Under the pieces are notes generated by a model. That model was not told the origin of the DNA. It did not search any database and saw nothing but the letters and a program-made list of their open reading frames with translations. A stretch of DNA of 54,229 bases. Source: a virus. The translations under genes were made by a program, and so were the position numbers. Shown here in pieces: positions 1 to 54,229 of this stretch. How positions within the stretch are numbered: position 1 is the first letter of the stretch; each line of letters opens with the position of its first letter. The DNA lies in the IMG/VR virus record IMGVR_UViG_3300037485_001431, positions 1 to 54,229 of that record; one strand, given 5' to 3'.

Positions 1-1545
1 TTACCATATACCTTTACATTAACAGGACCTGATTATAGTCCAGTAACAACGAGTGGCCCAATAGGAATATTCGGTAGTTTAGCCTATGGTAACTATACTT
101 TAACGGTACAAGACGCTGGATCGCCAACTTGTATCCAAAGTTACCCAATTTACATTGGTTATAGTCAAAATATGTATTTTGATTTAAATCCGGCTAACCC
201 TGTAAACGGTAATGATGGTCAAATAACAACAACAATTTATTCGGGGGTTCCACCATTCACATTAAGTTGGACTGGTAATGTTAATGGTCAAACAGGGTCA
301 ACGGTAACAGGTTTAACAAGTGGAACTTATGGTTTAACAATAACAGATAGTAGTGGTTGTACACTAACTAAGTCTGTAACATTAGTTGGTACAACATTGT
401 ATAGTGATTATATGTACCACACAATATGTGAGGATATGTTTAAACCAAATGGATCTATTGGCGTTAGAAACATTAGATCAATGTATTATGAAGGGTTTAC
501 TGATTTAACAAGTGGTGATACAAATTGTATTGTTAATTCTGCGGTATTCTCAATTTATACTGATGTAGATGGGGAAATTAAAGTAACTCCATTCTATTCT
601 TCATCAGGTTTAACTGATTATCCTAACGATGTTGTTTGGGCTGATACTATTGTAACGGCATTAGAAAGTTATGTTGGAATAACAGATGTGGTTGTTGATT
701 TAGTTTCAAATAGAGTAAGTATAACATCAGGTTGTGAGAAAATTAAAAAAGATTGTATATTACAATCAATCAATCCATTACAAGATACCGTAATTACGGT
801 AAAATTAAATATTGATTATGAAATTTCTTGTGTTGCATGTGGACCAATAGTTCCATCCCAAACGCCAACAACGACACCTACACCAACACCAACGTTTACA
901 CCATATTTTACAAATACACCAACACCTACGGTAACACCAACAATTAGTGTTACCCCGACTAACACGCCAACGCCAACAATAACATCCACTAACACGCCAA
1001 CACCAACAATAACCTCTACTAACACGCCAACACCAACAATAACCTCTACTAACACGCCAACACCAACAAATACTAATACACCGACACCAACTATTACACC
1101 AACAAATACTAATACGCCTACACCAACACCAAGTGGTGCAATGTTAAATAATTATTTTGCAACTAGATGTGGTGCTGGCCCTGAGATTGAAATTATTGAT
1201 GTGAGTTTATTAACAGGGTTTACTGGAAATACTTTCTTAGGTAGTAATGGTCTTTGTATGTTTGCAACAGAAAGCCCAACATTAAGTCCTGCAACAATAA
1301 CACCACTATTACAATTTACAGGTGGATCATCGTGCTTTGATTGTTTATCAGGAGGTTGTGTTAATTGGGAGGTAACGAATAATGGGTCAGGAGAAGTAAT
1401 ATCATTTACACCTTGTTGTGGTGAATTAAGTCCGAGTCCATATGCGGTACCAATTGGGACTACTAATATTTGCTCATCAACACAACCTGTTGTTTTATCC
1501 GGATCCCCAACAATAGTAAATCAAGGTATTTGTCCTGGTTGTTAA
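1..1545 (+). CDS. Fibre/adhesin-like virion protein, 5' partial
   Basis: The frame is open from base 1, so the gene begins before the window; the ATG at 172 is internal. The visible part has an SprB-type repeat (roughly bases 190-400: PPFTLSW, a GTYGLTITDSSGC end) and a preceding partial copy. A domain of unknown type follows, then a Thr-Pro linker (about 850-1130), then a Cys-rich module (about 1138-1543, with CFDCLSGGC). SprB repeats are known from Bacteroidetes gliding adhesins. With the paralogous genes downstream, this suggests a tail or capsid fibre contacting the host surface. The exact virion position cannot be told. Confidence 0.75.
   Translation, partial: LPYTFTLTGPDYSPVTTSGPIGIFGSLAYGNYTLTVQDAGSPTCIQSYPIYIGYSQNMYFDLNPANPVNGNDGQITTTIYSGVPPFTLSWTGNVNGQTGSTVTGLTSGTYGLTITDSSGCTLTKSVTLVGTTLYSDYMYHTICEDMFKPNGSIGVRNIRSMYYEGFTDLTSGDTNCIVNSAVFSIYTDVDGEIKVTPFYSSSGLTDYPNDVVWADTIVTALESYVGITDVVVDLVSNRVSITSGCEKIKKDCILQSINPLQDTVITVKLNIDYEISCVACGPIVPSQTPTTTPTPTPTFTPYFTNTPTPTVTPTISVTPTNTPTPTITSTNTPTPTITSTNTPTPTITSTNTPTPTNTNTPTPTITPTNTNTPTPTPSGAMLNNYFATRCGAGPEIEIIDVSLLTGFTGNTFLGSNGLCMFATESPTLSPATITPLLQFTGGSSCFDCLSGGCVNWEVTNNGSGEVISFTPCCGELSPSPYAVPIGTTNICSSTQPVVLSGSPTIVNQGICPGC
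945..1130 (+). repeat. Thr-Pro coding minisatellite, 30-bp period
   Basis: The Thr-Pro linker is built of near-identical tandem 30-bp units encoding [10 protein letters not shown], with three to four clean copies between about 960 and 1070. The same unit recurs at about 3050-3115 in the next gene. The minus strand of such tracts gives long open frames rich in Val-Gly, which are shadows. Confidence 0.85.
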
Positions 1546-1562
1546 ATAATAACAGAGTCGGG

Positions 1563-1570
1563 TATTTATA
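1563..1570 (+). promoter_or_regulatory. TATTTAT-type promoter box
   Basis: TATTTATA lies 3 nt before the ATG at 1574. It belongs to a motif found just upstream of about twenty starts in the window. Confidence 0.5.
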
Positions 1571-1573
1571 ATT

Positions 1574-3733
1574 ATGAATAATGTTACGATATCCTCTATA
1601 ACCGGTTTAGTACCCCCCTTTAGTGCATATTGTTGTAATGTTTATGGTAATCAATGTGTTTATATTGGAACAATTACCACAACGCCAATAACTTTAACAT
1701 TACCATCACAATTTGATATGGCTCCGGCTGTTGGAATACTATTGATAGATTCAACGGGATGTGAAAGATTTGAAACATTTGTGTGTGATCAACCAACACC
1801 TACGCCAACATCTAGCCCAACCCAAACTCCTACACCAACACCTACGCCAACTATTACACCTACAAATACTAATACTCCAACACCAACAAATACTAATACT
1901 CCAACAGTAACATCAACAAATACACCAACACCTACGGTAACGCAAACACCTACAAGTACAATAACGCCTACGCCAACAAATACTAATACTCCAACCCCAA
2001 CTAACACTGAAACTACAACACCTACTCCTACACCAACAAATACCATAACGCCAACTACTACCGATACACCAACACCTACACCAACTACTACCGATACGCC
2101 AACACCAACGGTTACGGAAACACCTACACCAACACCAACTAACACACCAACACCTACGGTAACGCAAACACCTACAAGTACAATAACGCCTACGCCAACA
2201 AATACTAATACTCCAACAATTACACCAACGCAAACAGTAACACCAACAATAACTCCGACTAACACAACGACACCAACACCGACACCTATATATGAGGTTT
2301 GGAGGGCTTACGCATGTTGTTATGATTCTGGTGCCCAATTCATATCATTACCTGTAGGTTCTGTTGTTTCAGGTAATACCGTTTTAGATATATATGGTAA
2401 TTGTTTTGAGATTGATATAATAAGTTTGGCATTACCAACTATAACATGGAATGGAGGAACAATTTATAGTGACTGTGAGTTTTGTGTGTCATATAACCAA
2501 TGTCTTAGTTATAGTGCTCAATCTTGTTGTGATGTAACAATTTTTGAAGTAATTACATTACCATATGGTACAGGTATTGGACCTGGAAATGCAGTTCTTG
2601 ACACTAATGGAGATTGTTGGACAATATATGAGGATACAAATGATCCTGCAACAATAGGTTGGGACTTTGGAACTATCTATGATGATTGTACTGATTGTTT
2701 AGAACTCAATCCATGTGATGTTAATTGGATAGTTAGAAGTTGTTGTACCTCAATGTTTGAGGTCGCTACATTCCCTGGTGGAGTTGGAGTTGTAAATAAA
2801 ACTTTCACTGATACAAATGGTGTGTGTTATCGTTTCCTTACTGCAACAACTGATCCATCAACAATAGTTTGGGATGGTGGATCACTCTACCCGAATTGCG
2901 GAGCATGTTTAATATCAAACCCATGCCCAAGTCCTACACCAACACCTACCAACACTGTAACACCTACTAATACTAACACCCCATCTATTACACCAACAAA
3001 CACATTAACACCAACAGTCACACCAACTAATACTAACACCCCGACTAACACGCCAACACCAACAATAACCTCTACTAACACGCCAACACCAACAATAACC
3101 TCTACTAACACACCTACGCCAACTATAACACCAACAAATACTAATACACCCACACCAACAAATACTAATACACCGACACCAACTATTACACCAACAAATA
3201 CTAATACGCCTACACCAACTATAACGACGACAAATACGCCAACACCTACAACAGATAATACTATGTGTTTCCAAGTACAAACTGAGTTAACCGTAGCACC
3301 ACCTTATCAGTGTGTCGTATCTCCTTCAGGTATTATTAATGGTAAACCATATTATGGGGTGTACGCGGGTGATTGTGTGACTCCTTGTAATACGGTAGTT
3401 GTTTGGAATAACATATCAAATAGATGGGAAAATATTGATTTTGCAACTTCTACTGTTATTTCATATAATAATAATCCATCTTATTTACCTGAAAGTAACT
3501 TAACTTACCCTTGGAATAATATTGTAGTTGTGGCCATTGTATGTAGGATATTATCATCAACAATAGGGAATTGCCCGACGCCAACTCCCACACCAACGCC
3601 GACAAATACTAATACGCCAACACCAACACCAACAATGACACCAACACCTTCTGCGACAGATACTAACTATTTATTACAAGAAAGTGGCTTTTATCTATTA
3701 CAAGAAGATGGGTCTAAAATAATAATAACATAA
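1574..3733 (+). CDS. Thr-Pro-rich, Cys-rich fibre/adhesin protein
   Basis: A 719-residue protein. Residues 1-70 form a small Cys-containing domain that recurs as a separate gene at 12085-12303. A Thr-Pro linker follows (about 75-240). Three tandem modules of about 70 residues come next (about 240-450), each with a CC near the start, a NGxC centre, a W(N/D)GG-type turn and a DCxxC end. A second Thr-Pro linker leads to a module with the GKPYY motif also seen in the gene at 5353. The C-terminus has the LLQESG/LLQEDGS pattern common at the ends of phage structural proteins. Probably a secreted-looking, disulfide-rich virion fibre; the receptor is unknown. Confidence 0.75.
1787..2290 (+). repeat. 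Thr-Pro coding repeat tract
   Basis: About 500 bp of ACN/CCN/AAT codons with internally duplicated segments; the block around 1925-1990 recurs almost exactly at about 2150-2215. Such tracts should be prone to length change by slippage or recombination. Confidence 0.8.
2930..3255 (+). repeat. Thr-Pro coding repeat tract with 30-bp units
   Basis: Second long Thr-Pro tract of the same gene. It contains 30-bp units near-identical to those at 960-1070 in the preceding gene and separates the triple Cys module from the GKPYY module. Confidence 0.8.
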
Positions 3734-3745
3734 TAAAAAAATATC

Positions 3746-4315
3746 ATGCCAGATTTACCAATAAGTTCATTACCCGAATTAACCGCAATAACTCAAAATG
3801 CGGAATTTGCTGTCGCACAAGGAGGGACAACATATAAAGTTAAAAATGAAAATATAAGAACAAACGGATATTGGGGTTCATTTGTTTCTTTAGTTAGTCA
3901 ATATGTTGGAAGTACAACTACAGCATATTCTATGAGTGCGGCAACTCAAACTTCCGGAAACGGTATTATTGTTTCTGCCGGCACAAGGTTTATTGTCGCT
4001 AGTGCAGGAACATATAATCTTCAGTTTTCATGTCAAATTGAGTCAACGGGAGGTGGAAGTACCCAAACTATGGATATTTGGTTAGCAATTAACGGTAATA
4101 ATGTAAGTAACTCAAATACTCAAGTCGTTGGGAATTCAAATAACGGTAGGGCTGTCGCGGCATGGAATTTTGTTGAGCCAATGAATGATGGTGATTATTT
4201 TGAATTGAAATTTAGAGTAAGTGATACTAGATTGGGATTTGCCTACGATGTTGCAGCAATAAACCCAACAAGACCCGCAATACCATCGGTAATTGTGACA
4301 GTAACTCAAGTTTAA
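3746..4315 (+). CDS. C1q/TNF-like jelly-roll virion protein
   Basis: A 189-residue protein. The first 45 residues (PDLPISSLPELTAI...NAEFAVAQGGTTYKV) resemble the N-terminal attachment stretch of many phage fibre or decoration proteins. The rest is rich in beta-type sequence with the AGTYNLQFS and NDGDYFELKFRV patterns typical of C1q-like trimeric jelly rolls. It follows the fibre gene by 12 bp. Likely a head or tail decoration or fibre tip. The family assignment is by pattern only. Confidence 0.6.
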   Translation: MPDLPISSLPELTAITQNAEFAVAQGGTTYKVKNENIRTNGYWGSFVSLVSQYVGSTTTAYSMSAATQTSGNGIIVSAGTRFIVASAGTYNLQFSCQIESTGGGSTQTMDIWLAINGNNVSNSNTQVVGNSNNGRAVAAWNFVEPMNDGDYFELKFRVSDTRLGFAYDVAAINPTRPAIPSVIVTVTQV

Positions 4316-4354
4316 TTAGTTCACTTTATTGAAAAACAAATTAAATTTTCCTTT

Positions 4355-5335
4355 ATGAAAGACATTTTATTTGTTTCCGCACAACCTGACGTTCCATATT
4401 TTATTTGGCAAATCAAACTTTATGTAAATAACTTTATTGAGAAAGGAATAGACCCCAATCAAATACATGTTGTTTTAGGTTTAGTTCAAGGTAAAACAGA
4501 ACCATCCAAAGAAGGAAAAGAATTGTCTGACTTAGGTATTAACGTTCATTTCTTTGAAGACGGTAGAAACAGAAAACATTATATACCAAGTATCAAACCA
4601 TTTTTAATATCAAAATGGATCCAATCAAATCCTAATTACGGTAAGTTATTTTTCTTACATGACGCCGATATTATCTTTAGAGAACTACCGAATTTTACTC
4701 GGTTGTTGAATGATGAGGTAAGTTATTTATCTGACACCGTTGGATATATTGGACACAATTACATAATGGATTGTTGTGTTAGATATGAAACAAAACACCC
4801 CAATTCAGATAAAGGTCAATTATTGTCTGAGATGGCCGAAGTAATCGGTATTGATATTGAAACCATAAAAGAAAACCAAGAAAACTCAGGTGGAGGACAA
4901 TACCTCATCAAAAATACAACTTGTGAACTTTGGGATAAGATATACAAAGATTCAAATACGATGTACGATCAAATGATGGACTATCAAAAAAGATTCCCAA
5001 TCAATCCAGGTCAAATACAATTTTGGACGGCAGAAATGTGGTCTCTTTTATGGAACCTATGGATGTATGGATTTGAAACAAAAATAACAAATGAGTTTGA
5101 ATTTTGTTGGGCAACAGACGACATTGATAAGTACAATAAGACACCAATATTACACATGGCAGGAGTCACTCACGAACTAAAAACTACAAAGTTTTTCAAA
5201 GGTGATTATATTAATATAGACCCAATTGAAGAGTTAAGAAAAAACCCAAACGTTTTTGATTACATAGATTCAAATAGTTCAACAATAAAATATATAGAGA
5301 ATATGAAATCATACCTCCAAAAATCAAACATTTGA
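4355..5335 (+). CDS. Putative GT-A glycosyltransferase
   Basis: A 326-residue protein. It opens with a Rossmann-like strand (MKDILFVSAQPD) and has FFLHDADIIF near residue 107, where DAD fits the metal-binding DxD motif of GT-A glycosyltransferases. A later PILHMAGVTH segment fits the C-terminal part of such enzymes. It sits between fibre genes, so its acceptor may be a virion protein, possibly the Thr-rich linkers; host surface sugars or DNA are alternatives. No signal peptide is visible, so it should act in the cytoplasm. Confidence 0.55.
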   Translation: MKDILFVSAQPDVPYFIWQIKLYVNNFIEKGIDPNQIHVVLGLVQGKTEPSKEGKELSDLGINVHFFEDGRNRKHYIPSIKPFLISKWIQSNPNYGKLFFLHDADIIFRELPNFTRLLNDEVSYLSDTVGYIGHNYIMDCCVRYETKHPNSDKGQLLSEMAEVIGIDIETIKENQENSGGGQYLIKNTTCELWDKIYKDSNTMYDQMMDYQKRFPINPGQIQFWTAEMWSLLWNLWMYGFETKITNEFEFCWATDDIDKYNKTPILHMAGVTHELKTTKFFKGDYINIDPIEELRKNPNVFDYIDSNSSTIKYIENMKSYLQKSNI

Positions 5336-5336
5336 T

Positions 5337-5343
5337 TATTTAT
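5337..5343 (+). promoter_or_regulatory. TATTTAT-type promoter box
   Basis: TATTTAT ends 9 nt before the ATG at 5353 and overlaps the end of the upstream gene. Confidence 0.45.
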
Positions 5344-5352
5344 CTATTATAG

Positions 5353-7407
5353 ATGGTAGAAAATTGTTACATACTTTATCCCGTAAACGGGAACTCAGAA
5401 CCAATAGTTTCAAACTATAGTGGTTTAACTGCGTATACTTCAGCATTTGCTTATATTGAAACAACAGGGTCAACCAGTTTAAGTGGTTGTTATTATGTGT
5501 TAAATATTGGTGTAATTGATTGTACAACAACTGAAGAGATTACAATTGATTCAGGAATAACTTGTTCTGCAACTTGTTATTGTTATTTTATTAAAACTCA
5601 ATCTGAGAATACTGATGTTACTTATGTTAATTGTAATGACGAGATTGTTGTTGATAGTTTAATATCGGGGTTAACTTACAATATTTGTAGTAAAACTTAC
5701 CCACAATTTGATGCAGTATCAAATATACCATTAAAGGTGAGTGATATTTGTGTGGATAATCAATGTCCACCAACATTACCTACCGTAAAACCTGCGAATG
5801 AGTGTGATGTAATCACATTATTCCCAATGAACATACAATGTTTAGTACAACAACCAACAGATATTTTTTCTTATGATGGAGCAACGACTCTTTTAATTAC
5901 AGGAGGAACACCACCATATACAATATTTTGGGAAGTAGGTAGTTATGCTCCGGCTTTGAGTAATTTGGGTGTTGGTGATTATACCGCAACGGTAATAGAT
6001 TATTATGGTGATTTCACCGCAGTTACGACTTGTGTCTTAACCGCAGAAACAATTGTATATTCGGCAATGTGTTTCACGGTTTCTGGTATTGTTGAGGATA
6101 ATGTTGTTTATATAACATCACAACCACAAGGATATAGAAATGGAAAACCTTATTATGTATTAACTTATGGCGTGACAACTTTGGGTTATATTATATGGCA
6201 ACCACAATATAATTATTGGTCATTCTGTCAATCAATGGAATGTCAGAATGGAACATTCTACTCATATTTAAATGATAACGGATCTTTATACCCAAGTGGA
6301 AATACTTGGACAACATCGGCATCAACACTATATCAAATTACAAATTCATACATTGGTAATTGTAATATCCCAATCATACCTAAAACATACGGACCATTAT
6401 GTGTATTCTTACTTATTAGAAGTAGTAAACCTGGTTATCCGGCTCAACAAACTCAAATTGAAGTATTACCGTCAGCCGACTTAAATGGTCAACCAACTTG
6501 GACATCATCTAATAACCAATATTATATGTATTGGAATACAGGGTCAACACCTAACCAATGGACGTTAACAGGATATACCACAACAACTATTAGTTTAATT
6601 GATAATGATCCATCATCCCCACCATTAAGTAACTGGCAAGTTTTGGGTGTTGGTGATGTATTACAAATGACCGTATTATCGGGAGCATGTTCACTTAATG
6701 AATTGGTTGTGGTAAGCTCAACAAAAAATAACGCTCTTTGTGGTAACGATGGGAGCATCACTATTACTGCGCTTGGTGGAACGCCACCATATCAATATTC
6801 TATTAATGGTGGTACAACATATCAAACAACTCCAATATTCTTAGGTTTAACTGCGGGTTATTATAATATATTTGTCAAAGACTCAAATAATGTTATTGGG
6901 GTTGGATCAGTAGTTAACATTACATCAACACTGACAACATCATATAATTTAACATTAACAGTAAACACAACAAATAACACATTTGTTGTTACATCACCTA
7001 TATTACCTGCTGGAGTTACAATAACATTTGATTTAACAATGACATCAAACTTTTATTATTTCCCACAATCGGTGAGTCCTACCCCAACGTATAATAATAT
7101 AACAACAATTAATGGTGTTGGACCAATGTCATTATATAATACCGCAAGTAGTTTAGTACCATTAACAGGACCTTGTACTTATGGAGGACCAATTAACAGG
7201 GTCCAACAAAACTTACAGTATTTAAACACATTAACAATTGGAAGTAATCAAACAATAACCGGATCTACAACAAATCAAGTTATCAACGCACCTTCAGGAT
7301 ATTGCAAAGGTTCAGCAGGTACTTATCAATTATTTATAACAAATGGGGTAATCAATAATTGTAATTGTTGTACGGTAAACTTAATAAATCCTGTTGCATT
7401 ATTATAA
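5353..7407 (+). CDS. SprB-repeat fibre/adhesin protein
   Basis: A 684-residue protein without Thr-Pro linkers. At least two SprB-type repeats are visible: one around residues 175-230 (GGTPPYTIFW, GVGDYTATVIDYYG) and one around 455-525 (GNDGSITITALGGTPPYQYSI, LTAGYYNIFVKDSNN). Between them are two modules with the (N)GKPYY/NGQPTW...W pattern seen in the gene at 1574. The C-terminal part is Thr/Asn-rich beta-type sequence ending in a Cys cluster. Likely an adhesive virion fibre. Confidence 0.7.
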   Translation: MVENCYILYPVNGNSEPIVSNYSGLTAYTSAFAYIETTGSTSLSGCYYVLNIGVIDCTTTEEITIDSGITCSATCYCYFIKTQSENTDVTYVNCNDEIVVDSLISGLTYNICSKTYPQFDAVSNIPLKVSDICVDNQCPPTLPTVKPANECDVITLFPMNIQCLVQQPTDIFSYDGATTLLITGGTPPYTIFWEVGSYAPALSNLGVGDYTATVIDYYGDFTAVTTCVLTAETIVYSAMCFTVSGIVEDNVVYITSQPQGYRNGKPYYVLTYGVTTLGYIIWQPQYNYWSFCQSMECQNGTFYSYLNDNGSLYPSGNTWTTSASTLYQITNSYIGNCNIPIIPKTYGPLCVFLLIRSSKPGYPAQQTQIEVLPSADLNGQPTWTSSNNQYYMYWNTGSTPNQWTLTGYTTTTISLIDNDPSSPPLSNWQVLGVGDVLQMTVLSGACSLNELVVVSSTKNNALCGNDGSITITALGGTPPYQYSINGGTTYQTTPIFLGLTAGYYNIFVKDSNNVIGVGSVVNITSTLTTSYNLTLTVNTTNNTFVVTSPILPAGVTITFDLTMTSNFYYFPQSVSPTPTYNNITTINGVGPMSLYNTASSLVPLTGPCTYGGPINRVQQNLQYLNTLTIGSNQTITGSTTNQVINAPSGYCKGSAGTYQLFITNGVINNCNCCTVNLINPVALL

Positions 7408-7422
7408 AAGCGAATAAAAGAA

Positions 7423-7429
7423 TATTTAT
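7423..7429 (+). promoter_or_regulatory. TATTTAT-type promoter box
   Basis: TATTTAT ends 7 nt before the ATG at 7437, in the 29-bp gap after the preceding stop. Confidence 0.5.
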
Positions 7430-7436
7430 CATTTAA

Positions 7437-9938
7437 ATGGCATACATACTTAAAAATACATCGGGTTTAGTAAACACTAGAGTTACTGATACAGGTAGAC
7501 AAAGACTATCTGAGGGTAGATTTAATATCGTATATTTTAGTGTTGGAGATAGTGAAGTTTCGTACAACGAACTACCTAGTACATACAACCAAACTAATAC
7601 GGCCATTTTAGAGCCACAATTTAATTCGCAAAACTCATCAGGAGTTCCTGAATCAAATAGACAATATGTGAAATATCCATATTTGGTAGATGAAGGGCAA
7701 ACAAACATATATGGATTACCATTTATGGATTCTACAATTGAACCTGTTTTTAACAGAGCCGCAATGAGAGGGTTTTTCTCAGGTATTACATCAGCATCTA
7801 CAATAGAATGGAATGCTTTGGTTAGTAATCAATATGTTACAACACCAAATTATGTAGTTAGAATGTCATCGTTAATTGGTACCAACGAAATAACGGTACA
7901 ACAAATTGTTGTTAACCCACAAAATACTAATACACCACAAATTGGTGATTTTATCACAATCTATTATGATGGTAGAGCGGAGACAAACGGAGTATGTTAT
8001 AATATACCTACACCAACTCCTACGGCATCTGTTGGTCAAACACCAACACCGACACCAACACCATCTATAAGTGCTGATATTTGTACGAGTCCTACTCCTA
8101 CTCCATCACCAACACACACACCTTGTTTAACACCAACACCAAGCGCTCAGTGTCCATTACCTCCCCCTGTGGATTGTAATATGGCTGTTCACAGTTGTTT
8201 CTCAATTTTAACATATAGAATTATTTCAGTTTGTAATGACAAACTTACCTTAGATAGAGCAACACCTGATTTTAGTGATTTATCAACGGATTGTTGGGCA
8301 AGAACATTGATTTACCCACCACAAATGGTTCCGTTATACGATAGTTTTACACCGGCACCACATTGGGATAAGAATGTTATTGATTTTGAATCTATTTGTG
8401 ATACGGATCAATTTGACGTTAAAATTTGGAATATGAATATTCCGTGGACCGAAAATCCTGCGGGACTTTATCCAACACAGTATGAAGGGTATGACCAATT
8501 TGGATCAATAAATTATATTGGAACTAAAGAATATCTTGGATATAACTCCTCAAGTGGGCAAACGTCAACAGATGAGGTTTATTACTATAACTCATTTGGT
8601 GAGAAGATTATTGTAACACCTGAGGAACAAAAGGCAATTTCAATTATACACTACACTAACCAAACAATTGATTTCTTCTACGGTGAGAAATTTGCGTTAG
8701 AACCATTTGATGCCGCCAACCCTGATAATACTGAAGGACAGGCAAGAAACTTCAAATTACATATACCTACTTTAATGTGGCATAAAAATCCTGAATGTTG
8801 TTATGGACAAACATTTTGGGTAGACCCTCCGGGGTTTGATGGTAAAGACCTTTTCCAAGTACAATATACTAAATCAAAAATCAATCAGGACATGAACCAA
8901 CCTGGTATGAGATATTACAACTTATGGGATACTTTCGCACAACCTAACGGACTTCCAAGTAGAGTTGGTAAAGTATATCCTGATACACAAATGGTAGTTA
9001 TTGATGATGAGGAAATAGTTGCAGCACTTTCATATAAAGCAAATAGAAACTGGACTTTACCGGCACCACAAGTTTCATTATTAACACCAAATACAGGTGG
9101 GGTATCAAACTCAACGGGTATTTTAACGGGTGTTGGTGAAACTCTTTGGGTAACATATAGATTATCAAATACAACAACATTCACAAATTCACTTCATAGT
9201 AACTACTATTCATACGTTGCAGGAAACGATAGAGTGTGTGGACCTGATAGTCCTAAGAATGTTGCAGTTAGATTCGGTGGTGATTTCCCTTGTTTAGTAC
9301 AACCTGGTTATTCGCCAACCACAACTACAACAACTTATAACCCAACAACGTCAACAACAACGACCACAACGGTACCATATACAACCACAACAACGACTTC
9401 TTGTCCTGTTTGTACGGTTCCTGCTGGATTCTACGCAACTGAGTTCCAAGTGTTAGCACAGAAGGTTATAACAGGTCAAAGGCCTGATCCAACTCAATGG
9501 AAACTTATTGACTTTACAAGTCAGGCAAGTCAGTATTCTATAAATGGATATTTAACACAAGAATCTTTAACGGCAACAACATTTATTGTAACAGCCGAAA
9601 ATTATGCGTCCGCACCTTACTATAACTTAAATGATTACATTGATTTAGTTCCGATTAACCAAACAGGTGAAGTGTTGAACTTTGGTGATGAGTATTATTT
9701 CTACGGAAGTTTGGAAACTGATATTCAGGCAACAATCTACGAAATGAAATATAAGATCAATTTAAGTGAGGCTGAGTTTTTGATTTCACAAAACCCAACT
9801 TGGACAAAAGGGACAAAATCTTATATTAGTGAGATTGCCTTAATGGATGAAAATAAAGATATTCTTGTGATTTCTAAACTACAATCACCGGTATTAAGAC
9901 AAGGTATTCAACAGTATGTTGTTAAGTTAGATTTCTAA
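7437..9938 (+). CDS. Large virion structural protein with Pro/Thr linkers
   Basis: An 833-residue protein. The N-terminus (VTDTGRQRLSEGRFNIVYFS followed by VGDSEVSY) is of a type seen in phage baseplate or tail-fibre-attachment proteins. A short Pro-Thr-Ser linker occurs around residues 185-240, an unrecognised body follows, and a Thr-only linker rich in ACA/ACG codons lies around residues 625-660. The C-terminal 170 residues (EYYFYGSLETDIQATIYEMKY, then SEIALMDENKDILVISKLQSP) again look like a tail-associated domain. It closes the + strand virion block. Confidence 0.6.
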   Translation: MAYILKNTSGLVNTRVTDTGRQRLSEGRFNIVYFSVGDSEVSYNELPSTYNQTNTAILEPQFNSQNSSGVPESNRQYVKYPYLVDEGQTNIYGLPFMDSTIEPVFNRAAMRGFFSGITSASTIEWNALVSNQYVTTPNYVVRMSSLIGTNEITVQQIVVNPQNTNTPQIGDFITIYYDGRAETNGVCYNIPTPTPTASVGQTPTPTPTPSISADICTSPTPTPSPTHTPCLTPTPSAQCPLPPPVDCNMAVHSCFSILTYRIISVCNDKLTLDRATPDFSDLSTDCWARTLIYPPQMVPLYDSFTPAPHWDKNVIDFESICDTDQFDVKIWNMNIPWTENPAGLYPTQYEGYDQFGSINYIGTKEYLGYNSSSGQTSTDEVYYYNSFGEKIIVTPEEQKAISIIHYTNQTIDFFYGEKFALEPFDAANPDNTEGQARNFKLHIPTLMWHKNPECCYGQTFWVDPPGFDGKDLFQVQYTKSKINQDMNQPGMRYYNLWDTFAQPNGLPSRVGKVYPDTQMVVIDDEEIVAALSYKANRNWTLPAPQVSLLTPNTGGVSNSTGILTGVGETLWVTYRLSNTTTFTNSLHSNYYSYVAGNDRVCGPDSPKNVAVRFGGDFPCLVQPGYSPTTTTTTYNPTTSTTTTTTVPYTTTTTTSCPVCTVPAGFYATEFQVLAQKVITGQRPDPTQWKLIDFTSQASQYSINGYLTQESLTATTFIVTAENYASAPYYNLNDYIDLVPINQTGEVLNFGDEYYFYGSLETDIQATIYEMKYKINLSEAEFLISQNPTWTKGTKSYISEIALMDENKDILVISKLQSPVLRQGIQQYVVKLDF

Positions 9939-9991
9939 AAAACTACAACTTTTATATTTTCTTGTTATTATAATTAAAAGACATTTTTTCT

Positions 9992-10597
9992 ATGGCAAAA
10001 AATTTGAAGAACTCACCCAAAGTATTGGGTTTAGATGTATCAACAAGAACAATTGGTTGGGCTTTATTTGATATAAAAACGCAAGAATTATTAGAACTTA
10101 CACACGTTTCACCACGACCAAAAGTAGATAAAGATGAGGACAAATTAAAAGAATTGATTTTAAAGTCAGAAATATTTGCTGAAAAGTTAAAAGAATATAA
10201 AGACTTAGGAATTGTCAGAGTTGTAATTGAAGAACCACTAATGAACTCAAATAATGTCTACACCATCCAAACATTATTAAGATTTAATAGTTTTGTATTT
10301 AAAGAGATATATAATATCTTAGGAATTGTACCTGAATTCATTTCAACTTACAACTCAAGAAAATTTGCTTTTCCTGATTTAGTAAAAGAGAATGATAAAA
10401 AGAAATTTGTGTTGTTTGGTGGTTTACCAAAAGATGCGGATAAGAAAATGATTATTTGGGAGAAAGTTGCGAAAAGAGAACCACAAATCAAATGGTTATA
10501 TACTAAAAATAATACCCTTAAAAAAGAGAACTTTGACCAAACAGATGCTTACGCTTGTGTATTAGGTTTTATGAGATTAAAAGAAATTTGGGAATAA
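9992..10597 (+). CDS. RuvC-like Holliday junction resolvase
   Basis: A 201-residue protein with an RNase H-like/RuvC-type nuclease pattern. The first acidic residue is D15 in LGLDVSTRTIGWA, then E80/E81 in VVIEEPL, and D182/D185 in FDQTDAYACVLG. These match the usual acidic tetrad order. The length is close to RuvC (about 170) with a small insertion. It probably resolves branched DNA before packaging. It is flanked by a 53-bp gap upstream and a strong terminator downstream. Confidence 0.75.
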   Translation: MAKNLKNSPKVLGLDVSTRTIGWALFDIKTQELLELTHVSPRPKVDKDEDKLKELILKSEIFAEKLKEYKDLGIVRVVIEEPLMNSNNVYTIQTLLRFNSFVFKEIYNILGIVPEFISTYNSRKFAFPDLVKENDKKKFVLFGGLPKDADKKMIIWEKVAKREPQIKWLYTKNNTLKKENFDQTDAYACVLGFMRLKEIWE

Positions 10598-10622
10598 TAT
10601 CGTCTAAAATACCGATAATTAG

Positions 10623-10654
10623 AAATATCGTCTTTTTAGACGATATTTTTTTTT
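10623..10654 (+). terminator. Intrinsic terminator after the RuvC-like gene
   Basis: An 11-bp perfect stem (AAATATCGTCT/AGACGATATTT, TTTT loop) is followed by a run of T. It lies between convergent genes. Confidence 0.85.
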
Positions 10655-12083
10655 AACAAATATTTTGTAGATTTACAACATCAAAACTTAACGACAATGA
10701 TGTTGGTACGGTTGACGAACAAACGATTGCGTTAGTTGCTGTTGCCAAAACTCCACCTAATGTTGCTCCTGAACAATCGGTATAACTATATCTAGTACCA
10801 GTTGGACCAAGATTTGTGACTCTATATTGGATCAACACACAAGGAGTTGTTGATGGTGTTGGAGTCGGAGTAGGTGTAGGTGTGTTTGTAGGGGTTACAC
10901 TAACATTTGGTGAACAATTAAGACAAGAACCATTAGTTACAGGGCCTATCTCAGTTATTAACGTAATAACGTCAACACCACTGATATTTTCAAACAATCC
11001 TTCGTAAACCGCACAATGACTTTGACCGTTAATATTCATTTTATAAACGTATCCTTCTTTTGGTCTATTTCCTGAAGGATCTAAAACAATATCAGATGTG
11101 TAATAATCAATTCCTGTGAAACAATCTTTAAATAACTTACTATTAGCACATTGAAGTACTTCACTAAACGAATTAAAGATAACCTCACCTGAGAAAGAAC
11201 AAGGTCTTGTTACTTCAGGTGATGGTGAAGGTGTTGGGGTCTGAGTAGGTGTTACAGTTGGTGTAACACCGGTTACCGATACATCCATTGCTACTCCACC
11301 ACATATGTTAGATACTGTTGGAGTTGGTGTTGGTGATGGTGTTGCGGTTGGTGATGCGGTTATACTTGGTGTTGGTGTAACCAAACAATCAAATAACGCA
11401 TCAAAATCAAAATCAGTACAAGGTAAAGTTGTTGTTGTAGTTGTAATACAAGTACCAATATATGCAACAGTATCGTCAAAATCAGGAACAATTGAAGTGC
11501 TTCCGTATGGGCCAAACTCAACACAAGGATCGCCAAGATTTTGAGCTAAACACCATCTTGTTTCACCAGTTGAATAAAATATAAAACCACTACCGTTGGT
11601 CCATGACTCATAACCATCATACGTTGATGATGGTGAGTAGTTACCATCTAAATAACCTGTGTTTTGAATACAATACCCATTAAAGGTCGTTGGTGTTGGA
11701 GTTGGTGTTGGCGTATTAGTTGCCGTAACGGTTGGAGTTGGTGTATTAGTGGTAGTGACTGTAGGTGTTACAGTCGGGGTAACCGTATTAGTTGGTGTAA
11801 TTGTTGGTGTTATAGTCGGAGTTGGTGTGGGTGTAGGTGTTGGACAAGAATAAACTAGTTTAACAGAACAGGAGGTGTAATCGTAATAATATGATTGGTA
11901 ATAAAATATGAAGTCATCACAAATAAGACCTGAACAACCAACGCTTAAAAAAAGTTGTGATCCTGTACCCGCCGAAAATGGAAGTGTTGCGGTATCAGCA
12001 TATACGTTAACTGGTGTTCCAGCGCCAAAACATATGTTTGTGTCCGTTGCTGCGGTATATATTGTAATTAAACTACAAGGCAT
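10653..12083 (-). CDS. Thr-Pro/Cys-rich fibre-like protein, minus strand
   Basis: A 476-residue paralog of the + strand fibre proteins. An N-terminal Cys-containing domain (about 1-78) leads into a Thr-Pro linker. A module with WTNGSG and TRWCL resembles the GKPYY modules, followed by a further linker and a Cys module (about 290-395, ending CLNC). The last part is a small domain after a final Thr-Pro linker. It starts 1 bp after the stop of the 72-residue gene upstream, so the two are co-transcribed. It may be an alternative or accessory fibre. Confidence 0.7.
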   Translation of the reverse strand: MPCSLITIYTAATDTNICFGAGTPVNVYADTATLPFSAGTGSQLFLSVGCSGLICDDFIFYYQSYYYDYTSCSVKLVYSCPTPTPTPTPTITPTITPTNTVTPTVTPTVTTTNTPTPTVTATNTPTPTPTPTTFNGYCIQNTGYLDGNYSPSSTYDGYESWTNGSGFIFYSTGETRWCLAQNLGDPCVEFGPYGSTSIVPDFDDTVAYIGTCITTTTTTLPCTDFDFDALFDCLVTPTPSITASPTATPSPTPTPTVSNICGGVAMDVSVTGVTPTVTPTQTPTPSPSPEVTRPCSFSGEVIFNSFSEVLQCANSKLFKDCFTGIDYYTSDIVLDPSGNRPKEGYVYKMNINGQSHCAVYEGLFENISGVDVITLITEIGPVTNGSCLNCSPNVSVTPTNTPTPTPTPTPSTTPCVLIQYRVTNLGPTGTRYSYTDCSGATLGGVLATATNAIVCSSTVPTSLSLSFDVVNLQNIC

Positions 12084-12084
12084 A

Positions 12085-12303
12085 TTAACTAAAAGTTTCT
12101 CTTATCTCACAATCATTATCATCCACAACTTTCACCACAAAAGATGCCATACCATCAAAAACTGAAGGTAGGTCAAAAACGTAAGGAATATCACCACTAT
12201 TGATCGTGGCAATGTATATACAAGTTGTTAATCCCGTATTACAAGTGTATACGTCAAATGGGCTTGCCCCTGAAACTCCGTTTAATGTGATTTGTGTTGG
12301 CAT
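12085..12303 (-). CDS. Stand-alone fibre N-terminal domain, 72 aa
   Basis: The start at 12303 is chosen because a TATTTAT box on the minus strand (12311-12317) ends 7 nt before it; the longer frame from 12330 would run through that box. The protein (MPTQITLNGVSGASPFDVY...) aligns along its length with residues 1-68 of the protein at 1574 (pattern PF-Y-CN-C-YI-TI, LPS-FD, then a final CE-ETF). In that gene the domain is fused to a linker; here it stops and a new fibre gene begins. Likely a fibre-attachment or assembly piece. Confidence 0.65.
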   Translation of the reverse strand: MPTQITLNGVSGASPFDVYTCNTGLTTCIYIATINSGDIPYVFDLPSVFDGMASFVVKVVDDNDCEIRETFS

Positions 12304-12310
12304 ATCAGTA

Positions 12311-12317
12311 ATAAATA
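12311..12317 (-). promoter_or_regulatory. TATTTAT-type promoter box (minus strand)
   Basis: Reads TATTTAT on the minus strand, 7 nt upstream of the ATG at 12303. Confidence 0.5.
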
Positions 12318-12367
12318 TAAAAGAAACCAAAACTTTGTGTAGTTGATGTATTGAAACTTTATGTTTA

Positions 12368-12375
12368 TATTTTTG
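12368..12375 (+). promoter_or_regulatory. Possible TAnnTTTG promoter of the primase gene
   Basis: TATTTTTG lies 3 nt before the ATG at 12379, close to the 4-nt spacing seen at several other genes. A well-placed TTG upstream element is not clear (nearest candidates at 12343 and 12351), so this is tentative. Confidence 0.35.
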
Positions 12376-12378
12376 GGG

Positions 12379-13278
12379 ATGGACGAAAACGAAGCTTTAG
12401 TTGAATTATTGGAAGAGGTATTGGGTGACCACGGCCTCCATTACCCCAATCGTGGACAAATCTCGTTCAACTGTCCGGTATGTGATGATGGTAGAAATAA
12501 ACATAATCTTGAGGTTAACTACATAAATAATGTTTATAAGTGTTGGGCTTGTGGTGATTATGAGGGTACTCATGGATCCTTAGGTAAAATATTTGATAAG
12601 TACGGTAATAGAAAACAGAAAAAACTATACCAAGTATTAAAACCTGAAACCGTAGTAAAACGAGAGAAAAAGAAAAAAGCGTTAAAACTTCCTGACGGAT
12701 TCACCCTATTCAAAGACGCAAGTCCTGTATATCCTGTTAGACGACAAGCCATAAATTACCTACATAATCGGGGAATTTCCGATTATATGATTGAAAAGTA
12801 TCAAATTGGATTCTGTGATGTTGGTGATCACGGTGGGAGAATCATTATACCTTCTTACGATAAAAGTGGTGAGTTGAACTATTATATTGCAAGAAGTTGG
12901 AATCCAATGAGTAGAGCAAAATATAAGAACCCTGAAGCAGAAAAAGATAAAATCATATTTTGGGAAAGTCTAATTGACTGGTCTAAAGACATATATCTTG
13001 TTGAGGGAGCGTTTGATGGATTATTTGTGGATAACTCAATTCCAATGTTGGGTAAACACATGTCTCAGTTATTATTTGAAACCATATATACAAAGGCAAA
13101 AGGTGATGTTATAATATGTTTAGATGCTGACGCATGGGAGAACTCCGTCAAACTTTATCACGAGTTAAATGGTGGTGAATTATGGGGGAGAATAAAATTA
13201 GTGAGATTACCGAATGAATCTGATATTGCGGATTTAAGGGGTGAGATAAAAGATGAATATTACCATATAATAAAATAA
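12379..13278 (+). CDS. dnaG: DnaG-type DNA primase
   Basis: A 299-residue protein with a Zn-binding domain near the N-terminus (Cys32-x2-Cys35 in FNCPVC and Cys55-x2-Cys58 in KCWAC). It then has a Toprim-type core: E209 in VEGAFDG and the D-x-D of LDADAW near 249-251. It is much shorter than cellular DnaG and lacks a visible helicase domain, as is usual for phage primases that work with a separate helicase. An in-frame ATG at 12361 would add six residues. The start at 12379 is preferred because a possible TAnnTTTG box overlaps the longer version and because MDENEAL begins a normal helix. Confidence 0.8.
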   Translation: MDENEALVELLEEVLGDHGLHYPNRGQISFNCPVCDDGRNKHNLEVNYINNVYKCWACGDYEGTHGSLGKIFDKYGNRKQKKLYQVLKPETVVKREKKKKALKLPDGFTLFKDASPVYPVRRQAINYLHNRGISDYMIEKYQIGFCDVGDHGGRIIIPSYDKSGELNYYIARSWNPMSRAKYKNPEAEKDKIIFWESLIDWSKDIYLVEGAFDGLFVDNSIPMLGKHMSQLLFETIYTKAKGDVIICLDADAWENSVKLYHELNGGELWGRIKLVRLPNESDIADLRGEIKDEYYHIIK

Positions 13279-13311
13279 TTGTTATTATTCACACTTTTAT
13301 AAAATTTAATA

Positions 13312-13318
13312 TATTTAT
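13312..13318 (+). promoter_or_regulatory. TATTTAT-type promoter box
   Basis: TATTTAT ends 4 nt before the ATG at 13323 of the small RHH-like gene. Confidence 0.5.
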
Positions 13319-13322
13319 TAAT

Positions 13323-13481
13323 ATGGGAAGAAAGTTAAAAAAAGAAGAGGATAAGAAAACAAAAGTATCTGTTGCATTAGATAGAGAACTTTTAGAGTAT
13401 TATAGAACCTTACATATTAACCTTTCTTCACTGGTTAATAAACTACTTTTAGATTATAAAAATGGAAACAAAGGTTTGTAA
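13323..13481 (+). CDS. Ribbon-helix-helix-like small protein, 52 aa
   Basis: A basic N-terminus (MGRKLKKEEDKKT) is followed by a strand and two helices typical of an Arc/MetJ-type fold (KVSVALDRELLEYYRT, then NLSSLVNKLLLDY). The protein resembles the 54-residue gene at 32526 in length and pattern. Both overlap a homing endonuclease by exactly 20 nt. A role as repressor of the endonuclease or of its own promoter is inferred. Confidence 0.65.
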   Translation: MGRKLKKEEDKKTKVSVALDRELLEYYRTLHINLSSLVNKLLLDYKNGNKGL

Positions 13482-14019
13482 AAAATGCTTGGAAGAAAAA
13501 CAGTTATGTGAGTACAGTAAAGACAAATATAGTAAAGACGGATTTAGATTTAGATGTAAAGAGTGTACCAGAGAAGAATATAAAAAGTTTTACTACTCTA
13601 ATATTGATAAAGAAATACAAAGACAAGTATCCTACCAAAAAAATAATTTAGAATCAGTTAGAAAAAGTAGGAACGAAAGACATCAAAAAAAATATAATAA
13701 TGATGTTTTATATAAATTAAAATTTAATATTAGAAATAGGGTTAAACTCTTTTTAAAGAGTGCCAACTTTGATATAAAGGTTAATAACACATATAATATT
13801 GTTGGTTGTACGCCTGAAGAACTTAAAGAACATATTGAAAAACAATTTACAGATGGAATGAGTTGGGACAATCACAATCACAACGGATGGCATATTGATC
13901 ATATAATTCCACTATCATCGGCAAATACTGAAGAAGAGGTGTTTAAATTATGTCATTACACAAACTTACAACCACTATGGTGTGAGGAAAATTATAAAAA
14001 AGGAAAAACAATATTATGA
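13462..14019 (+). CDS. HNH homing endonuclease
   Basis: A 185-residue protein. An N-terminal zinc-finger-like part (CKKC near residue 5 and CKEC near 31) precedes a basic helical region. The C-terminal HNH nuclease core reads WHIDHIIPLSSA, then HYTNLQPLWCEENYKKG. This is the layout of free-standing phage HNH homing endonucleases. It begins inside the RHH-like gene (20-nt overlap) and its stop shares ATGA with the nuclease gene downstream. It probably targets an allele of a neighbouring replication gene. Confidence 0.8.
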   Translation: METKVCKKCLEEKQLCEYSKDKYSKDGFRFRCKECTREEYKKFYYSNIDKEIQRQVSYQKNNLESVRKSRNERHQKKYNNDVLYKLKFNIRNRVKLFLKSANFDIKVNNTYNIVGCTPEELKEHIEKQFTDGMSWDNHNHNGWHIDHIIPLSSANTEEEVFKLCHYTNLQPLWCEENYKKGKTIL

Positions 14020-14879
14020 ATATAGAAGAAACGGTATTAGATATTAGGCGAATTTTAGAAGAAAAAAGAAAAGAATTTCAATTAACTTTTGAGGAAGAAT
14101 CCCACAAATATACGATGTTAGGATTAGATGGTAAATTAACGGATAATTGGCCCTCAGTGTCTAAGGTTATGAAGGCTTTTTATGATGAATTTCCCTCAGA
14201 AAAGAAGGCTCTTGAGATGTCGGGTGGAAATCCTGATAAGGCTGATGAATTACTAAATGAGTGGAAGTTATCGGGTGAATACTCCACTAATATTGGAAGT
14301 AGAGTTCACTTCTTATTAGAAAAACACTCATTAGACATGTTTAATTATGAGAAAGCAATAAGAGAACCGATATATGAATGTGATCCATTACAAATATTAA
14401 AGAGTGACTCTATGGTTACTGCTGGAAAACAATTTTTAGAGGTAATGAAAGAAAGAGGAGCTCATTTAATAGATACTGAAATAGTGTTAGGTCATCCTGA
14501 ATTGGGTTATACAGGTCAGGGGGATACCGGTTGGTTAATAGAGAATAAAAATAAAGATGGGTATGGTTTTATAATAACAGATTATAAAACAAATAAAGAA
14601 AAAAACTTTATTACCCAAAAGTATATTAAACCGATGAGAACCCCTTTTGAATATTTACCAAACAATGCCTTAGGTCATTACCACACCCAATTACCATTTT
14701 ATGGTAAATTACTGTTGAAAATGTTAGAAGGGACTAAGTATGAAAATATTAAAATTCTTGGGTGCATTATTGTTAGACTAACAGATGAAAGAGAATTTAT
14801 TGAATATAGAGTTGAAAGAAAAACAATCAACACAATTCTTGAAATGGATATGAAACAATATTTGACTAAACTTAAATAA
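14016..14879 (+). CDS. PD-(D/E)XK superfamily nuclease
   Basis: A 287-residue protein. The central part has the RecB/Cas4-like nuclease signature: a Glu in DTEIVLG, GQGDTGWL supplying the Asp, and ITDYKTNK supplying the D-x-K. Upstream are SVSKVMKAFYDEF and the VHFLLEKHS helix often seen in RecB-type exonucleases of phages. Likely an exonuclease in recombination or host-DNA breakdown. Start shares ATGA with the HNH gene. Confidence 0.7.
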   Translation: MNIEETVLDIRRILEEKRKEFQLTFEEESHKYTMLGLDGKLTDNWPSVSKVMKAFYDEFPSEKKALEMSGGNPDKADELLNEWKLSGEYSTNIGSRVHFLLEKHSLDMFNYEKAIREPIYECDPLQILKSDSMVTAGKQFLEVMKERGAHLIDTEIVLGHPELGYTGQGDTGWLIENKNKDGYGFIITDYKTNKEKNFITQKYIKPMRTPFEYLPNNALGHYHTQLPFYGKLLLKMLEGTKYENIKILGCIIVRLTDEREFIEYRVERKTINTILEMDMKQYLTKLK

Positions 14880-14895
14880 TCAATTATATTATAGT

Positions 14896-14988
14896 ATGGA
14901 ATTAACAATTACACCTATTTGGTATACAACAACGAGTTGGGACCAAACATTACCAATCAAAGTAAAAATAAACTATATCATAAAATAA
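14896..14988 (+). CDS. Possible 30-aa protein
   Basis: An ATG frame fills the gap between two genes exactly, ending 1 bp before the next ATG. The peptide (MELTITPIWYTTTSWDQTLP...) has no recognised motif. Support is from position only. Confidence 0.35.
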   Translation: MELTITPIWYTTTSWDQTLPIKVKINYIIK

Positions 14989-14989
14989 A

Positions 14990-15205
14990 ATGGACGATAT
15001 TATTAAACCAAAGATTGATCTGAGACAACAACAGACAATTAAATGTGAAAAATGTGAGTCAAAGTTCTTCAAAGAGGTAACTATGATCAAAAAAGTACCT
15101 AAATTATTAACAGGAAGTCATGAGGACACGATTGTACCATTCCCAACTTATATGTGTAATGAGTGTGGTCACGTTAACTCTGATTTTGAATTATTCATTG
15201 ACTAA
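14990..15205 (+). CDS. Zinc-ribbon protein, 71 aa
   Basis: Two Cys pairs, CEKC near residue 19 and CNEC near 57, frame a small zinc-ribbon fold; the C-terminus is acidic (SDFELFID). Function unknown. The stop overlaps the next ATG (TAATG), so translation is coupled. Confidence 0.6.
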   Translation: MDDIIKPKIDLRQQQTIKCEKCESKFFKEVTMIKKVPKLLTGSHEDTIVPFPTYMCNECGHVNSDFELFID

Positions 15206-15351
15206 TGGAAATTGGAAGAATGACATTGTCCGAAGCATATCCACACCTTAGAAGTGTTGGTCTTGCTTATGGATTAAAATTAAACCGAGTTAAAGATTTT
15301 AAATTAGCAAGACTTATCTTGGCAAACCTTTATAGTAGAGAATTAGTATGA
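15205..15351 (+). CDS. Small hypothetical protein, 48 aa
   Basis: MEIGRMTLSEAYPHLRSVG... continues as a helical basic peptide. It is overlapped at both ends (TAATG upstream, ATGA downstream), which is good support for a real gene. Function not recognised. Confidence 0.6.
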   Translation: MEIGRMTLSEAYPHLRSVGLAYGLKLNRVKDFKLARLILANLYSRELV

Positions 15352-15590
15352 CACACAAAGAATTTTACATTTGGTTAGATGGGTATCTAACAGGTAAACT
15401 TGAAAATAAACACATAGATATTGTACCTATTGTTGAAAAAATGAATGAGGTTAAAGATGAACCACAGGAGTCAGTTAAGATTACTCCATTTGAAAGAATA
15501 CCAGTACCAATTAACCCTTTTCCAAAGATAGATCCATACTCACCACCATATGAAGTTTATTGTGGAACAAAAGAACAATTAAACGATTAA
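15348..15590 (+). CDS. Hypothetical phage protein, 80 aa
   Basis: Starts with EFYIWLDGYLTGKL, a pattern found at the N-terminus of many small phage proteins of unknown role. The second half is Pro-rich. ATGA overlap with the gene upstream. Confidence 0.55.
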   Translation: MTHKEFYIWLDGYLTGKLENKHIDIVPIVEKMNEVKDEPQESVKITPFERIPVPINPFPKIDPYSPPYEVYCGTKEQLND

Positions 15591-15606
15591 ACGATTAAAA
15601 AAAAAT

Positions 15607-15801
15607 ATGAAACAAGAAATTAATGAGTCGTCAATAACTCAACAAATTAAAACCCAATTAGAAAACTCTAACTTAGATGTTGTTATCACACCGGTTATGT
15701 ATGACCCAAACGACTTTACACCTGTGTTAGGTGTATTAGTAAAAAACGAAGATTCAAGTTATAGTAGAAAATACACAATAACGGTTAAACCGAACAATTA
15801 A
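15607..15801 (+). CDS. Hypothetical protein, 64 aa
   Basis: A small, mostly beta-type protein (NLDVVITPVMYD, TPVLGVLVKNEDSS, KYTITVKPNN). The stop is directly followed by the ATG of the SbcD-like gene, so the two are probably co-translated. No family recognised. Confidence 0.5.
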   Translation: MKQEINESSITQQIKTQLENSNLDVVITPVMYDPNDFTPVLGVLVKNEDSSYSRKYTITVKPNN

Positions 15802-16581
15802 ATGATTAAGAAAATAGTACACTTTTCTGATTTACATATCAGATTATATAAGGATCACGATTTATACCGATCAATATTAGAGACGGCAATTGAACAATGG
15901 AAGGAATTGGAACCTGATCGTATTGTGTTTACGGGAGATTTAGTTCATTCTAAAAACCAAATGACACCTGAACTTATTGAGTTCGTTGCTTGGATTTTAA
16001 CTGAATGTTCATTCATTGCTAAAACCGTTATTATACCTGGTAACCACGACTTTTTGGTAAACAATACCGAAAGATTAGATGCTCTTACCCCTATTATTAA
16101 TTCTTTGAGGAATGAGGATATTGTGTACTACCGAGATAGAGGTGTATATGAGGATGAAAATATAAGTTGGTGTGTTTATTCTCAATATCAAGGTAATATA
16201 CCACCTGATATTATTGATGGTAAAGGAAGAAAGATTGGTTTATTTCACGGACCAATCGCAGGATTAAAAACTGACTTAGGTTTTGAGTTCGGTGAGGAAG
16301 CCTATGAGATTGAAAAGTTTGATGGTCTTGAAACGGTATTATGTGGGGATATTCACAAACGAGCAGAGTTCCAAATAAAAGGGGGTAAAGGTTATATGAT
16401 CGGTTCCACCATCCAAAACAATATTGGAGAAAGTATTGAAAGACATGGATATGGAATCTACGATGTTGAAACCAAAGATTATTCTTATGTTGATTTACCA
16501 AATCCAAAACCATTCTTAAAGTTCTCCATAAAATCATTTGCGGATATTGAGAATGGAACCGAACAACTCAAAAATCTTTAA
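15802..16581 (+). CDS. SbcD/gp47-like recombination endonuclease subunit
   Basis: A 259-residue metallophosphoesterase. The motifs appear in order: FSDLH (D10, H12), FTGDLVHS, IPGNHDF, LFHGP and CGDIHKR. This is the Mre11/SbcD/T4 gp47 pattern. Its partner, the SbcC/gp46-like ATPase, lies about 1.3 kb downstream at 17884. The complex would process DNA ends for recombination-dependent replication. The enzyme is shorter than cellular SbcD (about 400) and lacks an evident C-terminal capping domain. Confidence 0.85.
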   Translation: MIKKIVHFSDLHIRLYKDHDLYRSILETAIEQWKELEPDRIVFTGDLVHSKNQMTPELIEFVAWILTECSFIAKTVIIPGNHDFLVNNTERLDALTPIINSLRNEDIVYYRDRGVYEDENISWCVYSQYQGNIPPDIIDGKGRKIGLFHGPIAGLKTDLGFEFGEEAYEIEKFDGLETVLCGDIHKRAEFQIKGGKGYMIGSTIQNNIGESIERHGYGIYDVETKDYSYVDLPNPKPFLKFSIKSFADIENGTEQLKNL

Positions 16582-16588
16582 AAAGGAA

Positions 16589-17140
16589 ATGATGCAGACG
16601 GTGTCTGCATTTTGTGAGTCCCAAGAAATTAAGGATGTAGATAATTTTATGTACCTATGTTTCAAACAGGGATTTGATATTAGGAAGTATGGTCTCTTGG
16701 GAAAAACACTTAATGAAGGTGAAAAAGACTTAAAAACGGGTGGGATTGAAGAAAAACTGGTGGAAATTGAGGTAATCCGAGAAATACGGGTGGAAGTACC
16801 TGTTGAGGTTATCAAAGAGGTTGAAAAAGTTGTCACAAAAATAGAATACATTAGTGACAAAAGTGGTGAAAACGAACTGTTGTTAAAAATACAACAGTTG
16901 GAAAGTGAAATGTCTAAAAAGGATTTAGATTTAGACGAACTTAGACGAAAATTAGACGACCCCGTAACAAATAATAACATAAATATGTTACAGAACACAC
17001 TCCAAAAACTAAGGGGTGAGTTGTCAGAAAAGAATCAAAAAATAAAAGAGTTAGAACAAATAAACAAAGGACTCTTAGATGGTCAACAAACATCAGGAGC
17101 CTACCTCTTACGAGGATCAAATTTAAATAAAAGAGTATGA
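16589..17140 (+). CDS. Coiled-coil protein between SbcD- and SbcC-like genes
   Basis: The start at 16589 is chosen because AAAAGGAAATG follows the upstream stop by 7 bp. An in-frame ATG at 16553 would overlap the SbcD-like gene by 29 nt. The 183 residues include a repetitive stretch around residues 55-85 (IREIRVEVPVEVIKEVEK) that also occurs in the membrane protein at 23084. A long coiled coil follows (LLLKIQQLESEMSKKDLDLD and onward). Function unknown; a structural or recombination accessory role is possible. Confidence 0.6.
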   Translation: MMQTVSAFCESQEIKDVDNFMYLCFKQGFDIRKYGLLGKTLNEGEKDLKTGGIEEKLVEIEVIREIRVEVPVEVIKEVEKVVTKIEYISDKSGENELLLKIQQLESEMSKKDLDLDELRRKLDDPVTNNNINMLQNTLQKLRGELSEKNQKIKELEQINKGLLDGQQTSGAYLLRGSNLNKRV

Positions 17141-17490
17141 TAACACAATTTTTAGTATGGGTCACAATGAGTTATGGGTTAATGAACATTATGGTCTACG
17201 GATCAATATTTCAAGGACTAAGAGATTTTTTAGGTAGATGGAAAGATAATAAAAAATTACCTTTTAACTTTTTAGGTAAGTTCCTATCGGGTTTAATCAA
17301 TTGTCCATTATGTTTCTCAACATGGGGTGGATTTGTTTTATCCTTATTGATATTCTCACCAACAAATCATATATTTAATACACCTTCAACTTATTCATGG
17401 TTCTTTGATGGAATTATATCGGCAGGTGCTGTATGGGCAATCAATAGTGTAATAGAGTGGTTTGAAGAAAATAGACCAAGTAATAATTAA
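17137..17490 (+). CDS. DUF1360-like membrane protein, 117 aa
   Basis: Three likely membrane segments (near the N-terminus, around GFVLSLLIF, and around GIISAGAVWAI). A NCPLCFSTWGG motif near residue 50 matches the CxxC-x-W pattern of DUF1360-type proteins known from phages and bacteria. ATGA overlap with the upstream gene. Role unknown. Confidence 0.6.
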   Translation: MITQFLVWVTMSYGLMNIMVYGSIFQGLRDFLGRWKDNKKLPFNFLGKFLSGLINCPLCFSTWGGFVLSLLIFSPTNHIFNTPSTYSWFFDGIISAGAVWAINSVIEWFEENRPSNN

Positions 17491-17505
17491 TAAAAACAAA
17501 TATAA

Positions 17506-17877
17506 ATGGGAAAAGCAGCAAAAGCGCACAGAGCAAAAGTAGCGAAGAGAAACAATAGACTCGCACAAGAGAAATCAGGAATGCAAAAAGCATTTGACTT
17601 ATTACTTAAAGAACAATTAGGTAAGTTGGATGCGGAGAAAGAAATTGCGGTTGAAATGGGCGACCAAAGTTTGAACTTTGAGGTAATGGAAGACAGAATT
17701 GTTGACCACGCATTCAAGTTCCAACCAAATCCTGAAGCATCGTCAAAAATCAACAAAGAGTTTGAACAAGAAGAACTTCCTGAAGAAGATGTTATGACAA
17801 ATGTTGAGTACAAGGAAAGAAACATGGAAACAGTTTACGACACTAAACACAATTCTCCAACAAAAGAGGAAAACTAA
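17506..17877 (+). CDS. Hypothetical charged protein, 123 aa
   Basis: A basic Ala/Lys-rich N-terminus (MGKAAKAHRAKVAKRNNR) is followed by an acidic C-terminal half. No family recognised. It precedes the SbcC-like gene by 6 bp. Confidence 0.55.
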   Translation: MGKAAKAHRAKVAKRNNRLAQEKSGMQKAFDLLLKEQLGKLDAEKEIAVEMGDQSLNFEVMEDRIVDHAFKFQPNPEASSKINKEFEQEELPEEDVMTNVEYKERNMETVYDTKHNSPTKEEN

Positions 17878-17883
17878 AAAAGA

Positions 17884-20259
17884 ATGGATTTATTTAATCC
17901 ACCAAAATTATTTAATTACAACATTATGGTAAAAGAATTGGATTTTTCTAAGTTTGAAAACCCAACGATACAAGTCGTATGGGAAGACATATCTGAAAAT
18001 TTTACTCAAGACAAAATCAAAAGTGTAAAACATTATTTCCAAAAGAAATATAATACCACCAATGTGAATGTCTTGACTAAGGCAAAGAATGTTGAAACGG
18101 ATACAATGCAAAGTATTGATGTGTCTGTGAATATATCTGACCCTAACTACCAACTTGATTTATTGAAGAAGTTTATTGAATCTAAGGGTTATGCTGATCA
18201 CCAAGAAAAGGTGTTATCAATCAATAAAATGGTTGAAAACAAAATGTCTGAGGAGGAAGGTAATCAAGCTCAATTTAAAAAGTGGTACATTAGAAACATA
18301 GAATTTTCCAATTTCTTATCATATGGAGAAAATCAAAAGTTAGATTTTGATAAATTAAATGGTATTGTGGTGGTTGAATCAGATCCACCAAACTTTGGTG
18401 GTAAAACCGTATTAACGGTAGATTTACTAATGTTCTTATTCTTTAATGAAACAACAAAGACATCAAAGGCTGAGGAAATATTCAACAGGTTCTCCAATAA
18501 AGATGTTGTTTCAGTTAAAGGTGAAATTACAATTGATGGTGAAGATTATATTATCGTTAGAAAGATTGAGAGAAAGTTATCCAAGAAAGGAGAATGGAAT
18601 GTTAAGACAGAATTGGACTTCTTTAAGAAACTTGCTGATGGCAGTTTATTAAACTTTACCGGTGAACAAAGAAGAGAGACTGAAGCGTTCATTAAAGAAT
18701 CAATTGGGACCAAAGAAGACTTCTTAATGACAATCCTTACAACAGGGTCTAACCTTGAAGAGTTGTTGGAATCTAAACCAACCGCAAGGGGTCAGGTTTT
18801 ATCTCGTTTCATGGGTCTTGAATTCTTAAAAAGAAAAGAGGAAGTTGCAAAAGAAATTTATTCTGAGTTTACAAAATCAAAGATATCAAACATCTATTCG
18901 TCTGAATCATTAAAGACGGACAATGAAGGGTATGAAACCAGAATTACGGATTTAAATGGTGAAATTGAAACATTTAACAATGATTTGTCAAACACCGATC
19001 AGGCAATCCTTAAAGGGAAAGAATATCGTGATGATATGTTAAAGAAAAAACATAGCAACATTGATAAGGAGATTAGTTTATTGAATCCAGAAAAAACCAA
19101 ACAAACAATCAATGAGATTTCATTGGAAAAATCAGGTTATGTTGGTAAGATGAATGAGATTAAGGTGGTAGAACCATCCGAGTTTTATCATGAGGACAAA
19201 CACGATGAGGTTAAAGAACAATACAATAATGTTTATAAAGAGTCAGTACAGATAGATACGGAGATCACATCAATTAATAAATTAAAGTCTTCAGTTGAAG
19301 GTGGAATCAAATGTGAACACTGTGGGATTGAGTTAATGAACGCAGCAATCACCAATGCGAAAATCGCCGAACTTGATGGCTATAAACGGCACAAAGAAGA
19401 AAAAACCAAGTTAATGACGGAATTATCCATCAAAGAACAAGGTTTTGTGCAACTGAAAAAAGAGTTTGATGAGTATGAGAAAAACAAACTTATCAAAGAA
19501 AAATATGAGGTTTCCATTGAAAGTTGCGATCTTAAAGTTGAGTCGTTAAAAGACAAACTTAAAAGGTGGGAAGAGGTCCAAGATAAAATCAAAGAGAACG
19601 ACTCAATTGATGCAATGTTAATTAAAGCGGATCTTAGATTGGATGAGTTGGAAGGTAAAAAGAAAACATTAAACACAAACATTTCCAACAACCAATTTAT
19701 GATTAAAAACTTGAATGATAAGATTGTTAATAACGAAAATATGATTGTTAAAATCAAAGAGGAGGAAGCGAAAGAAAAGATTTATAAGATTTATTTGGAC
19801 GCTTATGGTAAGAATGGTGTAACCAAAATCATTATGAAGACTATGATGCCAATCATTAACTCAGAACTACAAAGGTTGATGGAAGACTCTTGTTATTTCA
19901 AGTTGGAGATTAGAATCAATGACAAAAATGAAGTTGAATTTATGATGATTGATAATGGTACGGGAATTGATAAGTTGATGACAAGTGGATCAGGTTACGA
20001 AAAGACAATCGCGTCTTTGGCGTTGAGATCCGTATTGACTAAGATCTGTACTCTACCAAAACCAAATTTGGTCGTGATGGACGAGGTGTTCGGAAAAATA
20101 TCCAATGAAAACTTGGAAATGGTTTCTGAGTTCTTTATTAAGATTAAAGAATACTTTGAGAAAGTCTTCGTTATAACTCATAATCCTATGGTAAGCCAAT
20201 GGGCTGACAACACGGTCAAAATCACAAAAGAAAATAATATTTCAAAATTATTGTTATAG
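17884..20259 (+). CDS. SbcC/gp46-like recombination ATPase, N-terminally extended
   Basis: A 791-residue Rad50/SbcC-type protein. The P-loop is near residues 167-175 (DPPNFGGKT), with Pro where the first Gly of the Walker A motif is expected. Long coiled coils flank a zinc hook at Cys477-x2-Cys480 (CEHC). The C-terminal half has a signature-like SGSGYEKTIASLALR and Walker B LVVMDEVFG. About 135 residues precede the usual start of the ATPase fold, an extension not found in T4 gp46. An internal ATG at 17926 is an alternative start. Partner of the SbcD-like protein. Confidence 0.85.
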   Translation: MDLFNPPKLFNYNIMVKELDFSKFENPTIQVVWEDISENFTQDKIKSVKHYFQKKYNTTNVNVLTKAKNVETDTMQSIDVSVNISDPNYQLDLLKKFIESKGYADHQEKVLSINKMVENKMSEEEGNQAQFKKWYIRNIEFSNFLSYGENQKLDFDKLNGIVVVESDPPNFGGKTVLTVDLLMFLFFNETTKTSKAEEIFNRFSNKDVVSVKGEITIDGEDYIIVRKIERKLSKKGEWNVKTELDFFKKLADGSLLNFTGEQRRETEAFIKESIGTKEDFLMTILTTGSNLEELLESKPTARGQVLSRFMGLEFLKRKEEVAKEIYSEFTKSKISNIYSSESLKTDNEGYETRITDLNGEIETFNNDLSNTDQAILKGKEYRDDMLKKKHSNIDKEISLLNPEKTKQTINEISLEKSGYVGKMNEIKVVEPSEFYHEDKHDEVKEQYNNVYKESVQIDTEITSINKLKSSVEGGIKCEHCGIELMNAAITNAKIAELDGYKRHKEEKTKLMTELSIKEQGFVQLKKEFDEYEKNKLIKEKYEVSIESCDLKVESLKDKLKRWEEVQDKIKENDSIDAMLIKADLRLDELEGKKKTLNTNISNNQFMIKNLNDKIVNNENMIVKIKEEEAKEKIYKIYLDAYGKNGVTKIIMKTMMPIINSELQRLMEDSCYFKLEIRINDKNEVEFMMIDNGTGIDKLMTSGSGYEKTIASLALRSVLTKICTLPKPNLVVMDEVFGKISNENLEMVSEFFIKIKEYFEKVFVITHNPMVSQWADNTVKITKENNISKLLL

Positions 20260-20275
20260 ATTAAAATATTATTTG

Positions 20276-20283
20276 TATGTTTG
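20276..20283 (+). promoter_or_regulatory. Bacteroidetes-type promoter, TAnnTTTG
   Basis: TATGTTTG ends 4 nt before the ATG at 20288; a TTG at 20251-20253 lies 22 nt upstream. Implies a leaderless transcript. Confidence 0.6.
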
Positions 20284-20287
20284 TGTT

Positions 20288-20749
20288 ATGGAAAAAATTA
20301 ACACATATGAAATAAATTGGAATTTAGTTTCTGAAGGACTTGGATTACCAATTGATAAAACAATAGAAATGTTTGATGATGGTAGAATCCTTGGGCGATT
20401 AGGTGAGTTTCTACATGAAAATTCCGAAAGTGGGGTAAGACAAAATGAAAATTCTTCTTTTGATGTTAAAGAAAAGGACAATACAAGAAGTGAAATTAGA
20501 ACTATAACAGATAAGGTTAGTTTTGCGTCATCCAAAGAAGTGGGGTATGGTAGAAAAGTCACTCAAGAAGGATTTATTGAAAAATTAAATTCTGTTGATA
20601 ATTTTATACTTATTGATAAAAGAAGAATTGAAGATGGGAAACTTGACACAATTAAATTAACTAACGAGGATGTGAAAAAATTACCGCTAGGTAAAAATAA
20701 ATCCATATCTAATAAAAAATTTTATAAACAATACGATGGAAATAAATAA
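20288..20749 (+). CDS. Unknown partner of the methyltransferase, 153 aa
   Basis: The start at 20288 is set by the TATGTTTG box; the longer frame from a TTG at 20273 would run through it. No family is recognised with confidence. A charged middle (SEIRTITDKVSFASSKEVGYG) is followed by NFILIDKRRIEDGKLDTIKL. It overlaps the methyltransferase gene by 14 nt. A restriction-enzyme partner is possible but the active-site pattern is not clear enough to claim. Confidence 0.55.
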   Translation: MEKINTYEINWNLVSEGLGLPIDKTIEMFDDGRILGRLGEFLHENSESGVRQNENSSFDVKEKDNTRSEIRTITDKVSFASSKEVGYGRKVTQEGFIEKLNSVDNFILIDKRRIEDGKLDTIKLTNEDVKKLPLGKNKSISNKKFYKQYDGNK

Positions 20750-21539
20750 AATATATAATGAAAATTGTTTAGATACTTTATCTAAATTACCTGATAATAT
20801 AATTGATTTAACAGTGACTTCACCACCATATGATGATCTAAGAACTTATAATAACCATATTACGGGTAAAAAAACTGAATTTAATGGTTATTCATTTGAT
20901 TTTGAAACTATTGCGAAAGAATTATATAGAACAACAAAAAATGGTGGAATTGTTGTTTGGGTTGTTGGCGATGGAACTGAAAAGGGTAGTGAGACTGGAA
21001 CATCTTTTAGACAAGCCCTCTTTTTTAAAGAAATAGGATTTAATATTCATGATACTATGGTTTACATGAAGAATAATTTTTCTAATCCTTCATCAAATAG
21101 ATATCACCAAATATTTGAATATATGTTTGTCCTGTCAAAAGGAAAACCAAAAACATTTAACCCAATAAAAGACCGAAAAAATGTTTATGGCGGTCAAATT
21201 GGTAGTTGGGGTAAAAATACATCACGACAAGTAGATGGGTCCATGGTTGAAAGAAAGAAAAAAATTATTGAAGAATATGGTCAAAGATATAATGTTTGGA
21301 CTTATAAAACATCAAAAAATGGGCAAGAAGACGATATTGCGTATAAACATCCTGCAATATTCCCCATACAACTTGTTAAAGATCACATTATTAGTTGGAC
21401 AAATCCTGGAGATTTAATTTTTGATCCATTTATGGGTAGTGGAACTACAGCTAAGGCATCAATTCAAACTGATAGAAATTATTTGGGTTCTGAAATATCA
21501 GAAGAGTATTATGAGATTTGCTCAAAAAGAATTAAATAA
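20736..21539 (+). CDS. DNA methyltransferase, N6-adenine/N4-cytosine type
   Basis: A 267-residue protein. The catalytic motif VTSPPYDDLRTY lies near residue 30 and the AdoMet-binding DPFMGSGTTAKA near 230, the order of beta-class amino-methyltransferases. A variable target-recognition part lies between. The recognition sequence cannot be read. Probably protects phage DNA from host restriction, alone or with the overlapping upstream gene. Confidence 0.85.
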   Translation: MEINKIYNENCLDTLSKLPDNIIDLTVTSPPYDDLRTYNNHITGKKTEFNGYSFDFETIAKELYRTTKNGGIVVWVVGDGTEKGSETGTSFRQALFFKEIGFNIHDTMVYMKNNFSNPSSNRYHQIFEYMFVLSKGKPKTFNPIKDRKNVYGGQIGSWGKNTSRQVDGSMVERKKKIIEEYGQRYNVWTYKTSKNGQEDDIAYKHPAIFPIQLVKDHIISWTNPGDLIFDPFMGSGTTAKASIQTDRNYLGSEISEEYYEICSKRIK

Positions 21540-21564
21540 TTAGAACTAATTCTAATTTTATCCG

Positions 21565-21572
21565 TATATTTG
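21565..21572 (+). promoter_or_regulatory. Bacteroidetes-type promoter, TAnnTTTG
   Basis: TATATTTG, 22 nt before the ATG at 21595. No TTG element is found at the usual distance upstream. Confidence 0.5.
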
Positions 21573-21594
21573 TAGAACAATCTAAAAAACACAT

Positions 21595-22122
21595 ATGAAT
21601 TACTTACTTTTTGTATATTACGACGACACAGTAGAAAACTCAGAAGAAAGAACAAATGACATTGGTGGTCAAATTTCTGATGTGATGACATCAAAAGAGA
21701 TTAAATTTATGTTTGGAGATAAACATGCAATTTTTCACTTCGCATCAGATTTATCTTTATTAGAAATGGGAGAATTAATGAACCTTATTTCAGACGAAAT
21801 CACAGGATTTGAGTTTTTCTTGACTCAAAAAACAAAAAACAACTTCTCAAACTTTCCTGAGGACAACTTAAATCATCTTTTGTCGTTAAGAAAGACGACA
21901 AAGAAAAAAACGCCTTTATCACCACCAAAACTAAGAACTAACGATATTAAGGGTGGTGAACCATTTTTTGATATTGCAGATCTAATCCTTAATTTTAAGA
22001 GACCTGAAGTTTGTAATCTAACGTTAGATGAATTGCTTGACAAAATGGTTGACGAAGGAAAAGACTCGCTAACAGACTTAGAGAAACAAAAATTAGACGA
22101 ATATTCAAAATCACTTAATTAA
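21595..22122 (+). CDS. Hypothetical protein with DUF6576-like C-terminus
   Basis: A 175-residue protein. The N-terminal 85 residues form a small alpha/beta domain (MNYLLFVYYDD..., KHAIFHFASDLSLLEMGELM). The C-terminus (TLDELLDKMVDEGKDSLTDL, then a short EKQKLDEYSK helix) resembles the short motif at the end of Bacteroidetes rhomboid-type proteins, DUF6576. It is 4 bp upstream of the sigma gene and likely in the same transcript, so a regulatory role is possible. Confidence 0.55.
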   Translation: MNYLLFVYYDDTVENSEERTNDIGGQISDVMTSKEIKFMFGDKHAIFHFASDLSLLEMGELMNLISDEITGFEFFLTQKTKNNFSNFPEDNLNHLLSLRKTTKKKTPLSPPKLRTNDIKGGEPFFDIADLILNFKRPEVCNLTLDELLDKMVDEGKDSLTDLEKQKLDEYSKSLN

Positions 22123-22126
22123 AAAT

Positions 22127-22927
22127 ATGAAGGACAAAAACACGAGTGCCCCTATCAATCAGGATGAGATTTACCACTACCTTAAAGACATTAGAAAAAT
22201 TAAGGTAATGACCGCAGAACGAGAACGTGAGTTGGCAAAACGAATGAAGTCTGATGACCTTACGGTTATAGAGAAACATGACATTGAGCAAGAACTCTTA
22301 ACAGGTAATCTACGTTTTGTTATCACGGTGGCAAAACAATACCAAAATCAAGGTTTGGATTTATCGGATCTTATTGCTGAAGGTAATTTAGGTTTGATGA
22401 AAGCGATTAAAAACTTTGATTGGAACAAAGACCTAAGATTTATATCTTATGCTGTCTGGTGGGTTAAACAATCTATCATACAATCGCTTAACGACAACTC
22501 AAGAACTATTCGTCTCCCGGTGAATGTGGTTCAGGACCTTCACAGAGCAAAGAAAGAACTTGAACAGAGTGGTAAGAAACTTGAAGATAAGTTTGCGACC
22601 CTACCTTCAATTATTGATTTGGATATGAATATTAACGAGGAAGGCGACACACTTATTGATATGATTGAGAATAAAGATGCTGAAGCTCCTGACGCAGCAT
22701 TTCACACAAAAGACCTTCTTAAAGATAAATTGTTTTCTTTATTGGATGTACTTGACGAGAGAGAAAAGGTTATTGTGGGTGATTACTTTGGTCTTACAGG
22801 AACACCTCGTACTTTGGAGGACATCGGATCTGACTTCGGTTTAACGAAAGAACGTGTCCGTCAAATTAAAGAGAAAGCACTTCGTAGATTACGAAATGAT
22901 TGTAGTGAATTATTTGACTATTTATAG
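22127..22927 (+). CDS. RpoD-like RNA polymerase sigma factor
   Basis: A 266-residue sigma-70 factor. Regions 1.2 (DEIYHYLKDIRKIKVMTAER), 2 (GNLRFVITVAKQYQNQGLDL, then SYAVWWVKQSI) and 4 (RTLEDIGSDFGLTKERVRQI) are all clear and resemble Bacteroidetes primary sigma factors. The region 3 segment between RTIRLP and the acidic linker is shortened, with no recognisable region 3.1 helices. It should direct host RNA polymerase to phage promoters, plausibly the TATTTAT class. A strong terminator follows. Confidence 0.9.
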   Translation: MKDKNTSAPINQDEIYHYLKDIRKIKVMTAERERELAKRMKSDDLTVIEKHDIEQELLTGNLRFVITVAKQYQNQGLDLSDLIAEGNLGLMKAIKNFDWNKDLRFISYAVWWVKQSIIQSLNDNSRTIRLPVNVVQDLHRAKKELEQSGKKLEDKFATLPSIIDLDMNINEEGDTLIDMIENKDAEAPDAAFHTKDLLKDKLFSLLDVLDEREKVIVGDYFGLTGTPRTLEDIGSDFGLTKERVRQIKEKALRRLRNDCSELFDYL

Positions 22928-22962
22928 TAATAGATCTACCTGTCAGAATACATTTAGAACAA

Positions 22963-22989
22963 CCACGGTCAGAATACCGTGGTTTTTTT
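22963..22989 (+). terminator. Intrinsic terminator after the sigma factor gene
   Basis: Stem CCACGGT/ACCGTGG with a CAGAAT loop, followed by seven T. Confidence 0.9.
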
Positions 22990-23059
22990 ATGCAATTATT
23001 TGCAATTGACCTTTTTTGTTTATAAGGGTTTCTATTTCCTTATAGATATTTTTTTAGGA

Positions 23060-23066
23060 TATTTAT
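23060..23066 (+). promoter_or_regulatory. TATTTAT-type promoter box
   Basis: TATTTAT, 17 nt before the ATG at 23084 and downstream of the sigma gene terminator. Confidence 0.5.
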
Positions 23067-23083
23067 CAAATAAAACAATTTAA

Positions 23084-24331
23084 ATGAACAAGAAATTTTT
23101 ACCCTGGTTTTTACTATTCTGTGCTATTGGTCTTTCAGGTACGGCAGCATATTATAGTGTTGTAGGTTTATCAATCATATTCTCTGCAGTTGCTCTCCCC
23201 GTTATTATAATGGGATCATTTTTGGAGATATCAAAAATTGCGATTGCAACATACCTTCACGATAAATGGAAGGAAACATATGGATTATTAAAGATCTATT
23301 TAACCATCGCGTTGGTTACACTATCAGTGTTAACCTCAATCGGTATTTACGGATTATTATCAACAGGATTCCAAAAGAACATTGCGGGACTTGAGATCAA
23401 TAACAAATTGATTGATAATATTGAGGTTAAGAAAACACGATTTGAGGAAATAAAAGGTGATTATCAAAAAGAGAAAGAAGGTTTGGATAAAGACATTACC
23501 AACCTTAGAAACGCCTTATCCAGCAACACAACAACCCAAAGTATTGATAGAAACACAGGTCAGGTTATTACTCGCGCAAATGGTGGCAATAGAAAGGCAT
23601 TTGAGTCTCAGTTGAATGTTGCTCAATTAAATAGAGATGGTATATCCAAAAAGATTGAGGGACTTAACGATAGTATTACACGATTGGATATGGAAGTCTT
23701 AGATCTTGCGTCCGCTGAGATTGAATCTGGTGAGTTGGGAGCTATTAAATATTTAAGTGAGATTACGGGATGGGATATTAAAAAGACTGCAAACTTTTTC
23801 ATTTTAATGTTAGTATTTGTATTTGATCCATTGGCGATTGCTTTGGTAATTTCTACAAACCAAGCATTTAAAAATATTAGAAGAAAAGAAGATGAAGATG
23901 AGGTTAAACCCGAATATGAGGAATACCCACATCAAGACGAAGTTGAGATTCCCGAAAGTTATTTAACCTATGTCACCCCCCAAGTAACCCCCCAAGTAAC
24001 CCCCCAAGTTGAGCCACAAATTATTGAGAGAATTGTTGAGGTCCCTGTTGAGGTCATTAAAGAAGTTGAGAAAATTGTTGAGGTTCCTGTGGATAGAATT
24101 GTTGAGGTAGTTAGAGAAGTACCCGTAGATAGGGTAGTTGAGATTGAAAGACAAGTTGAAGTCCCCGTTGATAGAATAGTGGAAGTGGAAAAGATTATTG
24201 AGGTACCATTCAAATACTATGTGAATGATAACGGTGACATTTTTGACGAACAAGGAAGTCAGGTTGACGAAAGAATATTCAATAAAAAATTGGAAGAACT
24301 TGAAAAAAGAATATTAACATATAAAAAGTAA
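23084..24331 (+). CDS. Multi-pass membrane protein with EVPV repeat tail
   Basis: A 415-residue protein. About three N-terminal membrane segments (within residues 5-105) are followed by a coiled coil (about 110-220). One more hydrophobic segment (FFILMLVFVFDPLAIALVI, about 244-264) precedes an acidic cytoplasmic part with VTPQ repeats. A long imperfect repeat follows (IVEVPVEVIKEVEKIVEVPV type, about 310-375). The tail repeat matches one in the coiled-coil protein at 16589. Function unknown; the position before the lysis genes suggests a membrane role late in infection. Confidence 0.6.
   Translation: MNKKFLPWFLLFCAIGLSGTAAYYSVVGLSIIFSAVALPVIIMGSFLEISKIAIATYLHDKWKETYGLLKIYLTIALVTLSVLTSIGIYGLLSTGFQKNIAGLEINNKLIDNIEVKKTRFEEIKGDYQKEKEGLDKDITNLRNALSSNTTTQSIDRNTGQVITRANGGNRKAFESQLNVAQLNRDGISKKIEGLNDSITRLDMEVLDLASAEIESGELGAIKYLSEITGWDIKKTANFFILMLVFVFDPLAIALVISTNQAFKNIRRKEDEDEVKPEYEEYPHQDEVEIPESYLTYVTPQVTPQVTPQVEPQIIERIVEVPVEVIKEVEKIVEVPVDRIVEVVREVPVDRVVEIERQVEVPVDRIVEVEKIIEVPFKYYVNDNGDIFDEQGSQVDERIFNKKLEELEKRILTYKK
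23972..24010 (+). repeat. 15-bp tandem repeat, three copies
   Basis: Three near-exact 15-bp units encoding VTPQV in the membrane protein gene. Confidence 0.7.
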
Positions 24332-24334
24332 TAT

Positions 24335-24928
24335 ATGGAACTTATTGAGAAAGTGGTTGAGAATAACTTTAAGAAGGGGGGTAAAAAAACTCAGATAGTT
24401 CTTACCCACACCTCAAGAAACTTATTTGATTATGTAACATCTATTAAGTTTAGATTTGGTGGTAAACCAATAAAATTACCACATTATTTAATCGGTAAAG
24501 ATGGTAAGGTCTTAAATGTTTTAGAGGACGATAAAAATGGAAAATACCTCAGCTCAGAGAAGGTAAATAACAAATCTATTGTCATTTGTTTAGAAAATTT
24601 GGGTTGGCTTGAAAAACAACCCCTAAAAAACTATCACATAAACTGGATTGGGAGTATTTATAGAGAAAAAGTTTTTGATCGTAAGTGGAGAGATTACTTT
24701 TTTTGGGATCCATATACAGACATTCAGTTGGAAAAAGCGGCTGAGTTATGTAAAGAACTCTCAGAAAAACACGGAATCTCACTTCAATGTATAGGACACA
24801 ACACAAAGATTAAGGGTGTTGATTCTTACTTTGGTATAATCACAAGATCAAACTTTGACGAGTTTGCCACCGACATAAGTCCGGCATTTGATTTTGAAAA
24901 ATTTTTAAAACTATTAAAAAATGAATAG
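24335..24928 (+). CDS. N-acetylmuramoyl-L-alanine amidase (endolysin)
   Basis: A 197-residue type 2 amidase/PGRP-like protein. Zinc-ligand candidates are H25 (VLTHTSR) and H155 (CIGHN), with another conserved His at 50 in LPHYLIGKDG. The C-terminal D-x-SPAFDF (residues 180-186) is the usual amidase signature end. No signal peptide, so it needs a holin or another release route. It overlaps the next gene by 8 nt. Confidence 0.8.
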   Translation: MELIEKVVENNFKKGGKKTQIVLTHTSRNLFDYVTSIKFRFGGKPIKLPHYLIGKDGKVLNVLEDDKNGKYLSSEKVNNKSIVICLENLGWLEKQPLKNYHINWIGSIYREKVFDRKWRDYFFWDPYTDIQLEKAAELCKELSEKHGISLQCIGHNTKIKGVDSYFGIITRSNFDEFATDISPAFDFEKFLKLLKNE

Positions 24929-25526
24929 ATACGATGAAATTAGATCTTTAGTGGAAGCATCTAGAAAGGCATTAAATAAAAGAACGTTGAGTGAAGTTGA
25001 GGATATCAGAAGAACTCACGGTTTTTTACTTGAACAAGATATGGGCCCTGAGGATGAGGCAACTGAAACTGACACAGAATTAGATCAGGATGATGAGTAT
25101 GAAACAGCACCAAAAGATTCTGATGAAATTGGTAAAAAAACCGACAAACAAAAGGCATATAAAGTAATGAACGATATCATCGTTTTACATGGTAAAGATA
25201 AATCAAGCTTACAATTAACAACAGACGAAAAAAATGCATTCACTTCAAGTATGGACGAGTTCAGACAAGAAGTTGCAGAAATCGTTGATTTTGGTAAATT
25301 AAATGTGTACCAAGAAAATGTTGAATGGAATGGTAAAATTAAAGAATTGGATTTAGAGTTTTTCTTTACGATTGATGAAACTGATGGTTTATACATCAAT
25401 GGTCAAATGATACATATTGACCAAGATTATATTGAGATGGTTGCTAAATTACAAGGGTATTACCAAAAGTTCAAAACTAAATGGAGTAAAGTAATTGCAT
25501 CAAGACAAACAAGTGACGCGGAATGA
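24921..25526 (+). CDS. Acidic protein with possible head-targeting leader, 201 aa
   Basis: Residues 1-38 are amphipathic (SLVEASRKALNK, TLSEVEDIRRTHGFLLEQ) and end in L-L-E-Q, matching the [LIV]-x-E leader ends of several proteins in the window. An Asp/Glu-rich stretch follows (40-70), then a folded-looking domain (LDLEFFFTIDETDGLYINGQ). Function not recognised. Confidence 0.55.
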   Translation: MNRYDEIRSLVEASRKALNKRTLSEVEDIRRTHGFLLEQDMGPEDEATETDTELDQDDEYETAPKDSDEIGKKTDKQKAYKVMNDIIVLHGKDKSSLQLTTDEKNAFTSSMDEFRQEVAEIVDFGKLNVYQENVEWNGKIKELDLEFFFTIDETDGLYINGQMIHIDQDYIEMVAKLQGYYQKFKTKWSKVIASRQTSDAE

Positions 25527-25876
25527 AAAACTTTTTAATTAAAAATTGGAAAAATGTTGTTCTTGGATTATTGGGAATAATATTTATTTATCTACTTGTT
25601 AGAGTATTAACACCGGCAAAAGACATGTCAGAGTTAAACAAATACAAATTAGAACAATTAGATAAACACATAAATGAAATGAAAGAACTTCAGAAAAGTT
25701 TAAGTGACTCAATTCAAGCCTACGAGAATAAGATTGATCAAATTGACGATAAAATATCTCACATAAAAATTGAAAAAAAAGAAGTTAACAATTTTTACAC
25801 AGAGAAAAAAGAAGAAATAAAAAGTGCTGACAAAAAACAAATTGACAGCCTATTAAGAAAAAGATACGGATTCTAA
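25523..25876 (+). CDS. Membrane-anchored coiled coil, spanin-like, 117 aa
   Basis: A short basic N-terminus, one membrane segment (VVLGLLGIIFIYLLVRVL, about residues 12-30), then a long periplasmic-type coiled coil. The topology fits an inner-membrane spanin (Rz-like). It lies two genes after the amidase and overlaps its neighbour by 4 nt. Confidence 0.55.
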   Translation: MKNFLIKNWKNVVLGLLGIIFIYLLVRVLTPAKDMSELNKYKLEQLDKHINEMKELQKSLSDSIQAYENKIDQIDDKISHIKIEKKEVNNFYTEKKEEIKSADKKQIDSLLRKRYGF

Positions 25877-25877
25877 T

Positions 25878-26291
25878 ATGAAAAAATTGATTATGTTATT
25901 TTCCTTTTTGATGGTCACATCTTTAACGATGGCACAGAAAGGTATTGAGGACACATCAGAAATGTGTATGCCGTATTCGGTGGCTCAAAAAATCCTTCTT
26001 GATTTGAACGACTATGATAGAGTTAAGCAAATTAACGCTTTAAATGAAAAAGAAATTAAAGAATTAAATAATAAGATCATTTATCAAGAAAAGATAATAA
26101 TGACTTGGGAGGAAAAAGATTCTATTAACGGTGTTATCATTGCAAAAACGGAAGAGAAAGTTGAAATTTATAAAGAGGAGAATAAAACTTTGGCTAAAGA
26201 GAATAAAAGACTAAAAACCAAAAACACTTTATTCACAATCATATCAGGAGCGATTATCGCACCATTAACTTATTTATCGGTATTTAAATAA
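25878..26291 (+). CDS. Signal peptide/coiled-coil/TM protein, possible lysis partner
   Basis: A 137-residue protein. A Sec signal peptide (LIMLFSFLMVTSLTMAQ) is followed by CMPYSVAQKILLDL, a coiled coil, and a C-terminal membrane segment (TLFTIISGAIIAPLTYLSVF). It directly follows the spanin-like gene. The pair could span the envelope during lysis. No lipobox is present, so it is not a classical outer-membrane spanin. Confidence 0.5.
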   Translation: MKKLIMLFSFLMVTSLTMAQKGIEDTSEMCMPYSVAQKILLDLNDYDRVKQINALNEKEIKELNNKIIYQEKIIMTWEEKDSINGVIIAKTEEKVEIYKEENKTLAKENKRLKTKNTLFTIISGAIIAPLTYLSVFK

Positions 26292-26536
26292 TGGCATTAA
26301 GCTCAACAGAAAAAAAAGAAATTGAAGTTTTAATCAGAAAAGAGATTAAAGACTTTATGGGGTCAACAACCGCAAAACAATTTGAGGATAAATTGATGAA
26401 TAAAATATCAAAAGATATTCAAAGAGGTAAATTAGAAAAAGACGTTAAAGAGGTCATAATCAAATCTTTCCGAGAATTTTATACGTTGATGTATCAACAA
26501 AGAAGTTTTTGGGAATCTAAATTCAGAAATGCGTAA
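26291..26536 (+). CDS. Small helical basic protein, 81 aa
   Basis: Predominantly helical and highly charged (KKEIEVLIRKEIKDFMGS, then EFYTLMYQQRSFWESKF). It overlaps the genes on either side by 1 nt each. Possibly a virion assembly protein; no family recognised. Confidence 0.5.
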   Translation: MALSSTEKKEIEVLIRKEIKDFMGSTTAKQFEDKLMNKISKDIQRGKLEKDVKEVIIKSFREFYTLMYQQRSFWESKFRNA

Positions 26537-27297
26537 TGGAAGATGTAATTCAAAAAATGAAAGATGGTATAACAAGTAAACTTGCAGGAGAACCTGAAGC
26601 AAGAAGAGATACCCTTAAAGCATTCCAAAACTTGGATGAGGCTGACGATATGAGTCATTTTTTGGATTATTTAAAAGATAAGAATCAAATTGGTGAGATT
26701 TATCAAGTAATTAAAAACAGAAAATTATCAAATAACGAAATTAAAAAAAGATTAAGAACATACCTAAAAGACCCTGAACATTTAAGGGATTTTTTAAGCG
26801 CAATTTTAAATTCAAAAGGAACTAAAAAAAGTGAGGAAAAAGAGGCAACAGGATCAGGTAGTGCTGGTGGATTTGAAGCTCCATTATTCTCAACAACTAA
26901 GGGTGATCTTGTTACCGGTGTTAAAACCGTTAGGGAACAATTAGAAACAACTGAAATGGCCGAAGAAGGTGAAGATGTTGTTAAAGCTGAAACTAAAGAA
27001 GCAACCGGATCATCATCATCAGGACAATATAATCAACCATCAATATGGGCAAAATCAATGAGTAAGAAAGATTTTAGAGGTTATTCTAAAACACAACTAC
27101 CTGGTGGTAAATTCGTACAAGTTAAGGAGAAATGTAAAAAATTCCCATACTGTAATCAAGGTGACATAAAGGCTCTTAAAATATTTGAAAACGAGTCTGT
27201 ACAAAATGCGATAGAGAGTGTCTCGGGCAAGTATAACCTGGATAAAGAGTATATTTCTGAAATTGTGTATCAACAAATCAGAAAAAGACAAAAATAA
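26536..27297 (+). CDS. Virion-type protein with EATGS motifs, 253 aa
   Basis: A helical N-terminus (residues 1-95) is followed by two copies of an EATGS motif (EATGSGSAGGFEAPLF and EATGSSSSGQYNQPSIW), both in low-complexity linkers. A conserved-looking LPGGKFVQVKEKCKKFPYCN block leads into a helical C-terminus. I believe this block is common in uncultured Bacteroidetes phages, but I cannot check. A structural or packaged role is inferred. Confidence 0.5.
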   Translation: MEDVIQKMKDGITSKLAGEPEARRDTLKAFQNLDEADDMSHFLDYLKDKNQIGEIYQVIKNRKLSNNEIKKRLRTYLKDPEHLRDFLSAILNSKGTKKSEEKEATGSGSAGGFEAPLFSTTKGDLVTGVKTVREQLETTEMAEEGEDVVKAETKEATGSSSSGQYNQPSIWAKSMSKKDFRGYSKTQLPGGKFVQVKEKCKKFPYCNQGDIKALKIFENESVQNAIESVSGKYNLDKEYISEIVYQQIRKRQK

Positions 27298-27300
27298 AGA

Positions 27301-27307
27301 TATTTAT
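27301..27307 (+). promoter_or_regulatory. TATTTAT-type promoter box
   Basis: TATTTAT, 16 nt before the ATG at 27324. Confidence 0.5.
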
Positions 27308-27323
27308 TAGAAAAACAAAAAAG

Positions 27324-28907
27324 ATGAACAAACGTGATTACATCCAATCAAGAATAGAAAAAATCTTGAAAGAAAACATAGATGAGAAGGCAGACGCAAT
27401 CTTACAAAGATTAAACTATAAAAAAGAAGCACCATTTAATCCAGAAGGTAGTCCATTTGATTATGTTCAAGAGGGAGATGGTGAAACTTGCGAACAATGT
27501 GGTAGTGAAATGAAAGAAGGTGAAGCTTGTGAACAATGTGGGGCAAAGGGTGAAGTTATGGAACTTGGTGGTATGGATGACGGACACCCAAGATTTGGAA
27601 ACAAAAACTTATCTAAAATATCTAAAGATGAATTAGATGCAATATTACATGGTGATGACGAAGAAGAAGAATTTGATTTTGAGGACAATGACGACGATGA
27701 GTGGGAAGATTTAGATTATGAAACTAATTGGGATGAATTAGAAGAAAATGAATTGGAAGAAAAACTTTACGGTGGACAAAATAAGTTAGATAAAAATAAA
27801 AACGGAAGATTGGATTCTGAGGACTTTAAAATGTTAAGAAGTAAAGAAATGAAAGAAAAACTTTACGGTAGACAATCTAATTTAGATAAAAATAAAAACG
27901 GAAGATTGGATTCTGAAGACTTTAAAATGTTAAGAAGAAAAAAACACATTGAAGAATATACTATGGGTGATGACGATATTGAATCGGTTAAAGCTTATGG
28001 TGATGACTCAACAGATAGTCCAAATATTACCCCAAAAAATTTATCAAGAGCCAGAGTTAAAAATGTTGGTGACAAATACCAAAGAAAAGTATCTAAAGAA
28101 TTTGATGACTACGAAAGTGAACAACAAGAAGGTGCCTTATATGAGATTGAAATTGAAAGAACAAACGGTAAGGAATCCGCATTATTTACTGAATCCGAAG
28201 TTATTGATATGATTGAAAAAATCATTAGAGAACAAGCGAAAAAATTTAAAGCGGGAAAACAACCTCGTGGATATACTGAATACGAAAGAGTTCACAAAGC
28301 AGACAAAAAAGAGGAAGATGATTACATGAAACTTTTAGCTAAAAAAATGAAAGATTATTTGAAAGATTCAACTAAAGGTGAATTTAAAGAAAATCCTGAA
28401 AAGTACCCTCAAACTAATTACGATATTGATAAAGATGCTAAGGTTAAAAAATACACACCATCCCAAGCGGTTGATGATTACCAAGATGCATTCTCTTACC
28501 CTGGTATGACAAACTTAGTATACGATGAGATCAAACCAAATGATAAAAATATTGAGAAATATTTGAAGGGTGATAGTACAACAGGAAACGCTCAAGTTGA
28601 TAAAGATGGTAAGGCGTTAGGTAATGTGGTACCAAGTGAAGTAGGTGAGAAATTCTATAAAAACTATAAAGAAAATCTTTACGGTCAAGAACAACAAGAT
28701 GCTTCATATAAGAGACAACCACAACCTGTTGATCAGGCTGGTGAAGATACTGAAAGAGGTTCATTAAAGTCTAAGAGAGGTAAAAAGACATCACAATCAG
28801 TTTTAAATAAACTTGAAGAAGGTGTTAATGACAAAGAAACTCAAAAGTTAACTGAGGAATTTGACAGAATGAAATCGTTAATGGGTTATACAGATAAGAC
28901 TCAATAA
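27324..28907 (+). CDS. Acidic protein with zinc ribbon and EF-hand-like loops, 527 aa
   Basis: The N-terminus (YIQSRIEKILKE) is a possible leader ending I-L-K-E. A zinc ribbon follows (CEQCGSEMKEGEACEQCG, residues 53-70), then a strongly acidic stretch. Two tandem calcium-loop-like motifs (DKNKNGRLDSED, about 155 and 183) are encoded by a DNA duplication. The rest is charged and hydrophilic and ends with LTEEFDRMKSLMGYTDK. Probably a virion or packaged protein; function unknown. Confidence 0.55.
   Translation: MNKRDYIQSRIEKILKENIDEKADAILQRLNYKKEAPFNPEGSPFDYVQEGDGETCEQCGSEMKEGEACEQCGAKGEVMELGGMDDGHPRFGNKNLSKISKDELDAILHGDDEEEEFDFEDNDDDEWEDLDYETNWDELEENELEEKLYGGQNKLDKNKNGRLDSEDFKMLRSKEMKEKLYGRQSNLDKNKNGRLDSEDFKMLRRKKHIEEYTMGDDDIESVKAYGDDSTDSPNITPKNLSRARVKNVGDKYQRKVSKEFDDYESEQQEGALYEIEIERTNGKESALFTESEVIDMIEKIIREQAKKFKAGKQPRGYTEYERVHKADKKEEDDYMKLLAKKMKDYLKDSTKGEFKENPEKYPQTNYDIDKDAKVKKYTPSQAVDDYQDAFSYPGMTNLVYDEIKPNDKNIEKYLKGDSTTGNAQVDKDGKALGNVVPSEVGEKFYKNYKENLYGQEQQDASYKRQPQPVDQAGEDTERGSLKSKRGKKTSQSVLNKLEEGVNDKETQKLTEEFDRMKSLMGYTDKTQ
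27762..27929 (+). repeat. 84-bp tandem duplication encoding EF-hand-like loops
   Basis: Two adjacent units of about 84 bp, nearly identical, each encoding KLYG-x-Q-x-x-LDKNKNGRLDSEDF. The few mismatches suggest a recent duplication. Confidence 0.8.
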
Positions 28908-28955
28908 TTTACAAATAGTAAGTTATATCCTATAATTTTTTCATAGTCAAAAACT

Positions 28956-29423
28956 ATGGATAATTTTCTAAACTACATAACAAAACATTTAGACCCTGAA
29001 CAAGTTGATATCTGGTTCAGGGTTAATAATATTATACCGGAAAAGATGGAGTTGTATTACGAACTATCTTATTCGTTATATCTTTTAATTTCGGGTACCT
29101 ACTTAGGTAGTTCTGATGATGGTACAGAAACAAAGGTTAAGATGGATCAGTTGGACAATCAAAAACACTTTGATTGGTGTTGGGACAGAACCATTAACAA
29201 TTTCAAAAAGGAAAATATAATATTTGGAGAAAGAGGTGAACACTATGATTACTTCAGATCGTTCTTCAACGACATTTTTTATAATCAAGATAAGGTAACA
29301 ATAAAAAATTCAATAGACGTATTTTTTGACGATCTATTTAATCGGGATAAACCATTTACTCAGGTTGATTTAGATTTGATTTTCAATATCTATAAAACTT
29401 TAGACAAAAATCTTATCCTATAA
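28956..29423 (+). CDS. Hypothetical protein, 155 aa
   Basis: An aromatic-rich helical protein (FRVNNIIPEKMELYYELSYS, then DWCWDRTINNFKKENIIF). The length and even composition suggest a folded globular protein. No family recognised. It follows the acidic protein by 48 bp. Confidence 0.55.
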   Translation: MDNFLNYITKHLDPEQVDIWFRVNNIIPEKMELYYELSYSLYLLISGTYLGSSDDGTETKVKMDQLDNQKHFDWCWDRTINNFKKENIIFGERGEHYDYFRSFFNDIFYNQDKVTIKNSIDVFFDDLFNRDKPFTQVDLDLIFNIYKTLDKNLIL

Positions 29424-29482
29424 ACTTTACAAATTGGGTTTAACACCTATTGTAATACAAATAAACAGTAATTTTTATAGAA

Positions 29483-29653
29483 ATGGAAACATTAGAAAAA
29501 ATTAAAGAACTAACTGAGCAATTGAGTGCGGATGTAAATAAATTCTATGCAGGTAATAATAGTGCTGGTACAAGAGCTAGAAAAACTTCACAAGAATTGA
29601 AAAATCTTATTCAAACACTTAGGACAGAAATCTTAGAAGAAAGAAAAAAATAA
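29483..29653 (+). CDS. Hc1-like histone H1-type protein, 56 aa
   Basis: METLEKIKELTEQLSADVNK begins a short protein that continues FYAGNNSAGTRARKTSQEL and ends EERKK. The AGTRARK core between two helices is the pattern of the small Bacteroidetes Hc1/histone H1-like proteins (PF07432). It probably binds DNA, either in the nucleoid or packaged with the genome. Too short for the usual ORF cut-off. Confidence 0.7.
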   Translation: METLEKIKELTEQLSADVNKFYAGNNSAGTRARKTSQELKNLIQTLRTEILEERKK

Positions 29654-29655
29654 TT

Positions 29656-29850
29656 ATGTTAAAATTGGATACCTTATTTTTATTTGTGTTTGTACTATCT
29701 ACAATATTTTTATTTAACGTTATTTTTAAAGTTGTAGCCTCAATCTTGAGTAGTGTACCCAAACAAATACAGTACGACACATTGGAAAGGGTATCCAATT
29801 ATTTTTTCATATCTTATTTTATAACCTATTTAATTATTAACATAATATGA
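29656..29850 (+). CDS. Two-TM membrane protein, 64 aa
   Basis: Two hydrophobic segments (LFLFVFVLSTIFLFNVIFKV and NYFFISYFITYLIINII). It is tightly coupled to both neighbours (2-bp gap, 4-nt overlap). Could be a holin by size and topology, but it is far from the amidase. Confidence 0.5.
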   Translation: MLKLDTLFLFVFVLSTIFLFNVIFKVVASILSSVPKQIQYDTLERVSNYFFISYFITYLIINII

Positions 29851-30266
29851 GTATGTATAGCGAACTAAAAGACATCTTTACTTATTTAGTGTCGGTTAGA
29901 AAACTTAAAAATTATATTTCCGTTGACATACAATTCCCAAAACAATGGAAAATACCTAAGAAGTATGTTAACGAAGATAAGATAGTTGAGAATGACAAAA
30001 TTGATCCTGATTACAGGTTTTTTTCATTTGTTACAGAATTTGATGAAAAGGTTCTTAACGAAACCGTTGGGAATGTTAAGAACATCATAGCGTATAACAA
30101 AGAAATTGAATTAAAAGAAAGATTGTTAAAACAAAAAATTGACGAACTTAAAAGAATTTTTGAAACTGAGAATATTGAAAGTTTGCAATCCTTAACATTT
30201 GATATACTTGAAGAAAAATTAGACGATGGAGAAGAAGTTATTGACACCGGAAGAGAAGCAGATTGA
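29847..30266 (+). CDS. Hypothetical protein, 139 aa
   Basis: An N-terminal globular part (SVDIQFPKQWKIPKKYVN, RFFSFVTEFDE) and a C-terminal coiled coil (IELKERLLKQKIDELKRIF). The ATG overlaps the upstream stop by 4 nt. No family recognised. Confidence 0.5.
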   Translation: MSMYSELKDIFTYLVSVRKLKNYISVDIQFPKQWKIPKKYVNEDKIVENDKIDPDYRFFSFVTEFDEKVLNETVGNVKNIIAYNKEIELKERLLKQKIDELKRIFETENIESLQSLTFDILEEKLDDGEEVIDTGREAD

Positions 30267-30426
30267 GTGGCTTAAAAATGAGATGGAAAAAGATAAAATG
30301 CAACTTGATAAAGAAAAACAAGAGATAATTGAATCTTTAAAACATCTTAAAAAAGAAGAAATTATTAAACCAAAAGAGGAACTTACCCTATGGAAGAGAA
30401 TAAAGAAAGTGTTGTTGGGATATTAG
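30226..30426 (+). CDS. Coiled-coil peptide, 66 aa
   Basis: Almost entirely charged coiled coil with a basic, hydrophobic end (WKRIKKVLLGY). It overlaps the genes on both sides by about 40 nt, an unusually large amount for this region, so the start is uncertain. Confidence 0.45.
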   Translation: MEKKLLTPEEKQIEWLKNEMEKDKMQLDKEKQEIIESLKHLKKEEIIKPKEELTLWKRIKKVLLGY

Positions 30427-30725
30427 AACAATTGGCGGTTATTACCGACGCAACGCAAGTATTATTCCCACAAGGTAAAACAATCATGGTTTTTGAGTTG
30501 AACCGAGAAGACTTCAAACACGTTCAAGGGAATTTTAGAGGTATTGATCAATACCACAACAAATTTTCAATTGATATATCTGGTGTGGAATTAGTTTTTA
30601 TTTTGGAGGGTGAAGTCAATTATGATGACCCAACTGAAATTAAAGTTGAAGAACCACCATCATTAAAGAAAAAATTAAGAAATCTTTTTTCTAGGTTTAA
30701 AAGTAGTAGTCCTCCTGTAAAGTGA
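30390..30725 (+). CDS. Hypothetical protein, 111 aa
   Basis: A mainly beta-type domain (ATQVLFPQGKTIMVFELNRE, FSIDISGVELVFILEGEV) with a basic C-terminal tail (LKKKLRNLFSRFKSSSP). Its 3' end overlaps the convergent minus-strand gene by 51 nt. Confidence 0.5.
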   Translation: MEENKESVVGILEQLAVITDATQVLFPQGKTIMVFELNREDFKHVQGNFRGIDQYHNKFSIDISGVELVFILEGEVNYDDPTEIKVEEPPSLKKKLRNLFSRFKSSSPPVK

Positions 30726-31325
30726 GGACTTTTTTATTCCCTTACTTTCCAAAAGGTCGTAAAGGTACTTTTTTTGGGGTTTAGATGTCTCACTAACGAT
30801 TATAGTATCCATTCTTGAGTTATCCAACATAAAATCACTTAAAGAGTCTAAGAACCGTAAAGATTCATTATCATTCTTAAATGAGAATAGGTTAATTTTA
30901 TCATCGTTCTGTAAAGCAACCTTATTGTTTACTCGTGATAGTAATTTAACTTGTGTTTTTGGTAGATACTTTTTAAGGAAAACCTCAAAGGTTATTTTTT
31001 TATTCTCATTAACATCAAATATTTTATCTGGTAACTTATAGTCCGACACCTCAATTAGTTTATAGTCGGGGTCATCTAATTCAACCTTTACCTGTCTACC
31101 CATATTATCCCTAACAAAATAAAGATCAAAATTAGTTTGAGTCTTTTCCAGTAGACCCAATTCAAAGAAACAATCTTCAGCATTTTCAATACGAGTATCA
31201 AATACCACTGATTCACTCTCCTTTTTTAGTTTATTATAAAAGGCTTGTGCACGTTCTTTGGTTACAAACTTGTTGATTATTTTTTTTCTTTCTTTATTTT
31301 TGAATAATACTACTAAGTAATTCAT
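30675..31325 (-). CDS. Hypothetical protein, 216 aa, minus strand
   Basis: The start at 31325 (MNYLVVLFKNKERK) is chosen because a minus-strand TATTTAT box at 31335-31341 ends 9 nt before it; the open frame continues upstream to 31481 without support. Charged, with no recognised domain; the C-terminus is basic (RRTTTFKPRKKIS). Its 3' end overlaps the + strand gene and includes a terminator-like hairpin. Confidence 0.55.
   Translation of the reverse strand: MNYLVVLFKNKERKKIINKFVTKERAQAFYNKLKKESESVVFDTRIENAEDCFFELGLLEKTQTNFDLYFVRDNMGRQVKVELDDPDYKLIEVSDYKLPDKIFDVNENKKITFEVFLKKYLPKTQVKLLSRVNNKVALQNDDKINLFSFKNDNESLRFLDSLSDFMLDNSRMDTIIVSETSKPQKKYLYDLLESKGIKKSSLYRRTTTFKPRKKIS
30708..30735 (+). terminator. 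Intrinsic terminator inside a convergent overlap
   Basis: Stem AGTCCTC/GAGGACT followed by T5, at the end of the + strand operon and within the coding end of the minus-strand gene. Confidence 0.75.
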
Positions 31326-31334
31326 ACCAATAAT

Positions 31335-31341
31335 ATAAATA
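31335..31341 (-). promoter_or_regulatory. TATTTAT-type promoter box (minus strand)
   Basis: TATTTAT on the minus strand, 9 nt before the ATG at 31325, in the divergent gap with dnaJ. Confidence 0.45.
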
Positions 31342-31354
31342 ACAATAAAAATAA

Positions 31355-32272
31355 ATGAACGCTGACAATTATTACGAAAGTTTGGGAGTCCCCGAAACAG
31401 CAACACAAGACGAAATAAAAAAGGCGTACAGAAAGTTAGCCAAAGAAAATCACCCCGATGCCGGAGGTAATGAGGAAACATTCAAAAAGATATCGGTAGC
31501 ATATGATACCTTAGGTGATAACCAAAAGAGACAACAATACGACCAACAAAAAAACAACCCATTTGGTAATTTTGGGGATATATTCTCTTCAATGTTCAAT
31601 CAACAAAGACCCCAACAACAACAAAGACAAAATCATACAACCACTATTTCTGTGAACATAGGTGTATTAGATTCATATAAGTCAGATAAGAAAGCGTTAA
31701 CATATAAAAGACAAATACCTTGTGATCCTTGTAGTGGTACAGGTGGGGATAAAAAAATATGCCCTACTTGTGGTGGGTCAGGATCTGTCATTAGACAAGT
31801 TGGCACAGGAATGTTTGTACAAGTTGTTCAAATGGGGTGTGACACTTGTCGTGGTACCGGTAAAATGATAGTAAACGCATGTTTCCTTTGTCAAGGTGTT
31901 GGAACCAAAGGTGAGGTTAAAACACTTGAGATTCAATTACCTCATGGTATAGATAATGGTCAGTTTGTTAGACTACAAGGAATGGGTGACTATAGAAATG
32001 GTGTATTTGGTGATTTAATTGTTAGGTTGAATGTTGAACCACAAGATGGGTTTGATAAGGTTGAGAACCATTTAATATATAATGCCTTTTTAAATATGGA
32101 CGACCTTAAAAATGGTAGTTTACTTGTACCTCATCCTGATGGAGAACTAACTTTAAAATTACCAAAAGTAGTTGACACATCAAGACCTTTAAGAGTTAAA
32201 TCAAAAGGATTCAAGTTAGATACCGTTGGGGATCTAATGGTTAATCAATATGTTAAATTTGAGAGGGATTAG
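31355..32272 (+). CDS. dnaJ: DnaJ (Hsp40) co-chaperone
   Basis: A 305-residue protein with a J domain carrying HPD at residues 33-35 ([10 protein letters not shown]) and a Gly/Phe/Gln-rich linker. The zinc region has four CxxCxGxG-type repeats ([32 protein letters not shown]), followed by a C-terminal substrate domain. It is about 70 residues shorter than typical bacterial DnaJ, mostly at the C-terminus. It could recruit host DnaK for virion assembly or replication. Confidence 0.9.
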
Positions 32273-32430
32273 AATAGAGAGTTAACGTCTCTAAATATTG
32301 CGTATAGACCATACAACGCCAAAGCAAATATTATACCACCAGCGGTCAAAACCAACGTTTGAGTATTTTTAATTTGTTTACTATCTTTACAAGTAGCACA
32401 TTTAACTTCGGTTGCCTTTTTCTCTTCCAT
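32269..32430 (-). CDS. Small membrane protein with CxxC, 53 aa
   Basis: [18 protein letters not shown] is followed by one membrane segment ([20 protein letters not shown]). Its stop overlaps the dnaJ stop on the other strand. A TATTTAT box on the minus strand (32461-32467) lies 30 nt before the ATG. Function unknown. Confidence 0.55.
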
Positions 32431-32460
32431 GACTATAATTTAATTAAGTAAGTGTTGAAA

Positions 32461-32467
32461 ATAAATA
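32461..32467 (-). promoter_or_regulatory. TATTTAT-type box (minus strand)
   Basis: TATTTAT on the minus strand, 30 nt before the ATG at 32430; spacing longer than usual. Confidence 0.35.
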
Positions 32468-32513
32468 TTAAAATAATATTTATTATTTGACGCACTTTTT
32501 CTATATTTCTTAA

Positions 32514-32520
32514 TATTTAT
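32514..32520 (+). promoter_or_regulatory. TATTTAT-type promoter box
   Basis: TATTTAT ends 5 nt before the ATG at 32526. A second copy sits at 32477-32483. Confidence 0.5.
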
Positions 32521-32525
32521 ATAAT

Positions 32526-32690
32526 ATGATCAAACCAGGAAGACCAAAAAAAAATGAAGAAAATAAAAAGGTAAAATACGGTATTAGTATTGACCGATTT
32601 TTATTTGATAAAATGAAAAATGAGGAGATCAGCATTTCCAAATTTATCCAAGAATTGGTGAAGGAACATTATGATAAGAAAAAAATTTAA
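32526..32690 (+). CDS. Ribbon-helix-helix-like small protein, 54 aa
   Basis: A basic start (MIKPGRPKKNEENKK) is followed by YGISIDRFLFDKMKN and SISKFIQELVKEHYD, a strand-helix-helix layout. It matches the 52-residue protein at 13323 in spacing and hydrophobic pattern. It overlaps the LAGLIDADG gene by 20 nt. Probable DNA-binding regulator. Confidence 0.65.
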   Translation: MIKPGRPKKNEENKKVKYGISIDRFLFDKMKNEEISISKFIQELVKEHYDKKKI

Positions 32691-33354
32691 TGAAGATTAT
32701 TTTGAGGTAATAGATACTCCTGAAAAGGCTTATTTACTTGGTTTTATTTTTGCGGACGGATGTTTAATTGATAACCCAAAAGAATATAGATATAAATTAA
32801 ACATCAAGATTCATAATAAAGATGAAGATATACTTAAAAAGTTTATAACTTTATTAGATAGTGAAGTTAAAATATGGAGAAGTAACAATAGAGATATTTG
32901 TGAAATTGGGTTTTCTAGTAAAAAAATGATAAATGATTTAAAAAATATTGGACTACACCAAAATAAAACATATACAATAGATTACCCCAAAATTGATGAA
33001 AAAATTGAAAGACATTTTTTGCGAGGATATTTTGATGGTGATGGGTGTATTAGAATTAGTGAAGATAAAAGAGACCAATCTAAACGAGGGGACTTGAGAA
33101 TTGTTGGGGGTTCAGTTAAGTTTATAGAAACTTTAAATGAAAGAATGGGTAAACTATTCGGAGTTAATGTTAATAAACTTTATGGTCCAAAGAATAAACA
33201 ATATAGATTTATTGGTTGGGCAGGTATGTCGGACATTGAACGAATTTACGATGGATTTTATTCTGACACAGACTTGTTTTTAACTAGAAAAAAGATTATC
33301 TTTGATGAGGTTATTGATATAATCAGAGATAAAAATAAATACAGAAAAAAATAA
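32671..33354 (+). CDS. LAGLIDADG homing endonuclease
   Basis: A 227-residue protein with two LAGLIDADG-type helices, YLLGFIFADGCL near residue 20 and FLRGYFDGDGCI near 112, each with the catalytic acidic residue. This is a monomeric two-motif enzyme. It starts inside the RHH-like gene and ends 5 bp before the Dam-type methyltransferase, whose allele may be the target. Confidence 0.85.
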   Translation: MIRKKFNEDYFEVIDTPEKAYLLGFIFADGCLIDNPKEYRYKLNIKIHNKDEDILKKFITLLDSEVKIWRSNNRDICEIGFSSKKMINDLKNIGLHQNKTYTIDYPKIDEKIERHFLRGYFDGDGCIRISEDKRDQSKRGDLRIVGGSVKFIETLNERMGKLFGVNVNKLYGPKNKQYRFIGWAGMSDIERIYDGFYSDTDLFLTRKKIIFDEVIDIIRDKNKYRKK

Positions 33355-33359
33355 TAATT

Positions 33360-34199
33360 TTGATTTCATATATTGGTGGTAAGAGTAGAATAGGTAAATG
33401 GATCGTTCCATTTTACGATAAAAATATGGAGGTATATGTAGAGACCTTTGGCGGAATGTTTTGGTGTTTTTTTAATATGGACCTAAAACAGTTTCCTAAT
33501 TTAAAGAAAGTTGTGTATAACGACTTTAACCCGCTGAACTACAACCTCTTCAAATGCGTTCAAAACCCAACAGAACTATTGAAAGCAATTAACGCGATTG
33601 ATTGTCAAAAGTTGGGTGTAGAACCAACCCCACCGATCTATAAAGAACAATTTATCAGCTTTCAGGCTGAATTATTTGCTGAGAATTTCAGCGTAGAACC
33701 TGGCAATTATGAGGTTGCGGCAAAATACGTTTATATTCTTACACAAGTTTTTAGTGGATCAAAACCAGAAAAATCAAATTTTATTGACTTAAAAGGGAAA
33801 TATAAATCAAAATATCTTACCTTTAGAGACAAGTTAATGAAACCTGATTGGATTGAGCATTTCCTTAAGATTACAGAAGTGGAGAATATGGACTTTGCTG
33901 ATGTGATTGAGAAATATGATTCACCAACAACTTACATTTATTTGGATCCACCTTATTGGAAAACAGAGAATTACTATTCAAATCATGATTTTGATAGAGA
34001 AGACCACGAACGTTTGGCGAACGTATTACACAACGTACAAGGTAAGTTCTCATTGTCTTATTATGACTTTGACATTCTTAAAGAATGGTTTCCTGAGAAC
34101 CAATATACTTGGGTTAAGAAGGAGTTTGCTAAAGCGGCTTCAGCTAAAAAAGGGACCAAACAAAACATGGGTGAAGAACTACTTATTATGAATTATTAA
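33360..34199 (+). CDS. Dam-type DNA adenine methyltransferase
   Basis: A 279-residue D12-class enzyme: YIGGKSRIGKW near residue 4 (AdoMet binding), VETFGGMF, VVYNDFNPLNY, and D196-P-P-Y (catalytic). No ATG precedes the conserved N-terminus, so the start is taken as TTG at 33360. A TAATTTTG box overlapping it may be chance. GATC specificity is possible but cannot be read from sequence. Confidence 0.85.
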   Translation: MISYIGGKSRIGKWIVPFYDKNMEVYVETFGGMFWCFFNMDLKQFPNLKKVVYNDFNPLNYNLFKCVQNPTELLKAINAIDCQKLGVEPTPPIYKEQFISFQAELFAENFSVEPGNYEVAAKYVYILTQVFSGSKPEKSNFIDLKGKYKSKYLTFRDKLMKPDWIEHFLKITEVENMDFADVIEKYDSPTTYIYLDPPYWKTENYYSNHDFDREDHERLANVLHNVQGKFSLSYYDFDILKEWFPENQYTWVKKEFAKAASAKKGTKQNMGEELLIMNY

Positions 34200-34217
34200 T
34201 TTTTTTCGTTAATCTAA

Positions 34218-34224
34218 TATTTAT
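34218..34224 (+). promoter_or_regulatory. TATTTAT-type promoter box
   Basis: TATTTAT, 15 nt before the ATG at 34240, in the gap after the methyltransferase. Confidence 0.5.
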
Positions 34225-34239
34225 TATAAAAATATCGTT

Positions 34240-35610
34240 ATGTCTATTCGTTTCACAAACATTTTAAAAGACCTTATTGTTGAAAGCTCAAGGTTCCAAG
34301 TATTATACGACAAATTCGTAAAACCACCAAAAGGGGGTAAAGGAATTATTCCTTTTGAAACACTATTTGCGTTGATCGCTGCCGATCCTACATCAAAATT
34401 CCCTGATGGAATGGATGTTGATAATGTTAAACCGGCAGACATGGAACGAGTAAAAATTGGTAAATATGCTCAGTGGTTGTTGAAAAACTTTATCACACCT
34501 AAATTGGAACCAAATCACCCATTAAATATTTTGGATCCTCAATCAGGTCAATATAAATCAGCTTTAAAAGAGTTTCAAAGCCTATTCTTAGAGGATTTAT
34601 ACAAGGTAACTGGTGACTTACAAAAATTTGAAAGATTTAAAAACAGAATACCACAAGAATTTCGTGATATCAACAAATTAACACCTGAAACTTTATACGA
34701 TCAAGTTAAGGACTTCAGTTTGGAAAAAACTAAAGCGACTAAAGACGAGAAAAAAGAGGCTTCTAAAACATACGAACACCCTGGTGCTGATGTTGTTTAT
34801 CGTGGTCAAGATTGGACGGTGGCTAAGATTGCCGACACAGGTCAAATTGGTAAAGATGCGGCTTGTTTCTATGGTGGATCTTATCAAGAACCATCTAAAG
34901 GCGAAACAAGATGGTGTACATCATCTCCTGGTTTAACTTGGTTTGATCGTTACATCAAAGACGGACCATTATATGTCGTAATTCCAAATAAGGGTGCGGC
35001 ACATCAAGGTGATAAAGAGTATGGCGATGTTTCTGGACTTCCAGCACTTCGTTACCAATTCCACTTCCCATCAAATCAATTCATGGATCCATCAGATAGA
35101 CAAATCAATTTGATTGACTTCTTGAATACAAATGAAGAAGGTTTAAAACAATTCTTCAAGCCTGAGTTTATGAAATCGTTGTCGGGCGAAAAAGGAACTA
35201 AAGTTCAGGTTGAATACCCTAATGATTCGGCGTCTAAGTTTATTGCTCTTTATGGGTTTGATGAGTTCTTTCAATCGTTACCGAATAATCTACAGAGATT
35301 TACATTTAAGAATTCAAGTAAAGATAAGTTCTCTTTAAACATACCTAACGATATTGCAAGATTTAAAGATCTACAAGCACTTAACCTTGTTGGTTGTGTA
35401 TCATCTCTCCCTGATGCTATTTGTGACTTACCAAACTTACAATACTTGTCTTTGGTGGATAATTCAAACCTACAAAAATTACCTGAGTGTTTGGCAAATA
35501 TGCAAAACTTGATGGTGGTTAATGTGCCAGGAGCGGCAGGTAAAAACATCATTCCTCAATCATTATACGATCGTCAGGAACAAGATGAAGATTTCCACAT
35601 CTTTGAATAA
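34240..35610 (+). CDS. LRR protein with possible head-targeting leader, 456 aa
   Basis: The leader-like N-terminus (MSIRFTNILKDLIVESS) ends L-I-V-E. A middle domain has GETRWCTSS, then WFDRYIKDGPLYVVIP, a block I recall from other phage proteins of unknown function. The C-terminal 100 residues form leucine-rich repeats: ARFKDLQALNLVGCVSSLPD, LPNLQYLSLVDNSNLQKLPE and MQNLMVVNVPG. LRRs usually bind proteins, so the target may be a host factor. The injected location is inferred from the leader. Confidence 0.6.
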   Translation: MSIRFTNILKDLIVESSRFQVLYDKFVKPPKGGKGIIPFETLFALIAADPTSKFPDGMDVDNVKPADMERVKIGKYAQWLLKNFITPKLEPNHPLNILDPQSGQYKSALKEFQSLFLEDLYKVTGDLQKFERFKNRIPQEFRDINKLTPETLYDQVKDFSLEKTKATKDEKKEASKTYEHPGADVVYRGQDWTVAKIADTGQIGKDAACFYGGSYQEPSKGETRWCTSSPGLTWFDRYIKDGPLYVVIPNKGAAHQGDKEYGDVSGLPALRYQFHFPSNQFMDPSDRQINLIDFLNTNEEGLKQFFKPEFMKSLSGEKGTKVQVEYPNDSASKFIALYGFDEFFQSLPNNLQRFTFKNSSKDKFSLNIPNDIARFKDLQALNLVGCVSSLPDAICDLPNLQYLSLVDNSNLQKLPECLANMQNLMVVNVPGAAGKNIIPQSLYDRQEQDEDFHIFE

Positions 35611-35647
35611 CAGTTTTTTATAGTAAATTATTTTAATTCTTTATATT

Positions 35648-35887
35648 ATGGGTCCTATTTTAAAAAAAATTACAGAATTATCTCAAACTGAAGGCATATC
35701 AGAAGAAACAAAAATCGCTTTAACTATGTTAAAAAATGAAGTTAAAGAACTTGAACCAAGAGTAATTAATGATGCTTACTCAAAAGGATATATGGATAAA
35801 GAAAGTAATAAAAGACCCACTTGGGATTACTATAAAGCAAAACACTATTGTTATTTTTCAGAAATGAAACTTGGCCAATTGAATTGA
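35648..35887 (+). CDS. Hypothetical protein, 79 aa
   Basis: A helical, charged N-terminal half (KKITELSQTEGISEETKIAL) and an aromatic end (WDYYKAKHYCYFSEMKL). No family recognised. Confidence 0.5.
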   Translation: MGPILKKITELSQTEGISEETKIALTMLKNEVKELEPRVINDAYSKGYMDKESNKRPTWDYYKAKHYCYFSEMKLGQLN

Positions 35888-35901
35888 TTTTCGTATCTTT
35901 G
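35871..35901 (+). promoter_or_regulatory. Bacteroidetes-type promoter, TTG-N20-TATCTTTG
   Basis: TTG at 35871-35873 and TATCTTTG at 35894-35901, ending 4 nt before the ATG at 35906. A good fit to the Bacteroidetes consensus; implies a leaderless mRNA. Confidence 0.75.
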
Positions 35902-35905
35902 TGTT

Positions 35906-36190
35906 ATGGAAAATCTTAACACGTTAGAATTACCCGAAATAAAGAACCTATGCAAACAGTACGGTATCGGGGCTGTTGGTGATAAAAAATCACTAATCAA
36001 AAAATTAAAATATTTCTTGGATCCTATTGAAGATGTGTTGAACACACATCCTGGTAGAAAATTGCAAAAAGACCAAAAGATTGTTGGTGTCAAAGTCAGT
36101 GAAAAAGAAAGACTTAATTCTATAATAAAGAATAAAGGTCAGTTCCTATATTATTCATTGGGATATCAATATTATTTGGTACAAGAATAA
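35906..36190 (+). CDS. SAP-domain protein, 94 aa
   Basis: Residues 6-38 (LNTLELPEIKNLCKQYGI, then GDKKSLIKKLKYFL) match the helix-turn-helix SAP motif, a DNA-binding module. The rest is basic, ending in an aromatic segment. Promoter with 4-nt spacing to the ATG. Probably a DNA-binding early or middle protein. Confidence 0.65.
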   Translation: MENLNTLELPEIKNLCKQYGIGAVGDKKSLIKKLKYFLDPIEDVLNTHPGRKLQKDQKIVGVKVSEKERLNSIIKNKGQFLYYSLGYQYYLVQE

Positions 36191-36199
36191 ACTATGAAG

Positions 36200-36206
36200 T
36201 ATTTAT
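36200..36206 (+). promoter_or_regulatory. TATTTAT-type promoter box
   Basis: TATTTAT, 13 nt before the ATG at 36220. Confidence 0.5.
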
Positions 36207-36219
36207 ATAAAAAAAGTTT

Positions 36220-36522
36220 ATGAAAAAGAACATTAAAGAAGAATTGCAGGACATTAAGTTCCTATTCAACTATAAGGCAGGTAAAGTGTTATCAGAACAA
36301 TCTACAGATGATGTGGTTAGTTTTGATATGAACACTACTGAAATGGAAGAACAACGTGAGGTTGAAGTACCCGTTAGACCTGATGTTGACACACCAACCA
36401 AACCTAAAAAACCGGGAACACCATACCGTCCAAAACCAGGACCTAAAAAAGCACCTAAAGCAGAAAAAGGGGAGATGCCTGATTGGTTATCATTTGACGC
36501 ACTAGGAATTGATATTGAATAA
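36220..36522 (+). CDS. Pro/Lys-rich protein with possible leader, 100 aa
   Basis: The N-terminus runs KFLFNYKAGKVLSEQ, with V-L-S-E-Q as a possible protease site. It is followed by a disordered Pro/Lys/Thr-rich middle (KPKKPGTPYRPKPGPKKAPK) and a short C-terminal helix. It precedes the next gene by 1 bp. Possibly packaged or DNA-associated. Confidence 0.5.
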   Translation: MKKNIKEELQDIKFLFNYKAGKVLSEQSTDDVVSFDMNTTEMEEQREVEVPVRPDVDTPTKPKKPGTPYRPKPGPKKAPKAEKGEMPDWLSFDALGIDIE

Positions 36523-36523
36523 T

Positions 36524-37759
36524 ATGAAAGATTTAAACAAAAAATTACACACGGAAGGTCTGACCAAAAAAGAATTTTTGCGTCTTGTTGAAGCACCTAT
36601 TGATTATGAAGGTCCTGAAAGAATGGAACCGGGAATTGAAAGAAAAATTACCGGTAAACAAACACCTTATCATGGATTCCCTGCTGTTCCTGAAATGGAC
36701 AGAGACTTTATTGAGTTAATATCTTCTAAAAGATTTAAAGACTCTGTTGATAAAGTAAGAACTGCGATGGGTAATACAAGAGCCATTCAAGGAGACAACC
36801 CATTAAATGGATTGATGATGACCGTAATGCAATCAATGCAACGATTGATCATGATCCAAATGCAAAACAAGAAAAGACTTGAGGATTTGGCTGTTGAGTT
36901 AGTTAGAACTGAAATGGGTATTCCTGAAGATGCGATGCAATTCAAGGCAGAACTTGTAATGCAACCTATGGGTCCAGCAGGAGGAATGCAAAACGAACCT
37001 GAAATGCCAAGTGAAGAAGAGGTTGAAGAATTTATGGGTGACATGGAAGAATTTAATTTGGAGAGATCCAAAAGAAGATTCATTAATTCACTTATTCAAG
37101 GAGCGGCATTCAAAGGAGGACATATGTTTAACTTGGTAAGAAATGAGATTAACGATATCAATCCACAATTGATGGATTTGTACACAACAACACAAGCCCT
37201 TATGGAACACGCTTATTGGATCTTTCCTGATATGGAAGGAATGGCTGGTGGTGGCGGTGGACAGATGGGTCAATCAGAAGTTGATGAAGAGACAGATCCA
37301 CCAACGGTTAAAGCTAAGGCGGTTACATTCCCATTATTGGTTCACGAATTAGTTAAAGGTGTGTATGAGATTTTTGGAACACACGGATTACCTGATGATC
37401 CAAAACAACAAGAAATGATCTTAAATGCTGAGGATACATTACCTGCAGAGATTTGGGATTCTCGTTTAGGTCCAATCTTCTGGGAAAAGTTTATGGCAAC
37501 ATACCCAATGGAATTATTTGATGAGGACAAAAAACACATCCAACATTATCTATTTATGAGATTCTCAGCTCTTGATGCGAGAGAGTTTATGAGAGTTGCA
37601 AAACTTATTTTGAGTGGTGACCCAAGAGGTAACAAGTTCATCCAAGATATGGTTAATGATATTGTTAGAGAGTTGAAAGACCAAGACTATCGTGACGCTA
37701 TGGGCGATGAGGACGATGACGATTTGAGTGGAATTGATTTTAGTGATTTAGGTCTTTAA
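36524..37759 (+). CDS. Possible virion protein, 411 aa
   Basis: The start at 36524 (MKDLNKKLH) avoids the overlap of an in-frame ATG at 36509. The N-terminus (LTKKEFLRLVEA) has the leader-type R-L-V-E-A. The body is Met-rich and helical with Gly-rich (GGGGGQMG) and acidic linkers, and ends with DDDDLSGIDFSDLGL. No family recognised. The lack of catalytic motifs and the composition suggest a structural or internal head protein. Confidence 0.55.
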   Translation: MKDLNKKLHTEGLTKKEFLRLVEAPIDYEGPERMEPGIERKITGKQTPYHGFPAVPEMDRDFIELISSKRFKDSVDKVRTAMGNTRAIQGDNPLNGLMMTVMQSMQRLIMIQMQNKKRLEDLAVELVRTEMGIPEDAMQFKAELVMQPMGPAGGMQNEPEMPSEEEVEEFMGDMEEFNLERSKRRFINSLIQGAAFKGGHMFNLVRNEINDINPQLMDLYTTTQALMEHAYWIFPDMEGMAGGGGGQMGQSEVDEETDPPTVKAKAVTFPLLVHELVKGVYEIFGTHGLPDDPKQQEMILNAEDTLPAEIWDSRLGPIFWEKFMATYPMELFDEDKKHIQHYLFMRFSALDAREFMRVAKLILSGDPRGNKFIQDMVNDIVRELKDQDYRDAMGDEDDDDLSGIDFSDLGL

Positions 37760-37762
37760 TTT

Positions 37763-37793
37763 TTGACACCCAATCATAAAAGGTTTATATTTG
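37763..37793 (+). promoter_or_regulatory. Bacteroidetes-type promoter, TTG-N20-TATATTTG
   Basis: TTG at 37763-37765 and TATATTTG at 37786-37793, ending 4 nt before the ATG at 37798. Confidence 0.75.
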
Positions 37794-37797
37794 TTAT

Positions 37798-38082
37798 ATG
37801 AAGAATATAGATTGTGAAATATATATAAGTCAGATGATTACGTTTTTTGAAAACAATCCTGGTGACTTTATGGATTTGGTTGGTGACGTTCAGAAAGAAG
37901 ACTTTTATAAAAAGATCAGAGAACAAAGTCTAAAGAACTTGGAAGAGGGTAATGATTATGTTTTAACCAAACAACAAATTATTGATATTGTTGTTGAATT
38001 AAAAGTACCTGAGTTAAATGACAGGTTGAAAATTGAAAAACACATATTCAAGACAAAGTTTGGGGATATAATTTTGAACTAG
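37798..38082 (+). CDS. Hypothetical protein, 94 aa
   Basis: A small acidic helical protein (YISQMITFFENNPGDFMDLV, LTKQQIIDIVVELKVPELND). It forms a single-gene unit between a leaderless-type promoter and a strong terminator, which suggests independent early or middle expression. Confidence 0.6.
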   Translation: MKNIDCEIYISQMITFFENNPGDFMDLVGDVQKEDFYKKIREQSLKNLEEGNDYVLTKQQIIDIVVELKVPELNDRLKIEKHIFKTKFGDIILN

Positions 38083-38090
38083 AAAGGAGA

Positions 38091-38115
38091 CCACGAATAA
38101 AATCGTGGTTTTTTT
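38091..38115 (+). terminator. Intrinsic terminator
   Basis: Stem CCACGA/TCGTGG followed by T7, 8 bp after the stop at 38082. Confidence 0.85.
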
Positions 38116-38125
38116 ATTTAATTTT

Positions 38126-38155
38126 TTGGTATTTATAAAATATTACATATCTTTG
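38126..38155 (+). promoter_or_regulatory. Bacteroidetes-type promoter of the candidate ncRNA
   Basis: TTG at 38126-38128 and TATCTTTG at 38148-38155, separated by 19 nt. The palindrome at 38158-38172 starts 2 nt downstream. Confidence 0.7.
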
Positions 38156-38157
38156 TA

Positions 38158-38172
38158 TTGTTATGATAACAA
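38158..38172. promoter_or_regulatory. Palindrome, possible operator
   Basis: TTGTTATGATAACAA is a perfect 7-bp inverted repeat around one central base, at the expected transcription start of the ncRNA. It could be an operator or a 5' hairpin of the RNA. Confidence 0.45.
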
Positions 38173-38374
38173 CTTGAGTTTGTGACTTGCAAGTATAAAA
38201 AAAAGTTACTTCATCATTTTGAGGAATGGTGATGGCAATCGAAAAGGAGGGGCGTATCCCCGAATACACGTAACTGTGGTGATTGTCGGTTTCCCTGTAT
38301 ACAGCCAAACAGGCGTTTTGTAACTTGACGATAGAAAGTTATAAAAAGGACGGACTTTTGTTCGTCCTTTTTTT
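38160..38374 (+). ncRNA. Candidate structured phage small RNA
   Basis: About 215 nt without a convincing reading frame, bounded by a host-type promoter and a strong terminator. By eye I see a GGGG-CGTA-TCCCC hairpin (about 38250-38262). GTAACTT pairs with AAGTTAT (about 38320-38342). A long-range pairing of GGCAATC (about 38234) with GATTGTC (about 38281) is also possible, as is GTTAC with GTAAC. A Shine-Dalgarno-like AAGGAGG is embedded near 38244. No known RNA family recognised. Confidence 0.65.
38343..38374 (+). terminator. Intrinsic terminator of the candidate ncRNA
   Basis: Stem AAAAAGGACGGAC with GTTCGTCCTTTTT (one G-T pair), TTTT loop, ending in a T run. It meets the stop of the convergent gene at 38373. 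Confidence 0.85.
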
Positions 38375-38990
38375 ATATATGAGTTATTTTTTTTAACTCA
38401 GGTGTGTCGTGAAATTTTGCGCCTTTTATTTGGGTTATTAACATAATATTATAAGTCCCTTTTGACTCTTTTGATATTAATAATATTGTACTATAATCAC
38501 CTTGTCTTAATAAGATGTATTTTTTTTCGGGTTGAGACCAACTAACTGAATTGTCAATAAAATCATTAATTTTATTTTTACTATTGAATAATAAATCAAT
38601 ACCCTCAGTTTTACTTGGGTTTTTTATTTTAATATCTTTATATTTTCCTGACTTATAATCAGGTTCATTGACCCTAAAAAGTCTTTGTATCCAGTGATCT
38701 GTAACTTGGATACTAAAGTTTTTTTTACAGGTATATTTTACTAAATTATTTTTTTTATCAATTTTTTCTTTGATGTCGCTACACCAAGAATTATTAATTG
38801 TTGGAGGCCAATTATATTTACTCTCTATGTATTTTTTTAATTCGTAATAAAGTGATTTAGGGTATTCAATTGTTGCATTACCTTCGTTGAGTAAAAAACT
38901 ATTGAATGAGGAATCCAATACTATTTCATTAAGGTGAATTTCCGTCAATTCAATATGTTCCTTTAAAACCCTTCTTATAATTTGTTTCAT
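38373..38990 (-). CDS. Hypothetical protein with possible leader, 205 aa
   Basis: The N-terminus (MKQIIRRVLKEHIEL) has V-L-K-E. The middle reads IQVTDHWIQRLFRVNEPDYK, where H-W-I-x-R-L-x-R looks like a conserved site in phage proteins I have seen but cannot name. The C-terminal half is beta-rich (EKKYILLRQGDYSTILLISK). A TATTTAT box on the minus strand ends 4 nt before the ATG. Confidence 0.55.
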   Translation of the reverse strand: MKQIIRRVLKEHIELTEIHLNEIVLDSSFNSFLLNEGNATIEYPKSLYYELKKYIESKYNWPPTINNSWCSDIKEKIDKKNNLVKYTCKKNFSIQVTDHWIQRLFRVNEPDYKSGKYKDIKIKNPSKTEGIDLLFNSKNKINDFIDNSVSWSQPEKKYILLRQGDYSTILLISKESKGTYNIMLITQIKGAKFHDTPELKKITHI

Positions 38991-38994
38991 AATA

Positions 38995-39001
38995 ATAAAT
39001 A
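38995..39001 (-). promoter_or_regulatory. TATTTAT-type promoter box (minus strand)
   Basis: TATTTAT on the minus strand, 4 nt before the ATG at 38990. Confidence 0.5.
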
Positions 39002-39017
39002 TTTATATAATAATATT

Positions 39018-39046
39018 TTGCAGAATAGAAAAATACATTATCTTTG
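39018..39046 (+). promoter_or_regulatory. Bacteroidetes-type promoter, TTG-N18-TATCTTTG
   Basis: TTG at 39018-39020 and TATCTTTG at 39039-39046, upstream of the 38-residue gene and DUF932 gene; 31 nt to the first ATG. Confidence 0.65.
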
Positions 39047-39077
39047 TAAGAGTCAAACAAAAAGAAATATATGAGTT

Positions 39078-39194
39078 ATGAAAACAATAGAGGTTACATT
39101 ACAGGAAATATGGCAAGCAACTAGACCTATCGTGCAGAAAAGTAAGAAAGAATATACTCGTAAACAAAAACACAAAAACAAAGAAAAAAACTAA
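39078..39194 (+). CDS. Small basic protein, 38 aa
   Basis: MKTIEVTLQEIWQATRPIVQ is followed by a Lys/Arg tail. It is placed between a good promoter and the DUF932 gene, which it precedes by 3 bp. A competing 17-codon frame at 39071 is less likely. Function unknown. Confidence 0.5.
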   Translation: MKTIEVTLQEIWQATRPIVQKSKKEYTRKQKHKNKEKN

Positions 39195-39197
39195 ACT

Positions 39198-39956
39198 ATG
39201 ATATACACACCTGAACTTATTAAATCAATTGCTCCGGCAATATTCGCAACCGCACCTTCTGTGAAAATGACAAACAAGTATGAGTTTGTCCCTACCAATG
39301 AGGTAATGGAACTTTTTGAAAGAGAAGGTTGGGAATTGTCATCTGTTAAACAAACTGGTAAAGGAGCCCACAACGTACACGAGTTGAAATACCGTAACAG
39401 TCAATTACCAAAAGTTGGTGATACTGTGGTTGAGGCGGTGATCCGTAACTCTCACGATGGAACCGCAGCATTCTCAATGGGGGCAGGATTGTTCAGATTG
39501 GTATGCTCAAACGGACTTACGGTTCCAACAGCCGTGGCGGAGAAATTCACAATCAGACACAACCACTTCTCTTATGATGACGTGAAAGAGTTGGCAGATT
39601 CATTCTCAAAGAAACTACCAAAAATTGAAGCATCAGTTAACCGAATGATGGAACGTCAGTTGACAGAAAAAGAGAAACTTCGTTTGGTGAGTGATGCGGT
39701 TAAGATCAGATGGGCCGTGGGAAGTGCTCCTGTATCATTAGACATGAGTGACATCCTTACACCATTCAGACCTGAGGACGAGGGAAGTGATTTGTGGACA
39801 ACCTTCAATGTAATCCAAGAGAAAATGATGAAAGGTGGATTCTCTTACAAGACTCAAAGAGGTAGAACAACAAAGTTACGAGGGATTCAAAGTATCCAAA
39901 CCTCAAACCGATTAAACACAAAACTTTGGGAAGCGGCGGAGTTATTGTTAGTATAA
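39198..39956 (+). CDS. DUF932 phage/plasmid-type protein
   Basis: A 252-residue protein with the DUF932 pattern: YEFVPTNEVMELFEREGWE, then HDGTAAFSMGAGLFRLVCSN and GLTVP, and HNHFSYDDVKELADSF. The family is common on plasmids and phages, and its role is unsettled. It is slightly shorter than typical members. Its codons are richer in C-ending forms than those of its neighbours (for example many AAC/TTC), which may reflect high expression or transfer. Confidence 0.75.
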   Translation: MIYTPELIKSIAPAIFATAPSVKMTNKYEFVPTNEVMELFEREGWELSSVKQTGKGAHNVHELKYRNSQLPKVGDTVVEAVIRNSHDGTAAFSMGAGLFRLVCSNGLTVPTAVAEKFTIRHNHFSYDDVKELADSFSKKLPKIEASVNRMMERQLTEKEKLRLVSDAVKIRWAVGSAPVSLDMSDILTPFRPEDEGSDLWTTFNVIQEKMMKGGFSYKTQRGRTTKLRGIQSIQTSNRLNTKLWEAAELLLV

Positions 39957-39964
39957 AAAAATAC

Positions 39965-39986
39965 GGGGGTCAATGACCCCCTTTTT
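39965..39986 (+). terminator. Intrinsic terminator after DUF932
   Basis: Stem GGGGGT/ACCCCC with a CAATG loop, then T5. Confidence 0.85.
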
Positions 39987-39991
39987 ACATC

Positions 39992-40336
39992 ATGGAAAAA
40001 TTTAAACACGAAAAAAAGTTTTTAGAAAACTTAACAGATAAGACTAATGAGTTATTCTCAATAAATGAGTTATACGATGGACACGGATTAACACCTCAGG
40101 AGTTATTTAATAGACCAAAATTTATGGAACATTTTTTGGATGGTGTTGAATATTCTAGTAGTATTATGTATATGGATGCTATTTTTGTTTATAATGACGA
40201 CATTTACATATATTTATCTAAAAACGACCCAATAATCTCTTCTTTTTCTTGTAAGATTTATTATCCTATAAGAAAGAAAAAAGAAGTTGAGTTCTTTATG
40301 TTAAACTTAAAAAAATTAAAGAAAAATGGAAATTAG
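39992..40336 (+). CDS. Hypothetical protein, 114 aa
   Basis: A charged helical start, then beta-type sequence (MYMDAIFVYNDDIYIYLSKN). It overlaps the thioredoxin gene by 11 nt. No family recognised. Confidence 0.5.
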   Translation: MEKFKHEKKFLENLTDKTNELFSINELYDGHGLTPQELFNRPKFMEHFLDGVEYSSSIMYMDAIFVYNDDIYIYLSKNDPIISSFSCKIYYPIRKKKEVEFFMLNLKKLKKNGN

Positions 40337-40643
40337 TACTGTAGATTTACAACAAAAAATAAACAACGGTGATAAAGTAATCGTTGAGTTCTGGGCTGAA
40401 TGGTGTGGACCATGTAAGATGATGAAACCTGTGTTTGAAAGAGTTTCAAATAGTAATGAAAATGGAGATGTTCAAATGTATACAATGAATATAGATTTAA
40501 ACAAAGAAGTTGGCGCATCATTGGGAATTAGAAGTATCCCAACAATTAAAGTGTTTAACAATGGATCGGTTATTGATACCAAAGTTGGGATGTTAAGTGA
40601 GACATCCATAAAAGGTATGGTAACAGAACTAATCAATGGATAA
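40326..40643 (+). CDS. trxA: Thioredoxin
   Basis: A 105-residue thioredoxin. W26-C-G-P-C30 is the active site, with the SIPTIKVFNNG segment supplying the cis-Pro. It overlaps the glutaredoxin gene by 8 nt. It may serve phage ribonucleotide reduction or folding of the Cys-rich virion proteins. Confidence 0.9.
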   Translation: MEISTVDLQQKINNGDKVIVEFWAEWCGPCKMMKPVFERVSNSNENGDVQMYTMNIDLNKEVGASLGIRSIPTIKVFNNGSVIDTKVGMLSETSIKGMVTELING

Positions 40644-40923
40644 GATAGCAGTTGTTTTTACAATGAAGACGTGTCCTCATTGCCAAGTATTAAAAGAGAT
40701 GTTAGAATCGGCTGAGATTGATTATATTGACCGAGACATCTATGAGTATGAGGAGGAGTACGATCTGTTCGTAGAAGCAACAGGAAACGATTTTGTTCCG
40801 GCATTTATGTTGATTGAGAATCCTGAGAGTGAAACACCAACCACAGGTTTATATGCTCCCGATAGGGACTTTGAGGATGTGGATCATGGATTAAAAATAA
40901 TCAAAGAATTTTTTGAAAGATAA
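40636..40923 (+). CDS. Glutaredoxin-like protein
   Basis: A 95-residue protein with C13-P-H-C16 and a thioredoxin-fold pattern (DYIDRDIYEYEE, then NDFVPAFMLIE). The CPHC site is less usual than CPYC. Translationally coupled to thioredoxin; a terminator follows. Confidence 0.8.
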   Translation: MDKIAVVFTMKTCPHCQVLKEMLESAEIDYIDRDIYEYEEEYDLFVEATGNDFVPAFMLIENPESETPTTGLYAPDRDFEDVDHGLKIIKEFFER

Positions 40924-40926
40924 AAT

Positions 40927-40954
40927 AAACCCACTTCAAAAGAGTGGGTTTTTT
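40927..40954 (+). terminator. Intrinsic terminator after the redox pair
   Basis: Stem AAACCCACT/AGTGGGTTT followed by T, before the TATTTAT box of the next gene. Confidence 0.85.
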
Positions 40955-40965
40955 ATTTTATGATA

Positions 40966-40972
40966 TATTTAT
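40966..40972 (+). promoter_or_regulatory. TATTTAT-type promoter box
   Basis: TATTTAT ends 4 nt before the ATG at 40977; it decides that start over an upstream ATG at 40944, which lies in the terminator. Confidence 0.55.
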
Positions 40973-40976
40973 TGTT

Positions 40977-41777
40977 ATGAAAAAAATTGTAAAACTAACA
41001 GAATCGGATTTAGTAAGAATCGTACAAAGAGTAGTCCAAGAAGGAAAAACTGATAAGGGTGTTAAAGAAAAGGACTCTGATGTAAAGATTGAAAGGTTCC
41101 AAGACACTATCAAGAACTTTATTAAATCACACGATTGTAAAGTAAAACAAGTTGGGGATGACTTTGAAATACATTCTGATGGTGAACATGTTGGTCAAGT
41201 TATGTTTAGAAAAGATGGTATTACCGTAAAAAAACAAGGTAGTAAATTTGGTAAAGAGTTTGACTTCAATGAACTTGGTAAAGTGAAAAGTGAGATCAAA
41301 AAACTAACAGAATCAAATTTAACTCGTATCGTTAAACGAGTGATCAAAGAAAATGAAGGTAAATCCGGTTCGGACATTACTAATTACTTTGACGAAAACT
41401 TCACACCAGATGGTGGATGGGATAACGACAAATACATGGATGATTGGAATAATGGTGGACTTACCGCTTATTATGTAAATGGTGAATTGGTATTTGCTTA
41501 TGACTTTGAATTTATTGAAGATGATTTTGAGGAATTTGATGACAGTGAAGAATATGACAACGAACCACCAAAATTTGCCAGATTACTTATTGGTACAAAT
41601 GTAGTTGAAAAACTTGATGAAGTGTTTGGTGATGATGATTGGACAGGATCATTTGCAGAGTGGTTTACCGATAAAACTAATTTAAATATTGATGAGGTTG
41701 AGTACGATGACTTTAAAGGAATGCTTTCGGATTATGTAGATCCTTCTTGGGCTGACGATGAAGATAGGGGTTATTAA
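40977..41777 (+). CDS. Protein with two leader-like segments, 266 aa
   Basis: Residues 1-22 (IVKLTESDLVRIVQRVVQE) and 107-125 (IKKLTESNLTRIVKRVIKE) are two copies of the same amphipathic leader, with 13 of 19 positions identical. Each is followed by its own domain: a small beta-type domain (to about 105), then a strongly acidic domain. This looks like two packaged proteins fused in one gene. Cleavage after V-Q-E and I-K-E would release both. The domains are not recognised. Confidence 0.6.
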   Translation: MKKIVKLTESDLVRIVQRVVQEGKTDKGVKEKDSDVKIERFQDTIKNFIKSHDCKVKQVGDDFEIHSDGEHVGQVMFRKDGITVKKQGSKFGKEFDFNELGKVKSEIKKLTESNLTRIVKRVIKENEGKSGSDITNYFDENFTPDGGWDNDKYMDDWNNGGLTAYYVNGELVFAYDFEFIEDDFEEFDDSEEYDNEPPKFARLLIGTNVVEKLDEVFGDDDWTGSFAEWFTDKTNLNIDEVEYDDFKGMLSDYVDPSWADDEDRGY

Positions 41778-41784
41778 AAATTAA

Positions 41785-41812
41785 AAACCCCTCGATTAAA
41801 AGGGGTTTCTTT
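41785..41812. terminator. Bidirectional terminator
   Basis: AAACCCC/GGGGTTT stem between convergent genes, with T-rich sequence on the + side and A-rich sequence (T on the minus strand) on the other. Confidence 0.7.
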
Positions 41813-42508
41813 TTATATAATAATTACGTCCTTTAGACGATCCTGAACCATGTAAGGTTTATCTTTTGTTTGATCAAACACATCTTGGTAAAAGTCATAT
41901 TCATCAAACCCATTAACGAAAGATACCAAATCCATATCAAACACATCTAAAATTAAACTCTCAATCTTATTGTTATTAATATGTGAATTACAAGATACTC
42001 TTATTTTAGGGTCTTCATCTTCGTTTTGTTCTGTTGTGTAGTAAAAATAAGCCTGATCCACATTAAGTAGTGAATACATGTGGTTAAATATGTAGTTTGA
42101 GTAATAAACGATTGATCTACCACAATTTAAACTATAACCATATGGAAACTCAGAATTACAATTCAACTCATATATTGGTTCCTCATCAATTACATAAAGA
42201 TCCCTATGAACTGAAACCCACTTTTTATCAAAATCTTTAATGTCTTGATCGTATTTAATAATATCAATGACGTTTAGATTTTTTCTGTTAACCTCCGTTA
42301 ATACATCATCAAACCAATTTGAGAACTCATATTTAATCTCATTTAAATCTAAAACATCTTTACTTGTGGTTATACCATTAACTACAATAAATGTTTCACA
42401 ATCTGTTACTTGGATTATTGTATTGTCATTCTTCTTGAATTTGGAAAGGACGTAGTCGGCGAAAAGGTTTACGAAATATCTTCGTGTGTTTTTTTCTAAT
42501 TTTCTCAT
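41813..42508 (-). CDS. Hypothetical protein, 231 aa, minus strand
   Basis: A basic N-terminal 20 residues (MRKLEKNTRRYFVNLFADYV), then acidic globular sequence with several Tyr/Asn-rich segments. It ends near the bidirectional terminator. It is probably co-transcribed with the gene upstream (48-bp gap). No family recognised. Confidence 0.5.
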   Translation of the reverse strand: MRKLEKNTRRYFVNLFADYVLSKFKKNDNTIIQVTDCETFIVVNGITTSKDVLDLNEIKYEFSNWFDDVLTEVNRKNLNVIDIIKYDQDIKDFDKKWVSVHRDLYVIDEEPIYELNCNSEFPYGYSLNCGRSIVYYSNYIFNHMYSLLNVDQAYFYYTTEQNEDEDPKIRVSCNSHINNNKIESLILDVFDMDLVSFVNGFDEYDFYQDVFDQTKDKPYMVQDRLKDVIII

Positions 42509-42556
42509 ACTCTATTTTTTATAATGAATATGGTTTTTATTTAGAATTATAAATAG

Positions 42557-43675
42557 TTAGATGTAATCTGTAACAATTTCGTTAAAATATTTTTGAGTTA
42601 AACTCCAGTCGGGGTAGTCAGGAATTCTAAAACTAATACAATCTACCTCATCATTATATGTTAAATCTTTCATAAGATCAGTATAAGACCCGAAGTACTC
42701 CAAAACCGAATCACTATATCCGTCACCTTTTCTACTCTCTAAAAATTTCTTTATATAATTGGGGAAGTTTCTTATTTTAATATATTCAAAATTTCTTGTT
42801 TTTTTTGTCCCATCATATGCAGTAACTTCTCTTGAGACATAATCAATTTTACCCTCAAAAAACTCATCAAGACCATTCATTACCAAATTATAAACTTCGG
42901 ATTCATAAGCGCTACTTTCGGCATTTGAATATGCGTTTGCGATGTCACCACCCAACTCCGATAATTCATCCTTAAATAATTCTTTCATTGCATCACTATT
43001 TTTAACTAAATCGGTTAAATCTTCGGATGTAATCATAAATGAATCTGGTGTTCCTTGTTCTTCTGATAAAAACTCAAAAAAGTCACTATTATAATCACCC
43101 AAGTCCATAGGTTTATTACCAATTTCTTTATAAATGTGATTTTTTAAACTATTAATGTTGGATTCGTCTAATTCATCAATAACCTCAGATGGTTTAATAG
43201 AGTTATTGTAATACCATTCAAAAGAGTCATCATTAAGTACTTTTTTGGCAATATCTTCGGGCGATGAATCTCTTGAATTATGACAGAAAAAATTTGCCAA
43301 TTCTTCTCTGTCCTTTAAATATAAATAAAAACCATCGTCTCTAATCTCAACATCGGTTATAAGATCGTCAGTTATGTATTTAATTGTGTCTTGATAGTTA
43401 TATTCTAAACCATGTAATAGGTAATAATTTTTAAATTCATTAGGAACCGTATCATAGTTTAAATTTCTTAAAATATTATTTTCTGATAAATACTCATAAA
43501 TTTCTTCATCAAATTCCCTTGAGGGTATATTACCTAAATCAATCTCATCTAATACATCGTATTTTTTAAGGAATTTAAAAAAATTCAATAAGGTGTTAAA
43601 ATATGGTTCAATATCATCATCATATTCTCCGTTATTAAATAATTGGACTAAATTTTCGGCTCTTTGTAAACTCAT
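42557..43675 (-). CDS. Acidic hypothetical protein, 372 aa, minus strand
   Basis: The start is set at 43675 (MSLQRAENLVQLFN) because a minus-strand TATTTAT box at 43681-43687 would fall inside the longer frame from 43699. Strongly acidic, with many Tyr/Asp/Glu segments and no recognised domain. The acidity and location among leader-bearing genes suggest DNA mimicry or a packaged protein, but there is no direct evidence. Confidence 0.5.
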   Translation of the reverse strand: MSLQRAENLVQLFNNGEYDDDIEPYFNTLLNFFKFLKKYDVLDEIDLGNIPSREFDEEIYEYLSENNILRNLNYDTVPNEFKNYYLLHGLEYNYQDTIKYITDDLITDVEIRDDGFYLYLKDREELANFFCHNSRDSSPEDIAKKVLNDDSFEWYYNNSIKPSEVIDELDESNINSLKNHIYKEIGNKPMDLGDYNSDFFEFLSEEQGTPDSFMITSEDLTDLVKNSDAMKELFKDELSELGGDIANAYSNAESSAYESEVYNLVMNGLDEFFEGKIDYVSREVTAYDGTKKTRNFEYIKIRNFPNYIKKFLESRKGDGYSDSVLEYFGSYTDLMKDLTYNDEVDCISFRIPDYPDWSLTQKYFNEIVTDYI

Positions 43676-43680
43676 ATCGT

Positions 43681-43687
43681 ATAAATA
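43681..43687 (-). promoter_or_regulatory. TATTTAT-type promoter box (minus strand)
   Basis: TATTTAT on the minus strand, 5 nt before the ATG at 43675. Confidence 0.55.
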
Positions 43688-43697
43688 TCTAATAAAC

Positions 43698-43725
43698 AAA
43701 AAAGGTGTCCCACATAGAACACCTT
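43698..43725 (-). terminator. Intrinsic terminator (minus strand)
   Basis: On the minus strand, stem AAGGTGT/ACACCTT followed by T-rich sequence. It ends the 48-residue gene just before the promoter of the next minus-strand gene. Confidence 0.75.
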
Positions 43726-43749
43726 CAAAGTTTCTTTAACACAACAATA

Positions 43750-43896
43750 TTATTTTCTATAATATTTTTGAACGATCTTTTTCACTGACTCTTGCACATT
43801 TGATCCATTTGCTGGTTGTTGAGGTTGTGCTTGAGTTTGTGGTTGTTGAGGTTGTTCAGCTTGTTGGTTTTGTTTGTTTTTACATCCGCATCCCAT
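43750..43896 (-). CDS. Small Cys- and Gln/Pro-rich protein, 48 aa
   Basis: MGCGCKNKQNQQ begins a peptide with a Gln/Pro-rich middle (QPQQPQTQAQPQQP) and a helical end (VQESVKKIVQKYYRK). A TATTTAT box lies 30 nt upstream and a terminator follows, so it is an independent unit. MGCGC could be a metal-binding or acylated N-terminus; this is a guess. Confidence 0.55.
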   Translation of the reverse strand: MGCGCKNKQNQQAEQPQQPQTQAQPQQPANGSNVQESVKKIVQKYYRK

Positions 43897-43926
43897 AATT
43901 CTTTTATTTACTTGGTTTATTTGTCT

Positions 43927-43933
43927 ATAAATA
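43927..43933 (-). promoter_or_regulatory. TATTTAT-type box (minus strand)
   Basis: TATTTAT on the minus strand, 30 nt before the ATG at 43896; longer spacing than usual. Confidence 0.4.
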
Positions 43934-43988
43934 TCTTGTAAATAAGATTACTTCAAGATTTTAAAATGTCAATTATTAATTATTACGA

Positions 43989-43995
43989 TATTTAT
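43989..43995 (+). promoter_or_regulatory. TATTTAT-type promoter box
   Basis: TATTTAT ends 5 nt before the ATG at 44001. Confidence 0.55.
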
Positions 43996-44000
43996 AACAT

Positions 44001-45224
44001 ATGTCAATTAAAAGGTTCTTTAGAAATTATTTATTGGAGCAAGATGAGAATGTTGTTCAAGTCAGTCCTGAACAATATATTGAGACATTGGAAAATGTTG
44101 GAGGTATTGCCGATAGAATAGCAAAACTAAAACCATATAGAGGTAAAAGTATTGTTATTACTGGAAAATTAAACGTTAGTAACCATAAAAATATTGGACC
44201 ACTTACCGGTATCGTAAGAGTAATGGGTAATCTAGATATTTCACATACAAATGTACCAAATATAAATGGAATTACCGTTGACGGTTATGTCTCTGATTAT
44301 GGATCTTCTATGTGGAAAATAAAAATGCAAGCAAAACTTAACGAAAAACTTGCTGATTTGGACGAAAAAAGACAAGAAGGTGAATGGAATGTTGAAAATA
44401 AAGATGATGAATCTGAAAGAACTGAAGCTCTATACAAATACTTGAAACAAAATGGTGATGTAGATATGCTTGAGGATAAGGAAGGAAATGAAGTTCCTGA
44501 AGACAAATATTACATTTATCCTAATGGAAGAGCAACCTATGGTTATGGAAAACAATACGAATGGTTAGGTGGTGGTAATGGATTTAATCCTAACACCTAT
44601 GATGTTTATACTGAAGATGAAGCCGATAACGCCGCAAAACAAGCGGTTGAAAGTACGTTAGATGACATGGGAATTGATGCATTTAGGGACTGGGTTTTTG
44701 ATGATGCTTTGAATCAAAATAGTTGGAGAGCTTGGTTACATGAATTCTACGATGAATACGTAAGAGATAATCCTGGTGACTTTGACATTCCTTTAGAATT
44801 GTCGTCAAGACAATCATGGGAAAGAGTTAGACTTCAATCACTCGTGGATTCTTTAAATGACAAACTTGAAAGGAATAGAATAGAAAAAAAATCACAAGAG
44901 GAATACGACCAAATAAAAGAAAAAATTGAAAGTTTGGAAGAAACCATCCAAGATATTATAGACGATCCTCAAGGTGGTTATGATGAAAGTGCAATTGAAA
45001 ATGAAATAAATCTTAGTGTTGGTGAATGGGAAGATGACATTAGAGGGTTTATCAAAATTTACGGTTACGATAAAGATTTTATTATGGATTTTATTGACGT
45101 AGATAAAATTGCGGAAACAGTTATTAGTTCTGACGGTTTTGGGTCTATATTAAACTCATACGATGGAGACTATGATACTTTTAACATAAATGGAACCGAG
45201 TATCATGTAATGAGGGTATCTTAG
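44001..45224 (+). CDS. Leader-bearing repeat protein, 407 aa
   Basis: The leader-like start (MSIKRFFRNYLLEQDE) has L-L-E-Q. Residues 50-95 show short beta-type repeats (SIVITGKLNVSNHKNIGPLT, IVRVMGNLDISHTNVPNING) like the phage LRR-related G-x-L-x-[VI] ladders. The rest is acidic and helical (IEKKSQEEYDQIKEKIESLE). Probably packaged; binding partner unknown. Confidence 0.55.
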   Translation: MSIKRFFRNYLLEQDENVVQVSPEQYIETLENVGGIADRIAKLKPYRGKSIVITGKLNVSNHKNIGPLTGIVRVMGNLDISHTNVPNINGITVDGYVSDYGSSMWKIKMQAKLNEKLADLDEKRQEGEWNVENKDDESERTEALYKYLKQNGDVDMLEDKEGNEVPEDKYYIYPNGRATYGYGKQYEWLGGGNGFNPNTYDVYTEDEADNAAKQAVESTLDDMGIDAFRDWVFDDALNQNSWRAWLHEFYDEYVRDNPGDFDIPLELSSRQSWERVRLQSLVDSLNDKLERNRIEKKSQEEYDQIKEKIESLEETIQDIIDDPQGGYDESAIENEINLSVGEWEDDIRGFIKIYGYDKDFIMDFIDVDKIAETVISSDGFGSILNSYDGDYDTFNINGTEYHVMRVS

Positions 45225-45252
45225 TACTTTATTTCTTATTGTCTTAACATTA

Positions 45253-45259
45253 TATTTAT
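45253..45259 (+). promoter_or_regulatory. TATTTAT-type promoter box
   Basis: TATTTAT, 7 nt before the ATG at 45267; likely drives the block that includes glutamine synthetase. Confidence 0.5.
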
Positions 45260-45266
45260 AATTATA

Positions 45267-46061
45267 ATGGCAAAAAGACGAAAAAAGTTTGAATTTTTAA
45301 TGAACACAGATTGGATGTTTGAGAGACCAATTGATCGTGAACACAAGGAATATAAATTATTATCCTATTTTCAAAAAATGGGAGAAAAATTAGATAACCT
45401 TGAGTTATATCCAGGTTTTATTGAGTTGTCATTACATTTAATGAACATACAAGGACTTATTAAAGACAAAAAAATTGTCTATACCGATAAAAAATTCACA
45501 GGAATTGATGATGAGTTATTGGTTAAAGATCTGAAGGCAAAACAATTACCTGACATGACGGACGATGAAATGAAAGAATTCATTGAAATCTTAACTTATT
45601 CGGCACCAAGAATGTTTGAATACTTCAACATCGCAAAGTCAGTTTGGACAATAGTGTTTGATTCTGTTGATATGAAAATTAAAAAGAATCAAAAAAATGT
45701 TTTATTCCCAAAAGGTTTCTTTTATTATGTTGATGAAAAAACAAAAAAATATTATGTGTGGCAATACATAATCAAAAAAGAAACAAAACAAAACCCGGAA
45801 AAAATGTCTAACATTACTTTAATCTATAATGATTTAATAAATGATTTGACCTTAACAAAAATTATATCTAACTTTTCTACGTTTGAGGCTTCGGATATAA
45901 AAGTGTCACCAGTGTTTCACATGACATCATCAAGTGAATTCCCAATAGACGAAACGCTATACCCAATGTTCAAACGACGAGTTGCCGCTCACATCTCCCA
46001 AACAAAAATTTCGGAGCAATATAAAGAGAACAAAGAAAACTTGAAAATAGAAAAAGATTAA
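45267..46061 (+). CDS. Hypothetical protein, 264 aa
   Basis: A basic start (MAKRRKKFEFLMNTDWMFER), then a mixed alpha/beta protein with aromatic segments (FFYYVDEKTKKYYVWQYI). No family recognised. First gene of the block leading to glutamine synthetase, 2 bp before the next gene. Confidence 0.55.
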   Translation: MAKRRKKFEFLMNTDWMFERPIDREHKEYKLLSYFQKMGEKLDNLELYPGFIELSLHLMNIQGLIKDKKIVYTDKKFTGIDDELLVKDLKAKQLPDMTDDEMKEFIEILTYSAPRMFEYFNIAKSVWTIVFDSVDMKIKKNQKNVLFPKGFFYYVDEKTKKYYVWQYIIKKETKQNPEKMSNITLIYNDLINDLTLTKIISNFSTFEASDIKVSPVFHMTSSSEFPIDETLYPMFKRRVAAHISQTKISEQYKENKENLKIEKD

Positions 46062-46063
46062 AA

Positions 46064-46246
46064 ATGGGGTTTAATAAGAGATTTTTAAAAAAAGAAAACA
46101 TCCTCAATCATCTTGAAAACATAATGAATTACCTTGACGCCGACGCTGTTATGTGTACGGACGAATTTTCACGCAACGTATATCGTATGTTTAATCAAGG
46201 AAAAACAAAAGAACAAATAATCCAATATATAAATAAAAACAAATGA
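46064..46246 (+). CDS. Hypothetical protein, 60 aa
   Basis: A small helical protein (ENILNHLENIMNYLDADAVM, ending KEQIIQYINKNK). It overlaps glutamine synthetase by 4 nt (ATGA), so the two are translationally coupled. Confidence 0.55.
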   Translation: MGFNKRFLKKENILNHLENIMNYLDADAVMCTDEFSRNVYRMFNQGKTKEQIIQYINKNK

Positions 46247-47439
46247 AAATTCGTTTAGAATACGTTTGGCTTGATGGATATACACCTGAGCCAAATCTTA
46301 GAAGTAAAGTAAAAATTGTTGACGCAGAAACAATAGGTGCATCAATTGAAAGTTTCCCGATGTGGAATTTTGATGGGTCATCAACAAATCAGGCAGAGAC
46401 TGGTAATTCAGATCGTCTATTAAAACCGGTTAGAACATATATGTCTGATAAGATTCCTTTAGACACCGTGTATGTTTTATGTGAAGTCTTAAACCCTGAC
46501 GGGACACCACATGTGTCAAATAAAAGATCCCAAATTGGTGAAGGGTTTGAGGACTTATGGTTTGGATTTGAACAAGAATATTTCATTCGTGAGGAAATTA
46601 ATGGTAATGTGTTAGGGCACAAGAGACATAACCTATTTCAAGGTGAATACTACTGTGGGGTGGGTCATAATGTTGTTGGTCGTGAGTTTGTTGAAGAACA
46701 TACAGATATGTGTTTAAGACACGGAATCAATATTACCGGAACAAATGCGGAGGTTGCTTTAGGTCAGTGGGAATATCAAGTATTCTCTCAAGGTAAACTT
46801 AAAGGTGGTGATGACCTTTGGATGACCCGATACTTCCTATTTAAGACAGCGGAAAAATATGGATACCATATTGACATTCACCCTAAACCATTACAACATG
46901 GTGAGTGGAATGGATCAGGACTCCACACAAACTTCTCAACAGATATGATGAGAGATAATGGTAGTGAAGAATATTTCATGGCGTTATTTAACGCATTTGA
47001 ATCAAGACATGAGGACCACATTAAATCTTATGGATCAGAGAATCATTTAAGACTTACAGGGAACTTTGAAACACAATCAATAGATAAGTTTAGTTGGGGT
47101 GTGTCGGATCGTGGAGCGTCAATTCGTGTCCCTCAAGATACCGCAAAAGATTGGAAAGGTTATGTTGAAGACCGTAGACCAGGATCAAATGCTGACCCAT
47201 ATAAAATTATTAAAGAAATAGTAAAATCTTTAATTATGACAGAACAAATCTACGAAATGAAAGGTATGATGACTTCATTTGTTGATATGGATGGTCTTAG
47301 TGGTAAATATGGAACTATGTCAAATGATGAGTTATTAAAAGAATATCGTGAAGAAGAATTGGTTTCAGATCTTGAACCACAAGCTCAATCAGATTTAATC
47401 GCAGAACTTAGAAAATCAATGCAAAATGGAAAACAATAA
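46243..47439 (+). CDS. glnA: Type II glutamine synthetase
   Basis: A 398-residue GSII-type enzyme (ATP + glutamate + ammonia to glutamine). All main motifs appear in order: WNFDGSSTNQA, SDRLLKPVR, WFGFEQEYF, GEYYCGVGHNVVGRE, GTNAEVALGQWEYQV, WNGSGLHTNFS, ENHLRLTGNFET, SWGVSDRGASIRVP and EDRRPGSNADPY. The metal- and substrate-binding residues therefore seem intact. It has a 60-residue helical C-terminal extension (TMSNDELLKEYREEELVSDL). It overlaps DUF3310 by 14 nt. Probably supplies glutamine for nucleotide synthesis during infection. Confidence 0.92.
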   Translation: MKIRLEYVWLDGYTPEPNLRSKVKIVDAETIGASIESFPMWNFDGSSTNQAETGNSDRLLKPVRTYMSDKIPLDTVYVLCEVLNPDGTPHVSNKRSQIGEGFEDLWFGFEQEYFIREEINGNVLGHKRHNLFQGEYYCGVGHNVVGREFVEEHTDMCLRHGINITGTNAEVALGQWEYQVFSQGKLKGGDDLWMTRYFLFKTAEKYGYHIDIHPKPLQHGEWNGSGLHTNFSTDMMRDNGSEEYFMALFNAFESRHEDHIKSYGSENHLRLTGNFETQSIDKFSWGVSDRGASIRVPQDTAKDWKGYVEDRRPGSNADPYKIIKEIVKSLIMTEQIYEMKGMMTSFVDMDGLSGKYGTMSNDELLKEYREEELVSDLEPQAQSDLIAELRKSMQNGKQ

Positions 47440-47728
47440 TAATATGGGTAAAAATATAATACCAGTTCACAATATGCCTGGACATAGAAATCCACCACCA
47501 CCACCTGAAAGAGAGCAAGTAAATCACCCATCACATTATGGGGGTGAAGATAATCAATATGAAGCGATCAAGGTAATTGATGCTTGGGACTTGGGATTCT
47601 CTTTAGGTAATACGGTTAAGTACATTTCAAGAGCAGGGAAGAAAGATTCCGATAAAGAACTACAAGATTTAAAGAAAGCGATGTGGTATCTACAACATCA
47701 TATTGATAAATTGGAAAAAAATAACTAA
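47426..47728 (+). CDS. DUF3310 protein
   Basis: A 100-residue protein. After a Pro-rich linker it reads VNHPSHYGG, EAIKVIDAWDLGFSLGNTVK, YISRAGKK and LKKAMWYLQHHIDKLE, the complete DUF3310 signature. Members of this family occur in many phages and are sometimes named nucleotide kinases, without firm evidence. The overlap with glutamine synthetase suggests a shared role in nucleotide supply. Confidence 0.8.
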   Translation: MENNNNMGKNIIPVHNMPGHRNPPPPPEREQVNHPSHYGGEDNQYEAIKVIDAWDLGFSLGNTVKYISRAGKKDSDKELQDLKKAMWYLQHHIDKLEKNN

Positions 47729-47729
47729 A

Positions 47730-47864
47730 ATGAATTGGGATCCCGATGACTGGCAAGGTAGGACCAGACAACAAGTAGAAAGAAATAATAGGGTATTTGG
47801 GATAATGGTAATCGTTGGGGTTGCGGCTGTCGGAATCGCATTATTACTAACAATCTTAATTTAA
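47730..47864 (+). CDS. Small membrane protein, 44 aa
   Basis: MNWDPDDWQGRTRQQVERNN is followed by one membrane segment (VFGIMVIVGVAAVGIALLLT). It starts 1 bp after the DUF3310 stop and ends 5 bp before the next gene. Role unknown. Confidence 0.6.
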   Translation: MNWDPDDWQGRTRQQVERNNRVFGIMVIVGVAAVGIALLLTILI

Positions 47865-47869
47865 GAAAA

Positions 47870-48076
47870 ATGAAACTAACAGAAGAACAAAAAAATCAGA
47901 TCCTTAACCAATATGAGGGGTTGAAAAATGACGAACAAACACTTGGTGAAGTACACGAAATAATTGTGGATTTTTGTCTCGACGAAGAGATTATTGACTT
48001 GTCGGATGATGAGGACGGAGACATGTATGAAGAGTTTTCAAATGAAGTGTGGGATTTTTTAGAGAGTATAAAATAA
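47870..48076 (+). CDS. Acidic hypothetical protein, 68 aa
   Basis: A highly acidic protein (CLDEEIIDLSDDEDGDMYEE) with a helical N-terminus. It sits 4 bp before the methyltransferase gene. Could be a DNA mimic by composition; no direct evidence. Confidence 0.5.
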   Translation: MKLTEEQKNQILNQYEGLKNDEQTLGEVHEIIVDFCLDEEIIDLSDDEDGDMYEEFSNEVWDFLESIK

Positions 48077-48080
48077 GAAG

Positions 48081-48932
48081 ATGATAGAAACAGGAAAGAT
48101 AATAAACGGAGATTGCGTTGAGGTAATGAAAACATTACCCGAAGGATCTGTGGATTTAATTGTGACATCTCCACCATACGGTGTAGGTATTGCATATGAT
48201 GTGCACGAAGATGATGTTGAATTTAGTGAATACCTTGAGTTTGCCAAAAGTTGGTTAAGTGAGGCGTACAGGTTGTTAAAGGACGATGGAAGAATCGCAT
48301 TGAACATTCCCTACGAGATTAACAGACAAAAAAAGGGAGGGAGAATTTTCTTTGTTTCTGAGATGTGGCAAATCATGAAAGAGATTGGTTACGGGTTCTT
48401 TGGTATCGTAGATTTGGAAGAACAATCACCACACAGAAGTAAGACTACGGCTTGGGGTTCTTGGATGAGTCCATCAAGTCCGTATATTTATAATCCTAAG
48501 GAGTGTGTTATTTTGGCATACAAAAAACAACATATTAAGAAAGTTAAAGGTCAACCACAATGGATGGGAGAATTAACCGAAATTGAAAATGAAGATGGAA
48601 CAAAAAGAAATAAAATGGTCTATGACGAGAACGATAAGAAAGAATTTATGGAACTTGTGTTTGGTCAGTGGAATTACTTTGCAGATACTAAATCACTCAC
48701 CAAGGCGACCTTCTCAATGGACATCCCAACAAAGGCGATTAAGATATTGTCATACAAGAACGATGTGATTTTGGATCCCTTCGTTGGTAGTGGAACTAGT
48801 TTAGTTGCTGCAGAAATTTTGGATCGTAGATGGTTAGGGATTGAGTTATCACCAAATTATGCTGATGTTGCGAGAGGAAGGGTTCAACACTTTGTTGATG
48901 AGAAAAAACAGGTTAAGATTGAATATCAATAA
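48081..48932 (+). CDS. DNA methyltransferase, N4-cytosine/N6-adenine type
   Basis: A 283-residue beta-class enzyme: VTSPPYGVGI near residue 28 and DPFVGSGTSLVAAE near 233, with an internal target-recognition part that includes QSPHRSKTTAWGSWMSPSSP. It differs from the other two methyltransferases in the window, so at least three target sites are likely. Its 3' end overlaps the convergent DUF192 gene by 20 nt. Confidence 0.85.
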   Translation: MIETGKIINGDCVEVMKTLPEGSVDLIVTSPPYGVGIAYDVHEDDVEFSEYLEFAKSWLSEAYRLLKDDGRIALNIPYEINRQKKGGRIFFVSEMWQIMKEIGYGFFGIVDLEEQSPHRSKTTAWGSWMSPSSPYIYNPKECVILAYKKQHIKKVKGQPQWMGELTEIENEDGTKRNKMVYDENDKKEFMELVFGQWNYFADTKSLTKATFSMDIPTKAIKILSYKNDVILDPFVGSGTSLVAAEILDRRWLGIELSPNYADVARGRVQHFVDEKKQVKIEYQ

Positions 48933-49260
48933 CATCACCCTTCTCAATACCATACTTTTTACATTCACCTCCAGGTAATTCAAGTATCATATCTCCGTTA
49001 CCTGAGAAGTGTTCGCAGTCATCGGAATGACAAGGTTTACAATTATGATGGATTTTTTTGATCTCACCATTTTTAATATAGATGATATCAAGATTAGTAA
49101 CACAATCTTTCATCCAAAATGAGTGAGGTCCGTCCTTCATTATAAATAACATTCCGTCAAAGGTGTCATCAAACTTTTTACCCATCATACCTTTTTGAGT
49201 GTCTTTTTCGGTGATTACCACTTTGACATTATAAATGTTATTGTTTATTTTTAATTCCAT
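48913..49260 (-). CDS. DUF192 family protein, 115 aa
   Basis: The pattern matches DUF192: KGMMGKKFDDTFDGMLFIMK, HSFWMKDCVTNLDIIYI, and a Cys/His segment (HHNCKPCHSDDC) before LELPGGE. No signal peptide, unlike many bacterial members. A TATTTAT box on the minus strand ends 5 nt before the ATG. Function of the family is unknown. Confidence 0.75.
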   Translation of the reverse strand: MELKINNNIYNVKVVITEKDTQKGMMGKKFDDTFDGMLFIMKDGPHSFWMKDCVTNLDIIYIKNGEIKKIHHNCKPCHSDDCEHFSGNGDMILELPGGECKKYGIEKGDVIDIQS

Positions 49261-49265
49261 ATTTT

Positions 49266-49272
49266 ATAAATA
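49266..49272 (-). promoter_or_regulatory. TATTTAT-type promoter box (minus strand)
   Basis: TATTTAT on the minus strand, 5 nt before the ATG at 49260. Confidence 0.5.
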
Positions 49273-49299
49273 TCTATTAAAATATTCTAAAATAGTTTT

Positions 49300-49326
49300 T
49301 TGGTAGGGAAAGTTTTACTATATTTG
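49300..49326 (+). promoter_or_regulatory. Bacteroidetes-type promoter, TTG-N16-TATATTTG
   Basis: TTG at 49300-49302 and TATATTTG at 49319-49326, 16 nt before the ATG at 49343. It is divergent from the TATTTAT box at 49266, so the two promoter classes fire in opposite directions. Confidence 0.6.
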
Positions 49327-49342
49327 TAGAAATAAATCACAT

Positions 49343-49615
49343 ATGACAAAGACGGTATTTAATATTAAAGTTATGAACGAAAAGTTTGGAACATTACTTT
49401 CCGAAACTTTTGTTGACCCAATTCAGTTCAAAATCTTCTTAAAGATGGTTGATGGGGCCTTGAATCTTAATGTTGATTTATCATATTATGATGGTGATAC
49501 GTTCTTGGTTCACATTCCTAATAAAATTTTAAAGGAATCTGTAGTGATTACTGGAACAGAACAAGTATCTTTGTCAGAACAAGTTAGAAACAAAATTGAA
49601 ACCTTAGTAGGATAA
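49343..49615 (+). CDS. Hypothetical protein, 90 aa
   Basis: A compact alpha/beta protein (TVFNIKVMNEKFGTLLSETF, LSYYDGDTFLVHIPNKI). It precedes the lipoprotein gene by 2 bp. No family recognised. Confidence 0.55.
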   Translation: MTKTVFNIKVMNEKFGTLLSETFVDPIQFKIFLKMVDGALNLNVDLSYYDGDTFLVHIPNKILKESVVITGTEQVSLSEQVRNKIETLVG

Positions 49616-49617
49616 TT

Positions 49618-50052
49618 ATGAAAAATGTATTGTATCTCGTATTATTTGTGTTGTCATTAACTTCTTGTACCAAACAAGATTTTACCAATCAACATCCGTT
49701 AGCACCACAACCAATCATAACTGACTCAACTTTGGTTGATAGTACGGTTAGTTTGAAGAACACAACATGGGTGATTACCAAAGTGTTGAATACACAAATG
49801 AATGACGACACAAGATCTGACACACTTAAGTTCATTACCAATACAACTTACTCGTTCAACGGAGTTCAGGCAACCTATAGTATATATTCGACACCATCAG
49901 GATATAAGTTGAATTTGAATAATACTGAGTGGGGTCACATCTGTGGAAGTTTAGTTGAATATAACTTAACTAGCGGAAAGATTGAAAATAAACAATTTAA
50001 CGATGTCTTTACTGGGGACTTTGTGGTAAAGATTTGGATGTATAAAATATAG
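49618..50052 (+). CDS. Phage-encoded lipoprotein, 144 aa
   Basis: A type II signal peptide (VLYLVLFVLSLTSC) with the lipobox Cys at residue 17. The mature part starts TKQDFTNQHPLAP and then has a small beta-type domain (TWVITKVLNTQ, TNTTYSFNGVQATYSI). It should sit in the outer membrane after export. It lies downstream of a host-type promoter, so early expression and superinfection exclusion are plausible but unproven. Confidence 0.65.
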   Translation: MKNVLYLVLFVLSLTSCTKQDFTNQHPLAPQPIITDSTLVDSTVSLKNTTWVITKVLNTQMNDDTRSDTLKFITNTTYSFNGVQATYSIYSTPSGYKLNLNNTEWGHICGSLVEYNLTSGKIENKQFNDVFTGDFVVKIWMYKI

Positions 50053-50120
50053 TTTCTTTGTTTGTATCTTTAAAACAAAGTGGTGGAGAGTTGACATATT
50101 CAATGTCGGCCCAAAATAAA

Positions 50121-50146
50121 GGTGAGGTAACACTCACCTTTTTTTA
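50121..50146 (+). terminator. Intrinsic terminator after the lipoprotein operon
   Basis: Stem GGTGAG/CTCACC with a GTAACA loop, then a T run. A smaller hairpin (GACAT/ATGTC, about 50092-50106) precedes it. Confidence 0.8.
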
Positions 50147-50155
50147 TTTCCTGTA

Positions 50156-50162
50156 TATTTAT
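50156..50162 (+). promoter_or_regulatory. TATTTAT-type promoter box
   Basis: TATTTAT, 18 nt before the ATG at 50181 and just after a terminator. Confidence 0.5.
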
Positions 50163-50180
50163 ATAATAAAAAATTCTAAT

Positions 50181-51131
50181 ATGAAAAGCAAATTATTTTT
50201 AGAAGAGGGTGAAATATCAAGAATCCTTAATATGCACAAAAAGGCAATCCAAGAACAAGTCAACGTTAATGGTGACGAAGTAGAAAACAATCAAGTCCAA
50301 ATGGATGAGGAATTAGATGAAGCAAATGATTTGATGGAAAACACTCAAACATATGTGTTACCTAATGAATATTATTTAGAAGCAAGAGACGCTGGATTTC
50401 TTGGTGGAAATGCGGAATTAAAAATGTTCAAAGGGGCAAAATTTAATATTGATGGTAAGGGAATTTTAAAATCTAATACTAAATATCAATTTGTTGATAC
50501 AGTTGATGGTACTGTTTATATTCCAGGTCAGGATATTCCTGCAAACTATAAAATTAAACTTGACGGTCAAGGTACAATTACGGGTACTGTAACATATGTT
50601 TGTGGACAAGGTAAATTTTATACAAACTATAACACAGATTATTTATTATATGATGAGGATGGTAAGTTATCACCTAAGTTAAGTAAATTGTGTCAAGCGT
50701 CCAAAACTCAGACACCTGTAAAATCCGTTGGTGGTGGAGGTAAAGTGACCACAAAATCAAAATGTCCAAAACTTGAAAAGACTTATTTAGATAAGGGGTA
50801 TGTTATGGTTACCGAAAAAAGATATAAAGAACTTGCAAATGATAAAACAAGAGTGAGAAAATATGCTTGGTGTCCTATAAGTAAGACTAACATTTATTTT
50901 GCAAAAATAATACAAGGAATACCTGAAAAAGGTGGTTTCCCTGGTGGAAAAGTCGGTGGTGGAGGATCACTACCGTTTGATTATAATGAAGTTATAACAG
51001 CAATAAACACTAAATGTCCTGCAGGTGGTGGGGGTGGCAACAACGCAACAGGTGTAGACATTGATATAGATGGAGAAAAAATAGTACCTGTACCTAAAAT
51101 GCCAATGGACGTATATAACGCAATAGGTTAA
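50181..51131 (+). CDS. Leader-bearing protein, 316 aa
   Basis: The start at 50181 is chosen because the longer frame from 50058 crosses both the terminator and the TATTTAT box. The leader (EEGEISRILNMHKKAIQEQ) ends I-Q-E-Q. A beta-type domain follows (YVLPNEYYLEARDAGFLGGN onward, with GTITGTVTYVCGQGKF), then Gly-rich linkers and a Cys/Lys-rich part. Probably packaged; no family recognised. Confidence 0.55.
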   Translation: MKSKLFLEEGEISRILNMHKKAIQEQVNVNGDEVENNQVQMDEELDEANDLMENTQTYVLPNEYYLEARDAGFLGGNAELKMFKGAKFNIDGKGILKSNTKYQFVDTVDGTVYIPGQDIPANYKIKLDGQGTITGTVTYVCGQGKFYTNYNTDYLLYDEDGKLSPKLSKLCQASKTQTPVKSVGGGGKVTTKSKCPKLEKTYLDKGYVMVTEKRYKELANDKTRVRKYAWCPISKTNIYFAKIIQGIPEKGGFPGGKVGGGGSLPFDYNEVITAINTKCPAGGGGGNNATGVDIDIDGEKIVPVPKMPMDVYNAIG

Positions 51132-51153
51132 ATAATAAAAAAATATAACAGAT

Positions 51154-51363
51154 ATGAGCAAAATTAAAATAACACAACAACAAATGAGAAAACTACAAGA
51201 ATCACTTAATGAAAGTGTTATTGTGGAGCAAACAAAAGATCAAGTAGTTGAGATTCAAAATAAGTTAAACTCTTGTTTTTCTGCCGGATTAACGGTTGAT
51301 GGGATTGCTGGTAAAAACACAAAGGCGGCAATTGAAAAATTTACTGATTATAGATTTTCTTAA
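51154..51363 (+). CDS. Leader-bearing peptidoglycan-binding-like protein, 69 aa
   Basis: The leader (KITQQQMRKLQESLNESVIVE) ends I-V-E-Q at about residue 25. The rest (VVEIQNKLNSCFSAGLTVDG, IAGKNTKAAIEKF) matches the PG_binding_1 pattern of a three-helix domain with a DG-x-x-G-x-x-T turn. If packaged and injected, it could act on the cell wall at entry. The start is 22 bp after the upstream stop. Confidence 0.6.
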   Translation: MSKIKITQQQMRKLQESLNESVIVEQTKDQVVEIQNKLNSCFSAGLTVDGIAGKNTKAAIEKFTDYRFS

Positions 51364-51385
51364 TTAAAAAATTATAAATTAATAA

Positions 51386-51408
51386 GGGAGAGAAATCTCC
51401 CTTTTTTT
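51386..51408 (+). terminator. Intrinsic terminator
   Basis: Stem GGGAGA/TCTCCC with a GAAA tetraloop, then T7. Confidence 0.9.
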
Positions 51409-51419
51409 GTGCACATAAA

Positions 51420-51794
51420 TTAACCGATATTTGCACCACTAACCTCTTTAATTTCAAGATCAGGGAAAAGACCATTAAAGTAATCGTATACCGCATTTTT
51501 TAAATGTCTTGATAATATATGATGTGGAATTGAATTTTCCATTTCACGATCCAACGAATAATCGTAATAAAGTGTTTTAGATCCACTTCTATGTGCAAAT
51601 AATGGTTCTTTTTTGTCGTTCATTAAATATGTTGAACCATGAGCCTTACCCCAAGATTTTACATCCTGTTTTAACATACTTATTAAGAGTTTTCTATATT
51701 TAGGATATTCGTCAGCATATTCGGCATCCCAACGATCTCTTTTATAGGTTTCGCTTAATAATGTAAGTTGATGTTCGTTAATGATAATTTTCAT
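51420..51794 (-). CDS. Leader-bearing protein, 124 aa, minus strand
   Basis: The leader (MKIIINEHQLTLLSETYK) has L-L-S-E. A basic globular domain follows (ISMLKQDVKSWGKAHGS, EPLFAHRSGSKTLYYDYSLD). A TATTTAT box on the minus strand ends 6 nt before the ATG. No family recognised. Convergent with the terminator at 51386. Confidence 0.55.
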   Translation of the reverse strand: MKIIINEHQLTLLSETYKRDRWDAEYADEYPKYRKLLISMLKQDVKSWGKAHGSTYLMNDKKEPLFAHRSGSKTLYYDYSLDREMENSIPHHILSRHLKNAVYDYFNGLFPDLEIKEVSGANIG

Positions 51795-51800
51795 GTATTG

Positions 51801-51807
51801 ATAAATA
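51801..51807 (-). promoter_or_regulatory. TATTTAT-type promoter box (minus strand)
   Basis: TATTTAT on the minus strand, 6 nt before the ATG at 51794, back-to-back with a host-type promoter for the + strand gene. Confidence 0.5.
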
Positions 51808-51823
51808 TTATCAAAATGTTTAT

Positions 51824-51831
51824 TATCTTTG
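51824..51831 (+). promoter_or_regulatory. Bacteroidetes-type promoter, TAnnTTTG
   Basis: TATCTTTG ends 4 nt before the ATG at 51836; a TTG at 51798-51800 lies 23 nt upstream. Implies a leaderless mRNA. Confidence 0.65.
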
Positions 51832-51835
51832 TACT

Positions 51836-52237
51836 ATGGAAAAAATACTTTTTATTGTTAGAGGAATACCGGGAAGTGGTAAATCAACTTTTGCAAAAAC
51901 TTTGGGTGGAAAACATTTTGAAACGGACAACTTCTTTATGGTTGATGGTGAATATAAGTTTGATGTAACAAAACTTAAGGCTGCTCACGAGTGGTGTCAA
52001 AATAGTGTAAACACCGCAATGATATTGAATATAACCACTGACTTAAACAGTACTATCGTTGTTTCAAATACATTCACACAAGAGTGGGAAATGAAACCAT
52101 ATTTTGATATGGCAGAAACATACGGGTATCGTGTATTCTCATTAATTGTTGAGAACAGACATGGTGGGGTAAATCAACACGGAGTCCCTCAGGACAAACT
52201 TGAGATTATGAAAAACAGATTTGAAACAAAATTATAA
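51836..52237 (+). CDS. P-loop kinase (polynucleotide kinase-like)
   Basis: A 133-residue protein with Walker A GIPGSGKST near residue 10 and HFETDNFF as the metal-binding Asp. NSTIVVSNTFTQEWEM resembles the AAA_33/polynucleotide kinase-type core. The substrate is unknown (nucleic-acid 5' end or small molecule). Its last base overlaps the first of the phosphoesterase gene, so the two are made together. Confidence 0.7.
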   Translation: MEKILFIVRGIPGSGKSTFAKTLGGKHFETDNFFMVDGEYKFDVTKLKAAHEWCQNSVNTAMILNITTDLNSTIVVSNTFTQEWEMKPYFDMAETYGYRVFSLIVENRHGGVNQHGVPQDKLEIMKNRFETKL

Positions 52238-52890
52238 TGAAATTTGATAAAATATTAACAACAGGTAAAGTGTGGATCACATCAGATACTCACTACAACC
52301 ATAAAAACATTTGTAGAGGTGTAACCAATTGGAGAACACTTGATGGGGAAGTACCGGATTGGAGTACAAGAGACTTCCAAACATTAGAACTAATGAATAA
52401 CACATTAGTGGATAACATTAACTCAAAGGTGGGTCAGGACGATACCTTAATCATGTTGGGTGATGTTTCGTTTGGTGGATTTGAGTTTATTAAAATTTTC
52501 TTAGACCGATTAATATGTAAAAACATACACTTGGTTCTTGGAAACCACGATCACCACATTAGAAATAACAGAAGTAACATTAAAGATATGTTCTTATCTG
52601 TTAATGATTACTTACAGGTTAACATTGTTGGTGAGAATTTTGTAATGACTCACTATCCATTTGAAAGTTGGAATGGTCTCAATAAAGGTGTTATTCACCT
52701 TCACGGACACGTTCACTTACCGGTAGGTAGAAAGTGGGGTAAAGGTAAACGATTGGACGTTGGTGTGGATGGTAATAACTTATATCCGTATAGTTTAACG
52801 GAGATTGTTCACATGATGGATAAACGAGAGATTGCGTCTCAAATGGATGACGACCATCATTTAGATGATATAGATGGAGTTGTAGGTTAA
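52237..52890 (+). CDS. Calcineurin-like phosphoesterase
   Basis: A 217-residue metallophosphoesterase. Motifs in order: ITSDTHYNHKN, IMLGDVSFGG, LVLGNHDHH, VMTHYPFE and IHLHGHVH. All metal ligands of the family seem present. The pairing with the upstream kinase recalls nucleic-acid end-healing enzymes with kinase and phosphatase parts (for example bacterial Pnkp), but no ligase is seen in the window. Confidence 0.8.
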   Translation: MKFDKILTTGKVWITSDTHYNHKNICRGVTNWRTLDGEVPDWSTRDFQTLELMNNTLVDNINSKVGQDDTLIMLGDVSFGGFEFIKIFLDRLICKNIHLVLGNHDHHIRNNRSNIKDMFLSVNDYLQVNIVGENFVMTHYPFESWNGLNKGVIHLHGHVHLPVGRKWGKGKRLDVGVDGNNLYPYSLTEIVHMMDKREIASQMDDDHHLDDIDGVVG

Positions 52891-52901
52891 ATTACAACTC
52901 C
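52876..52901 (+). terminator. Hairpin at the end of the phosphoesterase gene
   Basis: 8-bp perfect stem GGAGTTGT/ACAACTCC spanning the stop codon; no clear T run follows, so it may be a weak terminator or an mRNA-stabilising hairpin. Confidence 0.45.
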
Positions 52902-52905
52902 AATA

Positions 52906-52912
52906 TATTTAT
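52906..52912 (+). promoter_or_regulatory. TATTTAT-type promoter box
   Basis: TATTTAT ends 4 nt before the ATG at 52917. Confidence 0.55.
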
Positions 52913-52916
52913 TAGT

Positions 52917-54161
52917 ATGAAAAATATTCTTATTACCGAAAATCAATTAAAACTTATTAGTGAAGCCTTAGGGGTTCCTGATATTATCTTGGATGTTGCC
53001 GAACAAGTGTTTGATAGTGTTGCTCAAGATATTAAATCTATCAGAACTAAAAAAGATGAATACATTTTTAGAGGTAATGTTGGTGTACAACTTGGTGATA
53101 AGAAAAAAATAGATATTGATGATTACGAATTAACGGTAAGTGTGGTGTATCCTGATGATTATGATGAAGAACCGCAAATTATGTCAATGGGAATGGTTCA
53201 ACAATTTAATTTTGATAGAAACATAATGATGAAACGAACCCAACAATCATCAACCGCTGAAATAGAAATTGATTACGCCGTTTCTGATAATTGGGAACCT
53301 ATTGATTTGTACAACACATTGATGAAGAGTAAAACAAAACACTTAGCATCTATTGCTCACGAATTGAAACACAAATATGATAAGCAATCTAAAAAAATTG
53401 ATTTAATTGGTAGAGAGGCGTTATATCACTCAACAATGAAGATGGGTAGATCAGGAATACCGGCAATTGATTCAGTATTTATGAGGGCGTTATATTTTGT
53501 CTCAATGACGGAAAATTTGGTTAGACCTGTTGAGATTGCGTCTATAATCAAAAGTAAAAATATTACCAAGTCACAGTTTAAAGATTTCTTAATGAAAACG
53601 GATGTATATAGAGAACTACAAAATATTAAGAACTATACTTTTGACGATTTTATCAATGATATGAAAGAACAAATGAATAAAGTTGATAATTTATTGGAAC
53701 ATGTGAATGTTGATGGATTAGAGGATATGTCGGAAGACGATAAGATCAAAAAAGTTTTAGAGGTTATATACGGAACATTAACAAATGCAAGGTTAGATAT
53801 TTTTCAAGATATGACATCTAATAAACAAGATGAACTTATGGATATGTTTAAGGATTTATTTGGTCAAGATCTTAAAAAGGATGATCCCCAACAAAAAGGA
53901 TTAGAACAAGTTAGAAACAAGTTCTTTAACTATGCTGCCAAATACAAAGACAATCCTGTTAAATTTTTTGAAGACGAGTTTGAGAACTTTAACTATACTG
54001 CAAACAAAGTATTGAAGAGATTATCTAAAATATACGCTTTAGCTCAAGATGACGAACAACCAGTAAGTGAGTCAATTTTAAATTGGGAACTTTATCAGAA
54101 GGTAAAGGAACAAAAAGAAGGGAAACAAAAATTTTCTACAAAAATCAAATCATTTAAGTAA
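52917..54161 (+). CDS. Leader-bearing putative zinc metalloprotease, 414 aa
   Basis: The leader (MKNILITENQLKLISEALG) ends L-I-S-E. A central domain has HELKH at residues 148-152, a zincin HExxH motif (H148, E149, H152), with Glu candidates for the third ligand in MTENLVRPVE (E199 or E206). The C-terminal half is helical and charged. If the leader targets it to the capsid, it would be a protease injected with the DNA or acting in the head. The protease call rests on the motif alone. Confidence 0.55.
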   Translation: MKNILITENQLKLISEALGVPDIILDVAEQVFDSVAQDIKSIRTKKDEYIFRGNVGVQLGDKKKIDIDDYELTVSVVYPDDYDEEPQIMSMGMVQQFNFDRNIMMKRTQQSSTAEIEIDYAVSDNWEPIDLYNTLMKSKTKHLASIAHELKHKYDKQSKKIDLIGREALYHSTMKMGRSGIPAIDSVFMRALYFVSMTENLVRPVEIASIIKSKNITKSQFKDFLMKTDVYRELQNIKNYTFDDFINDMKEQMNKVDNLLEHVNVDGLEDMSEDDKIKKVLEVIYGTLTNARLDIFQDMTSNKQDELMDMFKDLFGQDLKKDDPQQKGLEQVRNKFFNYAAKYKDNPVKFFEDEFENFNYTANKVLKRLSKIYALAQDDEQPVSESILNWELYQKVKEQKEGKQKFSTKIKSFK

Positions 54162-54180
54162 TTTTATTCAAAAAGTTTCT

Positions 54181-54188
54181 TATATTTG
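54181..54188 (+). promoter_or_regulatory. Bacteroidetes-type promoter, TAnnTTTG
   Basis: TATATTTG ends 4 nt before the ATG at 54193. Confidence 0.55.
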
Positions 54189-54192
54189 TTCT

Positions 54193-54229
54193 ATGTGGAC
54201 AACTAAAGAAACTAAAAGAGAATATCGTG
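54193..54229 (+). CDS. Start of a gene cut by the window end
   Basis: MWTTKETKREYR is visible; the reading frame stays open to the last base. The host-type promoter with 4-nt spacing supports the start. Confidence 0.5.
   Translation, partial: MWTTKETKREYR

Follow-up and report, generated by a model that had tools for sequence, protein, structure and literature searches.

The window, by which we mean the whole 54,229-nucleotide stretch of viral DNA analysed (positions 1 to 54,229 of IMG/VR record IMGVR_UViG_3300037485_001431), contains a small gene overlapping a LAGLIDADG homing endonuclease gene. A first-pass annotation described the pair as a 54-residue gene overlapping the LAGLIDADG gene by exactly 20 nt, and the coordinates agree. 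The pair is flanked by a small minus-strand gene at 32269-32430 and by a Dam-type methyltransferase gene at 33360-34199. The features of this element, element A, are as follows (RHH = ribbon-helix-helix).

32473..33360, + strand: full extent of inserted element A, borders approximate; empty-site relatives have a gap of ~60 bp here
32480..32499, + strand: operator-like element of family A, TTATTATTTGACGCACTTTT, core ACGCACTTTT, kept upstream of family-A RHH genes whatever the nuclease
32514..32520, + strand: TATTTAT box, promoter-like and phage-wide, with the ATG 5 nt further on
32526..32690, + strand: RHH-A gene, 54 aa, putative autorepressor
32671..32690, + strand: overlap of RHH-A and nuclease genes, 20 nt, containing the nuclease ATG; front-end DNA identity stops here
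32671..33354, + strand: LAGLIDADG homing endonuclease, 227 aa, with two intact motifs, YLLGFIFADG and FLRGYFDGDG

The 227-aa protein matched Pfam LAGLIDADG_3 (2.7e-10) and LAGLIDADG_1 (1e-7), and both motifs have Asp. The right border of the element is the methyltransferase start codon. This start (window 33352-33365) is TTG in the window and in other copies with a type-1 LAGLIDADG nuclease; the empty relative L326 reads ATG ATT TCA there.

A sister cassette with a different nuclease lies between a primase gene (12361-13278) and an exonuclease gene (14016-14879).

13279..13298, + strand: operator-like element of family B, TTGTTATTATTCACACTTTT, an imperfect form of TTGTGAATATTCACACTTTT
13312..13318, + strand: TATTTAT box, with the ATG 4 nt further on
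13323..13481, + strand: RHH-B gene, 52 aa, matching the N-terminal DNA-binding part of Pfam CcdA (1.6e-5, above cut-off)
13462..14019, + strand: HNH/endonuclease-VII-like nuclease with a zinc ribbon, 185 aa

The sister nuclease is an HNH/endonuclease VII protein (phrog_1035, 2.5e-19; HIDH motif) and not a GIY-YIG enzyme. Its gene and the RHH-B gene overlap by 20 nt. When the window was scanned for small ORFs sharing 10-29 nt with a larger one, no 20-nt pair other than these two came up. Among isolates, the primase is closest to that of Flavobacterium phage vB_FspM_immuto, at 34% identity, and this sequence match suggests a Bacteroidota host for the window phage.

In the first-pass annotation the two nucleases, of unrelated families, were taken to share one regulatory front end marked by a TATTTAT box 4-5 nt upstream. 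The nucleases are indeed of the LAGLIDADG and HNH families and the boxes do lie 5 and 4 nt before the ATG, but the sequence TATTTAT was found 3-8 nt before the ATG of 13/76 predicted window genes where 0.2 would be expected. It is a phage-wide start-proximal signal rather than a cassette signature, so the box alone makes no shared regulatory front end. Other sites in the window include 1563, 7423, 38995-39001 (minus strand), 43989, 45253, 49266-49272 (minus strand) and 52906. The box is possibly a promoter giving leaderless messages, a promoter role being assumed from its position. The specific part of the front end is the operator-like sequence upstream of the box, which was absent from the earlier description.

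Two insertion sites

Comparison with related contigs indicates that both window cassettes are insertions. At the methyltransferase site, many relatives (L292, L293, L304, L310 and L326 among them) have ~60 bp in place of the cassette. The cassette is missing from the primase-exonuclease site in about two dozen relatives, some of which share sequence, and in most of them the two genes abut, while L361 has RHH plus HNH and L360 has RHH alone. Empty-site relatives miss the RHH gene and the nuclease gene together. The borders are sharp enough for these to be called insertions, and the majority state and the anatomy of the element point to gain as the direction and not loss. Occupation of one specific site, with the alleles of relatives empty, is the pattern of LAGLIDADG homing endonucleases, and an intergenic nuclease that overlaps the upstream ORF (here by 11-35 nt) and is absent in relatives is that of the T4 seg/mob type; both patterns were found. 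An Rfam scan of 12-36 kb found no RNA, so no intron was detected there. The intergenic site between the small minus-strand gene and the methyltransferase is a hot spot. A family of ~160-aa minus-strand genes often fills this gap instead of the cassette (L283, L285, L287, L303 and L331).

Spread of the cassettes and exchange of their nucleases

The IMG/VR viral contigs were searched with both small proteins, with both nucleases and then with a profile. This gave 112 distinct RHH genes and thus more than 100 examples beyond the window, as looked for in the first-pass annotation. A complete overlapping nuclease follows in 97, five run off the contig, and in ten the nuclease is absent or broken while RHH is intact, so that 10/107 RHH genes have no nuclease despite having room for one. 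A tblastn search of 50,697 isolate phage records gave no RHH match, though the low-complexity filter may have masked lysine-rich hits, and no RHH match was confirmed in GTDB species-genome contigs.

Presence of the small gene depends on how close the nuclease is to those of the window. All 32 LAGLIDADG relatives of at least 61% identity have an RHH gene (28 were found automatically as intact and four are zinc-ribbon chimeras with RHH further upstream), against 0/48 at 29-42% identity. Likewise, RHH accompanies the 7/7 best HNH relatives (45-89% identity, full length) and 0/7 of the weaker ones (45% or less, partial or distant).

The overlap of exactly 20 nt holds for both window pairs and is the commonest length (57/112), but overlaps of 23 nt (16 cases), 11 nt (11), 14 nt (8), 17 nt (6) and a few other lengths also occur, with a range of 11-35 nt in full cases. 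In every cassette with a nuclease the overlap is 2 mod 3, which puts the nuclease in a constant +1 frame. This constancy raised the possibility of a frameshifted fusion of RHH and nuclease, but a stop usually closes the nuclease frame 3-5 codons ahead of its ATG, no fused ORF was found and the longest RHH ORF is 55 aa, and the idea was rejected. An ATG that arises from NAT-GNN codons commonly stands at codon position 2, which would account for the constant phase otherwise.

Three unrelated nuclease folds were found behind the small gene, namely LAGLIDADG (several subtypes), HNH, and NUMOD3 plus TnsA-like PD-(D/E)XK. Family A is followed by LAGLIDADG type 1 (that of the window), LAGLIDADG type 2, helix-turn-helix plus LAGLIDADG, zinc-ribbon plus LAGLIDADG, or zinc-ribbon HNH; family B is followed mainly by zinc-ribbon HNH, and also by NUMOD3 plus TnsA-like PD-(D/E)XK. 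The first-pass annotation had proposed looking for small RHH genes directly upstream of GIY-YIG, HNH and LAGLIDADG genes; they were found before the latter two, while no GIY-YIG partner was present among the cassettes found.

Exchange of the nuclease is seen most directly in three family-A cassettes carrying LAGLIDADG type 1 (L222), HNH (L227) and LAGLIDADG type 2 (L247). They share 143-144/145 nt of the RHH gene before the nuclease ATG and are 87-95% identical in the 60 nt upstream, whereas past the RHH stop identity is 49-54%, which is background. The 99% DNA identity of the front end therefore collapses inside the overlap between cassettes with unrelated nucleases. A similar contrast exists in family B, where L274 (PD-(D/E)XK) and L276 (HNH) have 140/142 nt the same. 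As to whether the small protein is more conserved than the nucleases, a point raised by the first-pass annotation, median identities were 76% for RHH against 34% for the nuclease in family A and 61% against 49% in family B, and RHH was the more similar of the two parts in 88% of family-A and 84% of family-B pairs. On the RHH-A tree the nuclease type takes 19 changes compared with 20.2 for shuffled labels, but the tree is short and weakly supported and the count is rough. The conclusion holds without this tree because the 99%-identical trio shows the swap directly.

All 34 family-A copies with a clustered downstream gene precede the same Dam-type methyltransferase. Their nucleases are LAGLIDADG type 1 (15), LAGLIDADG type 2 (7), helix-turn-helix plus LAGLIDADG (4), HNH (3) and zinc-ribbon plus LAGLIDADG (2), with no recognised nuclease in three, and L346 and L349 have HNH exactly where the window has LAGLIDADG. 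Since family A swaps at one genomic site, its nucleases are replaced in place and the whole cassette is not hopping freely. The proposal of a modular, exchangeable cassette is thus upheld as far as the exchange of unrelated nucleases goes, with the restriction that in family A the exchange is confined to one site. Its probable route is recombination in the shared front end on one side and in a shared downstream flank on the other; in family A that flank is the methyltransferase gene.

Several copies depart from the usual architecture. In L216 and L264 the nuclease is a chimera of an HNH-family zinc ribbon and a LAGLIDADG core, which constitutes a second level of module exchange. In L271 (322-2457; L145 is on the same contig) the gene that an RHH-B front end overlaps, over 17 nt, encodes a 712-aa C5 DNA methyltransferase, which itself holds an intein with its own LAGLIDADG domain; this copy probably derives, at a methyltransferase site, from a cassette that lost its nuclease. 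Intact RHH genes without a working nuclease are present in L110/L360, L204, L207, L134, L226 and L249, with L110, L204 and L207 at the usual sites.

The small protein and the element upstream of it

The two small proteins of the window are related. BLASTP aligned RHH-A and RHH-B with 14/44 residues identical (E 2e-8), and the profile comparison proposed in the first-pass annotation, here of 13 family-A with 17 family-B members, gave a probability of 96.8% and E 2.3e-10. An AF2 model of the 54-residue monomer (pLDDT 78) showed an extended segment followed by helices at 24-32 and 37-51, that is a strand-helix-helix order. Foldseek against the PDB placed Arc repressor best and CdbA next, with VapBC also listed; the E-values were weak (4 to 6), as expected given that the query is a 54-residue monomer. 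Judged by the model, the small proteins look like ribbon-helix-helix proteins with the fold of the Arc/CopG/MetJ superfamily. Pfam CcdA was matched at E<=0.1 by 17/17 family-B members, the match covering profile positions 1-33 of 71. The C-terminal toxin-binding domain and CcdB partner that mark CcdA proteins were not found, the partner being a nuclease. Searching the RHH profile against PDB sequences returned designed repeat proteins and chance hits only and no RHH relative, and PADLOC and NCBIfam gave RHH no assignment above cut-off. The median dN/dS of the RHH genes was 0.15 (A) and 0.21 (B), and by this measure their coding sequence is under purifying selection.

In 88/97 cassettes the sequence CTTT lies 17-18 nt before TATTTAT, with a 16-nt element directly before CTTT. 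The element differs with the class of RHH protein: KKTKVSVAL proteins have TTGTGAATATTCACAC, KKQSISIAL TGTTAAAAATAACAAC, KKVKIGVSI TTCATAATAATTACAC, KKVKVSVAI TTGATACTATTAYTAC and KKVKYGISI (family A) TTnACGCAC. In family B, divergence of the element correlated with that of the beta-strand residues (partial r 0.39, 0/500 permutations, controlled for helices, N terminus and flank); the values for the helix residues and the nuclease class were 0.09 (42/500) and 0.02. In family A, the elements were no more similar between copies with the same nuclease than between copies with different nucleases. The element type thus tracks the putative DNA-contact strand of RHH and not the nuclease.

Among members of the larger RHH family this element is frequently an inverted repeat. 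A general palindrome score could not tell the upstream region apart from AT-rich sequence that had been shuffled, and a fixed-register symmetry test took its place. In classes KSA/SSA symmetry peaks at one centre abutting CTTT (0.68 vs a median of 0.35), e.g. TGTGAATATTCACA. The same test found no clear inverted repeat in the family A operator TTnACGCACTTTT, and the operator claim is weakest here. When all viral contigs were searched for the combination of operator A, box and ATG without regard to the protein, 39 distinct sites came up, of which 32 are followed by RHH-A and two more have RHH-A at contig edges or with another ATG. The window has a single copy each of the core operators ACGCACTTT and TCACACTTT, in both cases at the cassette to which it belongs.

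Possible roles of the front end and comparison with known systems

We consider it fairly probable that the cassette is a free-standing homing-endonuclease element in which an autorepressor distinct from the nuclease, an operator and a promoter control expression and the nuclease is coupled translationally. The front end would consist of the operator-like element, the promoter-like box and the gene for a 50-55 residue RHH protein, which probably binds the operator as a dimer or tetramer and so represses its own promoter. The nuclease ATG lies within the last RHH codons and translation of the nuclease probably hangs on ribosomes finishing RHH. A burst of nuclease would be made only on entry into a cell or genome without repressor; the nuclease would cut the empty site and the cassette would be copied in via recombination repair. 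The nuclease part can be replaced by unrelated nucleases.

Autorepression alone does not account for RHH genes persisting without a nuclease (10/107). More tentatively, and with a distinctly smaller chance of being right, the RHH front end may be a regulatory socket that resides at one fixed position in the phage genome and into which different homing nucleases plug, the repressor acting in trans as immunity to incoming homologous cassettes. If this were true, trans immunity would account for intact RHH genes outlasting a lost nuclease, and the operator classes would be incompatibility groups among selfish elements.

It is doubtful that the front end is an expression or recombination platform only, a promoter plus a translated leader whose RHH protein is irrelevant to the nuclease. 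The exchange of nucleases beneath a constant front end would suit such a platform, as would T4 segC, segF, mobA and mobC, which overlap upstream genes by 11-24 nt without any regulator (PMC2988022), but neither purifying selection on RHH nor an upstream element covarying with the beta strand is expected of a passive leader. A toxin-antitoxin-like pair, in which RHH would inhibit the nuclease by direct contact as well as repress the operon, recalls the CcdA match and the type II operon-like gene order and overlap. This is improbable: the CcdA match is confined to the N-terminal part, the protein ends where a toxin-binding tail would begin, the pairing of one RHH with nucleases of several unrelated folds is hard to square with a specific interface, and precise fixed-site insertion with empty-site relatives fits homing elements. 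We give still less credence to the idea that RHH regulates other phage promoters while the nucleases hitchhike beside it; RHH does sometimes occur without a nuclease (L110, L204 and L207), but the core operators are single in the window, at their own cassettes, and RHH and nuclease are jointly missing in empty-site relatives. Least credible is that the nucleases are phage resolvases or superinfection-exclusion nucleases in a regulated operon and not homing enzymes, for although the HNH partner is annotated as endonuclease-VII-type, the LAGLIDADG, NUMOD3 and HNH architectures, the presence or absence at exact sites and the nuclease decay in some copies speak against it.

The cassette is a real, widespread and new variant of free-standing homing element; an RHH-controlled homing cassette was not found described in the open-access literature searched. 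How a selfish endonuclease is kept from harming its carrier genome is known mostly from a handful of T4 cases, in which the device differs each time. In the present cassettes a single small repressor module appears to work with three unrelated nuclease folds and to be inherited independently of them. Homing regulation would thus be a portable part, the role of repressor type as immunity between competing elements is directly testable, and the RHH/operator pairs form a natural data set for the RHH recognition code.

The small proteins resemble the CopG, Arc and CcdA repressors in size, in strand-helix-helix order, in the putatively autoregulated two-gene layout, in the CcdA N-terminal match and in the Arc fold match. 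CopG-RepB is an autoregulated two-gene arrangement of this kind. The cassette differs in having neither a CcdB or Rep partner nor a toxin-binding tail, its partner being a homing-type nuclease of several folds. Rhizobium phage 16-3 (p099-p100; L389, 993-1953) has an endonuclease VII gene in overlap with the gene of a small DNA-binding regulator, but that regulator is a helix-turn-helix protein (HTH_3/HTH_31) and the arrangement is at most a parallel case.

T4 segC, segF, mobA, mobC and mobE are likewise free-standing nuclease genes between phage genes, with an overlap in four of them. Seven T4 free-standing endonucleases are promoter-less, and segC, segF, mobA and mobC overlap the upstream ORF by 11-24 bp (segC by 20 bp), for which low-level translation by ribosome scanning has been proposed (PMC2988022). 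With its ATG close to the RHH stop, the nuclease of the cassette follows the same pattern. The upstream ORF in T4 is an ordinary phage gene, whereas the cassette has a dedicated DNA-binding gene and its own promoter-like box, which arrive and leave with the insert. The closest function is that of I-TevI, the T4 intron homing endonuclease, whose expression is limited by binding to an operator overlapping its own promoter (PMC2988022); both would be homing endonucleases under transcriptional autorepression. That the upstream element follows RHH and not the nuclease class would argue against I-TevI-type operator binding by the nuclease. I-TevI itself represses, through its homing-site binding domain, while in the cassette a separate RHH protein would do so on behalf of unrelated nucleases.
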